From assembly GCA_020726405.1 (NCBI GenBank), contig DYSB01000004.1:1-52126 (forward strand): a stretch of 52,126 nucleotides of DNA, in the 5' to 3' direction. Of the stretch, positions 1 to 52,126 are shown one piece after another. The notes beneath the pieces were generated by a model that was given only the letters and a program-made list of their open reading frames with translations, did no database searches and was not told the DNA's origin. Origin of the DNA: Acetofilamentum sp. GTDB taxonomy: Bacteria > CAIWAD01. The position numbers were made by a program, and so were the translations under genes. Position 1 is the stretch's first letter. Each line of letters starts with the position of its first letter.

Positions 1-120
1 GTCCAGCGCGGCGCGCACAAGGTTGTGTTCGACGCCGGCGAGCTGGCCTCCGGTGCGTATATCTGCACGCTGACCACGGCGACCCGGAGTGCCGCGCGCA
101 AGTTGGTTTTGGTCAAGTAG
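1..120 (+). CDS. C-terminal end of a secreted protein with FlgD-Ig-like sorting domain (5' end outside window)
   Basis: The window opens inside a reading frame that ends at TAG 118-120. The 39 visible residues contain the strand pattern VVFDAGELASGAYICTL and the terminal tail ARKLVLVK. These are the last strands of the FlgD-Ig-like / type IX-like C-terminal sorting domain carried by several other proteins here. Such tails direct export across, or anchoring to, the outer membrane in FCB-group bacteria. The functional domain lies upstream of the window, so the role of the protein cannot be inferred. Confidence 0.85.
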   Translation, partial: VQRGAHKVVFDAGELASGAYICTLTTATRSAARKLVLVK

Positions 121-540
121 GCGACATCACGACGCTGCAGAAGCGCCCTCCCTCAGGCGGAACCAGTTACATGGTGGCAGGTAGCCCAAGCGCCGGCTGG
201 CAGAAAGGTGGAAACATGGCGCCCGGCATTCTCCGGCCGTGAGAGGCTGAGTGCCTCATCCATGGAGCCTGGGAACACGAAGATTCGAAGGCTCGAAGCG
301 GATGCTGGGGTGCTCGCAGTGGCTCTTCAACACAGAGGCACAGAGGCACAGTGAAATCGTGAGTCAGTTGGAGTCAATGGTCAAGTGAGGTGAAGCCCGC
401 CGGGCTGACCGCCCGTGGCTGAACCAGAACCAGGTGGTGACGCTCTCGGGGGGTGATTTCGTTTGGACCGGATGAAGGCGGGTGCGGCGAGAGTGCTTCC
501 TTGCCAGCGCAGAGACCAAAGACCGATGGGAGGATTGACG
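121..540. other. 420-bp intergenic region built of short repeats
   Basis: No convincing gene is present. The region carries short phrases that recur in the other large intergenic region at 34089-34626: CAGAAAGGTGGAAA (201-214), CGGCCGTGAG (about 234-243), the 22-mer around GAAGGCTCGAAGCG (279-300, one mismatch to 34215-34236), tandem CACAGAGG (331-350) and TGAAG-hairpin-GAACCAG (about 391-426). The last ~15 bases hold the ribosome-binding site GGGAGG of the next gene. Shared phrases in different order suggest a dispersed non-coding repeat family. Confidence 0.6.
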
Positions 541-1270
541 ATGCGCATTCGACTTGGATGGCTGGGCCTGGGTCTGTGGGCGGCAAGCGCGCATGCCAAT
601 CTGCAGTTGAATTTCCCGCTGGAGCGCCTGGGCGCGGGGGACTACAACAGCGTCGAGTTCCTGTCGGGGAACGCCCTGCTGGAGGTGGACGGCGTCGCCG
701 TGGCACGGCTGGCCGCCAATCAGCGGGTCGTGGGCGGCAGCCCGGTGCTGGTGGGGCTGATCTGGGCCTATGATTCCGACCCGGCCTGAGCTGCTGAACC
801 AGGGCGCCAGCGTGGTGCTGCGCGACGTTCAGGTGCGCCTGAGCTGCCCCGCCGGCAGCCCCGTCCTGAGCTGGTCCCGGGGCGCGAGCTTCGCCTACCC
901 CTACCAGATCGGCACGCCCTTTCCGGTCAACCTGCCGGCCGCCATGCCCGTCTTCGACACCCTGGATTGTGACACGGCCCTGGACGAGGGCGCCGCGCCC
1001 CAGGCTCTGAGCTTCGCCCTGGCGGAGGCCCAACCCAATCCCTTCAACCCGGCAACCAGCCTGAGCTACACGCTGCCCACCAGCAGTAACGTCACGCTGC
1101 GGGTGTTCAACCCCGGCGGCCAACTGGTGCGAACCCTGGCCCAGGGGCCGATGCCGCGCGGCGTCCACAGCGTCCTGTTCGACGCCTCCCGGCTGGCCTC
1201 GGGCCTGTACCTGTGCCGGCTGGAGTCCAACGGCCAGGCGGTCACGCGCAAGCTCCTCTATCTCAAGTAG
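541..1270 (+). pseudogene. Secreted sorting-domain protein, split by a one-base frameshift
   Basis: Start ATG 541 follows GGGAGG at a good distance and opens with a signal peptide (MRIRLGWLGLGLWAASAHA). The frame runs to TGA 787-789. The neighbouring frame from about 770 continues with the rest of the protein: a beta-rich domain, then a complete sorting domain (AQPNPFNPATSLSYTL, ending RKLLYLK). Removing one C from CCC at 780-782 restores one 242-residue frame (D-R-P-E-L-L at the junction). It is therefore one gene with one extra base, either a recent mutation or an assembly error. The N-terminal domain is not recognised. Confidence 0.75.
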
Positions 1271-1336
1271 GTTGGCGCGTCCGTTGGGATCCCGGTCACG
1301 CGAGACTGCGCAAGCCATCCGCTTCCAGCCAAAAAG

Positions 1337-1368
1337 AACCGGCCCCATGCTCGCGCACGGGGCCGGTT
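1337..1368. terminator. Bidirectional Rho-independent terminator
   Basis: A perfect 10-bp stem, AACCGGCCCC (1337-1346) and GGGGCCGGTT (1359-1368), closes a 12-nt loop. It is preceded by AAAAAG and followed by TT. It lies between convergent genes (stops at 1270 on plus and 1394 on minus), so it can serve both. Confidence 0.75.
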
Positions 1369-1393
1369 TTCATTGGGCGCAGGCCAGGAGGTT

Positions 1394-3055
1394 TTACTTC
1401 TCCGCAATCACCACGTAGAAGGCGCGGCCAGTGGCCGGCAACGTCACAGTGGTGTCGGTGGTGGTGGTTACAAACGTAGAAAGCGAAGTCGGGGCGGGAT
1501 AGCCGTCGATCTGGCTGTAGACACTGTAGCCCGTGGCCAGCGGCACGGCCGTCCAGCTCAAGGTCACCTGGCCGCCGACGTAGACGATCTCCAGGTTGGG
1601 CGGGCAGAACCAGTCGTCCCAGGAGGTGGGAGGCAGGGTCATGTTGGGGGTGGCATCATCCAGCGTGAAGGGCCGGTTGAGGATGTTGTCCTCCCAGTTC
1701 CAGGTGCTGCCGTCGGTGGTGAAGGCCGTCTTGTACTCCACCTCGAAAGCGGAGCCGACGGGGAAGGTCACGTCCGCTTCCCAGACGCCATCCAGGTCGG
1801 CATCCGTCATGGGCGTGGTGCCGGCCGTCCAGTCCAGCGGAGCCACACTGCCCTGCAGGGAGACGCTTGTCACGGTGCCGATGCAGTTCATGTCCTGGCT
1901 GAAGTGGGCCGTGATGGGCACCGTGGTGCCCGCCGGCGGGACATAATTGCTGAAGAAAGCGTTGGGCAGGGCCGTGAAGCCCGCGACCATGCACAGCCTG
2001 CGGTTGGATCCGTCCTCATAGGTCCAGGCCGTGCCGTCCGTGCTCTTGAGGAATTTGTACTCCAGCGTGTTCAAGGTGCCGGCCGGGAAGATCACCATGC
2101 CGGAGAACAGGCCGGGATGGCCCACATCGCTCAAGGCGATGGTCGTATCCCAGTTGAGCGGCGCGCGAGTCCCGCGGATGCCCACGCCACCGGCGTAGCT
2201 GGCGGGATCCTGGTGCTGCATGTCCACCGCGAAGATCACCATGGCATTGGCGCCCAGGGGGGCCTCGACGCAGGGGCATTCGGCTTCATCGTTCCAATAG
2301 CCGCTGTATTCGCCGGTGGTGGCGCCGGAGGGCACGGTGAACTCACGGTTGGCAAAGGGACCGCCGGGCAGGCTTTCCCAATCGGTGCCGTTGCGGAACT
2401 TGAATTCGATGGTCAGGGCGGAGCCCGCCGGCCAGACGATGTCGTAGGCGTAGACGCGCGGGCTGACTTGGGTCATGGCCTGGTAGACCCAACCATTGAA
2501 GGAACCGGAGATGCCAGGGCCTTGGCCGTTGTTGGTGACACAGTGGAAGTCGCCCACCACGTGCAAGGTGAAGTTCTCGCTGGTGGCGTTCTCCACCAGA
2601 TAGAAGGCCGGGGTCGTGGCGGTGAAGGTCGCCTCGGGGCTGCCCGGCCGCGCCGTGAAGGCCGCCGCGCCATCACCGTCGGCGAACTCGCAGTAGAAGA
2701 ACACGCTGTCGCCGCTCAGGGCTGCCGTGGGGATGTCCGCGAAATACTCGTCCAGCGGCGTGTAGCAGTCGCCGTTATTGAAGGTCATGGGCATGGACGT
2801 GTAGGTGGACTGACCTTGGGCGCGGTAGAACAGGGTCTTGGTCATGTCCTGGCAGAAGAGCAGGGTGTCCGTTTCGCAGACGCCCGTGCAGCCCGTCTTC
2901 AATGCGCGGGCATACACACGCACGGGACTGGCGTTGGGCACCGTGTCACCGGTCTCCTGCCACTGCAGGAAGCTCTGCTCCACCAGGGCCGCGGCCGGCT
3001 GGGCCAGCAAGGCCAGCAGGGCGGCGAGGGCGGAAAGTCGGGAAAGGAGTTTCAT
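1394..3055 (-). CDS. Secreted protein with three starch-binding (CBM20/CBM48-like) domains
   Basis: The 553-residue product has a signal peptide (residues 1-23, ending AQPAAA). Three beta-sandwich repeats follow, each with the start and end typical of starch-binding modules: ISGSFNGW at about 182-189 then FKFRNG; IRGTRAPLNWD at 293-303 then EYKFLKSTDGTAWTYED; LQGSVAPLDW at 400-409 then VEYKTAFTTDGSTWNWED. A fibronectin-III-like end (about 485-553) finishes the protein. No catalytic domain is seen, so the likely role is binding alpha-glucan outside the cell. It starts inside the stop of the GH57-like gene (4-bp overlap), which supports joint expression and a shared substrate. CBM assignment rests on pattern recognition. 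Confidence 0.85.
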   Translation of the reverse strand: MKLLSRLSALAALLALLAQPAAALVEQSFLQWQETGDTVPNASPVRVYARALKTGCTGVCETDTLLFCQDMTKTLFYRAQGQSTYTSMPMTFNNGDCYTPLDEYFADIPTAALSGDSVFFYCEFADGDGAAAFTARPGSPEATFTATTPAFYLVENATSENFTLHVVGDFHCVTNNGQGPGISGSFNGWVYQAMTQVSPRVYAYDIVWPAGSALTIEFKFRNGTDWESLPGGPFANREFTVPSGATTGEYSGYWNDEAECPCVEAPLGANAMVIFAVDMQHQDPASYAGGVGIRGTRAPLNWDTTIALSDVGHPGLFSGMVIFPAGTLNTLEYKFLKSTDGTAWTYEDGSNRRLCMVAGFTALPNAFFSNYVPPAGTTVPITAHFSQDMNCIGTVTSVSLQGSVAPLDWTAGTTPMTDADLDGVWEADVTFPVGSAFEVEYKTAFTTDGSTWNWEDNILNRPFTLDDATPNMTLPPTSWDDWFCPPNLEIVYVGGQVTLSWTAVPLATGYSVYSQIDGYPAPTSLSTFVTTTTDTTVTLPATGRAFYVVIAEK

Positions 3056-6000
3056 CGAATACCTCTTGAATTGGGTTGCGATTGGGTGTTGCCTGCCCGG
3101 ACGACGTAAAAGCCGCTCGTGCCGGAGGGCGATAGGATGAATTCACTGGCGGGCGTCTCCGCCAGGGGCGTGGTCCCGGGTTCGTCCCAGGGTGCCGCGA
3201 GGGCGTAGATTCGATAGACGAGAGCGCCAGCCACGGGCTCCCAGGCCAGTTTGAGCGTGCCGTCGGCGAGCAGCGTGACGCTGAGCTGGGGCGCCGCCGG
3301 AGCCGCAGGCACGGGATTGTTGGGCGCCACGCCCATGCGGGGCATGGGTCCGTCCATGGGCGGCTGGGTGAACGTGAACCAGCTGCCGTAGGTGACGTTG
3401 GTCCCCACCGGATTGGCCTGGGGCCAAGCCAGCACGGTGACCTGTGTGGCTTCCTGGGTGAAGCCCGCGCAGAGCGCCAACTGGGTCGGGTTGCCCAGCT
3501 CGCTCCAGGGAATGCGCAGTTCCGTCAGCAGATTCCCGCTCCAACCTTCGTAGCTGCTGCCCGAGTGGCTGCCATAGGCCGTGTAGGTCCAGGCCGTGCC
3601 TGTCCAGTGGTTGAGTTGCATGCTGTTGCCGCCGCCCTCGACAGCGACGGAGTACTCGGGCCGCCGTGCGCTGCTGAAACCGATCCGGCTCCAGGAGTCG
3701 CGCGAAGCGCCGCTGCCGGCCACGCCGTCCGTGTCCAGGTGCACGAAGAAATCGCCCGTGGCCAGGTTGCGACCCCGGAAGGCCACGTAGAGCGTCTGGG
3801 AATCCCAGGTGAGGAAGAGGCTGTCCGCCCGGTTCTCCAGCAGCTCCGTGGCGGGGATGAAGTCCTGCGCGCCGTCCACCAGCGGGGTGTGCGGCGTGAG
3901 CCCGTTGGGCACGCTGAACAGCGCCGTGTCGTGGGCCGGATCCACCAGGTTGCCGGCCAGGTCCGTCACGCCCGTGGCCGTGATGCTGCCGCCCACGCCG
4001 CCGGAGAGGCCGGCCAGCCGCAGTTGCACGCGCCGGGTCCAGGCCTGCCGCTCCGCCGAGACGATGCTGACGCCCGCGGGGAAACCACTCAGGCTCCAAT
4101 GGGCCGGGTTCTCCGCGCTGGCCTCGTCGACGGCCTCGTTGAAGTCCAGCACGGCCAAGTCCGGCGCCAGCCAGGGAGCGCTGTCCGCCAGCTCGGGACC
4201 CTTCACGTCCAGATCCGCCAAGGCCAACGATACCAGCTCGGGCACCTGGCCTTGCGCGTCGGGAGCCGTGGTGCGCCCGGCGTAGAACAGGAAGCGGAAG
4301 CGGCCGTCGCCCCGGATTTCGTCGCCCTTGACCAGTGTGCCCTGGAAATCACCGGCGTGCTGAGCGCCGCCGTTGCCCAGCACCAGGGCCGCCGTCCAGC
4401 CCGTGGTGGTGTTGCGCTGGCCCAGCCAGTCGCTCTGCGGCCAGGCGGCGCCGGGATCCCAGAGCCGCGTAGTGGAGCCATTCCAGAGCAAGTCCAGATA
4501 GTCGGGCGTGAAGCCGTTCTTCACCCAGGTCTCGCTGGGCGTGTCGTAGTCGCAGGTGAGCCAGGGCTCGCCCGCGCGCAGGCTGAAGGTCTTCACCAGG
4601 CCTGCGGGGTGGCTGAGGCGGACGCGCGCAAAGTCCGTGGCGGTGGAGTCCACCGTCAGCGTGTAGCTGTCGTTCTCGAGCAGGGGGCTGACGTCGCTGA
4701 ACGCGGCCACGTGGTTGTTGGAGGAGCCGTCGTTGTAGTCGCCCTCGGTGTCCACCCAGTAGGCGCTGCAACTGCCCACCAGGCTGGCGGCGTCCGTGGA
4801 GTCCTTGGCGAAGATCCAGGGCGCGCGGCCGCCGGCGGGTTCGAAGACGGCCAGCACGCGGTCACTGTGCAGGACCAGTTCCTCCACGCCGTCGGCGTCC
4901 ACGTCCGCCAGCTGGGCGCCCGTGCCCTGCCAGGCCTGTCCGCTCCACCAGCGGCCCGCCTCGGCGTAGACGCGGGCGTTCTTGATATGAGAGGAATAGC
5001 GGTGGATCCAGCCGCTGATCTCGCTGCCGTCGTGCCAGCCCGTCTCGTAGACGTTGGTCATCAGCACGTACCACGCCAGGGTGGAGAGGTCATTGTCCGG
5101 GCTGCCCATCAGCCAGCCCCAGGTGTCGTTCCAGGTCTGGCCGTAGTTCCACTGCGGCACGTGCTGGTCGCTGTGGGAGGCCGCGCCGGCGAAATGCCCG
5201 TACCACGAATTGGCCGTGCCCGGGCTGAGCCAGTCGCTGCCGTAGCCGCCCCGGCCGCCGAGCAGGCCATAGGTCCCGTTCTGCAGGTTGATGGCCCCGC
5301 CGCCGAAGCCGCCCAGGGCCGCGTCGAGCTTCATGGATTCCACGGAGCCGCCGCTGGCGGCGATCTGCTGCACGAGCCAGATCATATTGTTGAGCGCGCT
5401 GGGGAACTGCCCGGCGAAGCCCGCCACCTCCGCTGCCACTTCCCAATCCGTGCCGTAGACCAGCAGCTCGTCGGGCGAGGTGCCCAGGATCATGTTCCAG
5501 GCCGCGCCGGCGTCGTGGTGGCAGTTGCCCGTGAACGAGCCATTGATGGGGATGACGTTCAGGTCACCCTGGCCGGGCACGGGGATGGTGTAGATATGGC
5601 GGTCGTTGGCCCAGTTGTTCTGATAGTCGCAGTGCTCCTCCTGGTCCAGCAACACGCCGTAGACGCCGTGCGGCAGCCAGTCGTCGCCGATCCAGTCCAC
5701 CACGTGGGCGGCGGTGTTCCAGGGATTGCCGTCGGTGTCCTCGGGGCTGACCCAGACGCGCTCCGGCACCCAGGCCACGTGGGGCGTGTAGCCGTAGCGC
5801 CAGGCGGTCATCTGGCTGTGGGTGTGGACGGCCCAGTCGTTCATGGTGTCCTGGACGAAGGGCATGATGTGCTGGGCGTAGGCGCTGGTGAGCATGCCGG
5901 CCCAGCCCTCGGTCACGCCGCGGGCCAGCCAGTCATTCCAGCCCTCCACGGTGCCGTCCGGGTAGTACCACTGGGCCGCGCTCTGCAACGGGCCGCTGAC

Positions 6001-6729
6001 GTGGAAATTGCCGGGCACGTCGAGCACGTCGTGCAGGCCCAGCAGCTCGTCGAACCCGCAGTGCTCGCTGCCCGTGTCGAGGTACTCGCTCCAATGCTGT
6101 TCGTGGGAATCGGCCTCGTCGCCCCAGAGCACGTCGGTCCAGGTGAGGCCCTGGTTGCCGTGGTGGACGAAGGCCACGTGATGATCGCTGCGCTCGCCGT
6201 CCCGAGCGGGTTCCAGCTCGTCGGCCAGCGGCGCGCCGGCCTCGGCGCGCGTGGCCAGGCCCAACCCGGCGCCGGATTCCAGCAGGCGACTCCAGACCGT
6301 CCACTCCGCCGGCAGCCAGAGCTCCAGCACCGCCGCGCCGCGCTCCCGGCGGATTTCCGGGCGCACGCTGGCCAGGGTCTTCCAGGCGCCCGCCGTCGGC
6401 ATCTGCCAGCTCAGGTTGGCGAGACCGTTCAGCACCAGGCGCTGGCCATCCGAGGCCTTCAGCTCCAGCCGGCCGTGGCTCCAGGAGGCTCGGGAGCCCA
6501 GGCGCAGCACGCCGCGACCGTCCACCACGCCCGTGCAGGCCAGGCTGAGATCCAGTGCGGGATCCATGCCGCCCTCGACGGGATCCAGGGCCAGCAGCTG
6601 GAGACCCGAACTGAAGCCCGCAGACGAGGTGGAGGGGGCGGCCTGCGTCCCGAGGGCTGACAGGCAGATTCCCGCCAAGGCCAGGGCCGGGGCGGCAACC
6701 AGGGACAAGAGGATTCGGCGCAGGAGCAT
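3052..6729 (-). CDS. Secreted GH57-like glycoside hydrolase with CBM9-like and Fn3 domains
   Basis: The 1225-residue product has an N-terminal signal segment (about 1-31). The catalytic region shows GH57-type landmarks: VAFVHHGNQ (185-193), AWVPERVW (319-326, Glu323 candidate nucleophile) and VYGTDWEV (424-431, Asp428 candidate acid/base). GH57 enzymes act on alpha-glucans such as starch or glycogen. After a long beta-rich region comes a CBM9/DOMON-like domain (about 945-1110, with LFLTWDSQTLYVAF) and a C-terminal Fn3-like domain. There is no FlgD-type sorting tail. The next gene overlaps by 4 bp and encodes starch-binding-like modules, which fits extracellular polysaccharide breakdown. Family membership is inferred from motifs and could be a distant GH57-like clan member. 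Confidence 0.8.
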   Translation of the reverse strand: MLLRRILLSLVAAPALALAGICLSALGTQAAPSTSSAGFSSGLQLLALDPVEGGMDPALDLSLACTGVVDGRGVLRLGSRASWSHGRLELKASDGQRLVLNGLANLSWQMPTAGAWKTLASVRPEIRRERGAAVLELWLPAEWTVWSRLLESGAGLGLATRAEAGAPLADELEPARDGERSDHHVAFVHHGNQGLTWTDVLWGDEADSHEQHWSEYLDTGSEHCGFDELLGLHDVLDVPGNFHVSGPLQSAAQWYYPDGTVEGWNDWLARGVTEGWAGMLTSAYAQHIMPFVQDTMNDWAVHTHSQMTAWRYGYTPHVAWVPERVWVSPEDTDGNPWNTAAHVVDWIGDDWLPHGVYGVLLDQEEHCDYQNNWANDRHIYTIPVPGQGDLNVIPINGSFTGNCHHDAGAAWNMILGTSPDELLVYGTDWEVAAEVAGFAGQFPSALNNMIWLVQQIAASGGSVESMKLDAALGGFGGGAINLQNGTYGLLGGRGGYGSDWLSPGTANSWYGHFAGAASHSDQHVPQWNYGQTWNDTWGWLMGSPDNDLSTLAWYVLMTNVYETGWHDGSEISGWIHRYSSHIKNARVYAEAGRWWSGQAWQGTGAQLADVDADGVEELVLHSDRVLAVFEPAGGRAPWIFAKDSTDAASLVGSCSAYWVDTEGDYNDGSSNNHVAAFSDVSPLLENDSYTLTVDSTATDFARVRLSHPAGLVKTFSLRAGEPWLTCDYDTPSETWVKNGFTPDYLDLLWNGSTTRLWDPGAAWPQSDWLGQRNTTTGWTAALVLGNGGAQHAGDFQGTLVKGDEIRGDGRFRFLFYAGRTTAPDAQGQVPELVSLALADLDVKGPELADSAPWLAPDLAVLDFNEAVDEASAENPAHWSLSGFPAGVSIVSAERQAWTRRVQLRLAGLSGGVGGSITATGVTDLAGNLVDPAHDTALFSVPNGLTPHTPLVDGAQDFIPATELLENRADSLFLTWDSQTLYVAFRGRNLATGDFFVHLDTDGVAGSGASRDSWSRIGFSSARRPEYSVAVEGGGNSMQLNHWTGTAWTYTAYGSHSGSSYEGWSGNLLTELRIPWSELGNPTQLALCAGFTQEATQVTVLAWPQANPVGTNVTYGSWFTFTQPPMDGPMPRMGVAPNNPVPAAPAAPQLSVTLLADGTLKLAWEPVAGALVYRIYALAAPWDEPGTTPLAETPASEFILSPSGTSGFYVVRAGNTQSQPNSRGIR

Positions 6730-7148
6730 GGGGGGCTGCCTTTCTGGGTTCTTTCAACCTAGGCCGTAGAGCAAAAATGGCGCCAGCCCGACCCAGCAGT
6801 TGATCCTTTGATAATCAACGTGATTCATAAGTGGCAAGCTCGTACTGATTTCTTGGGGTTGCCCATCCTGCCGGAAATTGAACAAGCAGCCGGGCGCGGT
6901 CGAATTGCTACCCAGGGCAAGGATAGGATCCTATTGTTCGGAATCAGCGAGCCGGGCGGGTCACCGGGCGGTAGAGTCCCAATCAGCCGGCGAGCAGACC
7001 CGCTCCCAGGGCCAGTCCCCGCCAGGGCACCAGCCGACAGCCGTGCCAGAGCAGCAGGAAGACGGGGAGCAGGACCCACGGGTCGGGGTGACCCCGGTCG
7101 CCCAGCGGCGCGGCCACGCACACGACCCAGCCCAGCAACAGGAACCGG
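6730..7148. other. 419-bp intergenic region with a candidate operator and a possible membrane-protein remnant
   Basis: The part next to the GH57-like gene is unusually AT-rich and holds an inverted repeat, GTTGAT (6799-6804) and ATCAAC (6814-6819), about 70 bp upstream of the start. It could be an operator or promoter element. On the minus strand, 6983-7148 reads as a hydrophobic stretch with high third-position GC (LLPVFLLLWHGCRLVPWRGL, stop at 6983). It has no good start codon of its own. This may be a remnant of a membrane protein, but I could not assign it. Confidence 0.4.
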
Positions 7149-8508
7149 CTAGTGCAGCAAGAGCATTTTTCCGGTGCTGGATTCCCGCGCGCCGCGCACT
7201 TCATAGAGATAAAGCCCGCTGGCCAAGCCGCCGCTGTCAAAAGTCGCCCGATGGCTGCCGGCCGAAAGATCGGTGTTCAGCAGCTCGCGCAGTTGCGCAC
7301 CGCCAAGGTCGAACACCCGGACGCGGACATGCTGGGGAGCGGTCAGATGGAAGGGGATCGTGGTCTGCGGATTGAATGGGTTGGGGAAGCAGCGACCCAG
7401 GCTCAGGCTGACGGGTTCCATACCGGCGGCGGACGGCAGGGCATCCTCAGGTTCGAATTGGAGCACCAACAGGCCGTCCCAGGCATTCGCCACGCACACC
7501 AGGCCATCCGCCGCGGCCACGCCTTCAGCCCAGTCAGGTGTGTGGAAGAAGCCGCAACTGACAGGCTGGGCCGGATCGGTCACATCGACCGCCTGCAGTC
7601 CGTTCCCGCCGCAGCTCAAGAAGAGCAGATGACCGTCCAGGGCCAGCGCGCGGGCGCCGGGGACAGCCAGGGATGCCAGCTCCGTCGGCTGGGTGGGATC
7701 GCTGACGTCCACCACGCGCAGCCCTCCGTCCTCATCCGCCACGAAGGCCAGCCCATCCCGCACCACGACGCCCCAGGCGCTTCCCGGCGTGTCCAGCCGC
7801 CCCAGCTCCACGGGTGAGGACGGCTGCGTCACATCCACGATCCCCAGACCGGCCGTGTTGTCGGCCACATAGGCCAAGCTGCCTGACAAGGCCAGCGCGC
7901 GCCCAGCCCTCCGTGTCCAGGCGGCCCGCTTCCGTCGGAGAGGCCGGATCCGCCAGGTCGATCACCGCGAGCCCGGCGCCACCATCCGCCAGATACGCGC
8001 GGCCATTGGCCAGCTCAACACCCAGGCCCTCGCCCGGCGTGTCAAGGCGTCCGAGTTCCATGGGCTGTGCCGGGTTGCTCACGTCCACCACCCAGAGACC
8101 CGCTCCAGCAGTGGCCAGACAGGCCAGATCGCCCTCCACCGCCACGTCCAGTGCCGTCAGGCCCACATCGAGAAAGCCCAGCTCAACCGGCGTGTCGGGA
8201 TCGCCCGCATCGATCACCCGCAGGCCGGCCGAACCGGCGGCCACGTACACGCGATCGCCAATCCGCGCCAGCGACTCGATTCGTCCCGGCAGTCCGATGG
8301 AGCCCATCCGGCGTGGGGCTGCGGGGCTGGCCAGATCCAGGAAGACCAGATTCACTCCTGCAGCGAGGCAGAGTGTGTCACCTGTCTGGGCCACGGCACG
8401 ACAGGCTCCATCCGTGGCGCCCAGCAGGCGGCAGTTATCGGCGTCCTGGGCGCGAAGCGCGGAGCTTCCCAGTGCAACCAGGGTGAATAGGCTGAGCCAA
8501 TGGCGCAT
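7149..8508 (-). pseudogene. Secreted LVIVD-repeat protein with sorting domain, interrupted by a frameshift
   Basis: ATG at 8508 begins a signal peptide (MRHWLSLFTLVALGSSALRA). It is followed by about seven LVIVD-type repeats of roughly 40 residues (GLRVIDAGDPDTPVELG, GLWVVDVSNPAQPMELG and so on), expected to form a beta-propeller. The upstream frame is lost at about 7895-7902 in an alternating GC run. The frame ending at 7149 carries the remaining repeats and a sorting domain with FPNPFNPQTTIPFHL and the end STGKMLLLH. Deleting one base gives an intact 452-residue protein. The function of these propellers is not known. Damage could be real or an assembly error. Confidence 0.75.
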
Positions 8509-8629
8509 CTGTCCCGGCCGTGCTTGATGAATCGCTGCCGGCAGCCGGTCGGGCTTGTCCGACGAATTGCGGGTGGAAATTGGCATTTCGACTGGAACGC
8601 GGGGCGGCTTGTCGAACATGGCCAACGGG

Positions 8630-9555
8630 CAGCCAGCTGCGGGACGATGTGGCGCGAGATCCACTGGACCAGTTCGCCACCCGTCAGGTAGAGCCGATCC
8701 AGCATGGCTAGGCCCGCCACGACCATCAGGGCCGCGAAGCGCCGGGAGGAGTGCCAGGCGTTGAGGGCGTAGAAAAAGCCCAGCGCGGGCAGGAAGAGCA
8801 GGAAGTCGAGCAGCAGCTCCCGGCTCATGAGTCCCCAGATCTGCGCCAATGGGGCCGGCTGCCAGAGCAGCGGAATGGGGTTCATCCCGTGGACCAGGGC
8901 GGCGCCGGACAGCACCAGCAGCGGAATCAGCTGGGTCGCCGCGGCTGTGGCCAGCATCAGGACCAGCAGGAGCGGCCCGTTCACCAGGGCCTTGGCCAGC
9001 ACGGCCTCACCCTCGGTGGGTGGCATGGACTTGAAGAAGTAGATGCTGCGTGGTCGCCTCCTGGCGGAACATGTTCAGGGTCAGGATGGCCGCCATGAAG
9101 CCCAGTGGCAGCAGCGTGAACTTGCCGATGACCAGCAGGACCAGCAGCAGCATGTGCGAGCGCACCTGCACGGGCAGACGTCCGAAGAAGTCCAACAGGT
9201 TCGCCACGGTGACGTCGCCAAGTTCCACCACGATCCCGCTGTTCCCCAGTCCCGGGATCAGGCGGGCCAGGTTGCTGTGGGAGCCGTGGAAGCTCAGGCT
9301 GTCGCACTACTCGTTGGCCGGTTCGCTGTCCGAGCCGTTGAAGTGGATGGTGGACTGGTTGGAGCGCAGGTTGGCGTCGATGCGCCCCGGCAGCACCAGG
9401 GCCAGCAGGCTGCCCGCCAGCACCAGGCTGGTCAGAATCAGCGGCAGCACCCAAATGTGGCGGTGCTCCCAGAGTTCGCGGCGCATCAGCATGCCCAGGC
9501 GCCGCAGTTTGCCGCGGAAGAGCGGGTTGACGGGCGTGTCCATTTGAGTCGTCAT
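8630..9555 (-). pseudogene. Decayed ABC transporter permease (paralogue of the neighbouring permease)
   Basis: ATG 9555 begins a protein resembling the upstream permease at 9586-10620: LGMLMRRELWEHRHIWVLPL here against LAVLIKREFWEHRELLWVPV there. The frame is cut by TAG at 9307-9309, then continues in the same frame (FGRLPVQVRSHMLLLVLLVI). It shifts by one base near 9043-9053, and goes on (SIYFFKSMPPTEGEAVLAKAL to MLDRLYLTGGELVQWISRH). Compared with the paralogue the last ~60 residues are missing. The next gene's signal peptide starts directly after. An in-frame stop, a frameshift and a 3' truncation together make this a genuine pseudogene more likely than a sequencing artefact. The boundary at 8630 is approximate. 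Confidence 0.75.
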
Positions 9556-9585
9556 GAATCTTCTCCCTTCGGTCGCGCGAGCGGT

Positions 9586-10620
9586 TCAGCGCTCCTCGCG
9601 CCAGTGCAGGACCTTCACCGCGGTCCAGAACATGGCCAGTCCCAACGCCACGCCCAGCCAAAGATCCAGCGCGCCGCCGGTGCCCGGTTGCTGGCCCAGC
9701 AGACGTGCCGCAGACGGCAAGGCCCGTGCTTCCCAGCCCATCCCGGCGGGCAGCACGTGGCGCAGCACCCAGTGCCAGAGCTGACCGCCTGTCAGGTAGA
9801 GCACGTCCAGCAGGACGGCGCCGATCAGGACGGCTCCGCAAATCAGACTGTTGCGCTGGCTGGAGCGCGCCTGCAGGCCCAGGCTGCCCCAGAGCAGCGT
9901 GAATCCCAGCCCGGGCAGCATCCAGAGCGTGTCCACCACCGTTTGCAGTGTCAGGGTGCTCCAGAGGACGGCCGGATGGGCGGGCTGCCAGAACAGGCTC
10001 CACGGGGAGTGGCCATATGCCAGCGCCGCGCCACTGAACACCAGCAGCCAGGCCAGCTGGCTCAGTACGATGGTGGCCAGCAGCAGGGCCAGTCCCACCG
10101 GCACGGCGGTGAGCCATTTGGCGCCCAGATACTCCCAGGCCGTCAGCGGCATGGAATGAAAGAACATGCTGCTGCGGGACTGCTGCTCCCGCTGCTGCAT
10201 GCGTCCCAGCAGGATCAGCAGCAGGAAACCGCCGATGGCCAGGGTCACGCGGCCGTGTCCCAGGCTGACTTGCTGGAGGAATCTCGTCCGATCCGCCAGC
10301 GGTGTGGCCTCCACCAGTTGGAACAGGTAGGGCAGCGTCAGATTCTCCAGGTCGACTCGGCGCGTCACCGTGGTGGAGGCGCCGGAATCCTGGGAGTCCT
10401 GGAACAGGCTCTGCTCGGAGTGCCGCACCAGATCGACGTTGCCGTGCAGGTGCTGGGGCACCACCAGCGCCGCCAGTGCCAGACCCAGGTGCAGGACGCA
10501 GATCACCACCGGCACCCAGAGCAGCTCGCGATGCTCCCAGAACTCACGCTTGATCAACACGGCCAACCGGTCAATGCGCGTGCGACAGTCACGCGACGGC
10601 GCGTCCAATGCGCGGTTCAT
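9586..10620 (-). CDS. ABC transporter permease (ABC-2 type)
   Basis: This 344-residue integral membrane protein has a cytoplasmic N-terminus, a first TM helix after REFWEHRELLW, a ~100-residue extracytoplasmic loop and five or so further hydrophobic segments. The conserved turn RSSMFFHSMPLTAWEYLGAK matches ABC-2 permeases. Its start overlaps the stop of the ATPase gene by 4 bp, so the two are co-translated. The partner permease downstream is broken, so a transporter built only from this permease and the ATPase would have to be homodimeric. The substrate is unknown; YtrA-linked systems are often induced by cell-wall antibiotics, but nothing here proves that. Confidence 0.88.
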   Translation of the reverse strand: MNRALDAPSRDCRTRIDRLAVLIKREFWEHRELLWVPVVICVLHLGLALAALVVPQHLHGNVDLVRHSEQSLFQDSQDSGASTTVTRRVDLENLTLPYLFQLVEATPLADRTRFLQQVSLGHGRVTLAIGGFLLLILLGRMQQREQQSRSSMFFHSMPLTAWEYLGAKWLTAVPVGLALLLATIVLSQLAWLLVFSGAALAYGHSPWSLFWQPAHPAVLWSTLTLQTVVDTLWMLPGLGFTLLWGSLGLQARSSQRNSLICGAVLIGAVLLDVLYLTGGQLWHWVLRHVLPAGMGWEARALPSAARLLGQQPGTGGALDLWLGVALGLAMFWTAVKVLHWREER

Positions 10621-11477
10621 GCCCGGCCCTCCCCCTCGATCATCGCCACGAAGAGGTCGGCCACCCCCGGCGTGCGCAGTCCACCCAGGGCTTCCAACCG
10701 CCCGCGGTCCACGCCGTCATAGAGGAAGACGTGCCGGCCGAGCAGCGACTCTTCACGCAGCGGCGCCAGGGCGCGCGCCGCGGCGGCCTGCTCGAGCCCG
10801 CAGGCCAGCTGACAGAAACGTGCGGGTAGCTCGTCCATGGGCAGGTTCAGCACGATGCGCCCCTGGCGGATGAAGATCAGGTCGGTGAGGATGTGCTCCA
10901 CCTCCTCCACCTGATGCGTGGAAATGAGAATGGTGCGCTCCTCGTCGAAGAAATCCGTCACCAGGCTGCTGTGGAAGGCCTTGCGGTAGAGGATGTCCAG
11001 CCCCAGCGTGGGCTCGTCCAGCACCAGCAGGCGCGCGTCGATGGCCATCACCAGCGCCAGGTGCAACTGGGTCTTCATGCCCTTGGAGAGGCGGGCCACT
11101 TTGAAGTCGGGCTTGATCTCGGTCTTGGCCAGGAAGGCCTCGGCCTTCTCGCGGCGGAAACGCGGATGGACCTGCGAGCAATACTCCAGCAGTTGGCGGA
11201 CCCGGATCCAGTCGGGCAGCGTGGCCACGTCCGCGATGTAGGAGACCTGCTCCAGCATGGTGGCCCGCTCGCGGTGCGGGTCAAAGCCCAGCACGGACAA
11301 CTCGCCGTCGAAGCGCAGCAGGCCGAGGATGCTCTTCAGCAGGGTGGACTTGCCGGCGCCGTTGGGTCCGATCAGGCCCACGATGCGGCCAGCCGGGATG
11401 CTCAGGTTCAGGTCGGTCAGGGCCTGGACGCGCCCGTAGCGCTTGCTCAGGCCGGCGGCGTGGATCAGCTCAGGCAT
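10617..11477 (-). CDS. ABC transporter ATP-binding protein
   Basis: The 286-residue ATPase has Walker A GPNGAGKST at 37-45, a degenerate signature LSKGMKTQLHLAL in place of LSGGQ, Walker B LLVLDEPTLGLD and the switch His in ILISTHQVEEVE. About 70 C-terminal residues extend beyond the ATPase core. The LSKGMK-type signature is typical of ATPases paired with ABC-2 permeases and YtrA-type GntR regulators. The gene lies between gntR (8-bp overlap) and permease (4-bp overlap), forming one regulated unit. Confidence 0.92.
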   Translation of the reverse strand: MPELIHAAGLSKRYGRVQALTDLNLSIPAGRIVGLIGPNGAGKSTLLKSILGLLRFDGELSVLGFDPHRERATMLEQVSYIADVATLPDWIRVRQLLEYCSQVHPRFRREKAEAFLAKTEIKPDFKVARLSKGMKTQLHLALVMAIDARLLVLDEPTLGLDILYRKAFHSSLVTDFFDEERTILISTHQVEEVEHILTDLIFIRQGRIVLNLPMDELPARFCQLACGLEQAAAARALAPLREESLLGRHVFLYDGVDRGRLEALGGLRTPGVADLFVAMIEGEGRA

Positions 11478-11868
11478 GTCGTGTTCCCTCCCCTTTCGCA
11501 GCGGTCGGTGCGGCAGCCGGGGCGGCGGCCAGCAACTCGCCCGTGCTCAGTCCCAGGGCCTGGATCCGTTGCCGGATGCGCGGCCAGTCCACTTCCAGGA
11601 ACTGCTTGCGCTCCTGCGCTAGCAGCCGTTCGCGGGCCCCCGCCTGGATGAACATGCCCAGTCCCCTCCTTTTTTCCAGCACGCCCTCGTCCGCGAGGAG
11701 CTGGTAGGCCTTCATGACTGTGATCGGGTTGACGGCGTATTCGGCCGCCACTTGGCGGACCGAGGGCAGTTGCTCCTCGGTTTTGAGCGAGTCCCCCAGC
11801 ACCATCCGCACGATCAGGTCGCGGATCTGCAGGAAGATGGGGTCCCGCTCGTTCCAATGGTGTTGCAT
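11470..11868 (-). CDS. GntR-family (YtrA subfamily) transcriptional regulator
   Basis: This 132-residue protein has an N-terminal winged helix-turn-helix (residues ~1-78: LPSVRQVAAEYAVNPITVMK then LLADEGVLEKRRGLGMFI). Its short helical tail is of the YtrA kind and lacks a large ligand-binding domain. YtrA regulators repress the adjacent ABC exporter operon and their own gene. Gene order and overlap with the ATPase support this. A TGTA-N6-TACA palindrome 23-36 bp upstream of the start is a plausible operator. Confidence 0.9.
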   Translation of the reverse strand: MQHHWNERDPIFLQIRDLIVRMVLGDSLKTEEQLPSVRQVAAEYAVNPITVMKAYQLLADEGVLEKRRGLGMFIQAGARERLLAQERKQFLEVDWPRIRQRIQALGLSTGELLAAAPAAAPTAAKGEGTRHA

Positions 11869-11890
11869 GGCCTCACCGTTGATTTTGTAT

Positions 11891-11904
11891 TGTATCAGAC
11901 TACA
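11891..11904 (-). promoter_or_regulatory. Candidate operator of the gntR-ABC operon
   Basis: The inverted repeat TGTATCAGACTACA (TGTA-N6-TACA) lies 23-36 bp upstream of the gntR start, in the only AT-rich patch nearby. On the minus strand it overlaps TACAAT, a possible -10 hexamer. GntR proteins bind short palindromes of this kind. Binding by this regulator is inferred from position and symmetry only. Confidence 0.45.
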
Positions 11905-12064
11905 CCACTATAACACGCAAACACCAAGAAGAGAGTCAAGCCCCTGATGCACGTTTTTTCGCTGCATGGAAAAGCAATCCAGGTCCACTCTGAATCAGGT
12001 CTGTCATCCTGGCCGGACAGGAAGATTGGAGGAGGGGCGGTTATCCACGGATTGACGACATGCG

Positions 12065-12163
12065 GTGCCAGAGCAGTGCCAGAGCAGTGCCAGAGCGGTG
12101 CCAGAGCGGTGCCAGGTCGGTGCCAGGTCGGTGCCAGGTCGGTGCCAGGTCGGTGCCAGAGCG
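12065..12163. repeat. Nine tandem 11-bp repeats
   Basis: Nine head-to-tail 11-mers occur without interruption. Units 1-2 are GTGCCAGAGCA, 3-4 GTGCCAGAGCG, 5-8 GTGCCAGGTCG and 9 GTGCCAGAGCG. They occupy a gene-free stretch (11869-12172) upstream of the gntR-ABC operon and just downstream of a small minus-strand gene. The rest of that stretch holds the gntR promoter region and nothing else I recognise. The 11-bp period puts every unit on nearly the same face of the DNA helix. Being non-triplet and non-spaced, it is neither a coding repeat nor a CRISPR array. Confidence 0.95.
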
Positions 12164-12172
12164 CGGTAGTCG

Positions 12173-12393
12173 TCAGAACTGGCCCACCAACTCCAGCTCG
12201 GGGCTGTCGAACATCTCGCTGGGGGAGATCACGGCTTCCTCCTGGGGCAGGGAGGCGCCGTAGTGCTCGCGCAGTTTGGCCCGCACGAGCGGGGTTGAGA
12301 GGTCGGAGTCGCACAGCTTCTGCAGACGGCCGATGCGCACGCCGGCGCCGCAGAGGGCGAGCAGCAGAAGGATCTGCCGGATTGCTGCGCCAT
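12173..12393 (-). CDS. Small hypothetical protein, probably frameshifted near its start
   Basis: The frame ending at TGA 12173-12175 has strong coding character (GC in most third positions). It encodes a hydrophobic segment (IRQILLLLALCGAGVRIG) and then a charged tail (REHYGASLPQEEAVISPSEM). The nearest in-frame start is only a TTG. An ATG at 12391-12393 with GGGAG upstream lies in the adjacent frame and would join it if one base were added near codon 4, giving about 73 residues. The family is not recognised; it could also be a fragment of a larger lost gene. Confidence 0.4.
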
Positions 12394-12449
12394 GAGATGC
12401 TCCCGCGTGTCCTGATCCGGACAACCGGCCGCGTCGACCGGCGCCGGGC

Positions 12450-12665
12450 TCAGTAGATGAAGGGAATCAGCTTGCTCACCTGGAGTTGGTAGTGGGCGTA
12501 TTCCGGGTATTTGGCGAGCAGCCAGGTTTCTTCGCGCCGGGATTTCAGGCCCAGGAAGACCAGGGCCATCAGAATGACCTGCCCCAGTACCCAGGCCTCG
12601 CCCCGGCTGCCGCGCCACCAGGATGGTTGCGGGGACACACGGCGCGCGGACTGCGGGCGGCTCAT
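12450..12665 (-). CDS. Internally deleted isoprenylcysteine methyltransferase-like membrane protein
   Basis: The 71-residue frame begins like a small membrane methyltransferase (GEAWVLGQVILMALVFLGL, one TM helix). It passes directly into the typical C-terminal motif of that family, SRREETWLLAKYPEYAHYQ, ending LIPFIY. The middle ~100 residues, including the remaining TM helices and the SAM-binding RHP-type motif, are absent. The start overlaps the stop of the upstream C_GCAxxG gene by 4 bp. It is probably a non-functional deletion product kept in frame. The family call rests on the two termini. Confidence 0.55.
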   Translation of the reverse strand: MSRPQSARRVSPQPSWWRGSRGEAWVLGQVILMALVFLGLKSRREETWLLAKYPEYAHYQLQVSKLIPFIY

Positions 12666-13118
12666 GCCGGCACCGTGGCGCGGGGCGGCAGGAGGTCCAC
12701 CAGCAGCTCGGCCGCAATGCGCACGGCGGGCGTGCAGCGGGTGGCGAACAGGTCCTGGGCGCGGGCCTGCTCCAGCCCTGCGGCCGTGCGGACGTCACAG
12801 CCCAGGATGTCCGGGCAATCCAGCGCGCCCACGCGCTCCCGGAAGCGCCGCGTGAACTCACTCGTCACCTCGGCCAGGCGATTTCGGCCCTCCTTGGTGA
12901 CACAATCCGGGCCGGCCAGAGCCAACCCCAGCACCAGGAAGGCGCCGCTGGCTGCGCCGCAGATGCCGCCCCTGGCGCATGCCGCCGGCGAAGCCCGCCG
13001 CCCGCCGTTGGGCCGTCTCCAACTCCAGCCCGTACTCCGGCGCAAAGGCCTCCAACACGGCCTGGGAACAGGCGTGGCCTGCCTGATGCGCCTGCTGGGC
13101 GCGCTCGATGGGATTCAT
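12662..13118 (-). pseudogene. C_GCAxxG_C_C family redox protein, frameshifted
   Basis: ATG 13118 follows GGAGG and encodes MNPIERAQQAHQAGHACSQA, the start of a C_GCAxxG_C_C family protein. At 12969-12972 a run of four C (GGGG on the coding strand) shifts the frame. The adjacent frame continues with the hallmark GGICGAASGAFLVLGLAL and later Cys residues (LDCPDILGCD, FATRC). Removing one base restores a 151-residue protein. Members are small Cys-rich proteins thought to be redox-active or metal-binding. Whether the shift is biological or a homopolymer miscall is open. Confidence 0.75.
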
Positions 13119-13202
13119 GGGATCCTCCGGTTGCTCGTGGGGTAACGCTTGGGCGCTGGATCGGTGCGGACGGCTGGGAATCACCGTCGTCGCCAAACCC
13201 GC

Positions 13203-14933
13203 TCAGACGGGCGGTCGCAGGCGCCCGGCCAGTCCCGAACAGCGCAGCGCCCGCCGGCCCGCCGCCAGCCGCAGGGCGTCTTCGGAGGCCACGATCACCA
13301 GGCGCTGCCGGGCGCGGGTGGCGCCCGTGTAGAGGAGTTCGCTGCAGAGCAGGGGGGACGGGGCTTCGGGCAGGATGAGCAGCACGTGGTCCCACTCGGA
13401 GCCTTGGCTCTGGTGCACGGTGAGGGCCCAGGCGGGAGCCCAGCCCGGCAGCTGGGCCAGACGCAGGTCGCGCGGCCCGGCACCGCCGGCCAACAGGCAG
13501 CGGGCGCCCTCGCCGGGGCGCCCCTCCAGCAGACCGCCGTCGCCATTGAATACACCCAGCCGCGCGTCGTTGGCCGTCACCAGCAGCGGGGCGCGTACCG
13601 TGGGCACGGGGCCGCCGCACCAGCGCCGCTCGCACCAGAAGTTGAGACCCTCCACGCCCAGCCGGCCCCGGCGCTGGCCGCAGAGTACGCGGAAGTGTCC
13701 CAGTGCCGCCAGGGCCGCTTCGGCGGACTCCGCGGCAGCCAGCGGCGCGTAGCCGGCCTCCAGCTCATCCTCGAGTTCTCGGTTCCAGTCCGGCCCGCCT
13801 GGTGGCAGCCAGAGCAGGTCTGGCCGGCCTGCGCGCAGCAGTTCGGGCAGTTCGTGCGCGCGACCCTCGCGCAATAGGATCGTCAACCTGCCGATGCCGC
13901 TGTCCGGGGCGAAGCGCCGGCTGCCGCGCAGGCGTACCACCACGGGCAGGGAATCGACGACCGACGGTGGCGTCTCCAGCCCGGCGCACAGTTCCTCCAG
14001 CACGGCCCCGGCCTCCACGGAGGCCAGTTGGTCGGGGTCCCCCACCAGCAGCAGGCGGGCCTCGTCGGGCAAGGCACTCAGCACGCGGGCCATCAGGGGC
14101 AGATCGGCCATGGAGGCCTCGTCCACGATCAACCAATCCAGCTGGCGCAGTCGACCCCGGGAGTCCGTCTCCTGCAGCAAGCGGTGCAGGGTGGAGGCTG
14201 GCGGCAGGTCGCGCAGCCGGCGGGCTGTCTCGACGGGAAGGTGTTTCAGCTGGCCGGCCAGGGCTTCCTGCAGGCGCGCGGCGGCCTTGCCCGTGGGCGC
14301 GGCCAGGCGCAGGCGCAGGTCGGGCTGGCGCGCCAGGGCCAGGCCGAGCAGCAGGGCCACGGTGGTGGTCTTGCCGCTACCGGGTCCACCGGTGAGCAGC
14401 AGGAGGCGGCGGCGGAAGGCTGCCCGCAGCGCCGTGCGCTGCTCCGGATCCTCCGTGAGCGTGTCGATTTCATCCGGACCCGCGGGGGACTCGTCCAGGG
14501 ACAGGCGGGCCAGCACCTGCCCGGCCACCTGGCACTCGGCGCTCCAGAGCCGCTCCAGGAACAGCTGGCCGTCCTCCAGCACCAGTGGACGATCCGCTTC
14601 GCCGGCGGCGGCCACCACGGGACTGGAGGTCAGCCACGGTTGCCAAGCGTCCAGTACGGGGGCCCGTTCCCCCCAGGCGGCGTCGAGGGCGGCTGGCAGG
14701 AGCTGGCCGGCCACCTGCTCCAGGGGCAGACAACTGTGCTGGTGCCGGCGCCAGACGCTGCAGAGCGCGGCGGCCAGCCCGATGGCGGAGGCGGCCGACG
14801 GGCGGCCGTCCAGGCGGGCGAGCAGGCGACCCAGTTCCAGGTCCAGCATTCCCAGGCCTTCTTCCTGCACGAGCTCAAGCATGGGATTCACGATGGGCGA
14901 CCTCGGTTCGGCGTGTGTCACGGCGTCAATCAC
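13203..14933 (-). CDS. recD: RecBCD exonuclease V alpha subunit RecD
   Basis: This is a 576-residue SF1B 5'-3' helicase. Walker A GGPGSGKTT is at 182-190; motif II LIVDEASMADLPLM and a C-terminal UvrD/TraA-like motif (ALTVHQSQGSEWDHVLLI) follow. Length is close to E. coli RecD (608). It ends the recC-recB-recD operon. The start used here is GTG 14931-14933, overlapping the recB stop by 8 bp; ATG at 14880-14882 is an alternative that would remove 17 residues. Neither has a strong ribosome-binding site, which fits translational coupling to recB. RecD supplies the fast motor of the double-strand-break repair complex. Confidence 0.95.
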   Translation of the reverse strand: MIDAVTHAEPRSPIVNPMLELVQEEGLGMLDLELGRLLARLDGRPSAASAIGLAAALCSVWRRHQHSCLPLEQVAGQLLPAALDAAWGERAPVLDAWQPWLTSSPVVAAAGEADRPLVLEDGQLFLERLWSAECQVAGQVLARLSLDESPAGPDEIDTLTEDPEQRTALRAAFRRRLLLLTGGPGSGKTTTVALLLGLALARQPDLRLRLAAPTGKAAARLQEALAGQLKHLPVETARRLRDLPPASTLHRLLQETDSRGRLRQLDWLIVDEASMADLPLMARVLSALPDEARLLLVGDPDQLASVEAGAVLEELCAGLETPPSVVDSLPVVVRLRGSRRFAPDSGIGRLTILLREGRAHELPELLRAGRPDLLWLPPGGPDWNRELEDELEAGYAPLAAAESAEAALAALGHFRVLCGQRRGRLGVEGLNFWCERRWCGGPVPTVRAPLLVTANDARLGVFNGDGGLLEGRPGEGARCLLAGGAGPRDLRLAQLPGWAPAWALTVHQSQGSEWDHVLLILPEAPSPLLCSELLYTGATRARQRLVIVASEDALRLAAGRRALRCSGLAGRLRPPV

Positions 14934-17900
14934 GGGACGGGCTCAACCGGCTGTCAAGTTCCAGAATCAGCTCCAGCGGCGGACGGTCCTCGAAGCAGCC
15001 CTGACTGGGTTGATCCGCCTGCACGCCGCGCAGGAAGAGATAGCGCAACCCGCCCAGGTGCTCGCCGGGTCGGTAGCCGGGGAGGGTGCGCGCCAGGTGG
15101 CGGTGCAGCGCGACCAGATAGAGCAGGCCCTGGATGAAATAGCCGGAGCGCGCCATCTCGTCGGCCAGGGCGCGGCGCGGATAGGCCGCGGCCGTCGTGC
15201 CCAGCCGGTTGGATTTCCAGTCCAGCACCCACCAGCGGCCGTCCTGCCAGTGGATCTGATCGATGTAGCCCTTGAGGAAGCCCGCGGGCAGGTCGCCGGG
15301 CAGCGGCGGTGGGCTGGCGGGCCAGGGCGGCGTCAGCCCCAGCCGGGCCGCGGAGAAGAGGCCGTGGCGCTCCAGCAGCGCGCGGAACTCCACCGCCGAC
15401 AGGGCGGCGGCGCGCAGGTGGAATTCCAGCTCGGACACTCGCTGTCCGTCCCCTAGCGAGGAGAGCCGGAATCCCTGCGTCGTGAGCGGCGTGTCCAGGA
15501 TCTCCTCCAGCCAGCGCGCGCTGCCCGGGGCGAGGGATTCGTCCAGCCCGTGGGCGCGCAGCTGCTGCCGGCAGTGGGCCTCCAGTTGGGCGGACCCGCG
15601 GCCGGGGCTGAAATCCGCCAGCTCCAGCAGCTTGTGCAGGCAGGTGCCGGCGGTGGCCCCGCGGGGAAAGCGCCCGCGCCAGTCCTCGGGCTCGCCAGGC
15701 TCCAACTCCGCCGCCGGGGCCGCGCCCGCGAACCACTCGTCCAGCCGCTCGTCGGCGTGGGCGTCGGTGAGCAGGCTGGAGAAGGAGCTGAGCCGCGCGC
15801 CCGCCGGAATGCGGCCCGCGAAAGGCTGGATCCGCGGAAGCTCCGCTACAGCGCGCAGCGTGTCACCCGCATCCGGGGCGGGCAGGAGTTCCAGGGCTTC
15901 CACGCCCAGCACGCCGGGACGGGCGAGTTCCTCCCAGGCCTGCCGCTGGGGCCCGGGACCCTCGGCCCAGAGCGTCTTCCAGGACTCGCCGGCGCCGGGC
16001 GCATCCTCCGTCAGCCGGCGCGAGAGCAGCAGCCAGTCCAGCGCGCAGGGCCGCCGCCGGCTCGCCGAACTGGGCGCCACGCTGTAGAGTAGGGTGTGGT
16101 GGCGGGCGCGGGTGAGGCCCACGTAGGCCAGCCGCAGGCTCTCCGCCAACTCTTCCTCTTGCAGGGCAACGTGCCGGGCGTCCGGCAGGGGCCGCGCCTT
16201 GGACCAGGCCACCAGCTCCGGCCGGTCCGCCTCGTCGTGCAGAAGCGTCGCGCCGAACTCGTCCCGCCGCCCGCTCTCGTCCCAGAGGAAGGGACAGACC
16301 ACCAGCGGGAACTCCAGTCCCTTGCTCTTGTGCAGCGTCAGCACACGCACCAGGTTGTCCTCGCTCTCCAATCGCAGCTCGGCCGCCGCGCTCTCCTGAT
16401 CGCGGCTCCACTCCAGCCGCAGAGCCAGTTCGTCCGGTGTCAAGCCGCCGGGGCCCTCCAGTCCGGGCAACAGCTCCAGCAACTGCAGCCAGTTGGTGAG
16501 CCGGCGTTCGCCCCGGCGCAGTCCCAGCAGGGCCTCCGGCAGACCCATGCCCTCGAACAGTCCACGCAGCGCACGGCTGGAGCCCAGGCGCCGGGCCGCC
16601 TGCAAGGCCGCATGCAGACGCTCCTGCAGCTCCTCCTGGAGTGGCGCGGAGCCCAGCGCAGCCTGGGGATCCGAGCCCAGCGCGAAGGCCAGCGGGCCGG
16701 CCAGCACGGTGCGCAGACGCCCCGTGTCATGGGGGCGTGCCAGGGCCAGCAGCAGGCGCTGCAGGTCCACGGCCTCGGGGCTCTGCAGGACGGAGCGCGG
16801 GCTGAGCTGCACGCAGGCCAGTCCCAGTTCCGCCAGCGCGTCCGCCACCAGCGTGCCCTGGCGATGGCTGCGCACCAGCACGGCCACGTCCCGGCCCTCG
16901 ACGGGCTCCAGGCCACCCGGCCCCAGCCAGCCAGTACGCTGTCCGGGGGACGGGCGCAGCAGGCGGGCCAGCAGGCGCGCCAGGTGCCGGGCCACCCGCC
17001 GTCCGGCGAAGGGTCGGTTCAGGCCGGGCACGTCCTCTTGCAACACGCGGAAAGGCGGCAGCGCCCGGCCGTCCAGCCAGAGTTCCCGCTCCGCGACCTG
17101 GCCCGACGGCCGCAGCTCAGCCGCATGGATGTCCGGACGCAGGAAGGCGCCGCGCTGCGCGGGAAAGCGTCCGGCGTCGAACAATGCGTTGACCGCCGTC
17201 AGCAGGCCGGCCCCGGAGCGCCAGTTGGTGCGCAGCTCCTCGCGCCGGTCCGCCGTCCGGGCCGCCGCCAGATAGGCGCGCAGGTCGGCGCCGCGGAAGG
17301 AGTAGATGGCCTGCTTGGGGTCGCCCACCAGAATTAGCGGCCGGCCCTCGGCCTGGAAAACACGCCGGAAGATTCCGGCCTGCAGCGGGTCGGTGTCCTG
17401 GAACTCGTCCACCAGCGCCACGCGCCAGCGCCGGCCCAGCGCCCGGGCCAACTCGCCGCCGCCCGGGCCGGCGAGGCCCTCGGCCACCAGACTGAGCAGG
17501 TCGCTGAAATCCAGCCGTCGATTCTCCAGTCGCAATTCGGCGGCCCGCCGGGGCCAGCTGCGCAGGGCCTGGTCCTGCAAGCGCTCCAGGACGACCGTGT
17601 AGCTCTCCACCAGCCGGTCCTCGAGCTCCAGCAACTGGTTCAGCGCGTCCAGGGCCGGATGCCGGGGAATCCGCCCATCCTTGGATTTGGCCGCCATGGC
17701 CCCTGCGGAGAAGCGTCGGGCCTGGGGACAGGCCCCCAGCGGCGCATCCTGCTCCAGCCAGCGGACGGTGGCCAGCAGCCAGCGGGGCACGTGATCCTTG
17801 CGGTAACTGCGCTTGTCCAGTGTGGACGAGGCCAGCAGGGCGGCCAGCTCCTCCGGCACAGACGGCGCAAAGGCTCGCCGGGCCGCATCCGCAGCCTGGA

Positions 17901-18585
17901 TCCGCCCAGCTTCCAGTGTGGGTAGCGGAGCCAGCGCAGCCTCCAGTGCGGAGCTGCCGTCCGGAGCCGGGACGGTCAGCGCGTGCTGTCGGCCCAGTCC
18001 CGCCAGTTTGAGCCAGGGCCCGGGATCCAGCAGACCGCCCTGACTGCGCAGCCAGTCCAGCAGACCGGGCGGGAAGGCCTGCCACAGGCGGCGCAACTCG
18101 TCCAGCCCCACCTGGCGCAGGGAGTCGGCGGAGTCCTCGCCCAGTTCCAGCTCCGCCGGCAGGCCCAGGGCCACGGCCCGCTCGCTCAGCACACGCTTGC
18201 AGAATCCGTGGATGGTGAAGATCGAGGCCTCGTCGAAGGCCGCCAGCGCCGCGCGCAGCTGGCGCAGGGCCAGCTCGTCGTCCCAGCGGCCGGCCTCCCG
18301 CAGGTGGGCACGCAGCTCCTCCAGGAAGGGATCCGCCGGCGGGCCGTCGGGCTCCAGCGCCCGGCGGGCCTCCTCCAGCCGCTGGCGCAGCCGGTCGCGC
18401 AGCTCGGCGGTGGCGGCCTCGGTGAAAGTGAGCACCAGCAGCGAGGGCAGGTCCAGCCCTTCCTCCAACAGGAAGCGCAGCACCAGCGCGCCAATGGTCC
18501 AGGTCTTGCCCGTGCCCGCGCTGGCCTCCACCAGCAAGGTGCCCTGGAGTGGGACGCGGACAGGATCGTGCATCGCGTGGCTCAT
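14926..18585 (-). CDS. recB: RecBCD exonuclease V beta subunit RecB (helicase-nuclease)
   Basis: The 1219-residue product carries an SF1A UvrD-like helicase with Walker A ASAGTGKT (21-28), Walker B VDEFQDTDPLQ, VGDPKQAIYSFRGADL and TLHKSKGLEFPLVV. The C-terminal PD-(D/E)XK nuclease has KGYIDQIHW...VLDWKSNRLG (Asp, Asp, Lys), about 110 residues from the end, then GGLRYLFLRGV as in E. coli RecB. Start ATG 18585 was chosen because it overlaps the recC stop (ATGA) and places Walker A at the usual distance; the frame is open further upstream inside recC, which is not meaningful. It unwinds and degrades DNA ends and loads RecA. Confidence 0.96.
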   Translation of the reverse strand: MSHAMHDPVRVPLQGTLLVEASAGTGKTWTIGALVLRFLLEEGLDLPSLLVLTFTEAATAELRDRLRQRLEEARRALEPDGPPADPFLEELRAHLREAGRWDDELALRQLRAALAAFDEASIFTIHGFCKRVLSERAVALGLPAELELGEDSADSLRQVGLDELRRLWQAFPPGLLDWLRSQGGLLDPGPWLKLAGLGRQHALTVPAPDGSSALEAALAPLPTLEAGRIQAADAARRAFAPSVPEELAALLASSTLDKRSYRKDHVPRWLLATVRWLEQDAPLGACPQARRFSAGAMAAKSKDGRIPRHPALDALNQLLELEDRLVESYTVVLERLQDQALRSWPRRAAELRLENRRLDFSDLLSLVAEGLAGPGGGELARALGRRWRVALVDEFQDTDPLQAGIFRRVFQAEGRPLILVGDPKQAIYSFRGADLRAYLAAARTADRREELRTNWRSGAGLLTAVNALFDAGRFPAQRGAFLRPDIHAAELRPSGQVAERELWLDGRALPPFRVLQEDVPGLNRPFAGRRVARHLARLLARLLRPSPGQRTGWLGPGGLEPVEGRDVAVLVRSHRQGTLVADALAELGLACVQLSPRSVLQSPEAVDLQRLLLALARPHDTGRLRTVLAGPLAFALGSDPQAALGSAPLQEELQERLHAALQAARRLGSSRALRGLFEGMGLPEALLGLRRGERRLTNWLQLLELLPGLEGPGGLTPDELALRLEWSRDQESAAAELRLESEDNLVRVLTLHKSKGLEFPLVVCPFLWDESGRRDEFGATLLHDEADRPELVAWSKARPLPDARHVALQEEELAESLRLAYVGLTRARHHTLLYSVAPSSASRRRPCALDWLLLSRRLTEDAPGAGESWKTLWAEGPGPQRQAWEELARPGVLGVEALELLPAPDAGDTLRAVAELPRIQPFAGRIPAGARLSSFSSLLTDAHADERLDEWFAGAAPAAELEPGEPEDWRGRFPRGATAGTCLHKLLELADFSPGRGSAQLEAHCRQQLRAHGLDESLAPGSARWLEEILDTPLTTQGFRLSSLGDGQRVSELEFHLRAAALSAVEFRALLERHGLFSAARLGLTPPWPASPPPLPGDLPAGFLKGYIDQIHWQDGRWWVLDWKSNRLGTTAAAYPRRALADEMARSGYFIQGLLYLVALHRHLARTLPGYRPGEHLGGLRYLFLRGVQADQPSQGCFEDRPPLELILELDSRLSPSRD

Positions 18586-21500
18586 GCGAGGGCCTCCTGC
18601 AGCGGAGCGCCCAACCGCAGGGCCCACTCCACCAGCCGGGGGGCGATCCCCGGATGCGTGAAGGGATCCGCGCCGCCCAGCACTGTCTGCAGCCACGGAT
18701 CCTCCCAGAGGTATTCGCGCTGCCGGTACCACTCCTTCTCCAGCTCGGGCTCGCGCTCCTCGCTCTGGGCCTGCAGGCACTCCAGGGCCAGCGCCTCGCT
18801 GACGGCGGGCAGCCAGGGCAGCCAGGCCAGCTGCCCGAGGCGCCAGGCCTCCAGCCACTCCCGCAGCCGCGCGACGGGGTCCGCCACGGCGGGCAGTTCC
18901 AGCTCCTCGTCCAGGAAGATCAGGTGGCTGACTCCGGCGCCGCCCTGGGCGCTCCAGACCAAATGGCGCAGCCAGGGCGTGCCGAGGGCCGAGCCGGCGC
19001 GACGCCGGGCCCAGCACTCCACGCGCCGGGGCGCGGGGGCCGGCAGGTTGGCCCGCAGCCGGAATCCGTCGATCCGCAGCTCCACGTCGCGGGTCTCCGG
19101 CAGATCCTCGCCCTGCAGAGCCAGCGTGCGGCGCTCCAGCAGGTCCTGCGCCTCACTCCGCCCGGCCAGCAATTCGGCGCGGCCGGGATGACCCCAGGGC
19201 AGCAAGCCGGCGGCCCGCAGCCGGGGCTCCTGCTCACCCTCCGGCAGCCCCTGCCCGGCCCAGCGCAGCAGTGTGTGACGCAGTCGCCCCAGCGTGGGGC
19301 GGTCGCTGGCGAAGGGTTCCTCCTCAGCCGGATGCCCGCCGTCCCAGGGCAGGCTGAGCCCCGCCCGGCGCAGCAGGCTGCGGGCTGGATTCGTCTGGAA
19401 GGCCTCCAGCTCCTCCAGCGTGAGCTCGCGGGCGGGCTCGGGCAGATCCAGCGCGTCCAGCAGTGGATGGCTGGCCACCAGTTCTGCCGGCTCGCGCCGG
19501 GCCCGGGCCAGGCGCTGGGCGGCCCGACCCCAGCCGGGATGATGGCCTGCCGGCCGGGCCTGTGGAGAGAATGCCGCGGGGCTGAAGGCCTGCAGGGCGT
19601 GCTCGCGCACGTGCCCGGCGGGATCACCCAACAGGTCCAGCAGTTCGCTGACCACCGTGGAGGGCGGCCGGCGGCGGTTCTCCTTCACGTCGCGTCCGGT
19701 CCAGAACAGCAGCAGGTTGTCCCGCGCGCAGCCCAGGGCCTCCAGGAAAAGCGCGCGGTCCTGCAGCCGGGGCTGGCGATCCCCGCGCCGGCAGGGACTC
19801 AGGCAAAGGTCCAGCTCGTCCCGGCGACTGGGGCGCGGGAAGACCGTGTCGTCCAGGCCCAGCAGCACGATCACGCGGGCGGGCAGGCCATGGCAGGCCA
19901 GCATGGGGGCCAGGGTCAGGCGACCGTCGAAGCCCCCGCCGCGGATGCCCTCGTCCTCGGCCAGGGTACGCAGCAGGAAGTCCCGGGCGCTGCCGAAGGC
20001 GAGGGCTTCGGCAGCAGCGCCGGCCCGCGCGGCGGCTTCGCCGGACAACAGGCGCTCGCGCAACTCATGCAGTTCGCGCTCCTCCTCCTCGTCCGGGGAG
20101 AAGAAGCGCGGCAGCCACTCCAGCAGCCAGCGCGTCCAGCCCTCCGGCGTGCGCGGGGATTCGATCTCGGCCTCGAAGCGGCGCAGGGTCTGCAGCCACT
20201 CGAAGAAGGCCTGCAGGCGCTCGGGCTTCTCGCCGGCGGCCGGCAGGGCCACCAGCCCCTCCACTAGACTGTCCCGGGACATGGCGTAGCCCAGCAGCAG
20301 GCGATCCAGTCCGGCGCGCCAGCTGTGTTCGTCCACGGCCGGCAGGCCCAGCCGGCGGCGGGACTCGGCGTCCCAGCCCCAGCGGATGCCCGCCGCGCGA
20401 CACCAGTCCAGGGCGATGGCGAGGGCATCCACTTCCAGCCCCTGCCGCCGGCGCAGCGCCGCGCACTGCAGCGGGGCGAGCACGCGACCGCTCTCCCAGC
20501 GCCCGCCGGCCAGTTGCAGCAGTTCGGCCAGCACCACGCCCAGGCCGCGGCCGGTAGCGGGTCCCAGCACGCGCCAGGGAATCTGCCGCGCGGGTTCCTG
20601 GCTGGAGAAGACCGCTTCGAAAGCCGGCCGGACGCTCTCCAGCTCGGGACAGAGCACCAGGACATCGCCGGGGCTGAGCTCCGGCTCGCGCTCGAACAGG
20701 TCCAGCAGGCAATCCAGCAGGACCTCCACCTGGCGCTGGGGCGAATGGCAGGAGTGGAATTGCAGGCTGTCGTCGAGGGGTAGCGGATCGGGCAGCGGAC
20801 TCACGTGGAACAGGCTGGACTGCAGGTGCCCCAGCAGAGTGCGCGGGGCCGGCGGCTCGTCTTGCGGGCCGCGGAACTCGGCGTCGCGCTCGAGCAGCTC
20901 GTCGATCCAGGCTCCCAGCTCGCTGCCGCAGGCGGCCAGCAGAGGTGCGCGCCCCTCGGCCTCTTCCATGGCCTGGCGGGGCCGCCGGCCGGGCAAGTCG
21001 CCCCAGTATTCGCGGGAGGGATTGAGCAGGTAGAGGCGCACGGGCAGGTGCCTGGCGAGGGCGTCGAACAGGTCCAGCTGGGCGGGGGGCAGGCTGCCCA
21101 GGGCGAACAGGCTCAGGCGCGGCGGCAGACCGGCGGGCGGCCCTGTGCGCTCGAGCGTGGCCAGCCAGTCCGCCTGCAGGTTGGCGCGCTGGGGCTGGGG
21201 TAGGTCCCGGCGCAGGCGCCGCCAGAGCTGGCGTTGCCAGACCAGCGTGGGCGAGTCGGGCGGCGGCTCCCCGCCGGGCAGGCGCGCGGCCTCGGGATGG
21301 CCCTCCCAGTCCAGCAGCCAGCGCGGCCGGTACACGAGGTATTGGTCAAAGAGGCCGGCCAGACGGCGCGCCAGCCCGTGGCGCAGATTGCCGGCCCGGT
21401 CCCGCTCCAGCAGGCGGGCGACGGCCTCGGAACCCGGACCCTCCAGGCAGGCGGGCAGCAAGGCGGCGATCCGCCAGGCCAGGGCCTCGGGCTCCCAGGG

Positions 21501-21752
21501 CGAGCGCGCGCCTGCGGCTTCGTCGGCCGGGCGCAGCAGCTCGTCCCAGAGGAAGCGGGCAGGAAAGGGCGTGTGCAGACCGGCCACGCCGCCCAGGCGG
21601 GTGGCCAGCTCCAGCGGCAGGCGCCGGGCCATGCCCACGGATTCGACGATCACCACCTCGCGGGCGGCGGGTCCGGGCGGCGCGGCGGCCAGGTCCTCGG
21701 CCAGGCGATCGAAGAGGGATTCGCTGCGGGCTTCCTGCACCACGTGGATCAT
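18582..21752 (-). CDS. recC: RecBCD exonuclease V gamma subunit RecC
   Basis: The 1056-residue product is similar in size to E. coli RecC (1122). Typical parts are the N-terminal MIHVVQEARSESLFDRLAED, DVLVLCPELESVRPAFEAVF and the inactive-helicase landmark LACHGLPARVIVLLGLDDTV. RecC recognises Chi and holds RecB and RecD together. The start at ATG 21752 aligns with other RecC N-termini; the frame is open 66 bp further up but that adds non-homologous sequence. It is the first gene of recC-recB-recD, each overlapping the next, so equal stoichiometry is expected. No internal damage is seen across 8.5 kb. Confidence 0.94.
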   Translation of the reverse strand: MIHVVQEARSESLFDRLAEDLAAAPPGPAAREVVIVESVGMARRLPLELATRLGGVAGLHTPFPARFLWDELLRPADEAAGARSPWEPEALAWRIAALLPACLEGPGSEAVARLLERDRAGNLRHGLARRLAGLFDQYLVYRPRWLLDWEGHPEAARLPGGEPPPDSPTLVWQRQLWRRLRRDLPQPQRANLQADWLATLERTGPPAGLPPRLSLFALGSLPPAQLDLFDALARHLPVRLYLLNPSREYWGDLPGRRPRQAMEEAEGRAPLLAACGSELGAWIDELLERDAEFRGPQDEPPAPRTLLGHLQSSLFHVSPLPDPLPLDDSLQFHSCHSPQRQVEVLLDCLLDLFEREPELSPGDVLVLCPELESVRPAFEAVFSSQEPARQIPWRVLGPATGRGLGVVLAELLQLAGGRWESGRVLAPLQCAALRRRQGLEVDALAIALDWCRAAGIRWGWDAESRRRLGLPAVDEHSWRAGLDRLLLGYAMSRDSLVEGLVALPAAGEKPERLQAFFEWLQTLRRFEAEIESPRTPEGWTRWLLEWLPRFFSPDEEEERELHELRERLLSGEAAARAGAAAEALAFGSARDFLLRTLAEDEGIRGGGFDGRLTLAPMLACHGLPARVIVLLGLDDTVFPRPSRRDELDLCLSPCRRGDRQPRLQDRALFLEALGCARDNLLLFWTGRDVKENRRRPPSTVVSELLDLLGDPAGHVREHALQAFSPAAFSPQARPAGHHPGWGRAAQRLARARREPAELVASHPLLDALDLPEPARELTLEELEAFQTNPARSLLRRAGLSLPWDGGHPAEEEPFASDRPTLGRLRHTLLRWAGQGLPEGEQEPRLRAAGLLPWGHPGRAELLAGRSEAQDLLERRTLALQGEDLPETRDVELRIDGFRLRANLPAPAPRRVECWARRRAGSALGTPWLRHLVWSAQGGAGVSHLIFLDEELELPAVADPVARLREWLEAWRLGQLAWLPWLPAVSEALALECLQAQSEEREPELEKEWYRQREYLWEDPWLQTVLGGADPFTHPGIAPRLVEWALRLGAPLQEALA

Positions 21753-22025
21753 GAGAGTCCTGTGCGCTGGTGGTTGGGGGAGCGCCGGCGCGGCGCTCGG
21801 TCGAAGCTCAAGATACAAGGAGGCTGGACGTCAACGACGAGTCCTCGCCGCCGGTGATCCATTCGAACAGCGGCCTCGGGCTTACCCGGGACCTGGAACC
21901 CCGGCTGGATTGTGCGCTGGATTTGGGCTGGAACAGGGGGGCGGCCTGGAGAAGACGCAGAACTGGCAACCGGGCGTGCGCCGTTCCAGCGGCACGGCCT
22001 CAGGCTGGGGCTGGTGTCCCGCTGC

Positions 22026-22484
22026 TCAGCGGCCGAAGGCGATCTCGTCGGAGAGCTCGTTGCGGTCGTCGCTCTGGTAGGGGAAGTACTCGGCCAGTTT
22101 CCCGCCCACCCGATTGACGGCCTCCGCCAGTCCGTCACCGAAGTTGTCGGCGGCGAAGTGGGCGGACATGTCCCCGGCGATCTCCCGCCAGAAGGCGTCG
22201 CCCACGCGCTGGTGCAGGGCCTCGTCCCCCACGATGGCGAAGCGGTGGGAGCGGGTGGCCAGGTAGACCAACACGCCGTTGCGCTCCGCCGTGGCGTGCA
22301 TGCCCAGTCTGCCGAAGACCCGGCGCGCGCGCCGGTAGGGATCGCGGCCAAACCAGGGAATGTTCCCTTCCAGGTAGACGCGGATCTCCCCCGAGGTGAG
22401 CCGCTCCGCGGTCTCCACCGCCTGCTTGATCTGCTCCTGCTCGGCCTGACTCAGGAAGGCCGCCGGTTTGCTCTCGCGTGCCAT
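22026..22484 (-). CDS. TPM-domain protein, soluble type
   Basis: The 152-residue product starts at ATG 22484, preceded by GGAGG and one base after the stop of the membrane TPM gene. It has no signal peptide. The TPM domain is visible: LTSGEIRVYLE, RNGVLVYLATRSHRFAIVGD and the C-terminal LAEAVNRVGGKLAEYFP. TPM-domain proteins occur with LemA in bacteria and are linked to phosphatase or repair-like roles in plants; the bacterial role is uncertain. The lemA-TPM-TPM order is a known arrangement. Confidence 0.88.
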   Translation of the reverse strand: MARESKPAAFLSQAEQEQIKQAVETAERLTSGEIRVYLEGNIPWFGRDPYRRARRVFGRLGMHATAERNGVLVYLATRSHRFAIVGDEALHQRVGDAFWREIAGDMSAHFAADNFGDGLAEAVNRVGGKLAEYFPYQSDDRNELSDEIAFGR

Positions 22485-22485
22485 C

Positions 22486-23250
22486 TCACCACCCTCCACT
22501 GGCGCCGCCGCCGCCGGAGAAGCCCCCTCCGCCGGAGAAGCCGCCACCGCCGAATCCGCCGCCGCCACCGCCAAATCCGCCGCCGCCACCGCGCAGGGAC
22601 GAGCCCAGGATGCTGCCGATGATGAAGGGCGCCATGCCGCCGCCGCGCCGGCCGCCGCCCAGGAGGCCCAGCAGGGCCAGGATGCCCACCAGCCCCAACA
22701 GTCCCAGGCCCTGCGGGCGCCGGGTACGCTGAGGACGCGCGGCAGGCATCTGTCCTTGGGCCAGCGGATCGTTCGGCGCGATGGCCTGGGCCACGCGGAT
22801 CATCACGAACTGCAGGCGGGCCGCCGCCGGGTCGCGGGGGATCTCTTTCATCTCGCGCAGGATGCGTCCGGCGCTGATGTCAGGCAGCGCCTCCTCCAGC
22901 CCGTAGGCTACCTCCAGCCGTGAGGCGCGCTGGTTGGGCAGCACCAGGAACAGCACGCCGCGCTTGTTCTTGGCGTCGCCGATCTTCCAGTGCGCGAACA
23001 GGCGGTTGCCGTAGTCCGAAATCTCCGCGTCCGCCTCGGGCAACACGGCCACCACGAATTGGATGCCCGTGCGCTGCTCGAAAGCGTAGAGCTGCTCGGC
23101 CAACTGGTCGGCCTCCGGAGCGGAGACCAGCCTGGCCTCGTCCACGAAGTGGCGGGCGGGCGGGGCCGGCAGATCCTGGGCCCGGAGCAGGCCCGCGGAC
23201 AGGGAGAGCAGCAGGATGCAGAGCCAGAGCCGGGAACGCATGCGAATCAT
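22486..23250 (-). CDS. YgcG-like TPM-domain exported protein with glycine-rich tail
   Basis: The 254-residue product starts at ATG 23250 after GGAGGAG. It has a signal peptide (about 1-24, ending GLLRAQ), a periplasmic TPM domain (about 30-160: FVDEARLVSA, FVVAVLPEADAEISDYGNRL, KRGVLFLVLPNQR, RLEVAYGLEEALPD), a single TM segment (GLGLLGLVGILALLGLLGGG) and a tail dominated by Gly with Phe and Ser. This signal-TPM-TM-GlyRich order is standard for YgcG-like proteins. Its function is not settled; it is encoded with LemA and a second TPM protein. Confidence 0.9.
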   Translation of the reverse strand: MIRMRSRLWLCILLLSLSAGLLRAQDLPAPPARHFVDEARLVSAPEADQLAEQLYAFEQRTGIQFVVAVLPEADAEISDYGNRLFAHWKIGDAKNKRGVLFLVLPNQRASRLEVAYGLEEALPDISAGRILREMKEIPRDPAAARLQFVMIRVAQAIAPNDPLAQGQMPAARPQRTRRPQGLGLLGLVGILALLGLLGGGRRGGGMAPFIIGSILGSSLRGGGGGFGGGGGGFGGGGFSGGGGFSGGGGASGGW

Positions 23251-23306
23251 GGGCTCCTCCAGGGTTGGGTGGGAACGCCACGTGACACATGGCGTTCCGG
23301 AGCCTC

Positions 23307-23912
23307 TTACTTGCCGAAGTCCACCTTGGGGGCCTGCTCGGCGCCCTCGGCCGCCTCGAAGTAGGCATGTTTTTGCAGTCCGGCCATGCCAGCGATCAAC
23401 GAAGCCGGAAAGCGCCGGATGCTGGCGTTGAATTCCTTGGCCAGGTCGTTGAACATGCGGCGCTCCACGGCGATGCGGTTCTCCGAGCCTTCCAACTGGG
23501 TCTGCAAGTCCAGGAAGTTCTGGTTGGCCTTCAGGTCCGGATACCTCTCCACCACCACCATCAAGCGGGCCAGCGCGCTGGAGAGTTCGCCCTGGGCGGC
23601 CTGGAACTTGGCCAGTGTCTTGGGATCGTTCATGGCCTCCGGCGTGAGCTGGGCGGTCACCTGGGTGGCCTTGGCGCGGGCCTCGATGACCCCCGTGAGC
23701 GTCTCCTGCTCATGGCTGGCGTAGCCCTTCACCGTCTCGACCAGGTTGGGGATCAGGTCGGCCCGGCGCTGGTAGACGTTCTCCACGTTGCCCCACTGGC
23801 CTGTGACGCCTTCCTCCAGCGTGACCAACCGGTTGTAGGTTCTGACGGAGCTCAGCACCGCCCAAAGCAGCACGGCCGCGATGACGGCCAGAATGATCCA
23901 AGTCTTCTTCAT
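23307..23912 (-). CDS. lemA: LemA family protein
   Basis: The 201-residue product has an N-terminal membrane anchor (residues 4-22, WIILAVIAAVLLWAVLSSV) followed by a long helical bundle. Family motifs are present: YNRLVTLEEGVTGQWGNVEN, RRADLIPNLVETVKGYASHE, YPDLKANQNFLDLQTQLEGS and ENRIAVERRMFND. LemA is a membrane-anchored, outward-facing helical protein of unknown biochemical role, commonly beside TPM-domain genes. It is the first gene of lemA-TPM-TPM here, with 56 bp before the next gene. Confidence 0.95.
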   Translation of the reverse strand: MKKTWIILAVIAAVLLWAVLSSVRTYNRLVTLEEGVTGQWGNVENVYQRRADLIPNLVETVKGYASHEQETLTGVIEARAKATQVTAQLTPEAMNDPKTLAKFQAAQGELSSALARLMVVVERYPDLKANQNFLDLQTQLEGSENRIAVERRMFNDLAKEFNASIRRFPASLIAGMAGLQKHAYFEAAEGAEQAPKVDFGK

Positions 23913-24024
23913 CTCAACACCTCTTTGCTTCTCGCGTGGGGCTCCAATATCAGCAATGGCGGGCGGATGACGTCACCCCGCCGGATCGCGCTGTTCGACG
24001 GACCTGCGTCGGCGGGAGGGGGGA

Positions 24025-24424
24025 TCAGGCCAGCTTGTGGCCCAGCAGGCGCAGCAGCGGCTCCAGCTCCGCGCCGGGCCGCAGCTCCAGTCGCAGGCCG
24101 CGGCCTTCCGCATAGGCTCTGGTGTTGGCCAGTGTTTGGCGCAGGGCCGGCGGGAGGCCCGCATCCGCGTTCCCCCAGCACGATGCCCACCCAGAGGAAG
24201 CCGTGCTGGGGCGTAAGGTAGAGCAGCACACGTTCCTTGAGCTTCAGGCGCAGGGACCAGCCGAAGGACTTGCCCGGGTGCTTCCACTCTTCCGTCAGCG
24301 GTCCGTGCGCGGCGTCCGCCCGGCTGCACAGTTCGCGCCAGAGGGCCGCCGCGGGACCGAGGGCCGCGGCCAGCTCCGCTGCGTCCGGCGGCCGGGTCTT
24401 GTCATCGAAGCAGCTCAGGGCCAT
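24025..24424 (-). pseudogene. DUF3788 family protein, frameshifted
   Basis: ATG 24424 begins the DUF3788 pattern: a central EEWKHPGKSFGWSLRLKLKE, then VLLYLTPQHGFLWVGIVLG. At the C5 run 24172-24176 (GGGGG on the coding strand) the frame shifts. The other frame completes the domain: ADAGLPPALRQTLANTRAYA, then RLELRPGAELEPLLRLLGHK. Deleting one base gives 132 residues, a normal family length. DUF3788 has no established function. This is one of several genes here carrying exactly one extra base. Confidence 0.7.
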
Positions 24425-24496
24425 GGATCACCCCGTCCAGTTTGCGGCCACCGGGCTGGCGGATCCCTGCTGCAGCCCGACAGGCTGCTAACGGGC

Positions 24497-24607
24497 TCAG
24501 ACCTTCTTGACCTGCTTGTCGGCCTTTTTCTTGTCCTTCTGGTCGTGCTTGACCGAATCCTGCTTCTTGGCCTTGTCCTTGTCCTTTTTGCCGCCCTTGT
24601 CGCCCAT
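24497..24607 (-). CDS. 36-residue lysine/aspartate-rich small protein
   Basis: ATG 24605-24607 is preceded by a perfect AGGAGG with 6-bp spacing and opens a 36-codon frame ending in TGA. The product begins MGDKGGKKDKDKAKKQDSVK and ends KADKQVKKV; almost half of the residues are Lys and it contains no aromatic residues or Cys. Small proteins of this composition, often starting MGDKG, recur in many bacteria without known function. The strong ribosome-binding site and codon choice favour a real gene. It is likely disordered and could bind nucleic acid. Confidence 0.75.
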   Translation of the reverse strand: MGDKGGKKDKDKAKKQDSVKHDQKDKKKADKQVKKV

Positions 24608-24672
24608 GATGTCCTCCTGGTGTCGGAACCCGGCGGGTTCAGCGCCCGCCGACGCTGGGGCATCCACCCCGT

Positions 24673-25191
24673 CTAGGCAATCAGTTTCTGACCGATGCAG
24701 CGGAATTCCCGCACGAACAGCTCCAGCCGTTCCTCAATGGCCGGGTTGGACAGCACGCCATCCTGGAAGTCGCCGTCGTGGGCGTAGACCACCCGGGGCA
24801 GCTGGAGCATGCGCCACTCGTTCATGCACATCTGGGTGAGGTGCATGGAGCTTAAATAGCTCTTCTCGCCGCCCGCCGCACAGAGGATGCCGAAGAACTT
24901 GCCTTCGCAGCCCTTCATGCAATTGTCCAGCACCAGCTTCAACCCATCGTTGATGCTGTAGCAGTGCACGCCCATTCCAAAGATGTAGTTGTCCGCCAGC
25001 GCGATCCGCTCTGCCAGCTCCTTCATGGAAGGTGTCTTGCCCAGGTGGCAGGGACGCAGCTCCACTTCGCGCAGGTCCACGAAGTCCAGCTCCACCCCGG
25101 GCTCGGCGGCCAGTGTCTCGGCCACGCGCCGGCAAAGCTGACGGGACTGGGACGTGGGGCTCAGCGAACTGGACAACAGCAACGTCTTCAT
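24673..25191 (-). CDS. NAD(P)H-dependent FMN reductase / flavodoxin-like fold protein
   Basis: The 172-residue product starts at ATG 25191. The N-terminal strand-loop MKTLLLSSSLSPTSQSRQLC is the FMN-phosphate-binding loop of NADPH-dependent FMN reductases. It is followed by LDFVDLREVELRPC, ALADNYIFGMGVHCYSINDG and KFFGILCAAGGEKSYL. Expected role: flavin or quinone reduction or a related redox step in the cytoplasm. The frame is open far upstream (to 25929), but that part overlaps the divergent gene and lacks flavodoxin features. Partner and substrate are unknown. Confidence 0.85.
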   Translation of the reverse strand: MKTLLLSSSLSPTSQSRQLCRRVAETLAAEPGVELDFVDLREVELRPCHLGKTPSMKELAERIALADNYIFGMGVHCYSINDGLKLVLDNCMKGCEGKFFGILCAAGGEKSYLSSMHLTQMCMNEWRMLQLPRVVYAHDGDFQDGVLSNPAIEERLELFVREFRCIGQKLIA

Positions 25192-25437
25192 GGATATCCC
25201 TTTGGATGTGGGGCCGGGCGACCATCCGCCGGGCGGGACAGCACAAAATAGCTCATGGATCGGCATAAGGGTCAAGCCTAAGATTGTTCTGAAAACACCT
25301 TGGTTAGAAACTAAACTTTCCAGACATGATGAATGTCCTGCGATCTTTGTCGGCGGCGGTTCATTTTCCAGCCGTGACCGGAATTTCCCCGCGCCGAGCG
25401 GTGGACGACAGATCCCAGAACCCGACGGGAGGATCGC

Positions 25438-26436
25438 ATGCTGCACGGAAACCCAGGTCAGGTATCCAGAGGACGCTCCCTCCTCGTCGCTGCCCGGGGC
25501 TGGCTCCTGATCCTGCTGCTGCTTGGTGGCCTGTCCGCCGCCCGCGCGAGTGAGGTCTACACTCAGCCGCATAACGGCACGGGCACCATCCACCTCTCCT
25601 CTTGGTGGGATCCGGACGGCAGCGACTACGATCAAGTGGTCTGGGACAGTTTCGAGTTGGCCGGCACTCAGGCCATCACGGAAATCCGCTGGCGGGGTGG
25701 CCATGATCCCGCCTACGTCTACTGGACCTCTCCCGTGGTGGATTTCACCGTCGCCATCTGGGCCAACAACGGCGCGCTCTGGCAGCCGGATGTGATCCAC
25801 GTGCCGCTGGCCGAGTACCAGGCCGGGAGCACGTGCGGCGAAACTCCGGCAGGAAGGTTCGGCGGCGTGGCGCTGAGCGACTACCACCACCTGGTGGCTG
25901 GCGGCGAGGCGCCGGGTTATCTGCGCCACTTCGACGGCGTCAACTGGCAGCCCTTCGGCGGCGGCGTGGACGGCCAGGTCAACGCGCTGGCGCTCTACAA
26001 CGGCGAGCTGATCGCCGCCGGCTACTTCACGGAGTGCAACGGCCCGGCCAACTACATCGCGCAGTGGGACGATTCCTCCTGGTCGCCCCTGGGCGGACTC
26101 TACGGCGGCGGCTCCACCTCGGCCGTCTGCGCGCTGCTGTCCCGTGCGACGGATTGCGTGGCCGGCGGGATCTTCTACGGCAACGTGTCAGCCTGGACTG
26201 AAGCGGGCACGACGCTTGAGCCTGTTCATGACCTGACCATCAGCGCCAGCGGACCAGACGCCGTCCTGAGCTGGACGCCCACGGGTGCGCCGGAATACCA
26301 CGTCTACAGCGCCGACTTGGCCGCCGGGCCCTTTGCCACCTGGCTGGGCACCGCCTATGACGGGCAATTCACGGAATCCGGCGTGCTGGGCAGCGCGACC
26401 GCCCGCTTCTACCAAGTCCGGGCTGCCACTCCCTGA
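25438..26436 (+). CDS. Secreted protein, probably a chimera of two partial domains plus Fn3-like end
   Basis: The 332-residue product has a late signal peptide (hydrophobic core [16 protein letters not shown]). Residues ~40-130 look like a secreted beta-domain ([20 protein letters not shown]). Near residue 140 the text changes to a delivery-report-like propeller repeat ([20 protein letters not shown]). The C-terminal ~80 residues are Fn3-like ([20 protein letters not shown]). No sorting tail is present. The abrupt change suggests that an internal deletion fused two genes or domains. Upstream, an AT-rich patch (about 25280-25330) lies between this gene and the divergent reductase gene and probably holds promoters. 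Confidence 0.75.
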
Positions 26437-26474
26437 ACGAACGGCGCCGAAAGCGACCTGACCGACCATTCACT

Positions 26475-26516
26475 CTGGGGGCGGGCTGGAATTCAGACGC
26501 CCCCAGTCCTCTTTTT
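26475..26516 (+). terminator. Rho-independent terminator
   Basis: A 9-bp perfect stem, CTGGGGGCG (26475-26483) and CGCCCCCAG (26498-26506), has a 14-nt loop and is followed by TCCTCTTTTT. It lies 38 bp after the stop of the secreted protein gene and isolates it from the rrf2-suf operon. Confidence 0.8.
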
Positions 26517-26587
26517 GCACTTCCCGCGTCAACTCAGCTTGCGAGCCCGTGCCGCGAGTTCTACCTTGTTCATCAAGGACTAAAATC

Positions 26588-26604
26588 AGAACATGAACGG
26601 TTCT
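26588..26604 (+). promoter_or_regulatory. Candidate Rrf2 operator in front of the suf operon
   Basis: AGAAC (26588-26592) and GTTCT (26600-26604) form an inverted repeat with a 7-bp spacer, 16 bp upstream of the proposed GTG start. A second small palindrome, CCTTG-TTCAT-CAAGG (26564-26578), lies just before it. A weak promoter, TTGCGA (26539-26544), 17 bp, TACCTT (26562-26567), would place both downstream of or over the transcription start. This is a plausible site for autoregulation by the Fe-S-sensing Rrf2 protein; binding is inferred. Confidence 0.4.
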
Positions 26605-26619
26605 ACTTTTGGAGGCGCC

Positions 26620-27114
26620 GTGCTGCGCATCACCAAACAAACAGATTACGGCGTCGTGCTCATGACCCTGTTCGCCACCCGGCGCAGCGGCGAGGCGCGG
26701 AGCGCGCGGGACCTCGCCCTGGAAACGGGTCTGCCCCTGCCCATGGTCGGCAAGATCCTCAAGCTGCTGGTGCGCGAGGGCTTGCTGGCCAGCCAGCGCG
26801 GGGCGCGGGGCGGCTACCGGCTCGGACGGCCGGCCGGCCAGATCTACGTGGCGGACATCGTGCGCGCGCTGGAAGGCCCCATCGCCATCACCGAATGCGT
26901 GGAGACGGGACCTGGGGAGTGCCGCTTCCTGGCGTGCTGCTCGCTGCAGCCCACCTGGGTGCGGATCAACCAGGCCATCCAGCAGGTGCTGCAGGGAATC
27001 AGCCTGGAAGACATGGCCCCGGCCGACGGCGAGGGCTGCGGCGCGGCGGCCTGCCTCGGCGGGGCGCAGAAGTCCGTCCACGCGCTGCGGCAGTTGGCGG
27101 AGGGCGCGGCATGA
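26620..27114 (+). CDS. Rrf2 family SUF-system regulator
   Basis: The 164-residue product has an N-terminal winged HTH ([18 protein letters not shown], then [20 protein letters not shown] and [11 protein letters not shown]). A Cys cluster suited to an Fe-S cluster follows ([15 protein letters not shown], about residues 94-108). GTG 26620 is preferred because GGAGG lies just upstream and homologues start [13 protein letters not shown] 26593 lacks a ribosome-binding site and falls inside a putative operator. It overlaps the sufB start by 4 bp. Expected role: repress suf when the cluster is loaded and derepress under iron or oxidative stress. Confidence 0.92.
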
Positions 27115-28553
27115 GCAGCGAAACCCAGCAGATCCGCGAATTGGCCGCCCAGGACTACAAGTATGGCTTCACATCCGACATCGAATCGGACACCATTCCC
27201 GCCGGGCTTTCCGAGGAGATCGTCGCGCTGATCTCCCGGCGCAAGGACGAGCCGGACTTCATGCTGGAGTGGCGCCTGAAGGCCTACCGGGCCTGGCTGG
27301 AGATGAGCGTGCCCGACTGGGCCTACCTCAACGTCCCGCCCATGGACTTCCAGTCCATCTCCTACTACTCGGCGCCCCGCAAGAAGGAAGGCCCGGCCAG
27401 TCTGGATGAGGTGGATCCGGAGCTGCTGGAGACCTTTGAAAAGCTGGGCATCCCGCTGGGCGAGCGCGCCCGGCTGGCGGGCGTGGCGGTGGACGCGGTC
27501 TTCGACAGCGAGTCGGTCAAGACCACCTACAAGAAAGAGCTGGCCACCCGCGGGATCATCTTCTGTTCCATCAGCGAGGCCCTGCGCGAGCACCCCGAGC
27601 TGGTGCGCCGCTACCTGGGCAGCGTGGTCCCCATGCGCGACAATTTCTACGCGGCCCTCAACACGGCCGTGTTCAGCGACGGCTCCTTCGTCTACATCCC
27701 CAAGGGTGTGCGCTGCCCGATGGAACTCTCCACCTACTTCCGCATCAACGCGGCGGGCACAGGGCAGTTCGAGCGCACGCTGATCATCGCCGACGAGGGC
27801 TCCTACGTCAGCTACCTGGAAGGCTGCACGGCGCCCATGCGCGATGAGAACCAGCTGCACGCGGCGGTGGTGGAGCTGGTGGCCCTCAAGGGCGCCAGCA
27901 TCAAGTACAGCACGGTGCAAAATTGGTACCCGGGCGACCGCGAGGGCCGGGGCGGCATCTTCAATTTCGTTACCAAGCGCGGGCTCTGCGAAGAGAAGGC
28001 GCGCATCAGCTGGACCCAGGTGGAGACCGGCTCGGCCATCACCTGGAAATACCCCAGCTGCATCCTCAAGGGCGACGACTCCGTGGGCGAATTCTACTCG
28101 GTGGCGCTGACCAACAACCATCAGCAGGCGGACACGGGCGCCAAGATGATCCACCTGGGGCGCAACACGAGTTCGACCATCATCTCCAAGGGAATCAGCG
28201 CGGGGCTAAGTCAGAACAGCTATCGCGGACTGGTCCAGGTGGGGTCCAAGGCCACGGGTGCGCGCAACCACAGCCAGTGCGACAGCCTGCTCATCGGGGA
28301 TCGCTGCGGCGCGCACACCTGGCCCGTGATCGACGTGCGCAACCCCGACAGCGTGGTGGAGCACGAGGCCACCACCAGCCGAATCAGCGACGACCAGGTC
28401 TTCTACTGCCGCCAGCGCGGCATCAAGGAGGAGGACGCGGTCTCGATGATCGTGAATGGTTTCTGCCGCGAGGTGTTGGCCGAGCTGCCGATGGAGTTTG
28501 CCGTGGAGGCGCAGAAGCTGCTGGGTCTGAGCCTGGAAGGCAGCGTGGGCTGA
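27111..28553 (+). CDS. sufB: Fe-S cluster assembly scaffold protein SufB
   Basis: The 480-residue product matches SufB in length and sequence: [15 protein letters not shown] at the N-terminus, [97 protein letters not shown]. SufB with SufC and SufD forms the SufBCD scaffold on which clusters are built. ATG 27111 overlaps the rrf2 stop; the frame is open further upstream only within rrf2. A 156-bp spacer before sufC contains short repeat-like sequence. Confidence 0.98.
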
Positions 28554-28709
28554 GGGTGGAATCCGCAGATGGCCACGCAGGGCTCGAAACGGATCGAAGA
28601 CCACGAAGAGAAGCGAGTGCGGTCCGGGGGGCTGGCGATGGTCAGCGGGACCGCCTGGTGGGCGGGAGGCGGCGTGCCGACGCGACCCGGCGCGCAGACA
28701 GGAGCGAAG

Positions 28710-29458
<749 letters not shown>

Positions 29459-29462
<4 letters not shown>

Positions 29463-30771
29463 ACGGAGCCCGTACCCTGGCGGGTTGGTTGACGGATCCT
29501 CCCGAAGACGCCGGGTTGGTGGCCGGTGCGGAACGCACGCGTCTGGCCTTGCGGGCCCTGGAACTGGGGCTGCCCACGGCTCGTGACGAGGCCTGGCGCT
29601 ACTCGCGTCTGGAGGGTCTGGCCGAGGAAGAGCTGATGCTGGCCGGCGAAGGTCCCGCGCCCACGGCCCCGCAGCTCACGGCCCTGACGCCCGAGGGCGT
29701 GCGCGTGGACCGTGTGGTGGTGGTCAACGGCCGCCTGATGCCCGAACTCTGCGAGATCGGCCCGCTGCCCGCCGGCGTGGGTTTCGGCAGCCTGCGGGCG
29801 ATGGCCCGGGCCGCCCAGGGGGGCCTGAAGGAGGCGGCGGACCTGCTGGAGCGGCTGGACAGCCTCTGCCGGCCCGATCAGCGCATGTTCAGCGCCCTCA
29901 ACACGGCCCTGGCCGGCGACGCCACGGGGCTCTGGGTGCCCGACGGCGTCCGGCTGGAGCGTCCCCTGCTGGTGATCTCCCTGGTGCTGCCGGGGGCGGA
30001 CGCGCTGCTCACCCAGCCGCGCCTGCTGGTGGTCATTGGCCGGGAGAGCCAGGCCAGCGTGATGGAGGCCCACGGCGGCTTCGGCCCCACGCCTTACTTC
30101 TGCAATGCGGTCAGCGAATTCCAACTGGGCGCGGGCGCCAGGCTCGAGCACCTGCGCGTGCAGCGCGATAGCCCAGCGGGCCGGCGGGTCTCAGGCGCTT
30201 TCCTGCGCGTGGAGGCCGGCGCGCACGTGCGCTCGCACACCTTCACCACCGGCGGACGCAGCGTGCGCAACGAGTTCCAGCTGGAGCTGGCCGGAGCGGG
30301 CGCGCGCGGCGAGGTCAACGGCCTGGCCCTGCTGAGCGGGGAGAGCGTGGTGGACAACCACACCCACGTGACTCACCTGGCGCCGGACTGCGAGAGCCGC
30401 CAGACCTTCCGCTCCATCCTGGCGGAACGCAGCCGCAGCGTGTTCACGGGCCGCATCCTGGTGGCCCGCGACGCCCAGCGCACGGACGCCGTGCAGTCCT
30501 TCGCCGGCCTGCTGCTCTCCGACACGGCCCGGGCACTGGCCCGTCCGCAGCTGGAGATCCTGGCCGACAACGTGAAATGCACGCACGGCGCCACGGTGGG
30601 CAGCCTGGACCCGGACAGCCTGTTCTATCTGCGCAGCCGGGGCATCCCCAAGGCTTTGGCGCGCCGCCTGATGATCCACGCCTTTTGCTCGGACATGCTG
30701 GGTCGCGTGCGCACCTCGGAGATGATCAATCCGCTGGACCGCCTGGTGACCCGCACATTGGCGGAGCAGGC

Positions 30772-30775
<4 letters not shown>
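29459..30775 (+). CDS. sufD: Fe-S cluster assembly protein SufD
   Basis: The 438-residue SufD has the N-terminal helical part with [19 protein letters not shown] and a beta-helix core with [31 protein letters not shown] and [20 protein letters not shown]. The C-terminal signature is [20 protein letters not shown], then [20 protein letters not shown]. It pairs with SufB in the scaffold. Start and stop overlap sufC and sufS by 4 bp each (ATGA), so translation is coupled. Confidence 0.97.
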
Positions 30776-32001
<1,226 letters not shown>

Positions 32002-32167
32002 CGCGGAACTGTCGGGAATCCGAGGACACGAAGGATACGAAGAGCGGGAGAAGAGCACGGAGTGGTGACAGGTTGAGAAGGAAGACGTCGGCACATCGAA
32101 ACAGGTTTGCGCTTCGTGGTCTTCCTTCGGCGTCGTGATCTCCGTATCCGAATTCGGGAGCAGAATC
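32002..32167. repeat. Intergenic repeat-like spacer with inverted CGAAG-type phrases
   Basis: The 166-bp spacer inside the suf operon contains CACGAAGGATACGAAGAGC (from about 32030) and, in opposite orientation, CTTCGTGGTCTTCCTTCG (about 32112-32129). Together they form an imperfect inverted repeat. A similar phrase, ATCGAAGACCACGAAGAGAA, lies in the sufB-sufC spacer (28592-28611). Nothing here looks coding. The pattern matches intergenic phrases rather than a promoter. Confidence 0.5.
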
Positions 32168-32482
32168 ATGCTGGACAAGCAGGCCTTGGAAGAGCGGATC
32201 GTCGCGGCGCTGAAGAAGGTCTTCGACCCGGAGATTCCGGTGGACATCCACTCGCTCGGGTTGATCTACGGCGTGGACATCGCCGACGACGGCTTCGTGC
32301 AGGTGAGCATGACCCTGACCACGCCCAACTGCCCCGAGGCCGAGGCCCTGCCCGGGCGGGTCACCGAGTGCGTGCTGGACGTGGACGGCGTGCAGGGCGT
32401 GCACGTGGACCTGGTCTGGGAACCCACCTGGACCAAGGACATGATGAGCGACGCGGCCCGGTTGCAGCTGGGCTTCTTCTGA
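32168..32482 (+). CDS. sufT: SufT/MIP18 family (DUF59) Fe-S maturation protein
   Basis: The 104-residue DUF59 protein begins MLDKQALEERIVAALKKVFD. It carries the family core DPEIPVDIHSLGLIYGVDI, MTLTTPNCPEAEALPGRV (with the conserved Cys) and VHVDLVWEPTWTKDMMS. Such proteins help mature Fe-S proteins and are frequent at the end of suf operons. ATG 32168 has GGAG upstream; a GTG at 32135 in the same frame lies within the repeat-like spacer and is less likely. It overlaps the next gene by one base (TGATG). Confidence 0.93.
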   Translation: MLDKQALEERIVAALKKVFDPEIPVDIHSLGLIYGVDIADDGFVQVSMTLTTPNCPEAEALPGRVTECVLDVDGVQGVHVDLVWEPTWTKDMMSDAARLQLGFF

Positions 32483-33138
32483 TGGTAGGCCTGGATCCCG
32501 CCCTGCGCGGCCGGGTGATGGCGGCGTGGCTGGAGCTGGAGGAGGTGCGCGTGGCCCCGGCCACGGCCGAGCAGGCGACGGCCTTCGCCGGGCTGGAGTG
32601 CGAGCTGCTGAGCCTCTGCGGCGGCCGGACGCCGGCGGAGATCGAGGGTCTGCAAGCCGCGCGACGCCTGTATCACGCCGCCGGAGTGGATCCCACCCGC
32701 ACCCGGCCCTCGTCTGAGGCCCTGCTGCGGCGCGTGCTCAAAGGGCAGGGCCTGCCCAGCGTGAACAACGCCGTGGACGCGGGCAACGAACTCTCCCTGC
32801 GCACACTGTTGCCGCTGGGCCTCTACGACGCCGGGTGGATCCAGGGCGAGGTGGAGCTGCGGCTGGGGCGGCCGGGGGAGTCCTACCCGGGCATCCGCAA
32901 GGAGGAGGTCCACCTGGAGGGCCGGCTGGGCCTTTTCGACGCCAGCGGCCCTTTCGGCAGCCCCACCAGCGACAGCCCGCGCACGGCGGTGACGGAGGCG
33001 ACCCGCCGCCTGCTGCTGGTGCTGTTCGCGCCCGGCGACCTGCCTGTGGCCCGGCTGGAGGGCGCGCTGGAACTGGGCGCGGAGCTGTTCGGCCAGTGGT
33101 GCGGCGCGCGGCCGAGCCGCAGCGGCCGCCTGGCCTGA
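32482..33138 (+). CDS. B3/B4 tRNA-binding domain protein (PheT-like editing domain)
   Basis: The 218-residue product is a free-standing B3/B4 domain as found in phenylalanyl-tRNA synthetase beta. Signature parts are AARRLYHAAGVDPTRTRPSS, EALLRRVLKGQGLPSVNNAV, GNELSLRTLLPLGLYDAG and SPRTAVTEATRRLLLVLFA. Stand-alone members may bind or edit aminoacyl-tRNA, but their physiological role is little known. It is translationally coupled to the DUF59 gene. Confidence 0.9.
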   Translation: MVGLDPALRGRVMAAWLELEEVRVAPATAEQATAFAGLECELLSLCGGRTPAEIEGLQAARRLYHAAGVDPTRTRPSSEALLRRVLKGQGLPSVNNAVDAGNELSLRTLLPLGLYDAGWIQGEVELRLGRPGESYPGIRKEEVHLEGRLGLFDASGPFGSPTSDSPRTAVTEATRRLLLVLFAPGDLPVARLEGALELGAELFGQWCGARPSRSGRLA

Positions 33139-33201
33139 GCCGCCCTTTCCCCCCGGGGATCCTGTTCGCTACCTTGCGGCCAGGGAAGGAACAGGAATAT
33201 C

Positions 33202-33615
33202 ATGCCACTCAGCCTCCATCTTGAATCGGAGGGGGTCCCCGCGCCCTCTCACCCCGGGGTCCGGCTCTACGTGGACGGCACGAGCCACGGCATCCGCGAA
33301 GACCGGGACATCGAACTCAGCCACTGGAATCCCAGCACCACGCCGGAGATCTTCCAGGCCGACAGCTCCACCGAGATCGCCCTCAATTTCCTTGTGTTCG
33401 GGCGCTTGCCGGCGGAGGGGTTGGTGATCAACAACCATCTGGACGTGGATGGCATTCTCTCGGCCTTCGCCCTGCTGGAGCCCGCGACGGCCCTGGCCCA
33501 GCGTGAGCTGCTGGTGGCCGCGGCGGAGACAGGGGACTTCTGGGCCTGGGCGGATGAGGTGGCGCGCGTGCTGTGCGCGGCCTTCACCTTTGACCTGACA
33601 GGATCCCGGGGATGA
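33202..33615 (+). CDS. Truncated DUF6687-like protein
   Basis: The 137-residue product resembles the N-terminal half of DUF6687: GVRLYVDGTSHGI, ELSHWNPSTTPEIFQADSST, EIALNFLVF, then EGLVINNHLDVDGILSAFAL and AETGDFWAWADEVARVLCAA. Family members as I recall them run to about 250 residues; here the frame stops at TGA 33613-33615. The NNHxDxDG motif resembles metal-binding DHH-type motifs. The stop overlaps the NUDIX start by 4 bp. Either this is a naturally short version or a 3' deletion placed the NUDIX gene directly behind it. Confidence 0.7.
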   Translation: MPLSLHLESEGVPAPSHPGVRLYVDGTSHGIREDRDIELSHWNPSTTPEIFQADSSTEIALNFLVFGRLPAEGLVINNHLDVDGILSAFALLEPATALAQRELLVAAAETGDFWAWADEVARVLCAAFTFDLTGSRG

Positions 33616-34088
33616 GCCACGCCGTCGAGGCCACGCTCTGCTACGTGGAGCGCGCGGGCCACGTGCTGATGCTGCGCCGGGACAAGCGCCCGGACGATTA
33701 CCACTACGGTCGCTGCAACGGTCTGGGCGGCAAGTTCGAGCCCGGCGAATCCCCGCTGGACTGCGCGCGGCGGGAGATCCTGGAGGAGTGCGGCCTGGTG
33801 GTGGGGCGCCTGCGTTTCGCCGGCCACATCACCTTTCCCCTTTTCGACGGAGTCCACGACTGGTCGGTTTTCCTTTTCCACGGAACGGAGGTGGCGGAGG
33901 GCGAACCGGTGGATCCGCCGGAAGGCCACCTGCTCTGGGTGCCGCGCGCGGGGCTGCTGGACCTGCCGCTCTGGGAGGGCGACCGCCATTTCCTGCCCTG
34001 GATGCTGGCCGGCCGCCGCTTCCTGGCGCGCTTCGACTACGAGGCCGGCGTCTATCTTGGCCACGAAGTCTGCTTCCTGGACGACTAG
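33612..34088 (+). CDS. NUDIX hydrolase (MutT-like, 8-oxo-dGTP diphosphatase type)
   Basis: The 158-residue product has a perfect Nudix box, GKFEPGESPLDCARREILEE followed by CGL (about residues 37-59), matching GX5EX7REUXEEXGU. The N-terminal ATLCYVERAGHVLMLRRDKR and C-terminal GDRHFLPWMLAGRRFLARFD fit the 8-oxo-dGTP/2-OH-dATP diphosphatase subgroup. The likely role is cleaning oxidised nucleotides or a related nucleoside diphosphate derivative. The start overlaps the preceding gene by 4 bp. Confidence 0.93.
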   Translation: MSHAVEATLCYVERAGHVLMLRRDKRPDDYHYGRCNGLGGKFEPGESPLDCARREILEECGLVVGRLRFAGHITFPLFDGVHDWSVFLFHGTEVAEGEPVDPPEGHLLWVPRAGLLDLPLWEGDRHFLPWMLAGRRFLARFDYEAGVYLGHEVCFLDD

Positions 34089-34626
34089 ACGCCCGGCTGG
34101 CTCCCTGTCTCCTTGGTTACCAACTCACCACAGAGGCACAGAGGCACAGAGGCACAGCGTGGTGATTGGACTCGGCCTGGGTTGGGTTTATTCATCCTAG
34201 AACCACTTGCGCAGGAAGACTCGAAGGCTCGAAGCGCTTTGTGTCACGTGAGGTGAAGGCCTTCAGGCCTGAACCAGAGAATGGGTGAAGCCCGAAGGGC
34301 GAACCAGCGAACGAGGCGTCAGGAATCGGGACCCTCGGGCCGCTTGTTCGACGCCGGCCGTGAGGCCGGCTAGTTCGGCCCGCTGAGAAAAAGCGCCTCT
34401 TTGGCTCCACCTTTCTGGCACCAGCAGAAAGGTGGAAAACAAGGGGATCACAGAAGATGACAGGGATGCTGAGAACCCCCATCCCGACCTTCCCCCTTGC
34501 CGGGGGAAGGGGCGACTGAGCGAGAGGAGAGCCCCGCGTGCAACGCGTGATCCTGGCGGGATGCCCCCTGAGCGCTGAGATGGTCTGTCCGCTGGTCTGA
34601 ATCGACACACATCGACAGGAGGTTCC
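34089..34626. other. 538-bp non-coding mosaic of repeats and hairpins
   Basis: No gene is visible. Elements in order: three CAGAGGCA units (34131-34157); a 22-mer matching 279-300 with one mismatch (34215-34236); two TGAAG-stem-GAACCAG modules (34253-34276 and 34285-34307); a GCCGGCC-GTGA-GGCCGGC hairpin (34353-34370); CCACCTTTCTG/CAGAAAGGTGG (34407-34435); CCTTCCCCC/GGGGGAAGG (34488-34510). Several of these also occur at 121-540. The last 20 bases hold the GGAGG of the AtuA gene. Confidence 0.7.
34407..34435. repeat. Perfect 11-bp inverted repeat (hairpin)
   Basis: CCACCTTTCTG (34407-34417) and CAGAAAGGTGG (34425-34435) flank a 7-nt loop. The right arm plus AAA also occurs at 201-214 in the other intergenic mosaic. 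No T-run follows, so it is not a standard terminator. It is best read as part of a dispersed repeat. Confidence 0.8.
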
Positions 34627-35988
34627 GTGAACCGCATCGTGCGCATCGCCAACGGCCAGGGCTTTTGGGGCGATTCCATCGACGCTCCCGTGCATCTGGT
34701 GGAGCGCGGCGGGATCGACTTCCTCACCCTGGACTACCTGGCCGAGGTGACCCTGTCCATCATGCAGCGCCAGCGGCTGAAGAACCCCGAGACCGGTTAC
34801 GCGCGGGACTTCGTGGAGCTGGCCGGCCGAATCCTGCCCCGCTGCCTGGAGCGCGACATCCGCGTGGTGACCAACGCCGGCGGCGTGAATCCGCGGGCCT
34901 GCCGCGAGGCGCTGGGCCGCGTGGCGGCCAAGCTGGGCAAGCGCGTGCGCATCGGCGTGGTGGAAGGCGACGATATCCTGGAACGTGTGGCCGAATTGGA
35001 GGCCGCGGGCGCCAACTTCCGCAATCTCGAGACCGGCGAGTCCTTCGACGCCGTGCGCGACCGGATCAGCTCGGCCAATGTCTACATCGATTCCTTCTGC
35101 CTGGCGGAGGCGCTGGACCAGGGCGCTCAGATCGTGCTGGCCGGCCGTGTCTCCGACCCCGGCCTGGCGCTGGGCCCACTGGTGCACGCTTTCGGCTGGG
35201 GCCGCGCGGACTGGGATCTGCTGGCCGCCGGCACGCTGGCCGGCCACGTCACCGAGTGCGGCGCCCAGTGCACGGGCGGCAACCACAGCCGCTGGTGGGA
35301 GGTGCCCGACCTGGCCGGGATCGGCTATCCCGTGGTGGAGGCCGGCCCGGACGGCTCCTTCGTGGTGACCAAACAGCCCGGCAGCGGCGGCATGGTGACG
35401 CGCGAGACCGTGGGCGAGCAGATCCTTTACGAGATGGGCGATCCGCACAACTACATCAGCCCGGATGTGCGCGTGGACTTCACGTCCTTCCGGCTGGAGG
35501 AGGAGGCTCGCGACCGCGTGCGGATCAGCGGCGTCCGCGGCCTGCCCGCCACGGATACTTTCAAGGTTTCGTTCTCGTATCACGCTGGCTGGAAGGCCCA
35601 CGGCCAGCTCACCGTCAGTGGGCCGCGCGCGCGGCTCAAGGCGGCCCGGGTGGCAGAGATCATCTGGGAGCGGCTGCGCCAGGCGGGCTGCCATTTCGTG
35701 CACACGGAGACCGAGTTCCTCGGCCTGGATTCCTGCCACCCCGGCATCCGGCCAGCTCCCGCCCAGGTGAACGAAGTGGTGCTGCGGCTGGGCGTGCGCG
35801 ACCCCGACGCGGGGATGGTGGAGCGCTTCGGCAAGGAGCTGGCGCCGGTGATCACCAACGGACCCCCGGGGATCACGGGCTTCGCCGGCGGGCGGCCCAA
35901 GCCCCAGGAGATCATCGCCTACTGGCCGGCGCTGGTGCCCAAGCAGCTGATCCGGACCAGCGTGAACGTCGAAGAAGCGGGAGCCTGA
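34627..35988 (+). CDS. Acyclic terpene utilisation AtuA-like protein (DUF1446)
   Basis: The 453-residue product covers the whole DUF1446/AtuA domain: VRIANGQGFWGDSIDAPVHL, GIDFLTLDYLAEVTLSIMQR, VVTNAGGVNPRACREAL, ALDQGAQIVLAGRVSDPGLA, GHVTECGAQCTGGNHSRWW and GSGGMVTRETVGEQILYEMG. The GTG start at 34627 follows GGAGG with 5-bp spacing. AtuA-type proteins are linked to terpene or branched-chain acyl-CoA catabolism, but the reaction is not established. It is followed after one base by its usual small partner. Confidence 0.92.
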   Translation: MNRIVRIANGQGFWGDSIDAPVHLVERGGIDFLTLDYLAEVTLSIMQRQRLKNPETGYARDFVELAGRILPRCLERDIRVVTNAGGVNPRACREALGRVAAKLGKRVRIGVVEGDDILERVAELEAAGANFRNLETGESFDAVRDRISSANVYIDSFCLAEALDQGAQIVLAGRVSDPGLALGPLVHAFGWGRADWDLLAAGTLAGHVTECGAQCTGGNHSRWWEVPDLAGIGYPVVEAGPDGSFVVTKQPGSGGMVTRETVGEQILYEMGDPHNYISPDVRVDFTSFRLEEEARDRVRISGVRGLPATDTFKVSFSYHAGWKAHGQLTVSGPRARLKAARVAEIIWERLRQAGCHFVHTETEFLGLDSCHPGIRPAPAQVNEVVLRLGVRDPDAGMVERFGKELAPVITNGPPGITGFAGGRPKPQEIIAYWPALVPKQLIRTSVNVEEAGA

Positions 35989-35989
35989 G

Positions 35990-36349
35990 ATGCGCATCCG
36001 ACTGGAGCAGATCGCCTGGGCCCGCAGCGGCGACAAAGGCCCGAACAGCAACGTGGGCGTGCTCTTCCGCCACGAGGCCCTCTACCGCTGGGCCCTGGAG
36101 ACCCTGAGCGTGGAGCGCGTGGGTGCGCACCTGGCCCGCATCGCCCAGGGCGGCGTGATCCGCTACGAGCTGGACAACCTCCGGGCGCTCAACTTCATCC
36201 TGAAGGACAGCCTGGGCGGCGGGGGCAGCGAGTCCCTGCTCAACGACGCCCAGGGCAAGACCCACGGTCAGGCCCTGCTGCAGCTGGAGTTGGAGCTGCC
36301 CGAGGCGCTGGCCCACCTGGTGGATCCGTTGCCCGCGGAGGACCTGTAA
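35990..36349 (+). CDS. AtuA-associated small protein
   Basis: The 119-residue product begins MRIRLEQIAWARSGDKGPNS and contains NVGVLFRH and RYELDNLRALNFILKDSLGG, the pattern of the small domain that is either fused to the C-terminus of AtuA-like proteins or encoded directly behind them. The start is one base after the AtuA stop (TGAGATG). It presumably forms a complex with the larger protein. Confidence 0.9.
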   Translation: MRIRLEQIAWARSGDKGPNSNVGVLFRHEALYRWALETLSVERVGAHLARIAQGGVIRYELDNLRALNFILKDSLGGGGSESLLNDAQGKTHGQALLQLELELPEALAHLVDPLPAEDL

Positions 36350-36384
36350 CCAACTGCACGGCCCGCCTACCAATCGGCTAAACG

Positions 36385-36410
36385 AAAGGGCCGGCATGCG
36401 CCGGCCCTTT
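36385..36410. terminator. Bidirectional terminator between convergent genes
   Basis: A perfect 11-bp stem, AAAGGGCCGGC (36385-36395) and GCCGGCCCTTT (36400-36410), closes a 4-nt loop ATGC. It lies between the AtuA partner stop (36349) and the stop of the minus-strand peptidase (36421), so it can end transcription from both sides. Confidence 0.85.
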
Positions 36411-36420
36411 CCATTGGCTG

Positions 36421-39400
36421 CTATTCGTCCACGCGGGGCTGTTTGACGAAGGGCGGCGCGGCGCGGCGGCCCGCCCGGGCGTCCAACTTCGGGATGCCGA
36501 CTGGATCCGCGACCCGCAGCGCCCCTTGCCACGACTTCACTTGATAGCAGCGCCGGCCGTCGGACAGGGCACCCGCGTCCGTCCAGGCAGCGCCCGGCAC
36601 GCTGGCCAGGAAGATATAGCCCGAGAAAGGCTGGTCGCTGCCGTAGACGTGATACGCATCGGCCCCCGTGGGTGCCCACGTCAGCTGCGCGTCGCCGCCC
36701 GCCGTCGTGATCTGCAGGGTCACGGGCGCCAGGTTGAAGAGCGTGCCTGTGAGACAGACGTCGTCCACGTACCAGTACCAGTCGTTGAGGTCGGAGTATT
36801 CGAAAGCGATCCGCACCTGGGTTTGCCCGGCGGCCCAGGAACTGATGTCCAGCGTGTTGAGACCATCGATGATCTCCTCCCCCGCACTGCCGTCGGAGGC
36901 CCACTCGCCCAGCAGGTAGGGCCAGGTCAGACCGCCGTCCAGCGAGCCGCGCATCTGGGCCAGAGTCCAGGCGCCCGAGTAGCCCATCTTCAGGTGGTGC
37001 CAGAAATCCAGCTGCAGGCTGGCCTGCTGGCTGCAGTCGAAGACCGGGCTGAGCAGGCTGGCGTGGTCCACCTGCCCCGGGCCCGTGTACTGGATGTAGG
37101 CCGTTTGGCCCTGGCCGTCGTAGGTGGTGAGACCCCAAGTGCTGCCCGCGGGCTCGTGGAGGATGACGCTGAAGTCGTCCAGCCCGGCGCTGAAGTCCTG
37201 GCAATACTGCAGGCCGACCGGGGCCAGGATCTGGAAGTCCCAGATCGGGCTGACGCTGGGGTTGGCCAGCGGTGAGGCGTCCACGGCCGTGATGCGGTAC
37301 TCCACCAGGGAGGGCGTGCTGAGCGGGCCGGGAATCGCCGTGTGCCAGTTGGGTGCCACGGTCAAGTTCATGGGCAGCAGGCTCCAGCCGCCGCCGTTGA
37401 CGCGGTACTCCAGGCTGGCGGATGCCACGCCGGAGGCGTCGCTGATCTGTGCGTCCACGGGCCAGGGACCCAGGGCGTCCCCGGTGTCGGGCAGGCTGGA
37501 GTGGCTGATCAGCGGGCCGCTCTGGTCCGTGCCGCCCGTCACCACAACCTGGAGCAAGTTGGACCAGCCGCTCAGGTCGTTCTGGGCGTCCCGGGCGCGC
37601 ACTCTGTAGAACCAGATGCCGGTGGAGTGATCGGTGAAGGAAAAATCGGTGGCGGGGTGGGCGCTCGCCAGCGTGGTCTCCGAGGTGAAGCTCACCACCG
37701 GGCTGAAATCATCGACGTAAATGCCCTCGTTGAGCACGTAGCCGTCGGTCTCGTAGCGCAGGCGCACCTGGATGGACTGACCCACCCAGGCCGTCAACGG
37801 GAAAGTGGCCAGCACGAAATCGCTGGACGCGCCCGTGATCCCGTTGCCATCGTTGCGGCCATTGGGGTTGTTGGTGGTGGTGCCGGTGCCCGCCAGGCCG
37901 GTCCAGCTGGTGCCGTTGGGGGAGACCTCCACGTAGGCGTAGTCGTAGTCGGGCTCGATGTTGTACCACATGCGCAGGCTGATCTGCATTCCGGCCGTGA
38001 CCGAGATGGGCTGGTTGAGCAGGCTGATGGCGTTGCGGTTGTGGCCCGTGCCACCGAAGAAGCTGGAGGGCGCGCTGTAGGAGCGGGCGCTGCTTGGCGC
38101 GAAGGCGGCCGTGCCGCCGGTCCAGTTGGCCGCGTTGGCGAACGCATCGCTGCCCTGGATCAGGCCGCTCAGCTCGCGCAGTTCATAGGAGACAGCGGGA
38201 ATGTCGGGGTCGGGCGCGGCGGTGGTCCAGGTCAACGCGAAGTCCGGATTGGTCTCCGCCGGGCCGCTGATGGCGGGCGCGGCGGGCGCTCCCAGGGACC
38301 AGGGGTTGCCCGCGATTTCCGCGAACAGCAGGTTGGGTTCGAGATTCTCCGCCACCAGGGCCGGAATGCGCGACTCCGCCGGCCAGAAGCCGTCGCCGCT
38401 GGTGCCCACTTCGGTGGTGATGGACATGATCCGCGCGTGCTCGCCCGTGGCCCCGTGGCCCCAGTCCACGGCGTCGCCGTTGGTGTTGTAGAGCAGCTCC
38501 CAGGCCGTGCCGCAGGCGTACCCGTTGTCCGCGCTCAGCAGGTCCGTCATCGCCACGTAGCCCGTGTGCCAGGGCTCCTCGCAGTGGATGTCCATGTAGC
38601 CGTAGGGATAGATCATCAGGTTGCTGTAACTGTGGTAGGACTGCATGGCGGCAAAGGAATGCGCGTTGACGAAGCTGCGCACCGCCTGGGTCTCCAGCTC
38701 GCTGTTGGCGGAAGGTCCGCGATAGGTGTCGCTGGAGGGCGTGGGACTCGAACCCACGTTGTCGTAGCCCCACTGGTAGCCGAAGTTGCGGTTCAAGTCC
38801 ACGCCGTAGCTGCCGTCGCCGTTGTTGCGTCGGTTCTTGCGCCACATGCCGCCGCCGGCGGGATTGGTGGTTTCGTTGTAGAGCACGCCGTCTGGGTTCA
38901 GGAAGGGGATGAACCACAGCTCGCGGCCGTCCACGATGTCGGTCACCCGGCTGTCCGTGCCGTAATTGTCCGTCAGGTGATGCAGGAAGTGGAGCAGCAC
39001 CTCGATGGTGATGGCTTCCCGGGCGTGGATGTAGGCGCCGAACAGCACCTCGGGCTCGGCCTCGTCCACACCGGGGTTGTCGGAGAGCTTGAAGGCCCAG
39101 ATGGTGTTGCCGCCCACCGTGGTGCCGATGCTGAAAGGCGCGCCCACGATCTCGGGGAAATCCGCGTGCAGCTGCTGGATTTCCGCCATGCCCTCGCTAT
39201 ACGTGTGGTAGGCGCCGTAGTTGCGGTCCGCGGCGAAGCGCGAGGCATAGAACTCCTCCAGGTCCGTCACCAACAACTGGGGCGCCAGACCGGCCCGGCT
39301 CAGGGCCGCCAAGTCGGCGTCGTCCACGGGCAGCTCCACCCCCGCCTCCGTGAACACCGTGCCGCAGGGATCCAGCCCGCTCAGCGCCGACCGTAGACGG

Positions 39401-39504
39401 ACCAGATCCTGCTTGTCTTGCAGGGGGACGAACACCTGGTGCCAGGCGGCCTGCACAGACGGCAGGGCCAGCAGCAGAACTGCCAGTCGGATTACAATGG
39501 ACAT
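36421..39504 (-). CDS. Secreted M14 zinc carboxypeptidase with multiple beta-domains
   Basis: The 1027-residue product has a signal peptide (1-20). The M14 catalytic domain (about 90-400) has zinc ligands His160 and Glu163 (GAYIHAREAITIE), His291 (MQSYHSYSNLM) and catalytic Glu365 (SITTEVGTSGDGF); GVDLNRNFGYQWGYDN is also typical. Downstream come two MAM-like/immune-inhibitor-A-like beta-domains (with MQISLRMWYNIEPDYDYAYV and LQLDFWHHLKMGYSGAWT), Fn3-like regions between them, and a C-terminal Fn3. ATG 39504 was chosen for the signal peptide and GGGAG 5-6 bp upstream. It probably acts outside the cell on peptides. No FlgD-type tail is present. Confidence 0.93.
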   Translation of the reverse strand: MSIVIRLAVLLLALPSVQAAWHQVFVPLQDKQDLVRLRSALSGLDPCGTVFTEAGVELPVDDADLAALSRAGLAPQLLVTDLEEFYASRFAADRNYGAYHTYSEGMAEIQQLHADFPEIVGAPFSIGTTVGGNTIWAFKLSDNPGVDEAEPEVLFGAYIHAREAITIEVLLHFLHHLTDNYGTDSRVTDIVDGRELWFIPFLNPDGVLYNETTNPAGGGMWRKNRRNNGDGSYGVDLNRNFGYQWGYDNVGSSPTPSSDTYRGPSANSELETQAVRSFVNAHSFAAMQSYHSYSNLMIYPYGYMDIHCEEPWHTGYVAMTDLLSADNGYACGTAWELLYNTNGDAVDWGHGATGEHARIMSITTEVGTSGDGFWPAESRIPALVAENLEPNLLFAEIAGNPWSLGAPAAPAISGPAETNPDFALTWTTAAPDPDIPAVSYELRELSGLIQGSDAFANAANWTGGTAAFAPSSARSYSAPSSFFGGTGHNRNAISLLNQPISVTAGMQISLRMWYNIEPDYDYAYVEVSPNGTSWTGLAGTGTTTNNPNGRNDGNGITGASSDFVLATFPLTAWVGQSIQVRLRYETDGYVLNEGIYVDDFSPVVSFTSETTLASAHPATDFSFTDHSTGIWFYRVRARDAQNDLSGWSNLLQVVVTGGTDQSGPLISHSSLPDTGDALGPWPVDAQISDASGVASASLEYRVNGGGWSLLPMNLTVAPNWHTAIPGPLSTPSLVEYRITAVDASPLANPSVSPIWDFQILAPVGLQYCQDFSAGLDDFSVILHEPAGSTWGLTTYDGQGQTAYIQYTGPGQVDHASLLSPVFDCSQQASLQLDFWHHLKMGYSGAWTLAQMRGSLDGGLTWPYLLGEWASDGSAGEEIIDGLNTLDISSWAAGQTQVRIAFEYSDLNDWYWYVDDVCLTGTLFNLAPVTLQITTAGGDAQLTWAPTGADAYHVYGSDQPFSGYIFLASVPGAAWTDAGALSDGRRCYQVKSWQGALRVADPVGIPKLDARAGRRAAPPFVKQPRVDE

Positions 39505-39676
39505 GCTGACTCCCAAGCTGGGTGATTCCGGCAGCGCGGTTCCGGTCGCTGAGTGCGAGGGTGGTGGGCGCCGGACGCCGGAGCTTAGGTGTTGAAGCTG
39601 GGAATAGCGAGCGGAAGCTGGCGGCCCGTCGGGTTTGGCCACTGGGCATGGGCGCTGGCGCGCCGGCGGGCGGGGA

Positions 39677-40339
39677 TCAGTCCTTGAGGGGCTGCATGTC
39701 CTTGATGCGCTGCTTCAGTTCCCGGGCCCGCTCGTCCCGCGGATGCTCGCGCAGGTGTTTCTTGATCCACTCCGTGGCCTGCTTGCGATCGCCCACGAAA
39801 TAGTAGGCCAGGGCCAGTGTGCGGGCCACGCCCTGGTCCATGGACTTCTGCTTGTCCAGCTGGAGCAGGCGCTGGCCGGTTTGGATCATCCCCGGGGCGA
39901 AGCCGGCGGACAGGTATTCGGCGTGCAGGCGATAGAGTGCGCGCTCCTCGGTGCCGGGCATCAGCATGGCGCGCTTGTAGCATTCCAGCTGCTCGTTGTA
40001 GCAGCCATCCATGTCGAAGGAGTTGAGCCGGGCGTGCAGGTCGGCCAGCAGCAGGATGTCCTCGCCGGTCATGCCGCGCCGGGGAGCCGCCTTGATGGCC
40101 CAGTCGCGCCAGTCCACCGCGGGACCCGCCTGGATGGCCTGCTTGAGGCTGTCATTGGCTTCGCGCTGCTGCAGGTTGAAGAAGGCCTCGAAAGTGCGGA
40201 TGCCCAGGCCCAGACTGTCGCGCAGGGCCTGGACGCGCTGCTCCTGCTGGGCCAGGGAGTCGGCGGCGGATTGGGCGCGGACCGGGAGGGTGGCCAGCAG
40301 CAGAAACAGCAAGGCAAGGCGGAGCAGGGAAAGGCTCAC
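39677..40339 (-). CDS. Exported TPR-like protein coupled to panD
   Basis: The 220-residue product starts with GTG 40337-40339, whose last bases form the panD stop (GTGA). The signal peptide is MSLSLLRLALLFLLLATLPV, cleaved after VRAQ. The rest is helical, with a TPR-like C-terminal pair (VARTLALAYYFVGDRKQATE, WIKKHLREHPRDERARELKQ). It is not a recognised named family. The frame is open far upstream through panD, which is not meaningful. The link of an exported TPR protein to pantothenate synthesis is unexplained. Confidence 0.8.
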   Translation of the reverse strand: MSLSLLRLALLFLLLATLPVRAQSAADSLAQQEQRVQALRDSLGLGIRTFEAFFNLQQREANDSLKQAIQAGPAVDWRDWAIKAAPRRGMTGEDILLLADLHARLNSFDMDGCYNEQLECYKRAMLMPGTEERALYRLHAEYLSAGFAPGMIQTGQRLLQLDKQKSMDQGVARTLALAYYFVGDRKQATEWIKKHLREHPRDERARELKQRIKDMQPLKD

Positions 40340-40707
40340 GCGAGGTACTCCGAATAGTCCGGGCGCTCGATGATCCGGTTGTTCTCGTCCAGCACGATCA
40401 CCTCGGGCAGAGGCCGGTCCTGGGCATCCACCCAAGCGAAGCTCATGATCACCAACTGGTCTCCCACCTGACAGAGTCGTGCCACGCCGCCGTTGGGGGA
40501 GACTTCGCGCGTGCCGCGCGAGGCCGGGATCAGGTAGGTCTCGAAGCGCTGGCCGTTGGTGAGGTTGCCCACCAGGACCTTCTCGAAGGGGACCAGGCCG
40601 CAGGCCTCGTAGATCTCCGGATCCACGGCCAGACTGCCGTTGTAATCCAGATGCGTGGCCGTCACCCGGGCCTTGTGGATTTTCGATTTGAGAACCTGCA
40701 GGGTCAT
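40336..40707 (-). CDS. panD: Aspartate 1-decarboxylase PanD
   Basis: The 123-residue product has the family pattern MTLQVLKSKIHKARVTATHL, then the self-cleavage site in DYNGSLAVD, where Ser25 becomes the pyruvoyl group. FEKVLVGNLTNGQRFETYLI and PNGGVARLCQVGDQLVIMSF follow. It makes beta-alanine from aspartate for pantothenate and CoA. The usual NGAAAR is NGGVAR here, a mild change. An extended -10 promoter lies about 60 bp upstream. Confidence 0.95.
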   Translation of the reverse strand: MTLQVLKSKIHKARVTATHLDYNGSLAVDPEIYEACGLVPFEKVLVGNLTNGQRFETYLIPASRGTREVSPNGGVARLCQVGDQLVIMSFAWVDAQDRPLPEVIVLDENNRIIERPDYSEYLA

Positions 40708-40766
40708 CGTTCGTCCTGTTCCACCATGACTTTACCCAGTGCCCGCCATCGTTCTGGGGGCCGACG

Positions 40767-40772
40767 AGTATA
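40767..40772 (-). promoter_or_regulatory. Candidate extended -10 promoter of panD
   Basis: On the minus strand the sequence reads TGCTATACT, an extended -10 (TGn plus TATACT). A weak -35 (TGACTC) lies 16 bp upstream. It predicts a leader of roughly 50 nt for the panD-TPR operon. It lies back-to-back with the smg promoter. Confidence 0.45.
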
Positions 40773-40929
40773 GCATTGGACAGGGGGAGAGTCATCCGCC
40801 TGGCGCCGGATCGGAGAGCCGAGTCCGGGGGACTCCACGAGGGTCGCCGCCGGCCTGACGGGCCGCGGAGCGCCCTGTCCAGCGGAGGCGACCCTGGCGC
40901 CGGGAACCCGGGCCCGCCACGCCCCGGCT

Positions 40930-40958
40930 TGGCCCTTCGGAGGTGGAATCCTATTATC
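40930..40958 (+). promoter_or_regulatory. Candidate sigma-70-type promoter of smg
   Basis: TTGGCC (40930-40935) and TATTAT (40953-40958) are separated by exactly 17 bp, with the -10 in the only AT-rich hexamer of the area. Transcription would start near 40965, giving a leader of about 20 nt before GTG 40986. Confidence 0.5.
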
Positions 40959-40985
40959 CCGCCGTCATCGACCGGAAAGGGTGTC

Positions 40986-41456
40986 GTGAATCCACGCTTC
41001 GCTGAACTGCTTATCCTCCTACTGCGGCGCTTCATGGAACAGGAGCCCGGCACAGATCTCCGTCCGGAGGTGCTGGCCGAGGATCTGACGGCCATGGGAT
41101 TCCAGGCGGAGGAAGTCTCCCAGGCGCTGGGCTGGCTGCTGGAGAAGCTGGAGATGCCGACGGAGAGCCTGACGGGCGACGTGGTTCATGCCACCAGCCG
41201 CCGCATTCTGCACCAGGCGGAGGCCCACTACCTCACCCCAGAAGCACGTTCCTTCCTGGCGGAGCTGCAAAACCACAGCCTGCTGGATCCTGGCGAGACG
41301 GAGACAGTCATCGAGCGGGCGATTTGGATGCACCGCACCAGCGTGCCCCTGGACGACCTGCGCTCCTTCGTGGACCACTACATGCTGGGTCAGGCGCGCC
41401 TGGACCCCGGTCAGCAAAACCGGGTGGTGCTGCCTTTCCACGCCAGCCGTCATTAG
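40986..41456 (+). CDS. smg: Smg / DUF494 family protein
   Basis: The 156-residue product resembles Smg (DUF494): FAELLILLLRRFMEQEPGTD, EEVSQALGWLLEKLE, ILHQAEAHYLTPEARSFLAE, LLDPGETETVIERAIWMHR and LDDLRSFVDHYMLG. GTG 40986 gives the normal family N-terminus and sits about 20 bp from the predicted transcription start; the frame extends upstream without homology. Smg lies near topA in many proteobacteria and its function is unknown. Here topA follows after 84 bp, so that neighbourhood is kept. Confidence 0.88.
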   Translation: MNPRFAELLILLLRRFMEQEPGTDLRPEVLAEDLTAMGFQAEEVSQALGWLLEKLEMPTESLTGDVVHATSRRILHQAEAHYLTPEARSFLAELQNHSLLDPGETETVIERAIWMHRTSVPLDDLRSFVDHYMLGQARLDPGQQNRVVLPFHASRH

Positions 41457-41540
41457 CCGGACCCGAACCGGGCGTCGTGCCCGTCCGAGCGGAGTCCTCC
41501 CGTCCTCTCAGCCCGCAGGTGTGGACGGCCCAAGCCAGAG

Positions 41541-43943
<2,403 letters not shown>

Positions 43944-43997
43944 TCCGGCCAAGCCGCGGGCCAATCGCGGTGGTCGGGCCTCCCGGCTGGAATCGCC

Positions 43998-44021
43998 GGC
44001 CCGGACCTTCAAGTCCGGGCC
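43998..44021 (+). terminator. GC-rich hairpin after topA, possible terminator
   Basis: GGCCCGGAC (43998-44006) and GTCCGGGCC (44013-44021) form a 9-bp stem with a 6-nt loop, 55 bp after the topA stop. There is no T-run, so termination would be weak or Rho-dependent. Confidence 0.45.
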
Positions 44022-44115
44022 CCCGCCAGCCGATCTTGACAGCAGGCCGCCCTGGTCGGGCGGCCCATTCCCAGCAACGGCCGCGTGGGTCGGCCGGTGC
44101 GGAAAGGCGCCAGGC

Positions 44116-45105
44116 ATGAGTGCACGGGACAGGCGAGTCCAGCCGGTGACAGTCCCCCCTGGAACCCGGCAAGCCGCCTCCCTCCAAGCCTTTCTCGAGC
44201 ACCTGGGCCACGAACGCCGCCTCTCCCCCGCCACCTTGCTGGCCTACGGCCGCGACCTGCTGGGCTACCTGGATTCCCTGGTGGACGGGGCCAATCCCTT
44301 CGATCCGGCTGAACTGCGCGACTACCTCAGCCTGCGCCTGCGCCAGGGCCTGAGCCGGCGCAGCGTCGCGCGCTGCCAGGCCGCGCTGCGCTCCTGGTGC
44401 CGCTGGTTGCAGTCCCGCGGCCGCCTGGAGGACAATCCCGCCGCCGGCCTGCCCGCCGTCAAGCAGGAGAAGCGCCTGCCCGAGGTGCTGAGCGAGCGCG
44501 AGGTGCGCGAGGCCATCGAAGGAATTCCCACCGCCGACTTCGCCGACTGCCGCGACCGGCTGATCCTCGAACTGCTCTACGCCGGCGGCATGCGCCTGTC
44601 CGAGCTGACGGCGCTCAACCTGCACGACCTGCAGGGCGAGCTGGTGCTGCTGTTCGGCAAGGGCGCCAAGGAGCGGCTGATTCCCGTGGGCCGGCAGGCC
44701 CGGCTCGTGCTGGAGCAGTGGCGGCCCCTGCGGCGCGAACTGCTGCTGGAGGTCGGACGGCCGGAGGAGCCCGCGCTGCTGGTCAACCGCCGGGGCGGCC
44801 GCCTGAGTGGGCGCAGCGTGGAAAGTCTGGTGCGCGCGCGGCTGGAGCAGGTCTGCTCCCGGCGCACGCTCTCGCCCCATATCCTGCGCCACAGTTTTGC
44901 CACGCATCTGCTGGACCGCGGCGCCGACCTGCGCGTGGTGCAGGAGCTGCTGGGCCACGCCTCGCTATCCACGACCCAGATCTACACGCATGTCAGCGTG
45001 AAGCGCATGCAGGAAGTTTACCAGTCGGCCCATCCGCGCGCGGGGCATCCCCCGGCGGGCGAAACCGGCACGAAGGATCCCAAGCTCTCAGAGGAGGTCC
45101 CATGA
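44116..45105 (+). CDS. xerC: Tyrosine recombinase XerC
   Basis: The 329-residue recombinase has an N-terminal SAM-like core-binding domain (ASLQAFLEHLGHERRLSPAT, LAYGRDLLGYLDSL). The catalytic domain has Arg in YAGGMRLSELTALNLHDL, GKGAKERLIPVG, HILRHSFATHLL, LLGHASLSTTQIYTHV and nucleophile Tyr290. The genomic place next to topA, hpf and hprK, and the lack of mobile-element features, favour a chromosomal dimer-resolving XerC rather than an integrase. The stop overlaps the hpf start by 4 bp. Confidence 0.93.
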   Translation: MSARDRRVQPVTVPPGTRQAASLQAFLEHLGHERRLSPATLLAYGRDLLGYLDSLVDGANPFDPAELRDYLSLRLRQGLSRRSVARCQAALRSWCRWLQSRGRLEDNPAAGLPAVKQEKRLPEVLSEREVREAIEGIPTADFADCRDRLILELLYAGGMRLSELTALNLHDLQGELVLLFGKGAKERLIPVGRQARLVLEQWRPLRRELLLEVGRPEEPALLVNRRGGRLSGRSVESLVRARLEQVCSRRTLSPHILRHSFATHLLDRGADLRVVQELLGHASLSTTQIYTHVSVKRMQEVYQSAHPRAGHPPAGETGTKDPKLSEEVP

Positions 45106-45395
45106 AAACTAACGTCACCTCACGCCATTTCCGGGCCAGTGACACACTGAAGAGGCATGCGGAGGAGGAAGTCACGCGCCTGGACAAGTACTTCGACAGC
45201 ATCATGGAATGCGACGTGATCCTGTCCTTCGACGTGCACCAGAACAAGACGGCCGAGCTGGCCATCCACGTTCCGGGCGAGCGTCTGGTGGCGGAGGAGA
45301 CCAGCGAGGATTTCCACAAAGCCATCGACGCGGCGGTGCTGAAGCTGGAAAAACAGGTGCAGCGCTTCAAAGACAAGTTGAAGAAGAAGCACTAG
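45102..45395 (+). CDS. hpf: Ribosome hibernation-promoting factor (short HPF/RaiA type)
   Basis: The 97-residue product has the HPF/YfiA fold pattern: NVTSRHFRASDTLKRHAEEE, RLDKYFDSIMECDVILSFDV, TAELAIHVPGERLVAEETSE, DFHKAIDAAVLKLEKQVQRF, with a basic end KDKLKKKH. The short form lacks the long-HPF dimerisation domain. It binds the 30S subunit and promotes dormancy. ATG 45102 has GGAGG upstream and overlaps the xerC stop. A good terminator follows. Confidence 0.95.
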   Translation: MKTNVTSRHFRASDTLKRHAEEEVTRLDKYFDSIMECDVILSFDVHQNKTAELAIHVPGERLVAEETSEDFHKAIDAAVLKLEKQVQRFKDKLKKKH

Positions 45396-45421
45396 GATCT
45401 GAGCCGATGACGGACGACGAC

Positions 45422-45450
45422 GCGGGCCGGCCGAACCGGCCCGCTTGTTT
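45422..45450 (+). terminator. Rho-independent terminator after hpf
   Basis: GCGGGCCGG (45422-45430) and CCGGCCCGC (45436-45444) form a 9-bp stem with a 5-nt loop, followed by TTGTTT. It separates xerC-hpf from hprK. Confidence 0.75.
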
Positions 45451-45523
45451 CCCGGTCCGCGGCTCCTGACCTTCTGCAGCCGCGCGCGGAGAGTCCGCGT
45501 GCCCAGCCAAGGAGAGGCGGCCC

Positions 45524-46510
45524 ATGACCACCGAGTCGGCGAGCAAGCAACTCAGCGTGCGCCAGTTCTTCGAGGAGGAACACGAGGAGCTGTGCCTGAC
45601 CCTGCTGTCGGATCCCCACCAGCTGGATCGGCTGATTCCGCAGAAGAACCTCCATCGGCCGGGCCTGGCGCTGGCCGGCTACCTGGATTTGTTCACCCAC
45701 GATCGCATCCAGGTGCTGGGGAACACGGAGATCTCCTACCTGCGCTCCTTAAGCGCGGAGAAGTGCGCCGAGGCCTTTGAGAAAGTCTTCCAGCTCGTCA
45801 TCCCCTGCCTGGTGATCACCAACAGCAACCCGCCGGTGCGGCCGATGCTGGAATTGGCCGAGCGCGCAGGCGTGCCGGTCTTCCAGTCCGAGATGGGCAC
45901 CACCGAGTTGTATCACCTGCTCTCGGACTACCTGGACGATTTCTTCGCGCCCACGGAGACGCAGCACGCCACGCTGGTTGACGTCTACGGCACGGGTCTG
46001 CTGCTGACGGGCAAGAGCGGCATCGGCAAGAGCGAAGTGGCCCTGGACTTGGTGGAGCGCGGGCATCGCCTGGTGGCCGACGACGTCGTGCAGGTGACGC
46101 GCAAGGCCGACCGCATCCTGATGGGCCAGGGCAACGACCTGCTCCAGCACATGATGGAAATCCGCGGGCTGGGCATCCTGGACGTGCGGCAGATCTACGG
46201 CATCAGCGCCGTGCGCATGCAAAAGCGCGTGGAGATGGTGGTCGAACTCTGCCTGTGGGAGGAGCGCGGCAACATCGACCGCACGGGCCTGGAGAAGGAG
46301 TCGGCGCAGATCCTGGGCATCGAGCTGCCGCTGGTGCGGCTGCCCATCTTCCCCGGCAAGAACATCACGGTGATCTGCGAGACCCTGGCGCTGAACCATC
46401 ACCTCAAGGTTTACGGCTACAACAGCGCCGAGGAGCTGAACCGCCGCCTGCTGAAGACCATGGAGGAGCGCCGGCGGCTGCGGGCCTATCTGCGGCGGGA
46501 CCCGGAATGA
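45524..46510 (+). CDS. hprK: HPr kinase/phosphorylase
   Basis: The 328-residue product has the N-terminal HprK domain (HRPGLALAGYLDLFTHDRIQ, then PCLVITNSNPP). The catalytic domain has Walker A GKSGIGKS (163-170), HRLVADDVV and the HprK signature MEIRGLGILDV (211-221). It phosphorylates and dephosphorylates HPr on Ser, linking sugar supply to regulation. The stop overlaps the start of a mannose-type IIA gene by 4 bp. No HPr gene is in the window. Confidence 0.96.
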   Translation: MTTESASKQLSVRQFFEEEHEELCLTLLSDPHQLDRLIPQKNLHRPGLALAGYLDLFTHDRIQVLGNTEISYLRSLSAEKCAEAFEKVFQLVIPCLVITNSNPPVRPMLELAERAGVPVFQSEMGTTELYHLLSDYLDDFFAPTETQHATLVDVYGTGLLLTGKSGIGKSEVALDLVERGHRLVADDVVQVTRKADRILMGQGNDLLQHMMEIRGLGILDVRQIYGISAVRMQKRVEMVVELCLWEERGNIDRTGLEKESAQILGIELPLVRLPIFPGKNITVICETLALNHHLKVYGYNSAEELNRRLLKTMEERRRLRAYLRRDPE

Positions 46511-46908
46511 ACCTGCTGCGCGCGCTGCTGATCACCCACGGCGAGCTGGGCGCGGCTCTGCTGGCCACGGCGGAGGAGATCATCGGTCCGCGCGAAGGCT
46601 TGGCGGCCCTGAGCAATCGCGGCCTCTCCCGGGACGGTCTGGTGGCCGAGCTGCGCGCGCGGCTGGCCGAGCTGCCGGCGGAGGACGCGCTGCTGCTCTT
46701 GGTGGACGCGCCGGGGGCCTCGCCCCACGTGGCCGCCCGCCTGCTGCTGGCTGGCCTGACGGGCGAGGAGCGCGGCCGCGTGCTGGGTCCCCTGACGGGC
46801 GTGAACCTGCCTCTGCTGCTGACCTTCCTGAACCGCCGGACGACCACGCCGCCGGAGGAGCTGTTGCCCCTGCTGGTGGAGCGGGGCCGGGCCGGCATTC
46901 TGATGTAG
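46507..46908 (+). CDS. PTS mannose-type EIIA-like protein
   Basis: The 133-residue product has the EIIA-Man fold pattern with active-site His10 in LLITHGELGAALLATAEEI, DALLLLVDAPGASPHVAARL and LTGVNLPLLLTFLNRR. EIIA-Man takes phosphate from HPr on His and passes it to IIB. It is coupled to hprK by a 4-bp overlap and followed by a IIB gene. Without a IIC/IID pair nearby it may serve regulation rather than sugar import. Confidence 0.9.
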   Translation: MNLLRALLITHGELGAALLATAEEIIGPREGLAALSNRGLSRDGLVAELRARLAELPAEDALLLLVDAPGASPHVAARLLLAGLTGEERGRVLGPLTGVNLPLLLTFLNRRTTTPPEELLPLLVERGRAGILM

Positions 46909-46930
46909 CCATGGTGGAGGAACGGGCGGC

Positions 46931-47407
46931 ATGACAAAGGCGCCTCACTGGATCGTGCGCGTGGATGACCGGCTGGTGCACGGCCAGGTCTGCGTGGGCT
47001 GGTGCGACGTGCTGGGCATCCACCGGCTGGTGCTGGGGGACGACGTGATCGCTGCGTGCGAGTTCGAGCGCGAACTCTATGCCTGTTGCCCCGCCGATGA
47101 GCAGAGCCTGGAGTTCATGACCCTGTCCCAGTTGGCTGCCGCCCTGGCCGTCCCACCCGCCGAAACCACTCTGGCCGTATTGTCGGATCCCGCGTCCGCC
47201 GAGACCTTGCTGGAACTGGGCGCGCCGCTGTCCGAACTTCTGCTGGGCGGCCTGCATCATCAGCCCGGTGCCCGGGAACTAGCCAACTATCTCTTCCTCA
47301 CTTCCGAGCAGGCAGCCTGCCTGCGCCGCCTGTCCGCCCGCGGGGTCCATCTGGTGGGTCAGCCCCTGCCCGACAGCCCGCGACTGGATGTGAACCGGCT
47401 GGTTTGA
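46931..47407 (+). CDS. PTS mannose/sorbose-type EIIB protein
   Basis: The 158-residue product begins with the EIIB-Man signature WIVRVDDRLVHGQVCVGWCD, where His17 is the phosphorylated residue. LVLGDDVIAACEFERELYA and GARELANYLFLTSEQAACL follow. It is the right size for a free IIB domain. GGAGG lies 10 bp upstream of ATG 46931. The operon ends here; the next genes encode unrelated exported proteins. Confidence 0.92.
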   Translation: MTKAPHWIVRVDDRLVHGQVCVGWCDVLGIHRLVLGDDVIAACEFERELYACCPADEQSLEFMTLSQLAAALAVPPAETTLAVLSDPASAETLLELGAPLSELLLGGLHHQPGARELANYLFLTSEQAACLRRLSARGVHLVGQPLPDSPRLDVNRLV

Positions 47408-47650
47408 CATACGCGCTGCGGGAGCATGGCTCTGTAAGAGCATGGCTTCGCTAAAGGAGCTTGATTCCACTCGGGCATGGTTTCTGCCGCATGGTTTGCC
47501 ATCCGGACTCGCACAAGCTGCACAGCTTGGTTCCCGCCTGATTGCCCAACCACCATGTCGAGTCCGCCTGCCAGCATGTCAAGCATCCCGAACACGCCAT
47601 TCCGGCACTTGCCAGCGGGATGTCGCGCCTGCCACCCGTCAGGAGGAACC

Positions 47651-48112
47651 ATGCGCCGTCCGTTTATCCCTGTTGTCGCCGTGCTGCTGTTGGCCCTGGG
47701 AATTCCGGCGGTCCACGCCCAACAGGTGGACTTGGCCGGGTTCAGTTACCTCTCGAACGGCCAGATCAGCCCGCTGGGGAATCCGGTGAACTTTGCCTCC
47801 GGGCAGGTTTGGAGCGGAAGGGTGCATGTGAACGGCTCTGCGGGTCGCTCCCCGTTGGGTTATCCCCAGTTCACGGGGCCCTTTTCCCAGACGGAGCCTG
47901 CTGTCAACAACCTGAGCGAAGGTGAGTATGACGAGGTGTTCCAAGGGGGATGGTGCATTCCCCATGCCCCGCTGGAATGGGACTTCGAGGCAGACCTGGC
48001 GCTGATCCGCCAGGTCTGCCTGCCCGAACACCGCTGGGCGGCGGGCCTGCATCTGCTGCGCTTGCGGCACGCGGGCGGCGTGGAAGTGCGGAAGCTGTTG
48101 CTGGTGAAGTGA
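47651..48112 (+). CDS. Short exported protein with remnant of a sorting domain
   Basis: The 153-residue product has a signal peptide (RPFIPVVAVLLLALGIPAV, ending HAQ) and starts at ATG 47651 right behind AGGAGG. Residues ~25-110 are a beta-rich region of unknown family. The end, WAAGLHLLRLRHAGGVEVRK and LLLVK, matches the last two strands and tail of a FlgD-Ig sorting domain, but the NPFNP part and earlier strands are absent. An internal deletion probably fused the body to the tail. Export may still work. Confidence 0.75.
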   Translation: MRRPFIPVVAVLLLALGIPAVHAQQVDLAGFSYLSNGQISPLGNPVNFASGQVWSGRVHVNGSAGRSPLGYPQFTGPFSQTEPAVNNLSEGEYDEVFQGGWCIPHAPLEWDFEADLALIRQVCLPEHRWAAGLHLLRLRHAGGVEVRKLLLVK

Positions 48113-48189
48113 GTGCGGGAGCGATGCGGAAGTCCACTCTGGCGGGAGGCGCTTCCCTATATTCGGACGTCAAGGGAAGGGAGGAGCGC

Positions 48190-48825
48190 ATGCGCGTCAT
48201 GGCTCTGTTGGTGGGATTGTTGCTCTGGGCGGGTACGGCCGACGCCATTCTGCAACTGGATCTCCCCGCTGCCACACTGGACGAGGCCTGCCTGGACGGG
48301 CTTCAGGCCCGGTTGTATTGCGTGGGCAGTTCCCGACCCTGGCCCGCCACCAGCATCCTGACTCCCTCGGGCCATCCAGCCCACTGGCACCTGGTTTTCC
48401 AATATGACGACGAGTTGCGCGGCAAGCAGGTGGAAAGAGTGGAGCTGCAGGTGGGCAAGGAGCGCCGGCAATGGAAGCCGGGCAAGCAGGAGGCGGGCTA
48501 TCCCGTCGGTCCGGCCTTTCCCCTGACGGGCAAACTGCGGCCTCTGGGACCCTGCGTCGCCGGCGCAGCCCCCGCCCTGCTACGCTTGGTGCCCGATCCT
48601 AAATCGCGGGCGACTTTGATCCAAGTCCATCTGGGCCGAGAAGGGGCCATGCGACTCGAAATCCTTGATCTACTTGGGAATTCGGTTTCAACTTTGGGAA
48701 GCGGCAACCGGCAGCGCGGGATCCACAACTTCCTGTTCACTGGCGCGGGCTTACCCGCCGGACTCTATCTATTGAAGCTGGAAGTGGACGGACGGCGGGA
48801 GATTCGCAAGCTGCTGCTTTCCTAA
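48190..48825 (+). CDS. Exported protein with a divergent C-terminal sorting domain
   Basis: The 211-residue product has a signal peptide (RVMALLVGLLLWAGTADA). ATG 48190 is preceded by GGAGG; the frame is open to 48124 and further upstream. The body is not recognised. The C-terminal ~75 residues follow the FlgD-Ig pattern (MRLEILDLLGNSVSTLGSGN, LPAGLYLLKLEVDGRREIRK, LLLS) without the NPFNP motif. It probably belongs to the same export class as its neighbours. Confidence 0.75.
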   Translation: MRVMALLVGLLLWAGTADAILQLDLPAATLDEACLDGLQARLYCVGSSRPWPATSILTPSGHPAHWHLVFQYDDELRGKQVERVELQVGKERRQWKPGKQEAGYPVGPAFPLTGKLRPLGPCVAGAAPALLRLVPDPKSRATLIQVHLGREGAMRLEILDLLGNSVSTLGSGNRQRGIHNFLFTGAGLPAGLYLLKLEVDGRREIRKLLLS

Positions 48826-48887
48826 GCTGCCCAATGGCATGGCGCTTGCACTGAGCTCCGCGCACACGGCTCCCACCCCCGATTTCA

Positions 48888-48916
48888 TTGGTGGGATCGT
48901 TTCGGAACTTTACATT
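48888..48916 (+). promoter_or_regulatory. Candidate promoter of the 48949 gene
   Basis: TTGGTG (48888-48893) and TACATT (48911-48916) are spaced by 17 bp in an AT-rich patch. A start near 48923 would leave a ~26-nt leader containing GGGAG. It may also drive the next gene at 49529, which follows after 13 bp. Confidence 0.4.
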
Positions 48917-48948
48917 CGACACAAAAAACAGCTAACCGGGAGAATCTT

Positions 48949-49515
48949 GTGAGAGTCCTGCGTACCGCCGGGTGTGGGTTGGTCGGCCTTGTTCTTTGTT
49001 GTTCCCAGGCCAATGCCCAGGGCGCCGACGATCCCCGCATGGCAGCCCCCGAAACGTCCTCCGGCATGCCCATGGTCCTGCCGGGCTATGCCCAGTTGGA
49101 AGGCTTCACCCTGACGGAGCCTGGCAGCATGAAGCCCCTGACCCATCGCCACATCGAGGTCATCACCGTGACGGGCGAAGTGGATCCCCCCTTCGCGGAC
49201 GGGGATGACCGCATCCAGACCGTCAACCCGGAGTACAATGAGCCGCGCTTCAAGGAACTGATGAACCAGTTCCCGGGCCTCGTGAAGGCCACCATGACGA
49301 TCTTCGTGGAAGAGCCCGATGCCGGCGACACGCGCGTCCAGCTCTGGGAGCGGGTGATTGTGCGCGTTTACGATTCCGAGGACAAGGATACGGCCCGCCA
49401 CTACTGCGACACCACTCCCTGGAAAGCGCAGCCGGGCTTCAACGACATCACGCCCAAGCAAGTCCAGTTCGGGGCGTGGAAGTCCATCAAGAAGAGCCAC
49501 AGCAACTCTAAATGA
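48949..49515 (+). CDS. Exported hypothetical protein
   Basis: The 188-residue product starts with GTG 48949, 6 bp after GGGAG. It has a signal peptide (LRTAGCGLVGLVLCCSQANA). The mature part is polar: FTLTEPGSMKPLTHRHIEVI, DPPFADGDDRIQTVNPEYNE, KATMTIFVEEPDAGDTRVQL, VIVRVYDSEDKDTARHYCDT, ending with a Lys/Ser tail. I do not recognise the family; it looks like a single beta-rich domain. It lies 13 bp before the beta-helix protein gene and is probably co-transcribed with it. Confidence 0.75.
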   Translation: MRVLRTAGCGLVGLVLCCSQANAQGADDPRMAAPETSSGMPMVLPGYAQLEGFTLTEPGSMKPLTHRHIEVITVTGEVDPPFADGDDRIQTVNPEYNEPRFKELMNQFPGLVKATMTIFVEEPDAGDTRVQLWERVIVRVYDSEDKDTARHYCDTTPWKAQPGFNDITPKQVQFGAWKSIKKSHSNSK

Positions 49516-49528
49516 AATGGGGTCTCCC

Positions 49529-51700
49529 ATGAAGAAACTCTCCCTGCTGACATTGTTGACCTTGGCTGGTGCTAGCTCCTCGTGGGCGATCTACCAGTTC
49601 GACGTGCGCATCGAAGACATGGTCGTCATCGACTGCTGGAACCCGGCCACCTGCGCGGCCACGGAAGGCTCCATCACCATCGTCAATGACAACGACGAGA
49701 CGGACGTGCGGATCATCCCCGCCAGAATCATCCAGGGCGGCATTCCGGAGGCCTATGGCTTCGTGTGCGACGCCGACGAACAGGTGGACAACTGCGAAGG
49801 TGACGACAGCTTCACCATCACCGAGCGCCGTGCCCACTTCGAAGGCCCCGGTTTCCGCTACGACCTTGTGCGGACCCAGATGATCCCCTACCCCTGCAGC
49901 ATTCCATTCCCCACACGGATCATTCCGCAGGCCGCCGACGGCTGCTGGATACCCGTGCAGGTCCCGGAGTGGACCTGGGAGAATTATCCCGAGGGTCTGG
50001 TGGAAGTGGTTGAAGACTTCGTGATCGCGGCCGGCGTGACCCTGTTCGTCGAGCCGGGCATCCACGCCAACATGGGCCCGGGCGTCAAGATCATCGTCCA
50101 GGACGGCGGCGACGTGGACGCCCAGGGCACGCTGGAAGACGGCATCGTATTCTACGGCCAGGGCTGGGGCGGCTTTGACTTCGAGGCCAACTCCGACGCC
50201 ATGATGCGCTTTGTCACCGTCAAGAACGTGGCCTCCACGGACGACGGCGGCGCGTTCAACGTCGCCAGCGGCGCCTGGGTGCGGATCTTTGATTCCATCA
50301 TTGCCCACAACAGCACCACGGGTGAAGGCGGCGCGGCCTTCGTGCAGGACAGCGGCATCTTGTCGCTGAACAGCTGCACGGTCTCCGACAACATGGGCGC
50401 CACTGTCGGCGGCGTCTATTTGAGCGGCGACCTTGCCCAGTTCGAGTGCAGCATGTCCATCATGAGCTTCGCCTCCCCGGCCAACACCGAGCTGGTGGGC
50501 ACGGGCTACGCGAACGTCGGCTACACGAACATCTATCCCCAGGACACCGGCTTCCCCGAAGGGATGGAAGTGTTGAGCTGGTACTGCGACCCGGGCTACG
50601 TGGACGCGGCCAACTTCAACTACTACCCGTCCTTCTGGTCGGTTGAGGATCCCACCGTCGTGAACTGCCTCATCGATGCCTCCCCCAACGAACTCGAGTA
50701 CGACCCCGACGGTACCCCCGGCGACCTGGGCGCCCTCCCCTTCGACCAACACGAAATCATGATGCCGGCGACGATCCTCACCGTGACCGACCGTCCCAAC
50801 GATCAGGGCGGCTTCGTGCTGGTGGAGTTCCTGGCCTCCCCGAACGACGGCTCCCTGCTGAATCCGACCACCATGTACTCGGTCTGGATCCAGTATCCCG
50901 GCATGAGTGGTGACGAGTGGGTGTCCGCCGGCACGGTGGCCGCCATCGCCAACCCCGAGCAGCACTACTTCGTGCAGGTACCGACGCTGGACGACCAGTT
51001 CGACGGCAATGAAAACATCCACTCCTTCATGATCGGCACCCACAGCGTGCACTTCCCGGTGCCCGCCCCCTCCGCCGTGATGACCGGCTTCTCCCTGGAC
51101 AACCTGGCCCCGGTCGCCCTGGCCTACACCAACGTGGGTGAATGGTATTACGACGTCTATCCGCCCAACGAGGACCGCATCGAGCTGAGCTGGGCCTCCA
51201 GCCCGGCCAATGACTTCTCTCATTACGAGGTGTGGACTTCCCTGGTGGACGATTACAGCACGGCCGAGCTGTTCTACACGGGCCCTGCGACCAGCAGCGT
51301 TTGGACCACCCCCTTCGGCGAGTTGGAAGAGGGCGACTACCTGTACTTCTGGGCCTTTGCCGTGGACGAACACGAAAACGGTGGCGTCGCGCTGCAGGGC
51401 GATGCCATCTATGTGGGCGTGAACGAGCGCCTGCCGCGCTCCTATGAGCTGGCCCAGAACTTCCCGAACCCCTTCAACCCCTCCACCACCATCAATTTCG
51501 CCTTGCCGCAGGCCGGCCAGGTGAAGCTGTCCGTCTACAACATGCTGGGCAACGTGGTGGCCACGCTGGTCAATGGCCAGAAGGCCGCGGGCAACTACAG
51601 CGTGAAATTCGACGGTAGCCAGCTGGCCTCGGGCGTCTACTTCTACAAGCTGGAGGCCGCGGGCTTCAGCGATCTGAAGAAGATGATCCTGGTCAAGTAA
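49529..51700 (+). CDS. Secreted beta-helix protein with FlgD-Ig-like sorting domain
   Basis: The 723-residue product has a signal peptide (KKLSLLTLLTLAGASSSWA). The N-terminal Cys-containing domain (YQFDVRIEDMVVIDCWNPAT, then CAATEGSITIVNDNDE) is shared with the next gene. A right-handed beta-helix follows at about 160-310 (GVTLFVEPGIHANMGPGVKI, ILSLNSCTVSDNMGATVGGV). Beta-sandwich/Fn3-like parts lead to a complete sorting domain: AQNFPNPFNPSTTINFALPQ, LASGVYFYKLEAAGFSDLKK, MILVK. It is likely surface-exposed or released. ATG 49529 lacks a strong ribosome-binding site; coupling to the preceding gene is likely. Confidence 0.88.
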   Translation: MKKLSLLTLLTLAGASSSWAIYQFDVRIEDMVVIDCWNPATCAATEGSITIVNDNDETDVRIIPARIIQGGIPEAYGFVCDADEQVDNCEGDDSFTITERRAHFEGPGFRYDLVRTQMIPYPCSIPFPTRIIPQAADGCWIPVQVPEWTWENYPEGLVEVVEDFVIAAGVTLFVEPGIHANMGPGVKIIVQDGGDVDAQGTLEDGIVFYGQGWGGFDFEANSDAMMRFVTVKNVASTDDGGAFNVASGAWVRIFDSIIAHNSTTGEGGAAFVQDSGILSLNSCTVSDNMGATVGGVYLSGDLAQFECSMSIMSFASPANTELVGTGYANVGYTNIYPQDTGFPEGMEVLSWYCDPGYVDAANFNYYPSFWSVEDPTVVNCLIDASPNELEYDPDGTPGDLGALPFDQHEIMMPATILTVTDRPNDQGGFVLVEFLASPNDGSLLNPTTMYSVWIQYPGMSGDEWVSAGTVAAIANPEQHYFVQVPTLDDQFDGNENIHSFMIGTHSVHFPVPAPSAVMTGFSLDNLAPVALAYTNVGEWYYDVYPPNEDRIELSWASSPANDFSHYEVWTSLVDDYSTAELFYTGPATSSVWTTPFGELEEGDYLYFWAFAVDEHENGGVALQGDAIYVGVNERLPRSYELAQNFPNPFNPSTTINFALPQAGQVKLSVYNMLGNVVATLVNGQKAAGNYSVKFDGSQLASGVYFYKLEAAGFSDLKKMILVK

Positions 51701-51718
51701 GTCGATCCTGATCCATCG

Positions 51719-51752
51719 TCCCGGGGGGCCGCGAGCCCCCCGGGATTTTTTT
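51719..51752 (+). terminator. Strong Rho-independent terminator
   Basis: An 11-bp perfect stem (TCCCGGGGGGC at 51719-51729, GCCCCCCGGGA at 51735-51745) has a 5-nt loop and is followed by seven T (51746-51752). It ends the 48949-51700 unit and isolates the paralogue that follows. Confidence 0.92.
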
Positions 51753-51857
51753 GTTCCCCTTCCCCCCGCCGCACGCTCCACAAGCCCAACCCTGAAGAGC
51801 AGCCCTGACGTGCACCGAACCGGTGCGCGAAGCGCGCGTGTATCACAGGAGACGAAC

Positions 51858-52126
51858 ATGAAGCGGCAAACGTGGCTCCTGGTCCCATTCGCATTCGCGG
51901 TGCTGACCGCCGCGCGCGGTGCGTGGGCCGTGTACCAGTTCGACGTGCTCGTGGATGACCTGCTTACGGTGGATTGCTGGAACTCGGCCACCTGCGCGGC
52001 CACGGCGGGCTCCATCATCAACGACGCCGACGAGTCGGAGTCCTACGTCGTGCCCTGCTCCATTTTCCTGGGTGGAGTGCCGACGGCGTACTCCTTCAGC
52101 GCCGATGCGGACGACATTGCGCATTG
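51858..52126 (+). CDS. N-terminal part of a paralogous secreted protein (continues beyond the window)
   Basis: ATG 51858 follows AGGAG with 7-bp spacing. The 89 visible codons encode a signal peptide (LLVPFAFAVLTAARGAWA) and then YQFDVLVDDLLTVDCWNSAT, CAATAGSIINDADESESYVV, GGVPTAYSFSADADDIAH. This aligns closely with the N-terminal domain of the preceding 723-residue protein, so the two are tandem paralogues. The C-terminal part is outside the window; a sorting domain would be expected. Confidence 0.88.
   Translation, partial: MKRQTWLLVPFAFAVLTAARGAWAVYQFDVLVDDLLTVDCWNSATCAATAGSIINDADESESYVVPCSIFLGGVPTAYSFSADADDIAH

Follow-up and report, generated by a model that had tools for sequence, protein, structure and literature searches.

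The window analyzed here, a stretch of 52,126 nucleotides, contains two large intergenic regions. Region 121-540 lies between an ORF running to position 120 and a gene that starts at about 541, and region 34089-34626 lies between a NUDIX-type gene (33612-34088) and a gene that starts at 34627. The preliminary description had reported that the two regions share five phrases (a to e) in different orders, d-e-b-a-c in the first and a-b-c-e-d in the second. All five phrases were found where they had been placed, and both orders are correct (Table 1).

Table 1. Shared phrases and modules of the two intergenic regions (positions in the window).
Feature	Position	Strand	Remark
Phrase a	331 and 34129		both window regions
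Phrase b	279-300 and 34215-34236		22-mers, one mismatch between them
Phrase c	390-427 and 34254/34286
Phrase d	201 and 34425
Phrase e	234 and 34355
Region 34089-34626: module A, CACAGAGG octamer array, outer edge TCACCACAGAG	34125..34157	+	36 nt past the stop codon of the NUDIX-type gene
Module M, TTGGACTCGGCCTGGGTTGGG spacer segment	34165..34190	+	13-copy alignment, genome matches
Module B, GAAGACTCGAAGGCTCGAAG octamer array, CACGAAG/CTCGAAG units	34210..34236	+	alignment; phrase also flanks the GxxExxY remnant of contig C243
Module T, TTTGTGTCACGTGAGG	34238..34253	+	13-copy alignment
Module C1, palindrome GTGA-AGGCCTTCAGGCCT-GAACC	34253..34277	+	alignment; stem variants remain complementary
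Module C2, second palindrome GTGA-AGCCCGAAGGGC-GAACC	34285..34307	+	alignment; stem variants
Module E, hairpin around CGCCGGCCGTGAGGCCGGC	34332..34381	+	13-copy alignment; this slot holds either of two versions
Module D0, GAGAAAAAGCGCCTCTTTGGC	34385..34405	+	alignment, genome matches
Module D, perfect 12-bp-arm hairpin TCCACCTTTCTG...CAGAAAGGTGGA	34406..34436	+	alignment; 33 copies in own genome
CCTTCCCCC/GGGGGAAGG hairpin, 3' of composite	34488..34510	+	similar in some copies
Region 121-540: C2-like palindrome and V segment (TGGTGGCAGG)	140..185	+	atypical copy
Right half of D (CAGAAAGGTGGAAA)	201..215	+	atypical copy; left half absent
CTCCGGCCGTGAGAG, phrase e	229..246	+	atypical copy
Module B (CACGAAGATTCGAAGGCTCGAAGCG)	276..300	+	atypical copy
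Module A	331..351	+	atypical copy; 3' of B as in contigs C132 and C176
C1 palindrome with short insertion, then GAACCAG and second GTGACGC unit	390..427	+	atypical copy

The phrases are neither limited to two copies nor coding, as the preliminary description had allowed. In the 3.06-Mb genome, where counts were based on searches and on individual stretches, CACAGAGGCACAGAG occurs 48 times (26 + 22) versus 2 for the reversed pattern, and the d hairpin (at most 3 mismatches) 33 times versus 0 in the control. BLAST with a 341-nt composite query returned 104 pieces, and modules A, M, B, T, C1, D0, and D each have only 0-4 copies inside called genes. The pieces belong to a composite of about 310 bp, consisting of octamer arrays A and B, REP-like palindromes, and hairpin D, that forms about 30 recognizable clusters. 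Thirteen full copies can be aligned end to end, with sharp borders beside ordinary genes. Many contigs of this fragmented MAG start or end within a copy, so the true number of composites is higher.

The left part of the composite consists of a TCAMCACAGAGG octamer array (A), a GCCTGGGTTGGG segment (M), CACGAAG/CTCGAAG octamers (B), and TTTGTGTCACGTGAGG (T). The middle contains palindromes of the form GTGA...GAACC (C1, C2), a CAGGAAG segment (V), and a long hairpin in two alternative versions (E), and the right part GAGAAAAAGCGCCTCTTTGGC (D0), the hairpin TCCACCTTTCTGGCGCAAGCAGAAAGGTGGA (D), and the terminus AACAAGG (about 34443 in region 34089-34626). The stems of the C palindromes stay complementary despite sequence variation between the flanks GTGA and GAACC. 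Array A stands at the left end only, without an inverted partner array. In clusters with at least three module types, 135 of 140 neighboring pairs follow this order. Region 34089-34626 is therefore the canonical form of the composite, and region 121-540, with half of D followed by B before A, is one of the atypical copies; the B-before-A arrangement recurs in two other copies. True shuffling is thus rare, and the earlier view of the regions as shuffled mosaics does not hold as a rule. A hairpin of the CCTTCCCCC...GGGGGAAGG type often follows the composite, as it does in the window and similarly in contigs C246, C262, and C270; it may belong to the composite as one more module or be a repeat in its own right. 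On contig C185 (about 1870-2060), module B octamers stand as an inverted pair on their own, with no module A, in the manner of the short A pairs described below.

The composites start 17-120 nt past a stop codon, and their orientation is that of the upstream gene in 25 of the 26 that have a left end and a called neighbor. CACAGAGGCACAGAG and the D hairpin are absent from two genomes of the same genus and one of the same family, and a search through 1.30 Mb of G002, a genome of the same genus, found none of the modules A, B, and D. Between syntenic genes, the composite site on contig C246 measures 511 nt here versus 64 nt in G002, that on C270 344 nt versus 100 nt, and an isolated B site on C263 357 nt versus 96 nt; synteny with G002 extends on both sides of the compared composite sites. 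The multiple copies outside called genes, their absence from two genomes of the genus, and these empty sites bear out the proposal that modular elements were inserted between genes. The position in G002 that corresponds to region 34089-34626 lacks an element and is occupied by another small gene; this extra gene, at about 17770-18444 of stretch L405, reads as LOG/lysine-decarboxylase-like. Where C185 has its B pair, G002 carries a long intergenic GATATC/GATCGG simple-repeat tract (L145, about 9130-9240). No target-site duplication was visible in the 13-copy alignment or in the copies of another genome, G205, and the relatives are too diverged for base-level proof. A plasmid or viral carrier of the composite was rejected, with no plasmid match and no D module in IMG/VR.

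The preliminary description also stated that such phrases occur between genes of unrelated bacteria. This is true of phrase a and not of the d hairpin: among the 386 genomes searched, module D is absent from the 385 others and private to this one. Three tandem CACAGAGN units were found in 13 of the 386 genomes, belonging to unrelated families, and the reversed control was low in nearly all. CACAGAG arrays occur in at least 12 phyla, the majority in inverted pairs that face inward. Named genomes scanned for phrase a arrays gave at least 116 stretches, and the organisms among the matches listed include Alpha-, Beta-, and Gammaproteobacteria, Acidobacteria, Planctomycetes, Spirochaetes, Verrucomicrobia, Chloroflexi, Bacillota, Chlamydiae, Cyanobacteria, Bacteroidota, Nitrospirota, Nitrospinota, and Desulfobacterota. 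Among these listed matches, 90 of 116 loci have an inward inverted A pair within 1 kb (median gap 60 nt), and only 12 of 123 close neighbor arrays face outward. Any gene-orientation bias of the A pairs in other phyla is uninterpretable, because half of the pairs lie within mechanically called ORFs. CACAGAG-type arrays were also present in 55 IMG/VR stretches. One contig classed as viral, IMGVR_UViG_3300037755_001324 (L430, L449, L463), has at least 4 inverted CACAGAG pairs, and it is possibly a vector or misclassified host DNA.

Genome G205 contains 85 triple arrays; 13 sampled sites share the outer ends TTGCCACAGAGGCACAGAGACACAGAGG, and many copies have a central hairpin. One A-element site of G205 is empty at the orthologous positions of two genomes of its genus, G434 and G408. 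At a second site (L540, 1440-1740), where G205 has period-8 arrays, G408 is empty and G434 has period-9 arrays around a different core (L546, C1 about 813540-813760), indicating either that more than one element has made use of this position or that one element has turned over completely. The only GxxExxY gene of G205 lies between CACGGAG arrays.

At three unrelated loci, in Verrucomicrobia, Geobacteraceae, and Alphaproteobacteria, inverted CACAGAG arrays likewise enclose one small ORF. It codes for a GxxExxY protein (TIGR04256; Pfam PDDEXK_3, PF13366; E about 1e-44). The consensus of 46 copies retains GxGxxExxY, RxD, ExK, and Q, as would be expected of an active PD-(D/E)XK fold. The gene is present in 76 of the 386 genomes, namely in 9 of the 13 with CACAGAG triple arrays versus 67 of the 373 others (Fisher p=1e-4). 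The four array-bearing genomes without it include G068, with 15 arrays; three of these four have TIGR02436 genes, and G068 has neither gene. Inverted repeats above a fixed score flank 35 of 50 GxxExxY genes versus 32 of 600 random placements, and 13 of 21 genes in a second set from a wider sample, which is the fairer test because most of the first 50 genes came from array-selected genomes. The array units vary (CACAGAG, CGCAGAT, CACAAAG, CGCCGAT, CACGAAG, and others) and fit CRCNRAK followed by linkers of 1-3 nt. Inward tandem CRCNRAK units with a period of 8-10 stand on both sides of 40 of 71 GxxExxY genes, 1 of 26 TIGR02436 genes, and 34 of 1000 random placements; since the motif was derived from the same loci, this effect size is optimistic, and the contrast with the TIGR02436 family is its safer part. 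Palindromes c and e and hairpin d lie outside this array grammar. A defence gene reading was rejected, as PADLOC gave no match for GxxExxY, and no solved structural relative was found by sequence.

Five GxxExxY matches were obtained in the genome studied here, and two of them correspond to the halves of a single frameshifted copy. The remnant on contig C243 lies between AACACGAAGGCTCGAAGGCTCGAA and its inverse, that is, phrase b. The frameshifted copy, on C202, lies between ACACGAAG arrays directly past a stop codon, and a copy on C280 lies between CGCGAAG arrays. Since none of the GxxExxY genes found in this genome is flanked by CACAGAG arrays, the link of phrase a to the gene rests on other genomes. 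The short A pairs of this genome contain no GxxExxY remnants, and the two array-less genomes of the same genus have no GxxExxY gene. Neither window region was seen to contain the gene, so they can be at most non-autonomous derivatives of a GxxExxY element.

In intergenic DNA (L356-L383), inverted heptamer arrays enclose 22 of 26 TIGR02436 genes, which code for S23p-like four-helix-bundle proteins. One of them (L356) lies inside CACAAAG/CACAGAG arrays, and the present genome has no match to the family. The array period is 8-10 for 33 of 35 GxxExxY genes and 7 for 18 of 22 TIGR02436 genes. A related arrangement has been described in the 23S rRNA intervening sequence of Coxiella burnetii, which carries an S23p gene (TIGR02436), a 28-bp terminal inverted repeat, and GACAGAT heptamers before the ORF (PMC4990558). 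These results suggest that TIGR02436 genes and heptamer arrays form a second, sister class of miniature elements, with the rRNA intervening sequences as a special case.

Taken together, phrases a and b are probably the ends of GxxExxY elements and of their non-autonomous, MITE-like derivatives, whose mobility the nuclease would drive. This reading rests on how many copies there are, how their modules are ordered and where they lie, on empty sites and the lack of the elements in relatives, and on the association of the array grammar with GxxExxY genes, seen across phyla and, for phrase b, in the same genome. A full-length element would measure about 0.4-0.7 kb and hold one GxxExxY gene of about 120 aa bounded by inward CRCNRAK units with 1-3 nt, and the shortened inverted pairs without a gene would be its MITE-like derivatives. 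In this genome, such ends appear to have combined with the REP-like palindromes c and e and the private hairpin d, giving the composite of about 310 bp, which may have multiplied recently and lands just past stop codons, oriented like the gene upstream. We infer that the arrays are recognized by the nuclease, that it mobilizes the element, acting in trans on copies lacking the gene, and that the composite would spread likewise. Action of the nuclease on the arrays, with movement of the element as its result, is the most likely course of events, though we hold this part with little better than even confidence.

A different role for the nuclease gene has to be considered, in which it is a passenger: host repair, replication slippage, or another transposase would copy the arrays and hairpins, and GxxExxY and four-helix-bundle genes would settle between them. 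Copies lacking a gene are indeed far more numerous than those with one, both genes are missing from the array-bearing G068, and TIGR02436 genes have inverted tandem arrays around them too, of period 7 (22/26 and 18/22). However, the arrays of the two gene families differ both in period and in the sequence of their units. This difference speaks for a relation of the ends to the particular gene they enclose, and we regard the passenger explanation as rather unlikely. Mobilization of REP/BIME-type repeats by RAYT (Y1_Tnp) transposases would fit the palindromic units with conserved GTGA...GAACC flanks and compensated stem variants, as well as the placement past stop codons described for REPs (PMC3733652), and Y1_Tnp genes are present in the genome. 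Yet the modules lie beside none of its three Y1_Tnp genes, the array-free relatives G001-G003 have as many or more of them (3, 6, and 10), and A and B are tandem octamers rather than tagged palindromes. This mechanism was rejected for want of association between Y1_Tnp genes and modules, and it is decidedly improbable.

Selection for RNA structures at the 3' ends of genes, acting as terminators or stabilizers, is suggested by the position of the composites just past stop codons, co-oriented with the upstream gene, and by several inner hairpins that are terminator-like (C61, C151, and copies in G205). However, the elements are absent at orthologous sites in the same genus, and arm covariation in the hairpins was not significant: arms agree at 33 of 60 spacer positions versus 29 expected (p=0.22), and an RNA hairpin under pairing selection was rejected accordingly. 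The preliminary description had also considered a known structured RNA, which was rejected with no Rfam 15 match at the gathering score in the window. Such RNA function is unlikely as the main explanation; it could be secondary and is compatible with mobility. Random drift of simple repeats, contamination, or assembly error might be suspected from the many contigs that end inside an element. The near-zero reversed-pattern controls, the 13 full copies aligned with sharp borders beside ordinary genes, and the G002 synteny on both sides speak against it, and we consider it extremely improbable.

The GxxExxY elements and their derivatives resemble several known systems in part. Like REP/BIME repeats with their RAYT genes, they are multi-copy, extragenic mosaics of palindromic units near gene 3' ends, with REP-like placement 3' of coding regions for 25 of 26 composites. 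They differ in having octamer arrays at the leading end, in palindromes tagged GTGA/GAACC instead of GTAG or CGTC, and in the lack of association with RAYT genes. Pneumococcal BOX elements are also composites of ordered modules, whereas the modules here include arrays matching the ends of GxxExxY elements. The likeness to MITEs lies in short, non-coding copies, inverted ends common to longer gene-bearing copies, and empty sites in relatives: inverted terminal repeats are present in the short A pairs (90 of 116 loci among the matches listed), and empty sites were found at C246 and C270 relative to G002 and in G434 and G408 relative to G205. In contrast to MITEs, the ends are tandem octamer arrays, no target duplication was seen, and the partner gene belongs to a PD-(D/E)XK nuclease family with a putative part in transposition. 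The TIGR04256/PDDEXK_3 (PF13366) family itself is connected by its genes occurring between arrays of the same grammar. The 23S rRNA intervening sequence is likewise a tiny selfish element with one small gene, a terminal repeat, and tandem units (PMC4990558), but it is located in rRNA, excised by RNase III, and has period 7, while the elements here have period 8-10 and GxxExxY.

No description of a GxxExxY function or element was found in the open-access literature (subscription journals and preprints were outside its scope), nor was an explanation for CACAGAGGCACAGAG-type short tandem repeats between genes of unrelated bacteria found there. We tentatively propose, at somewhat less than even confidence, a class of mobile elements new to the literature, with a gene for a PD-(D/E)XK nuclease of about 120 aa (GxxExxY) between inverted CRCNRAK arrays of period 8-10 and without a conventional transposase. 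Its trans-mobilized gene-less derivatives would seed intergenic repeats in many phyla, and its sister class would combine a four-helix-bundle protein with heptamer arrays and include the rRNA intervening sequences. The match between the octamer ends of the composite and these widespread, almost unstudied miniature elements suggests how such repeats reach unrelated bacteria. Linking the repeats to one nuclease family gives a concrete, testable mode of spread; it also offers a likely role for a large family without an assigned function and a connection to rRNA intervening sequences. Many small annotated ORFs and terminator-like hairpins may belong to such elements.
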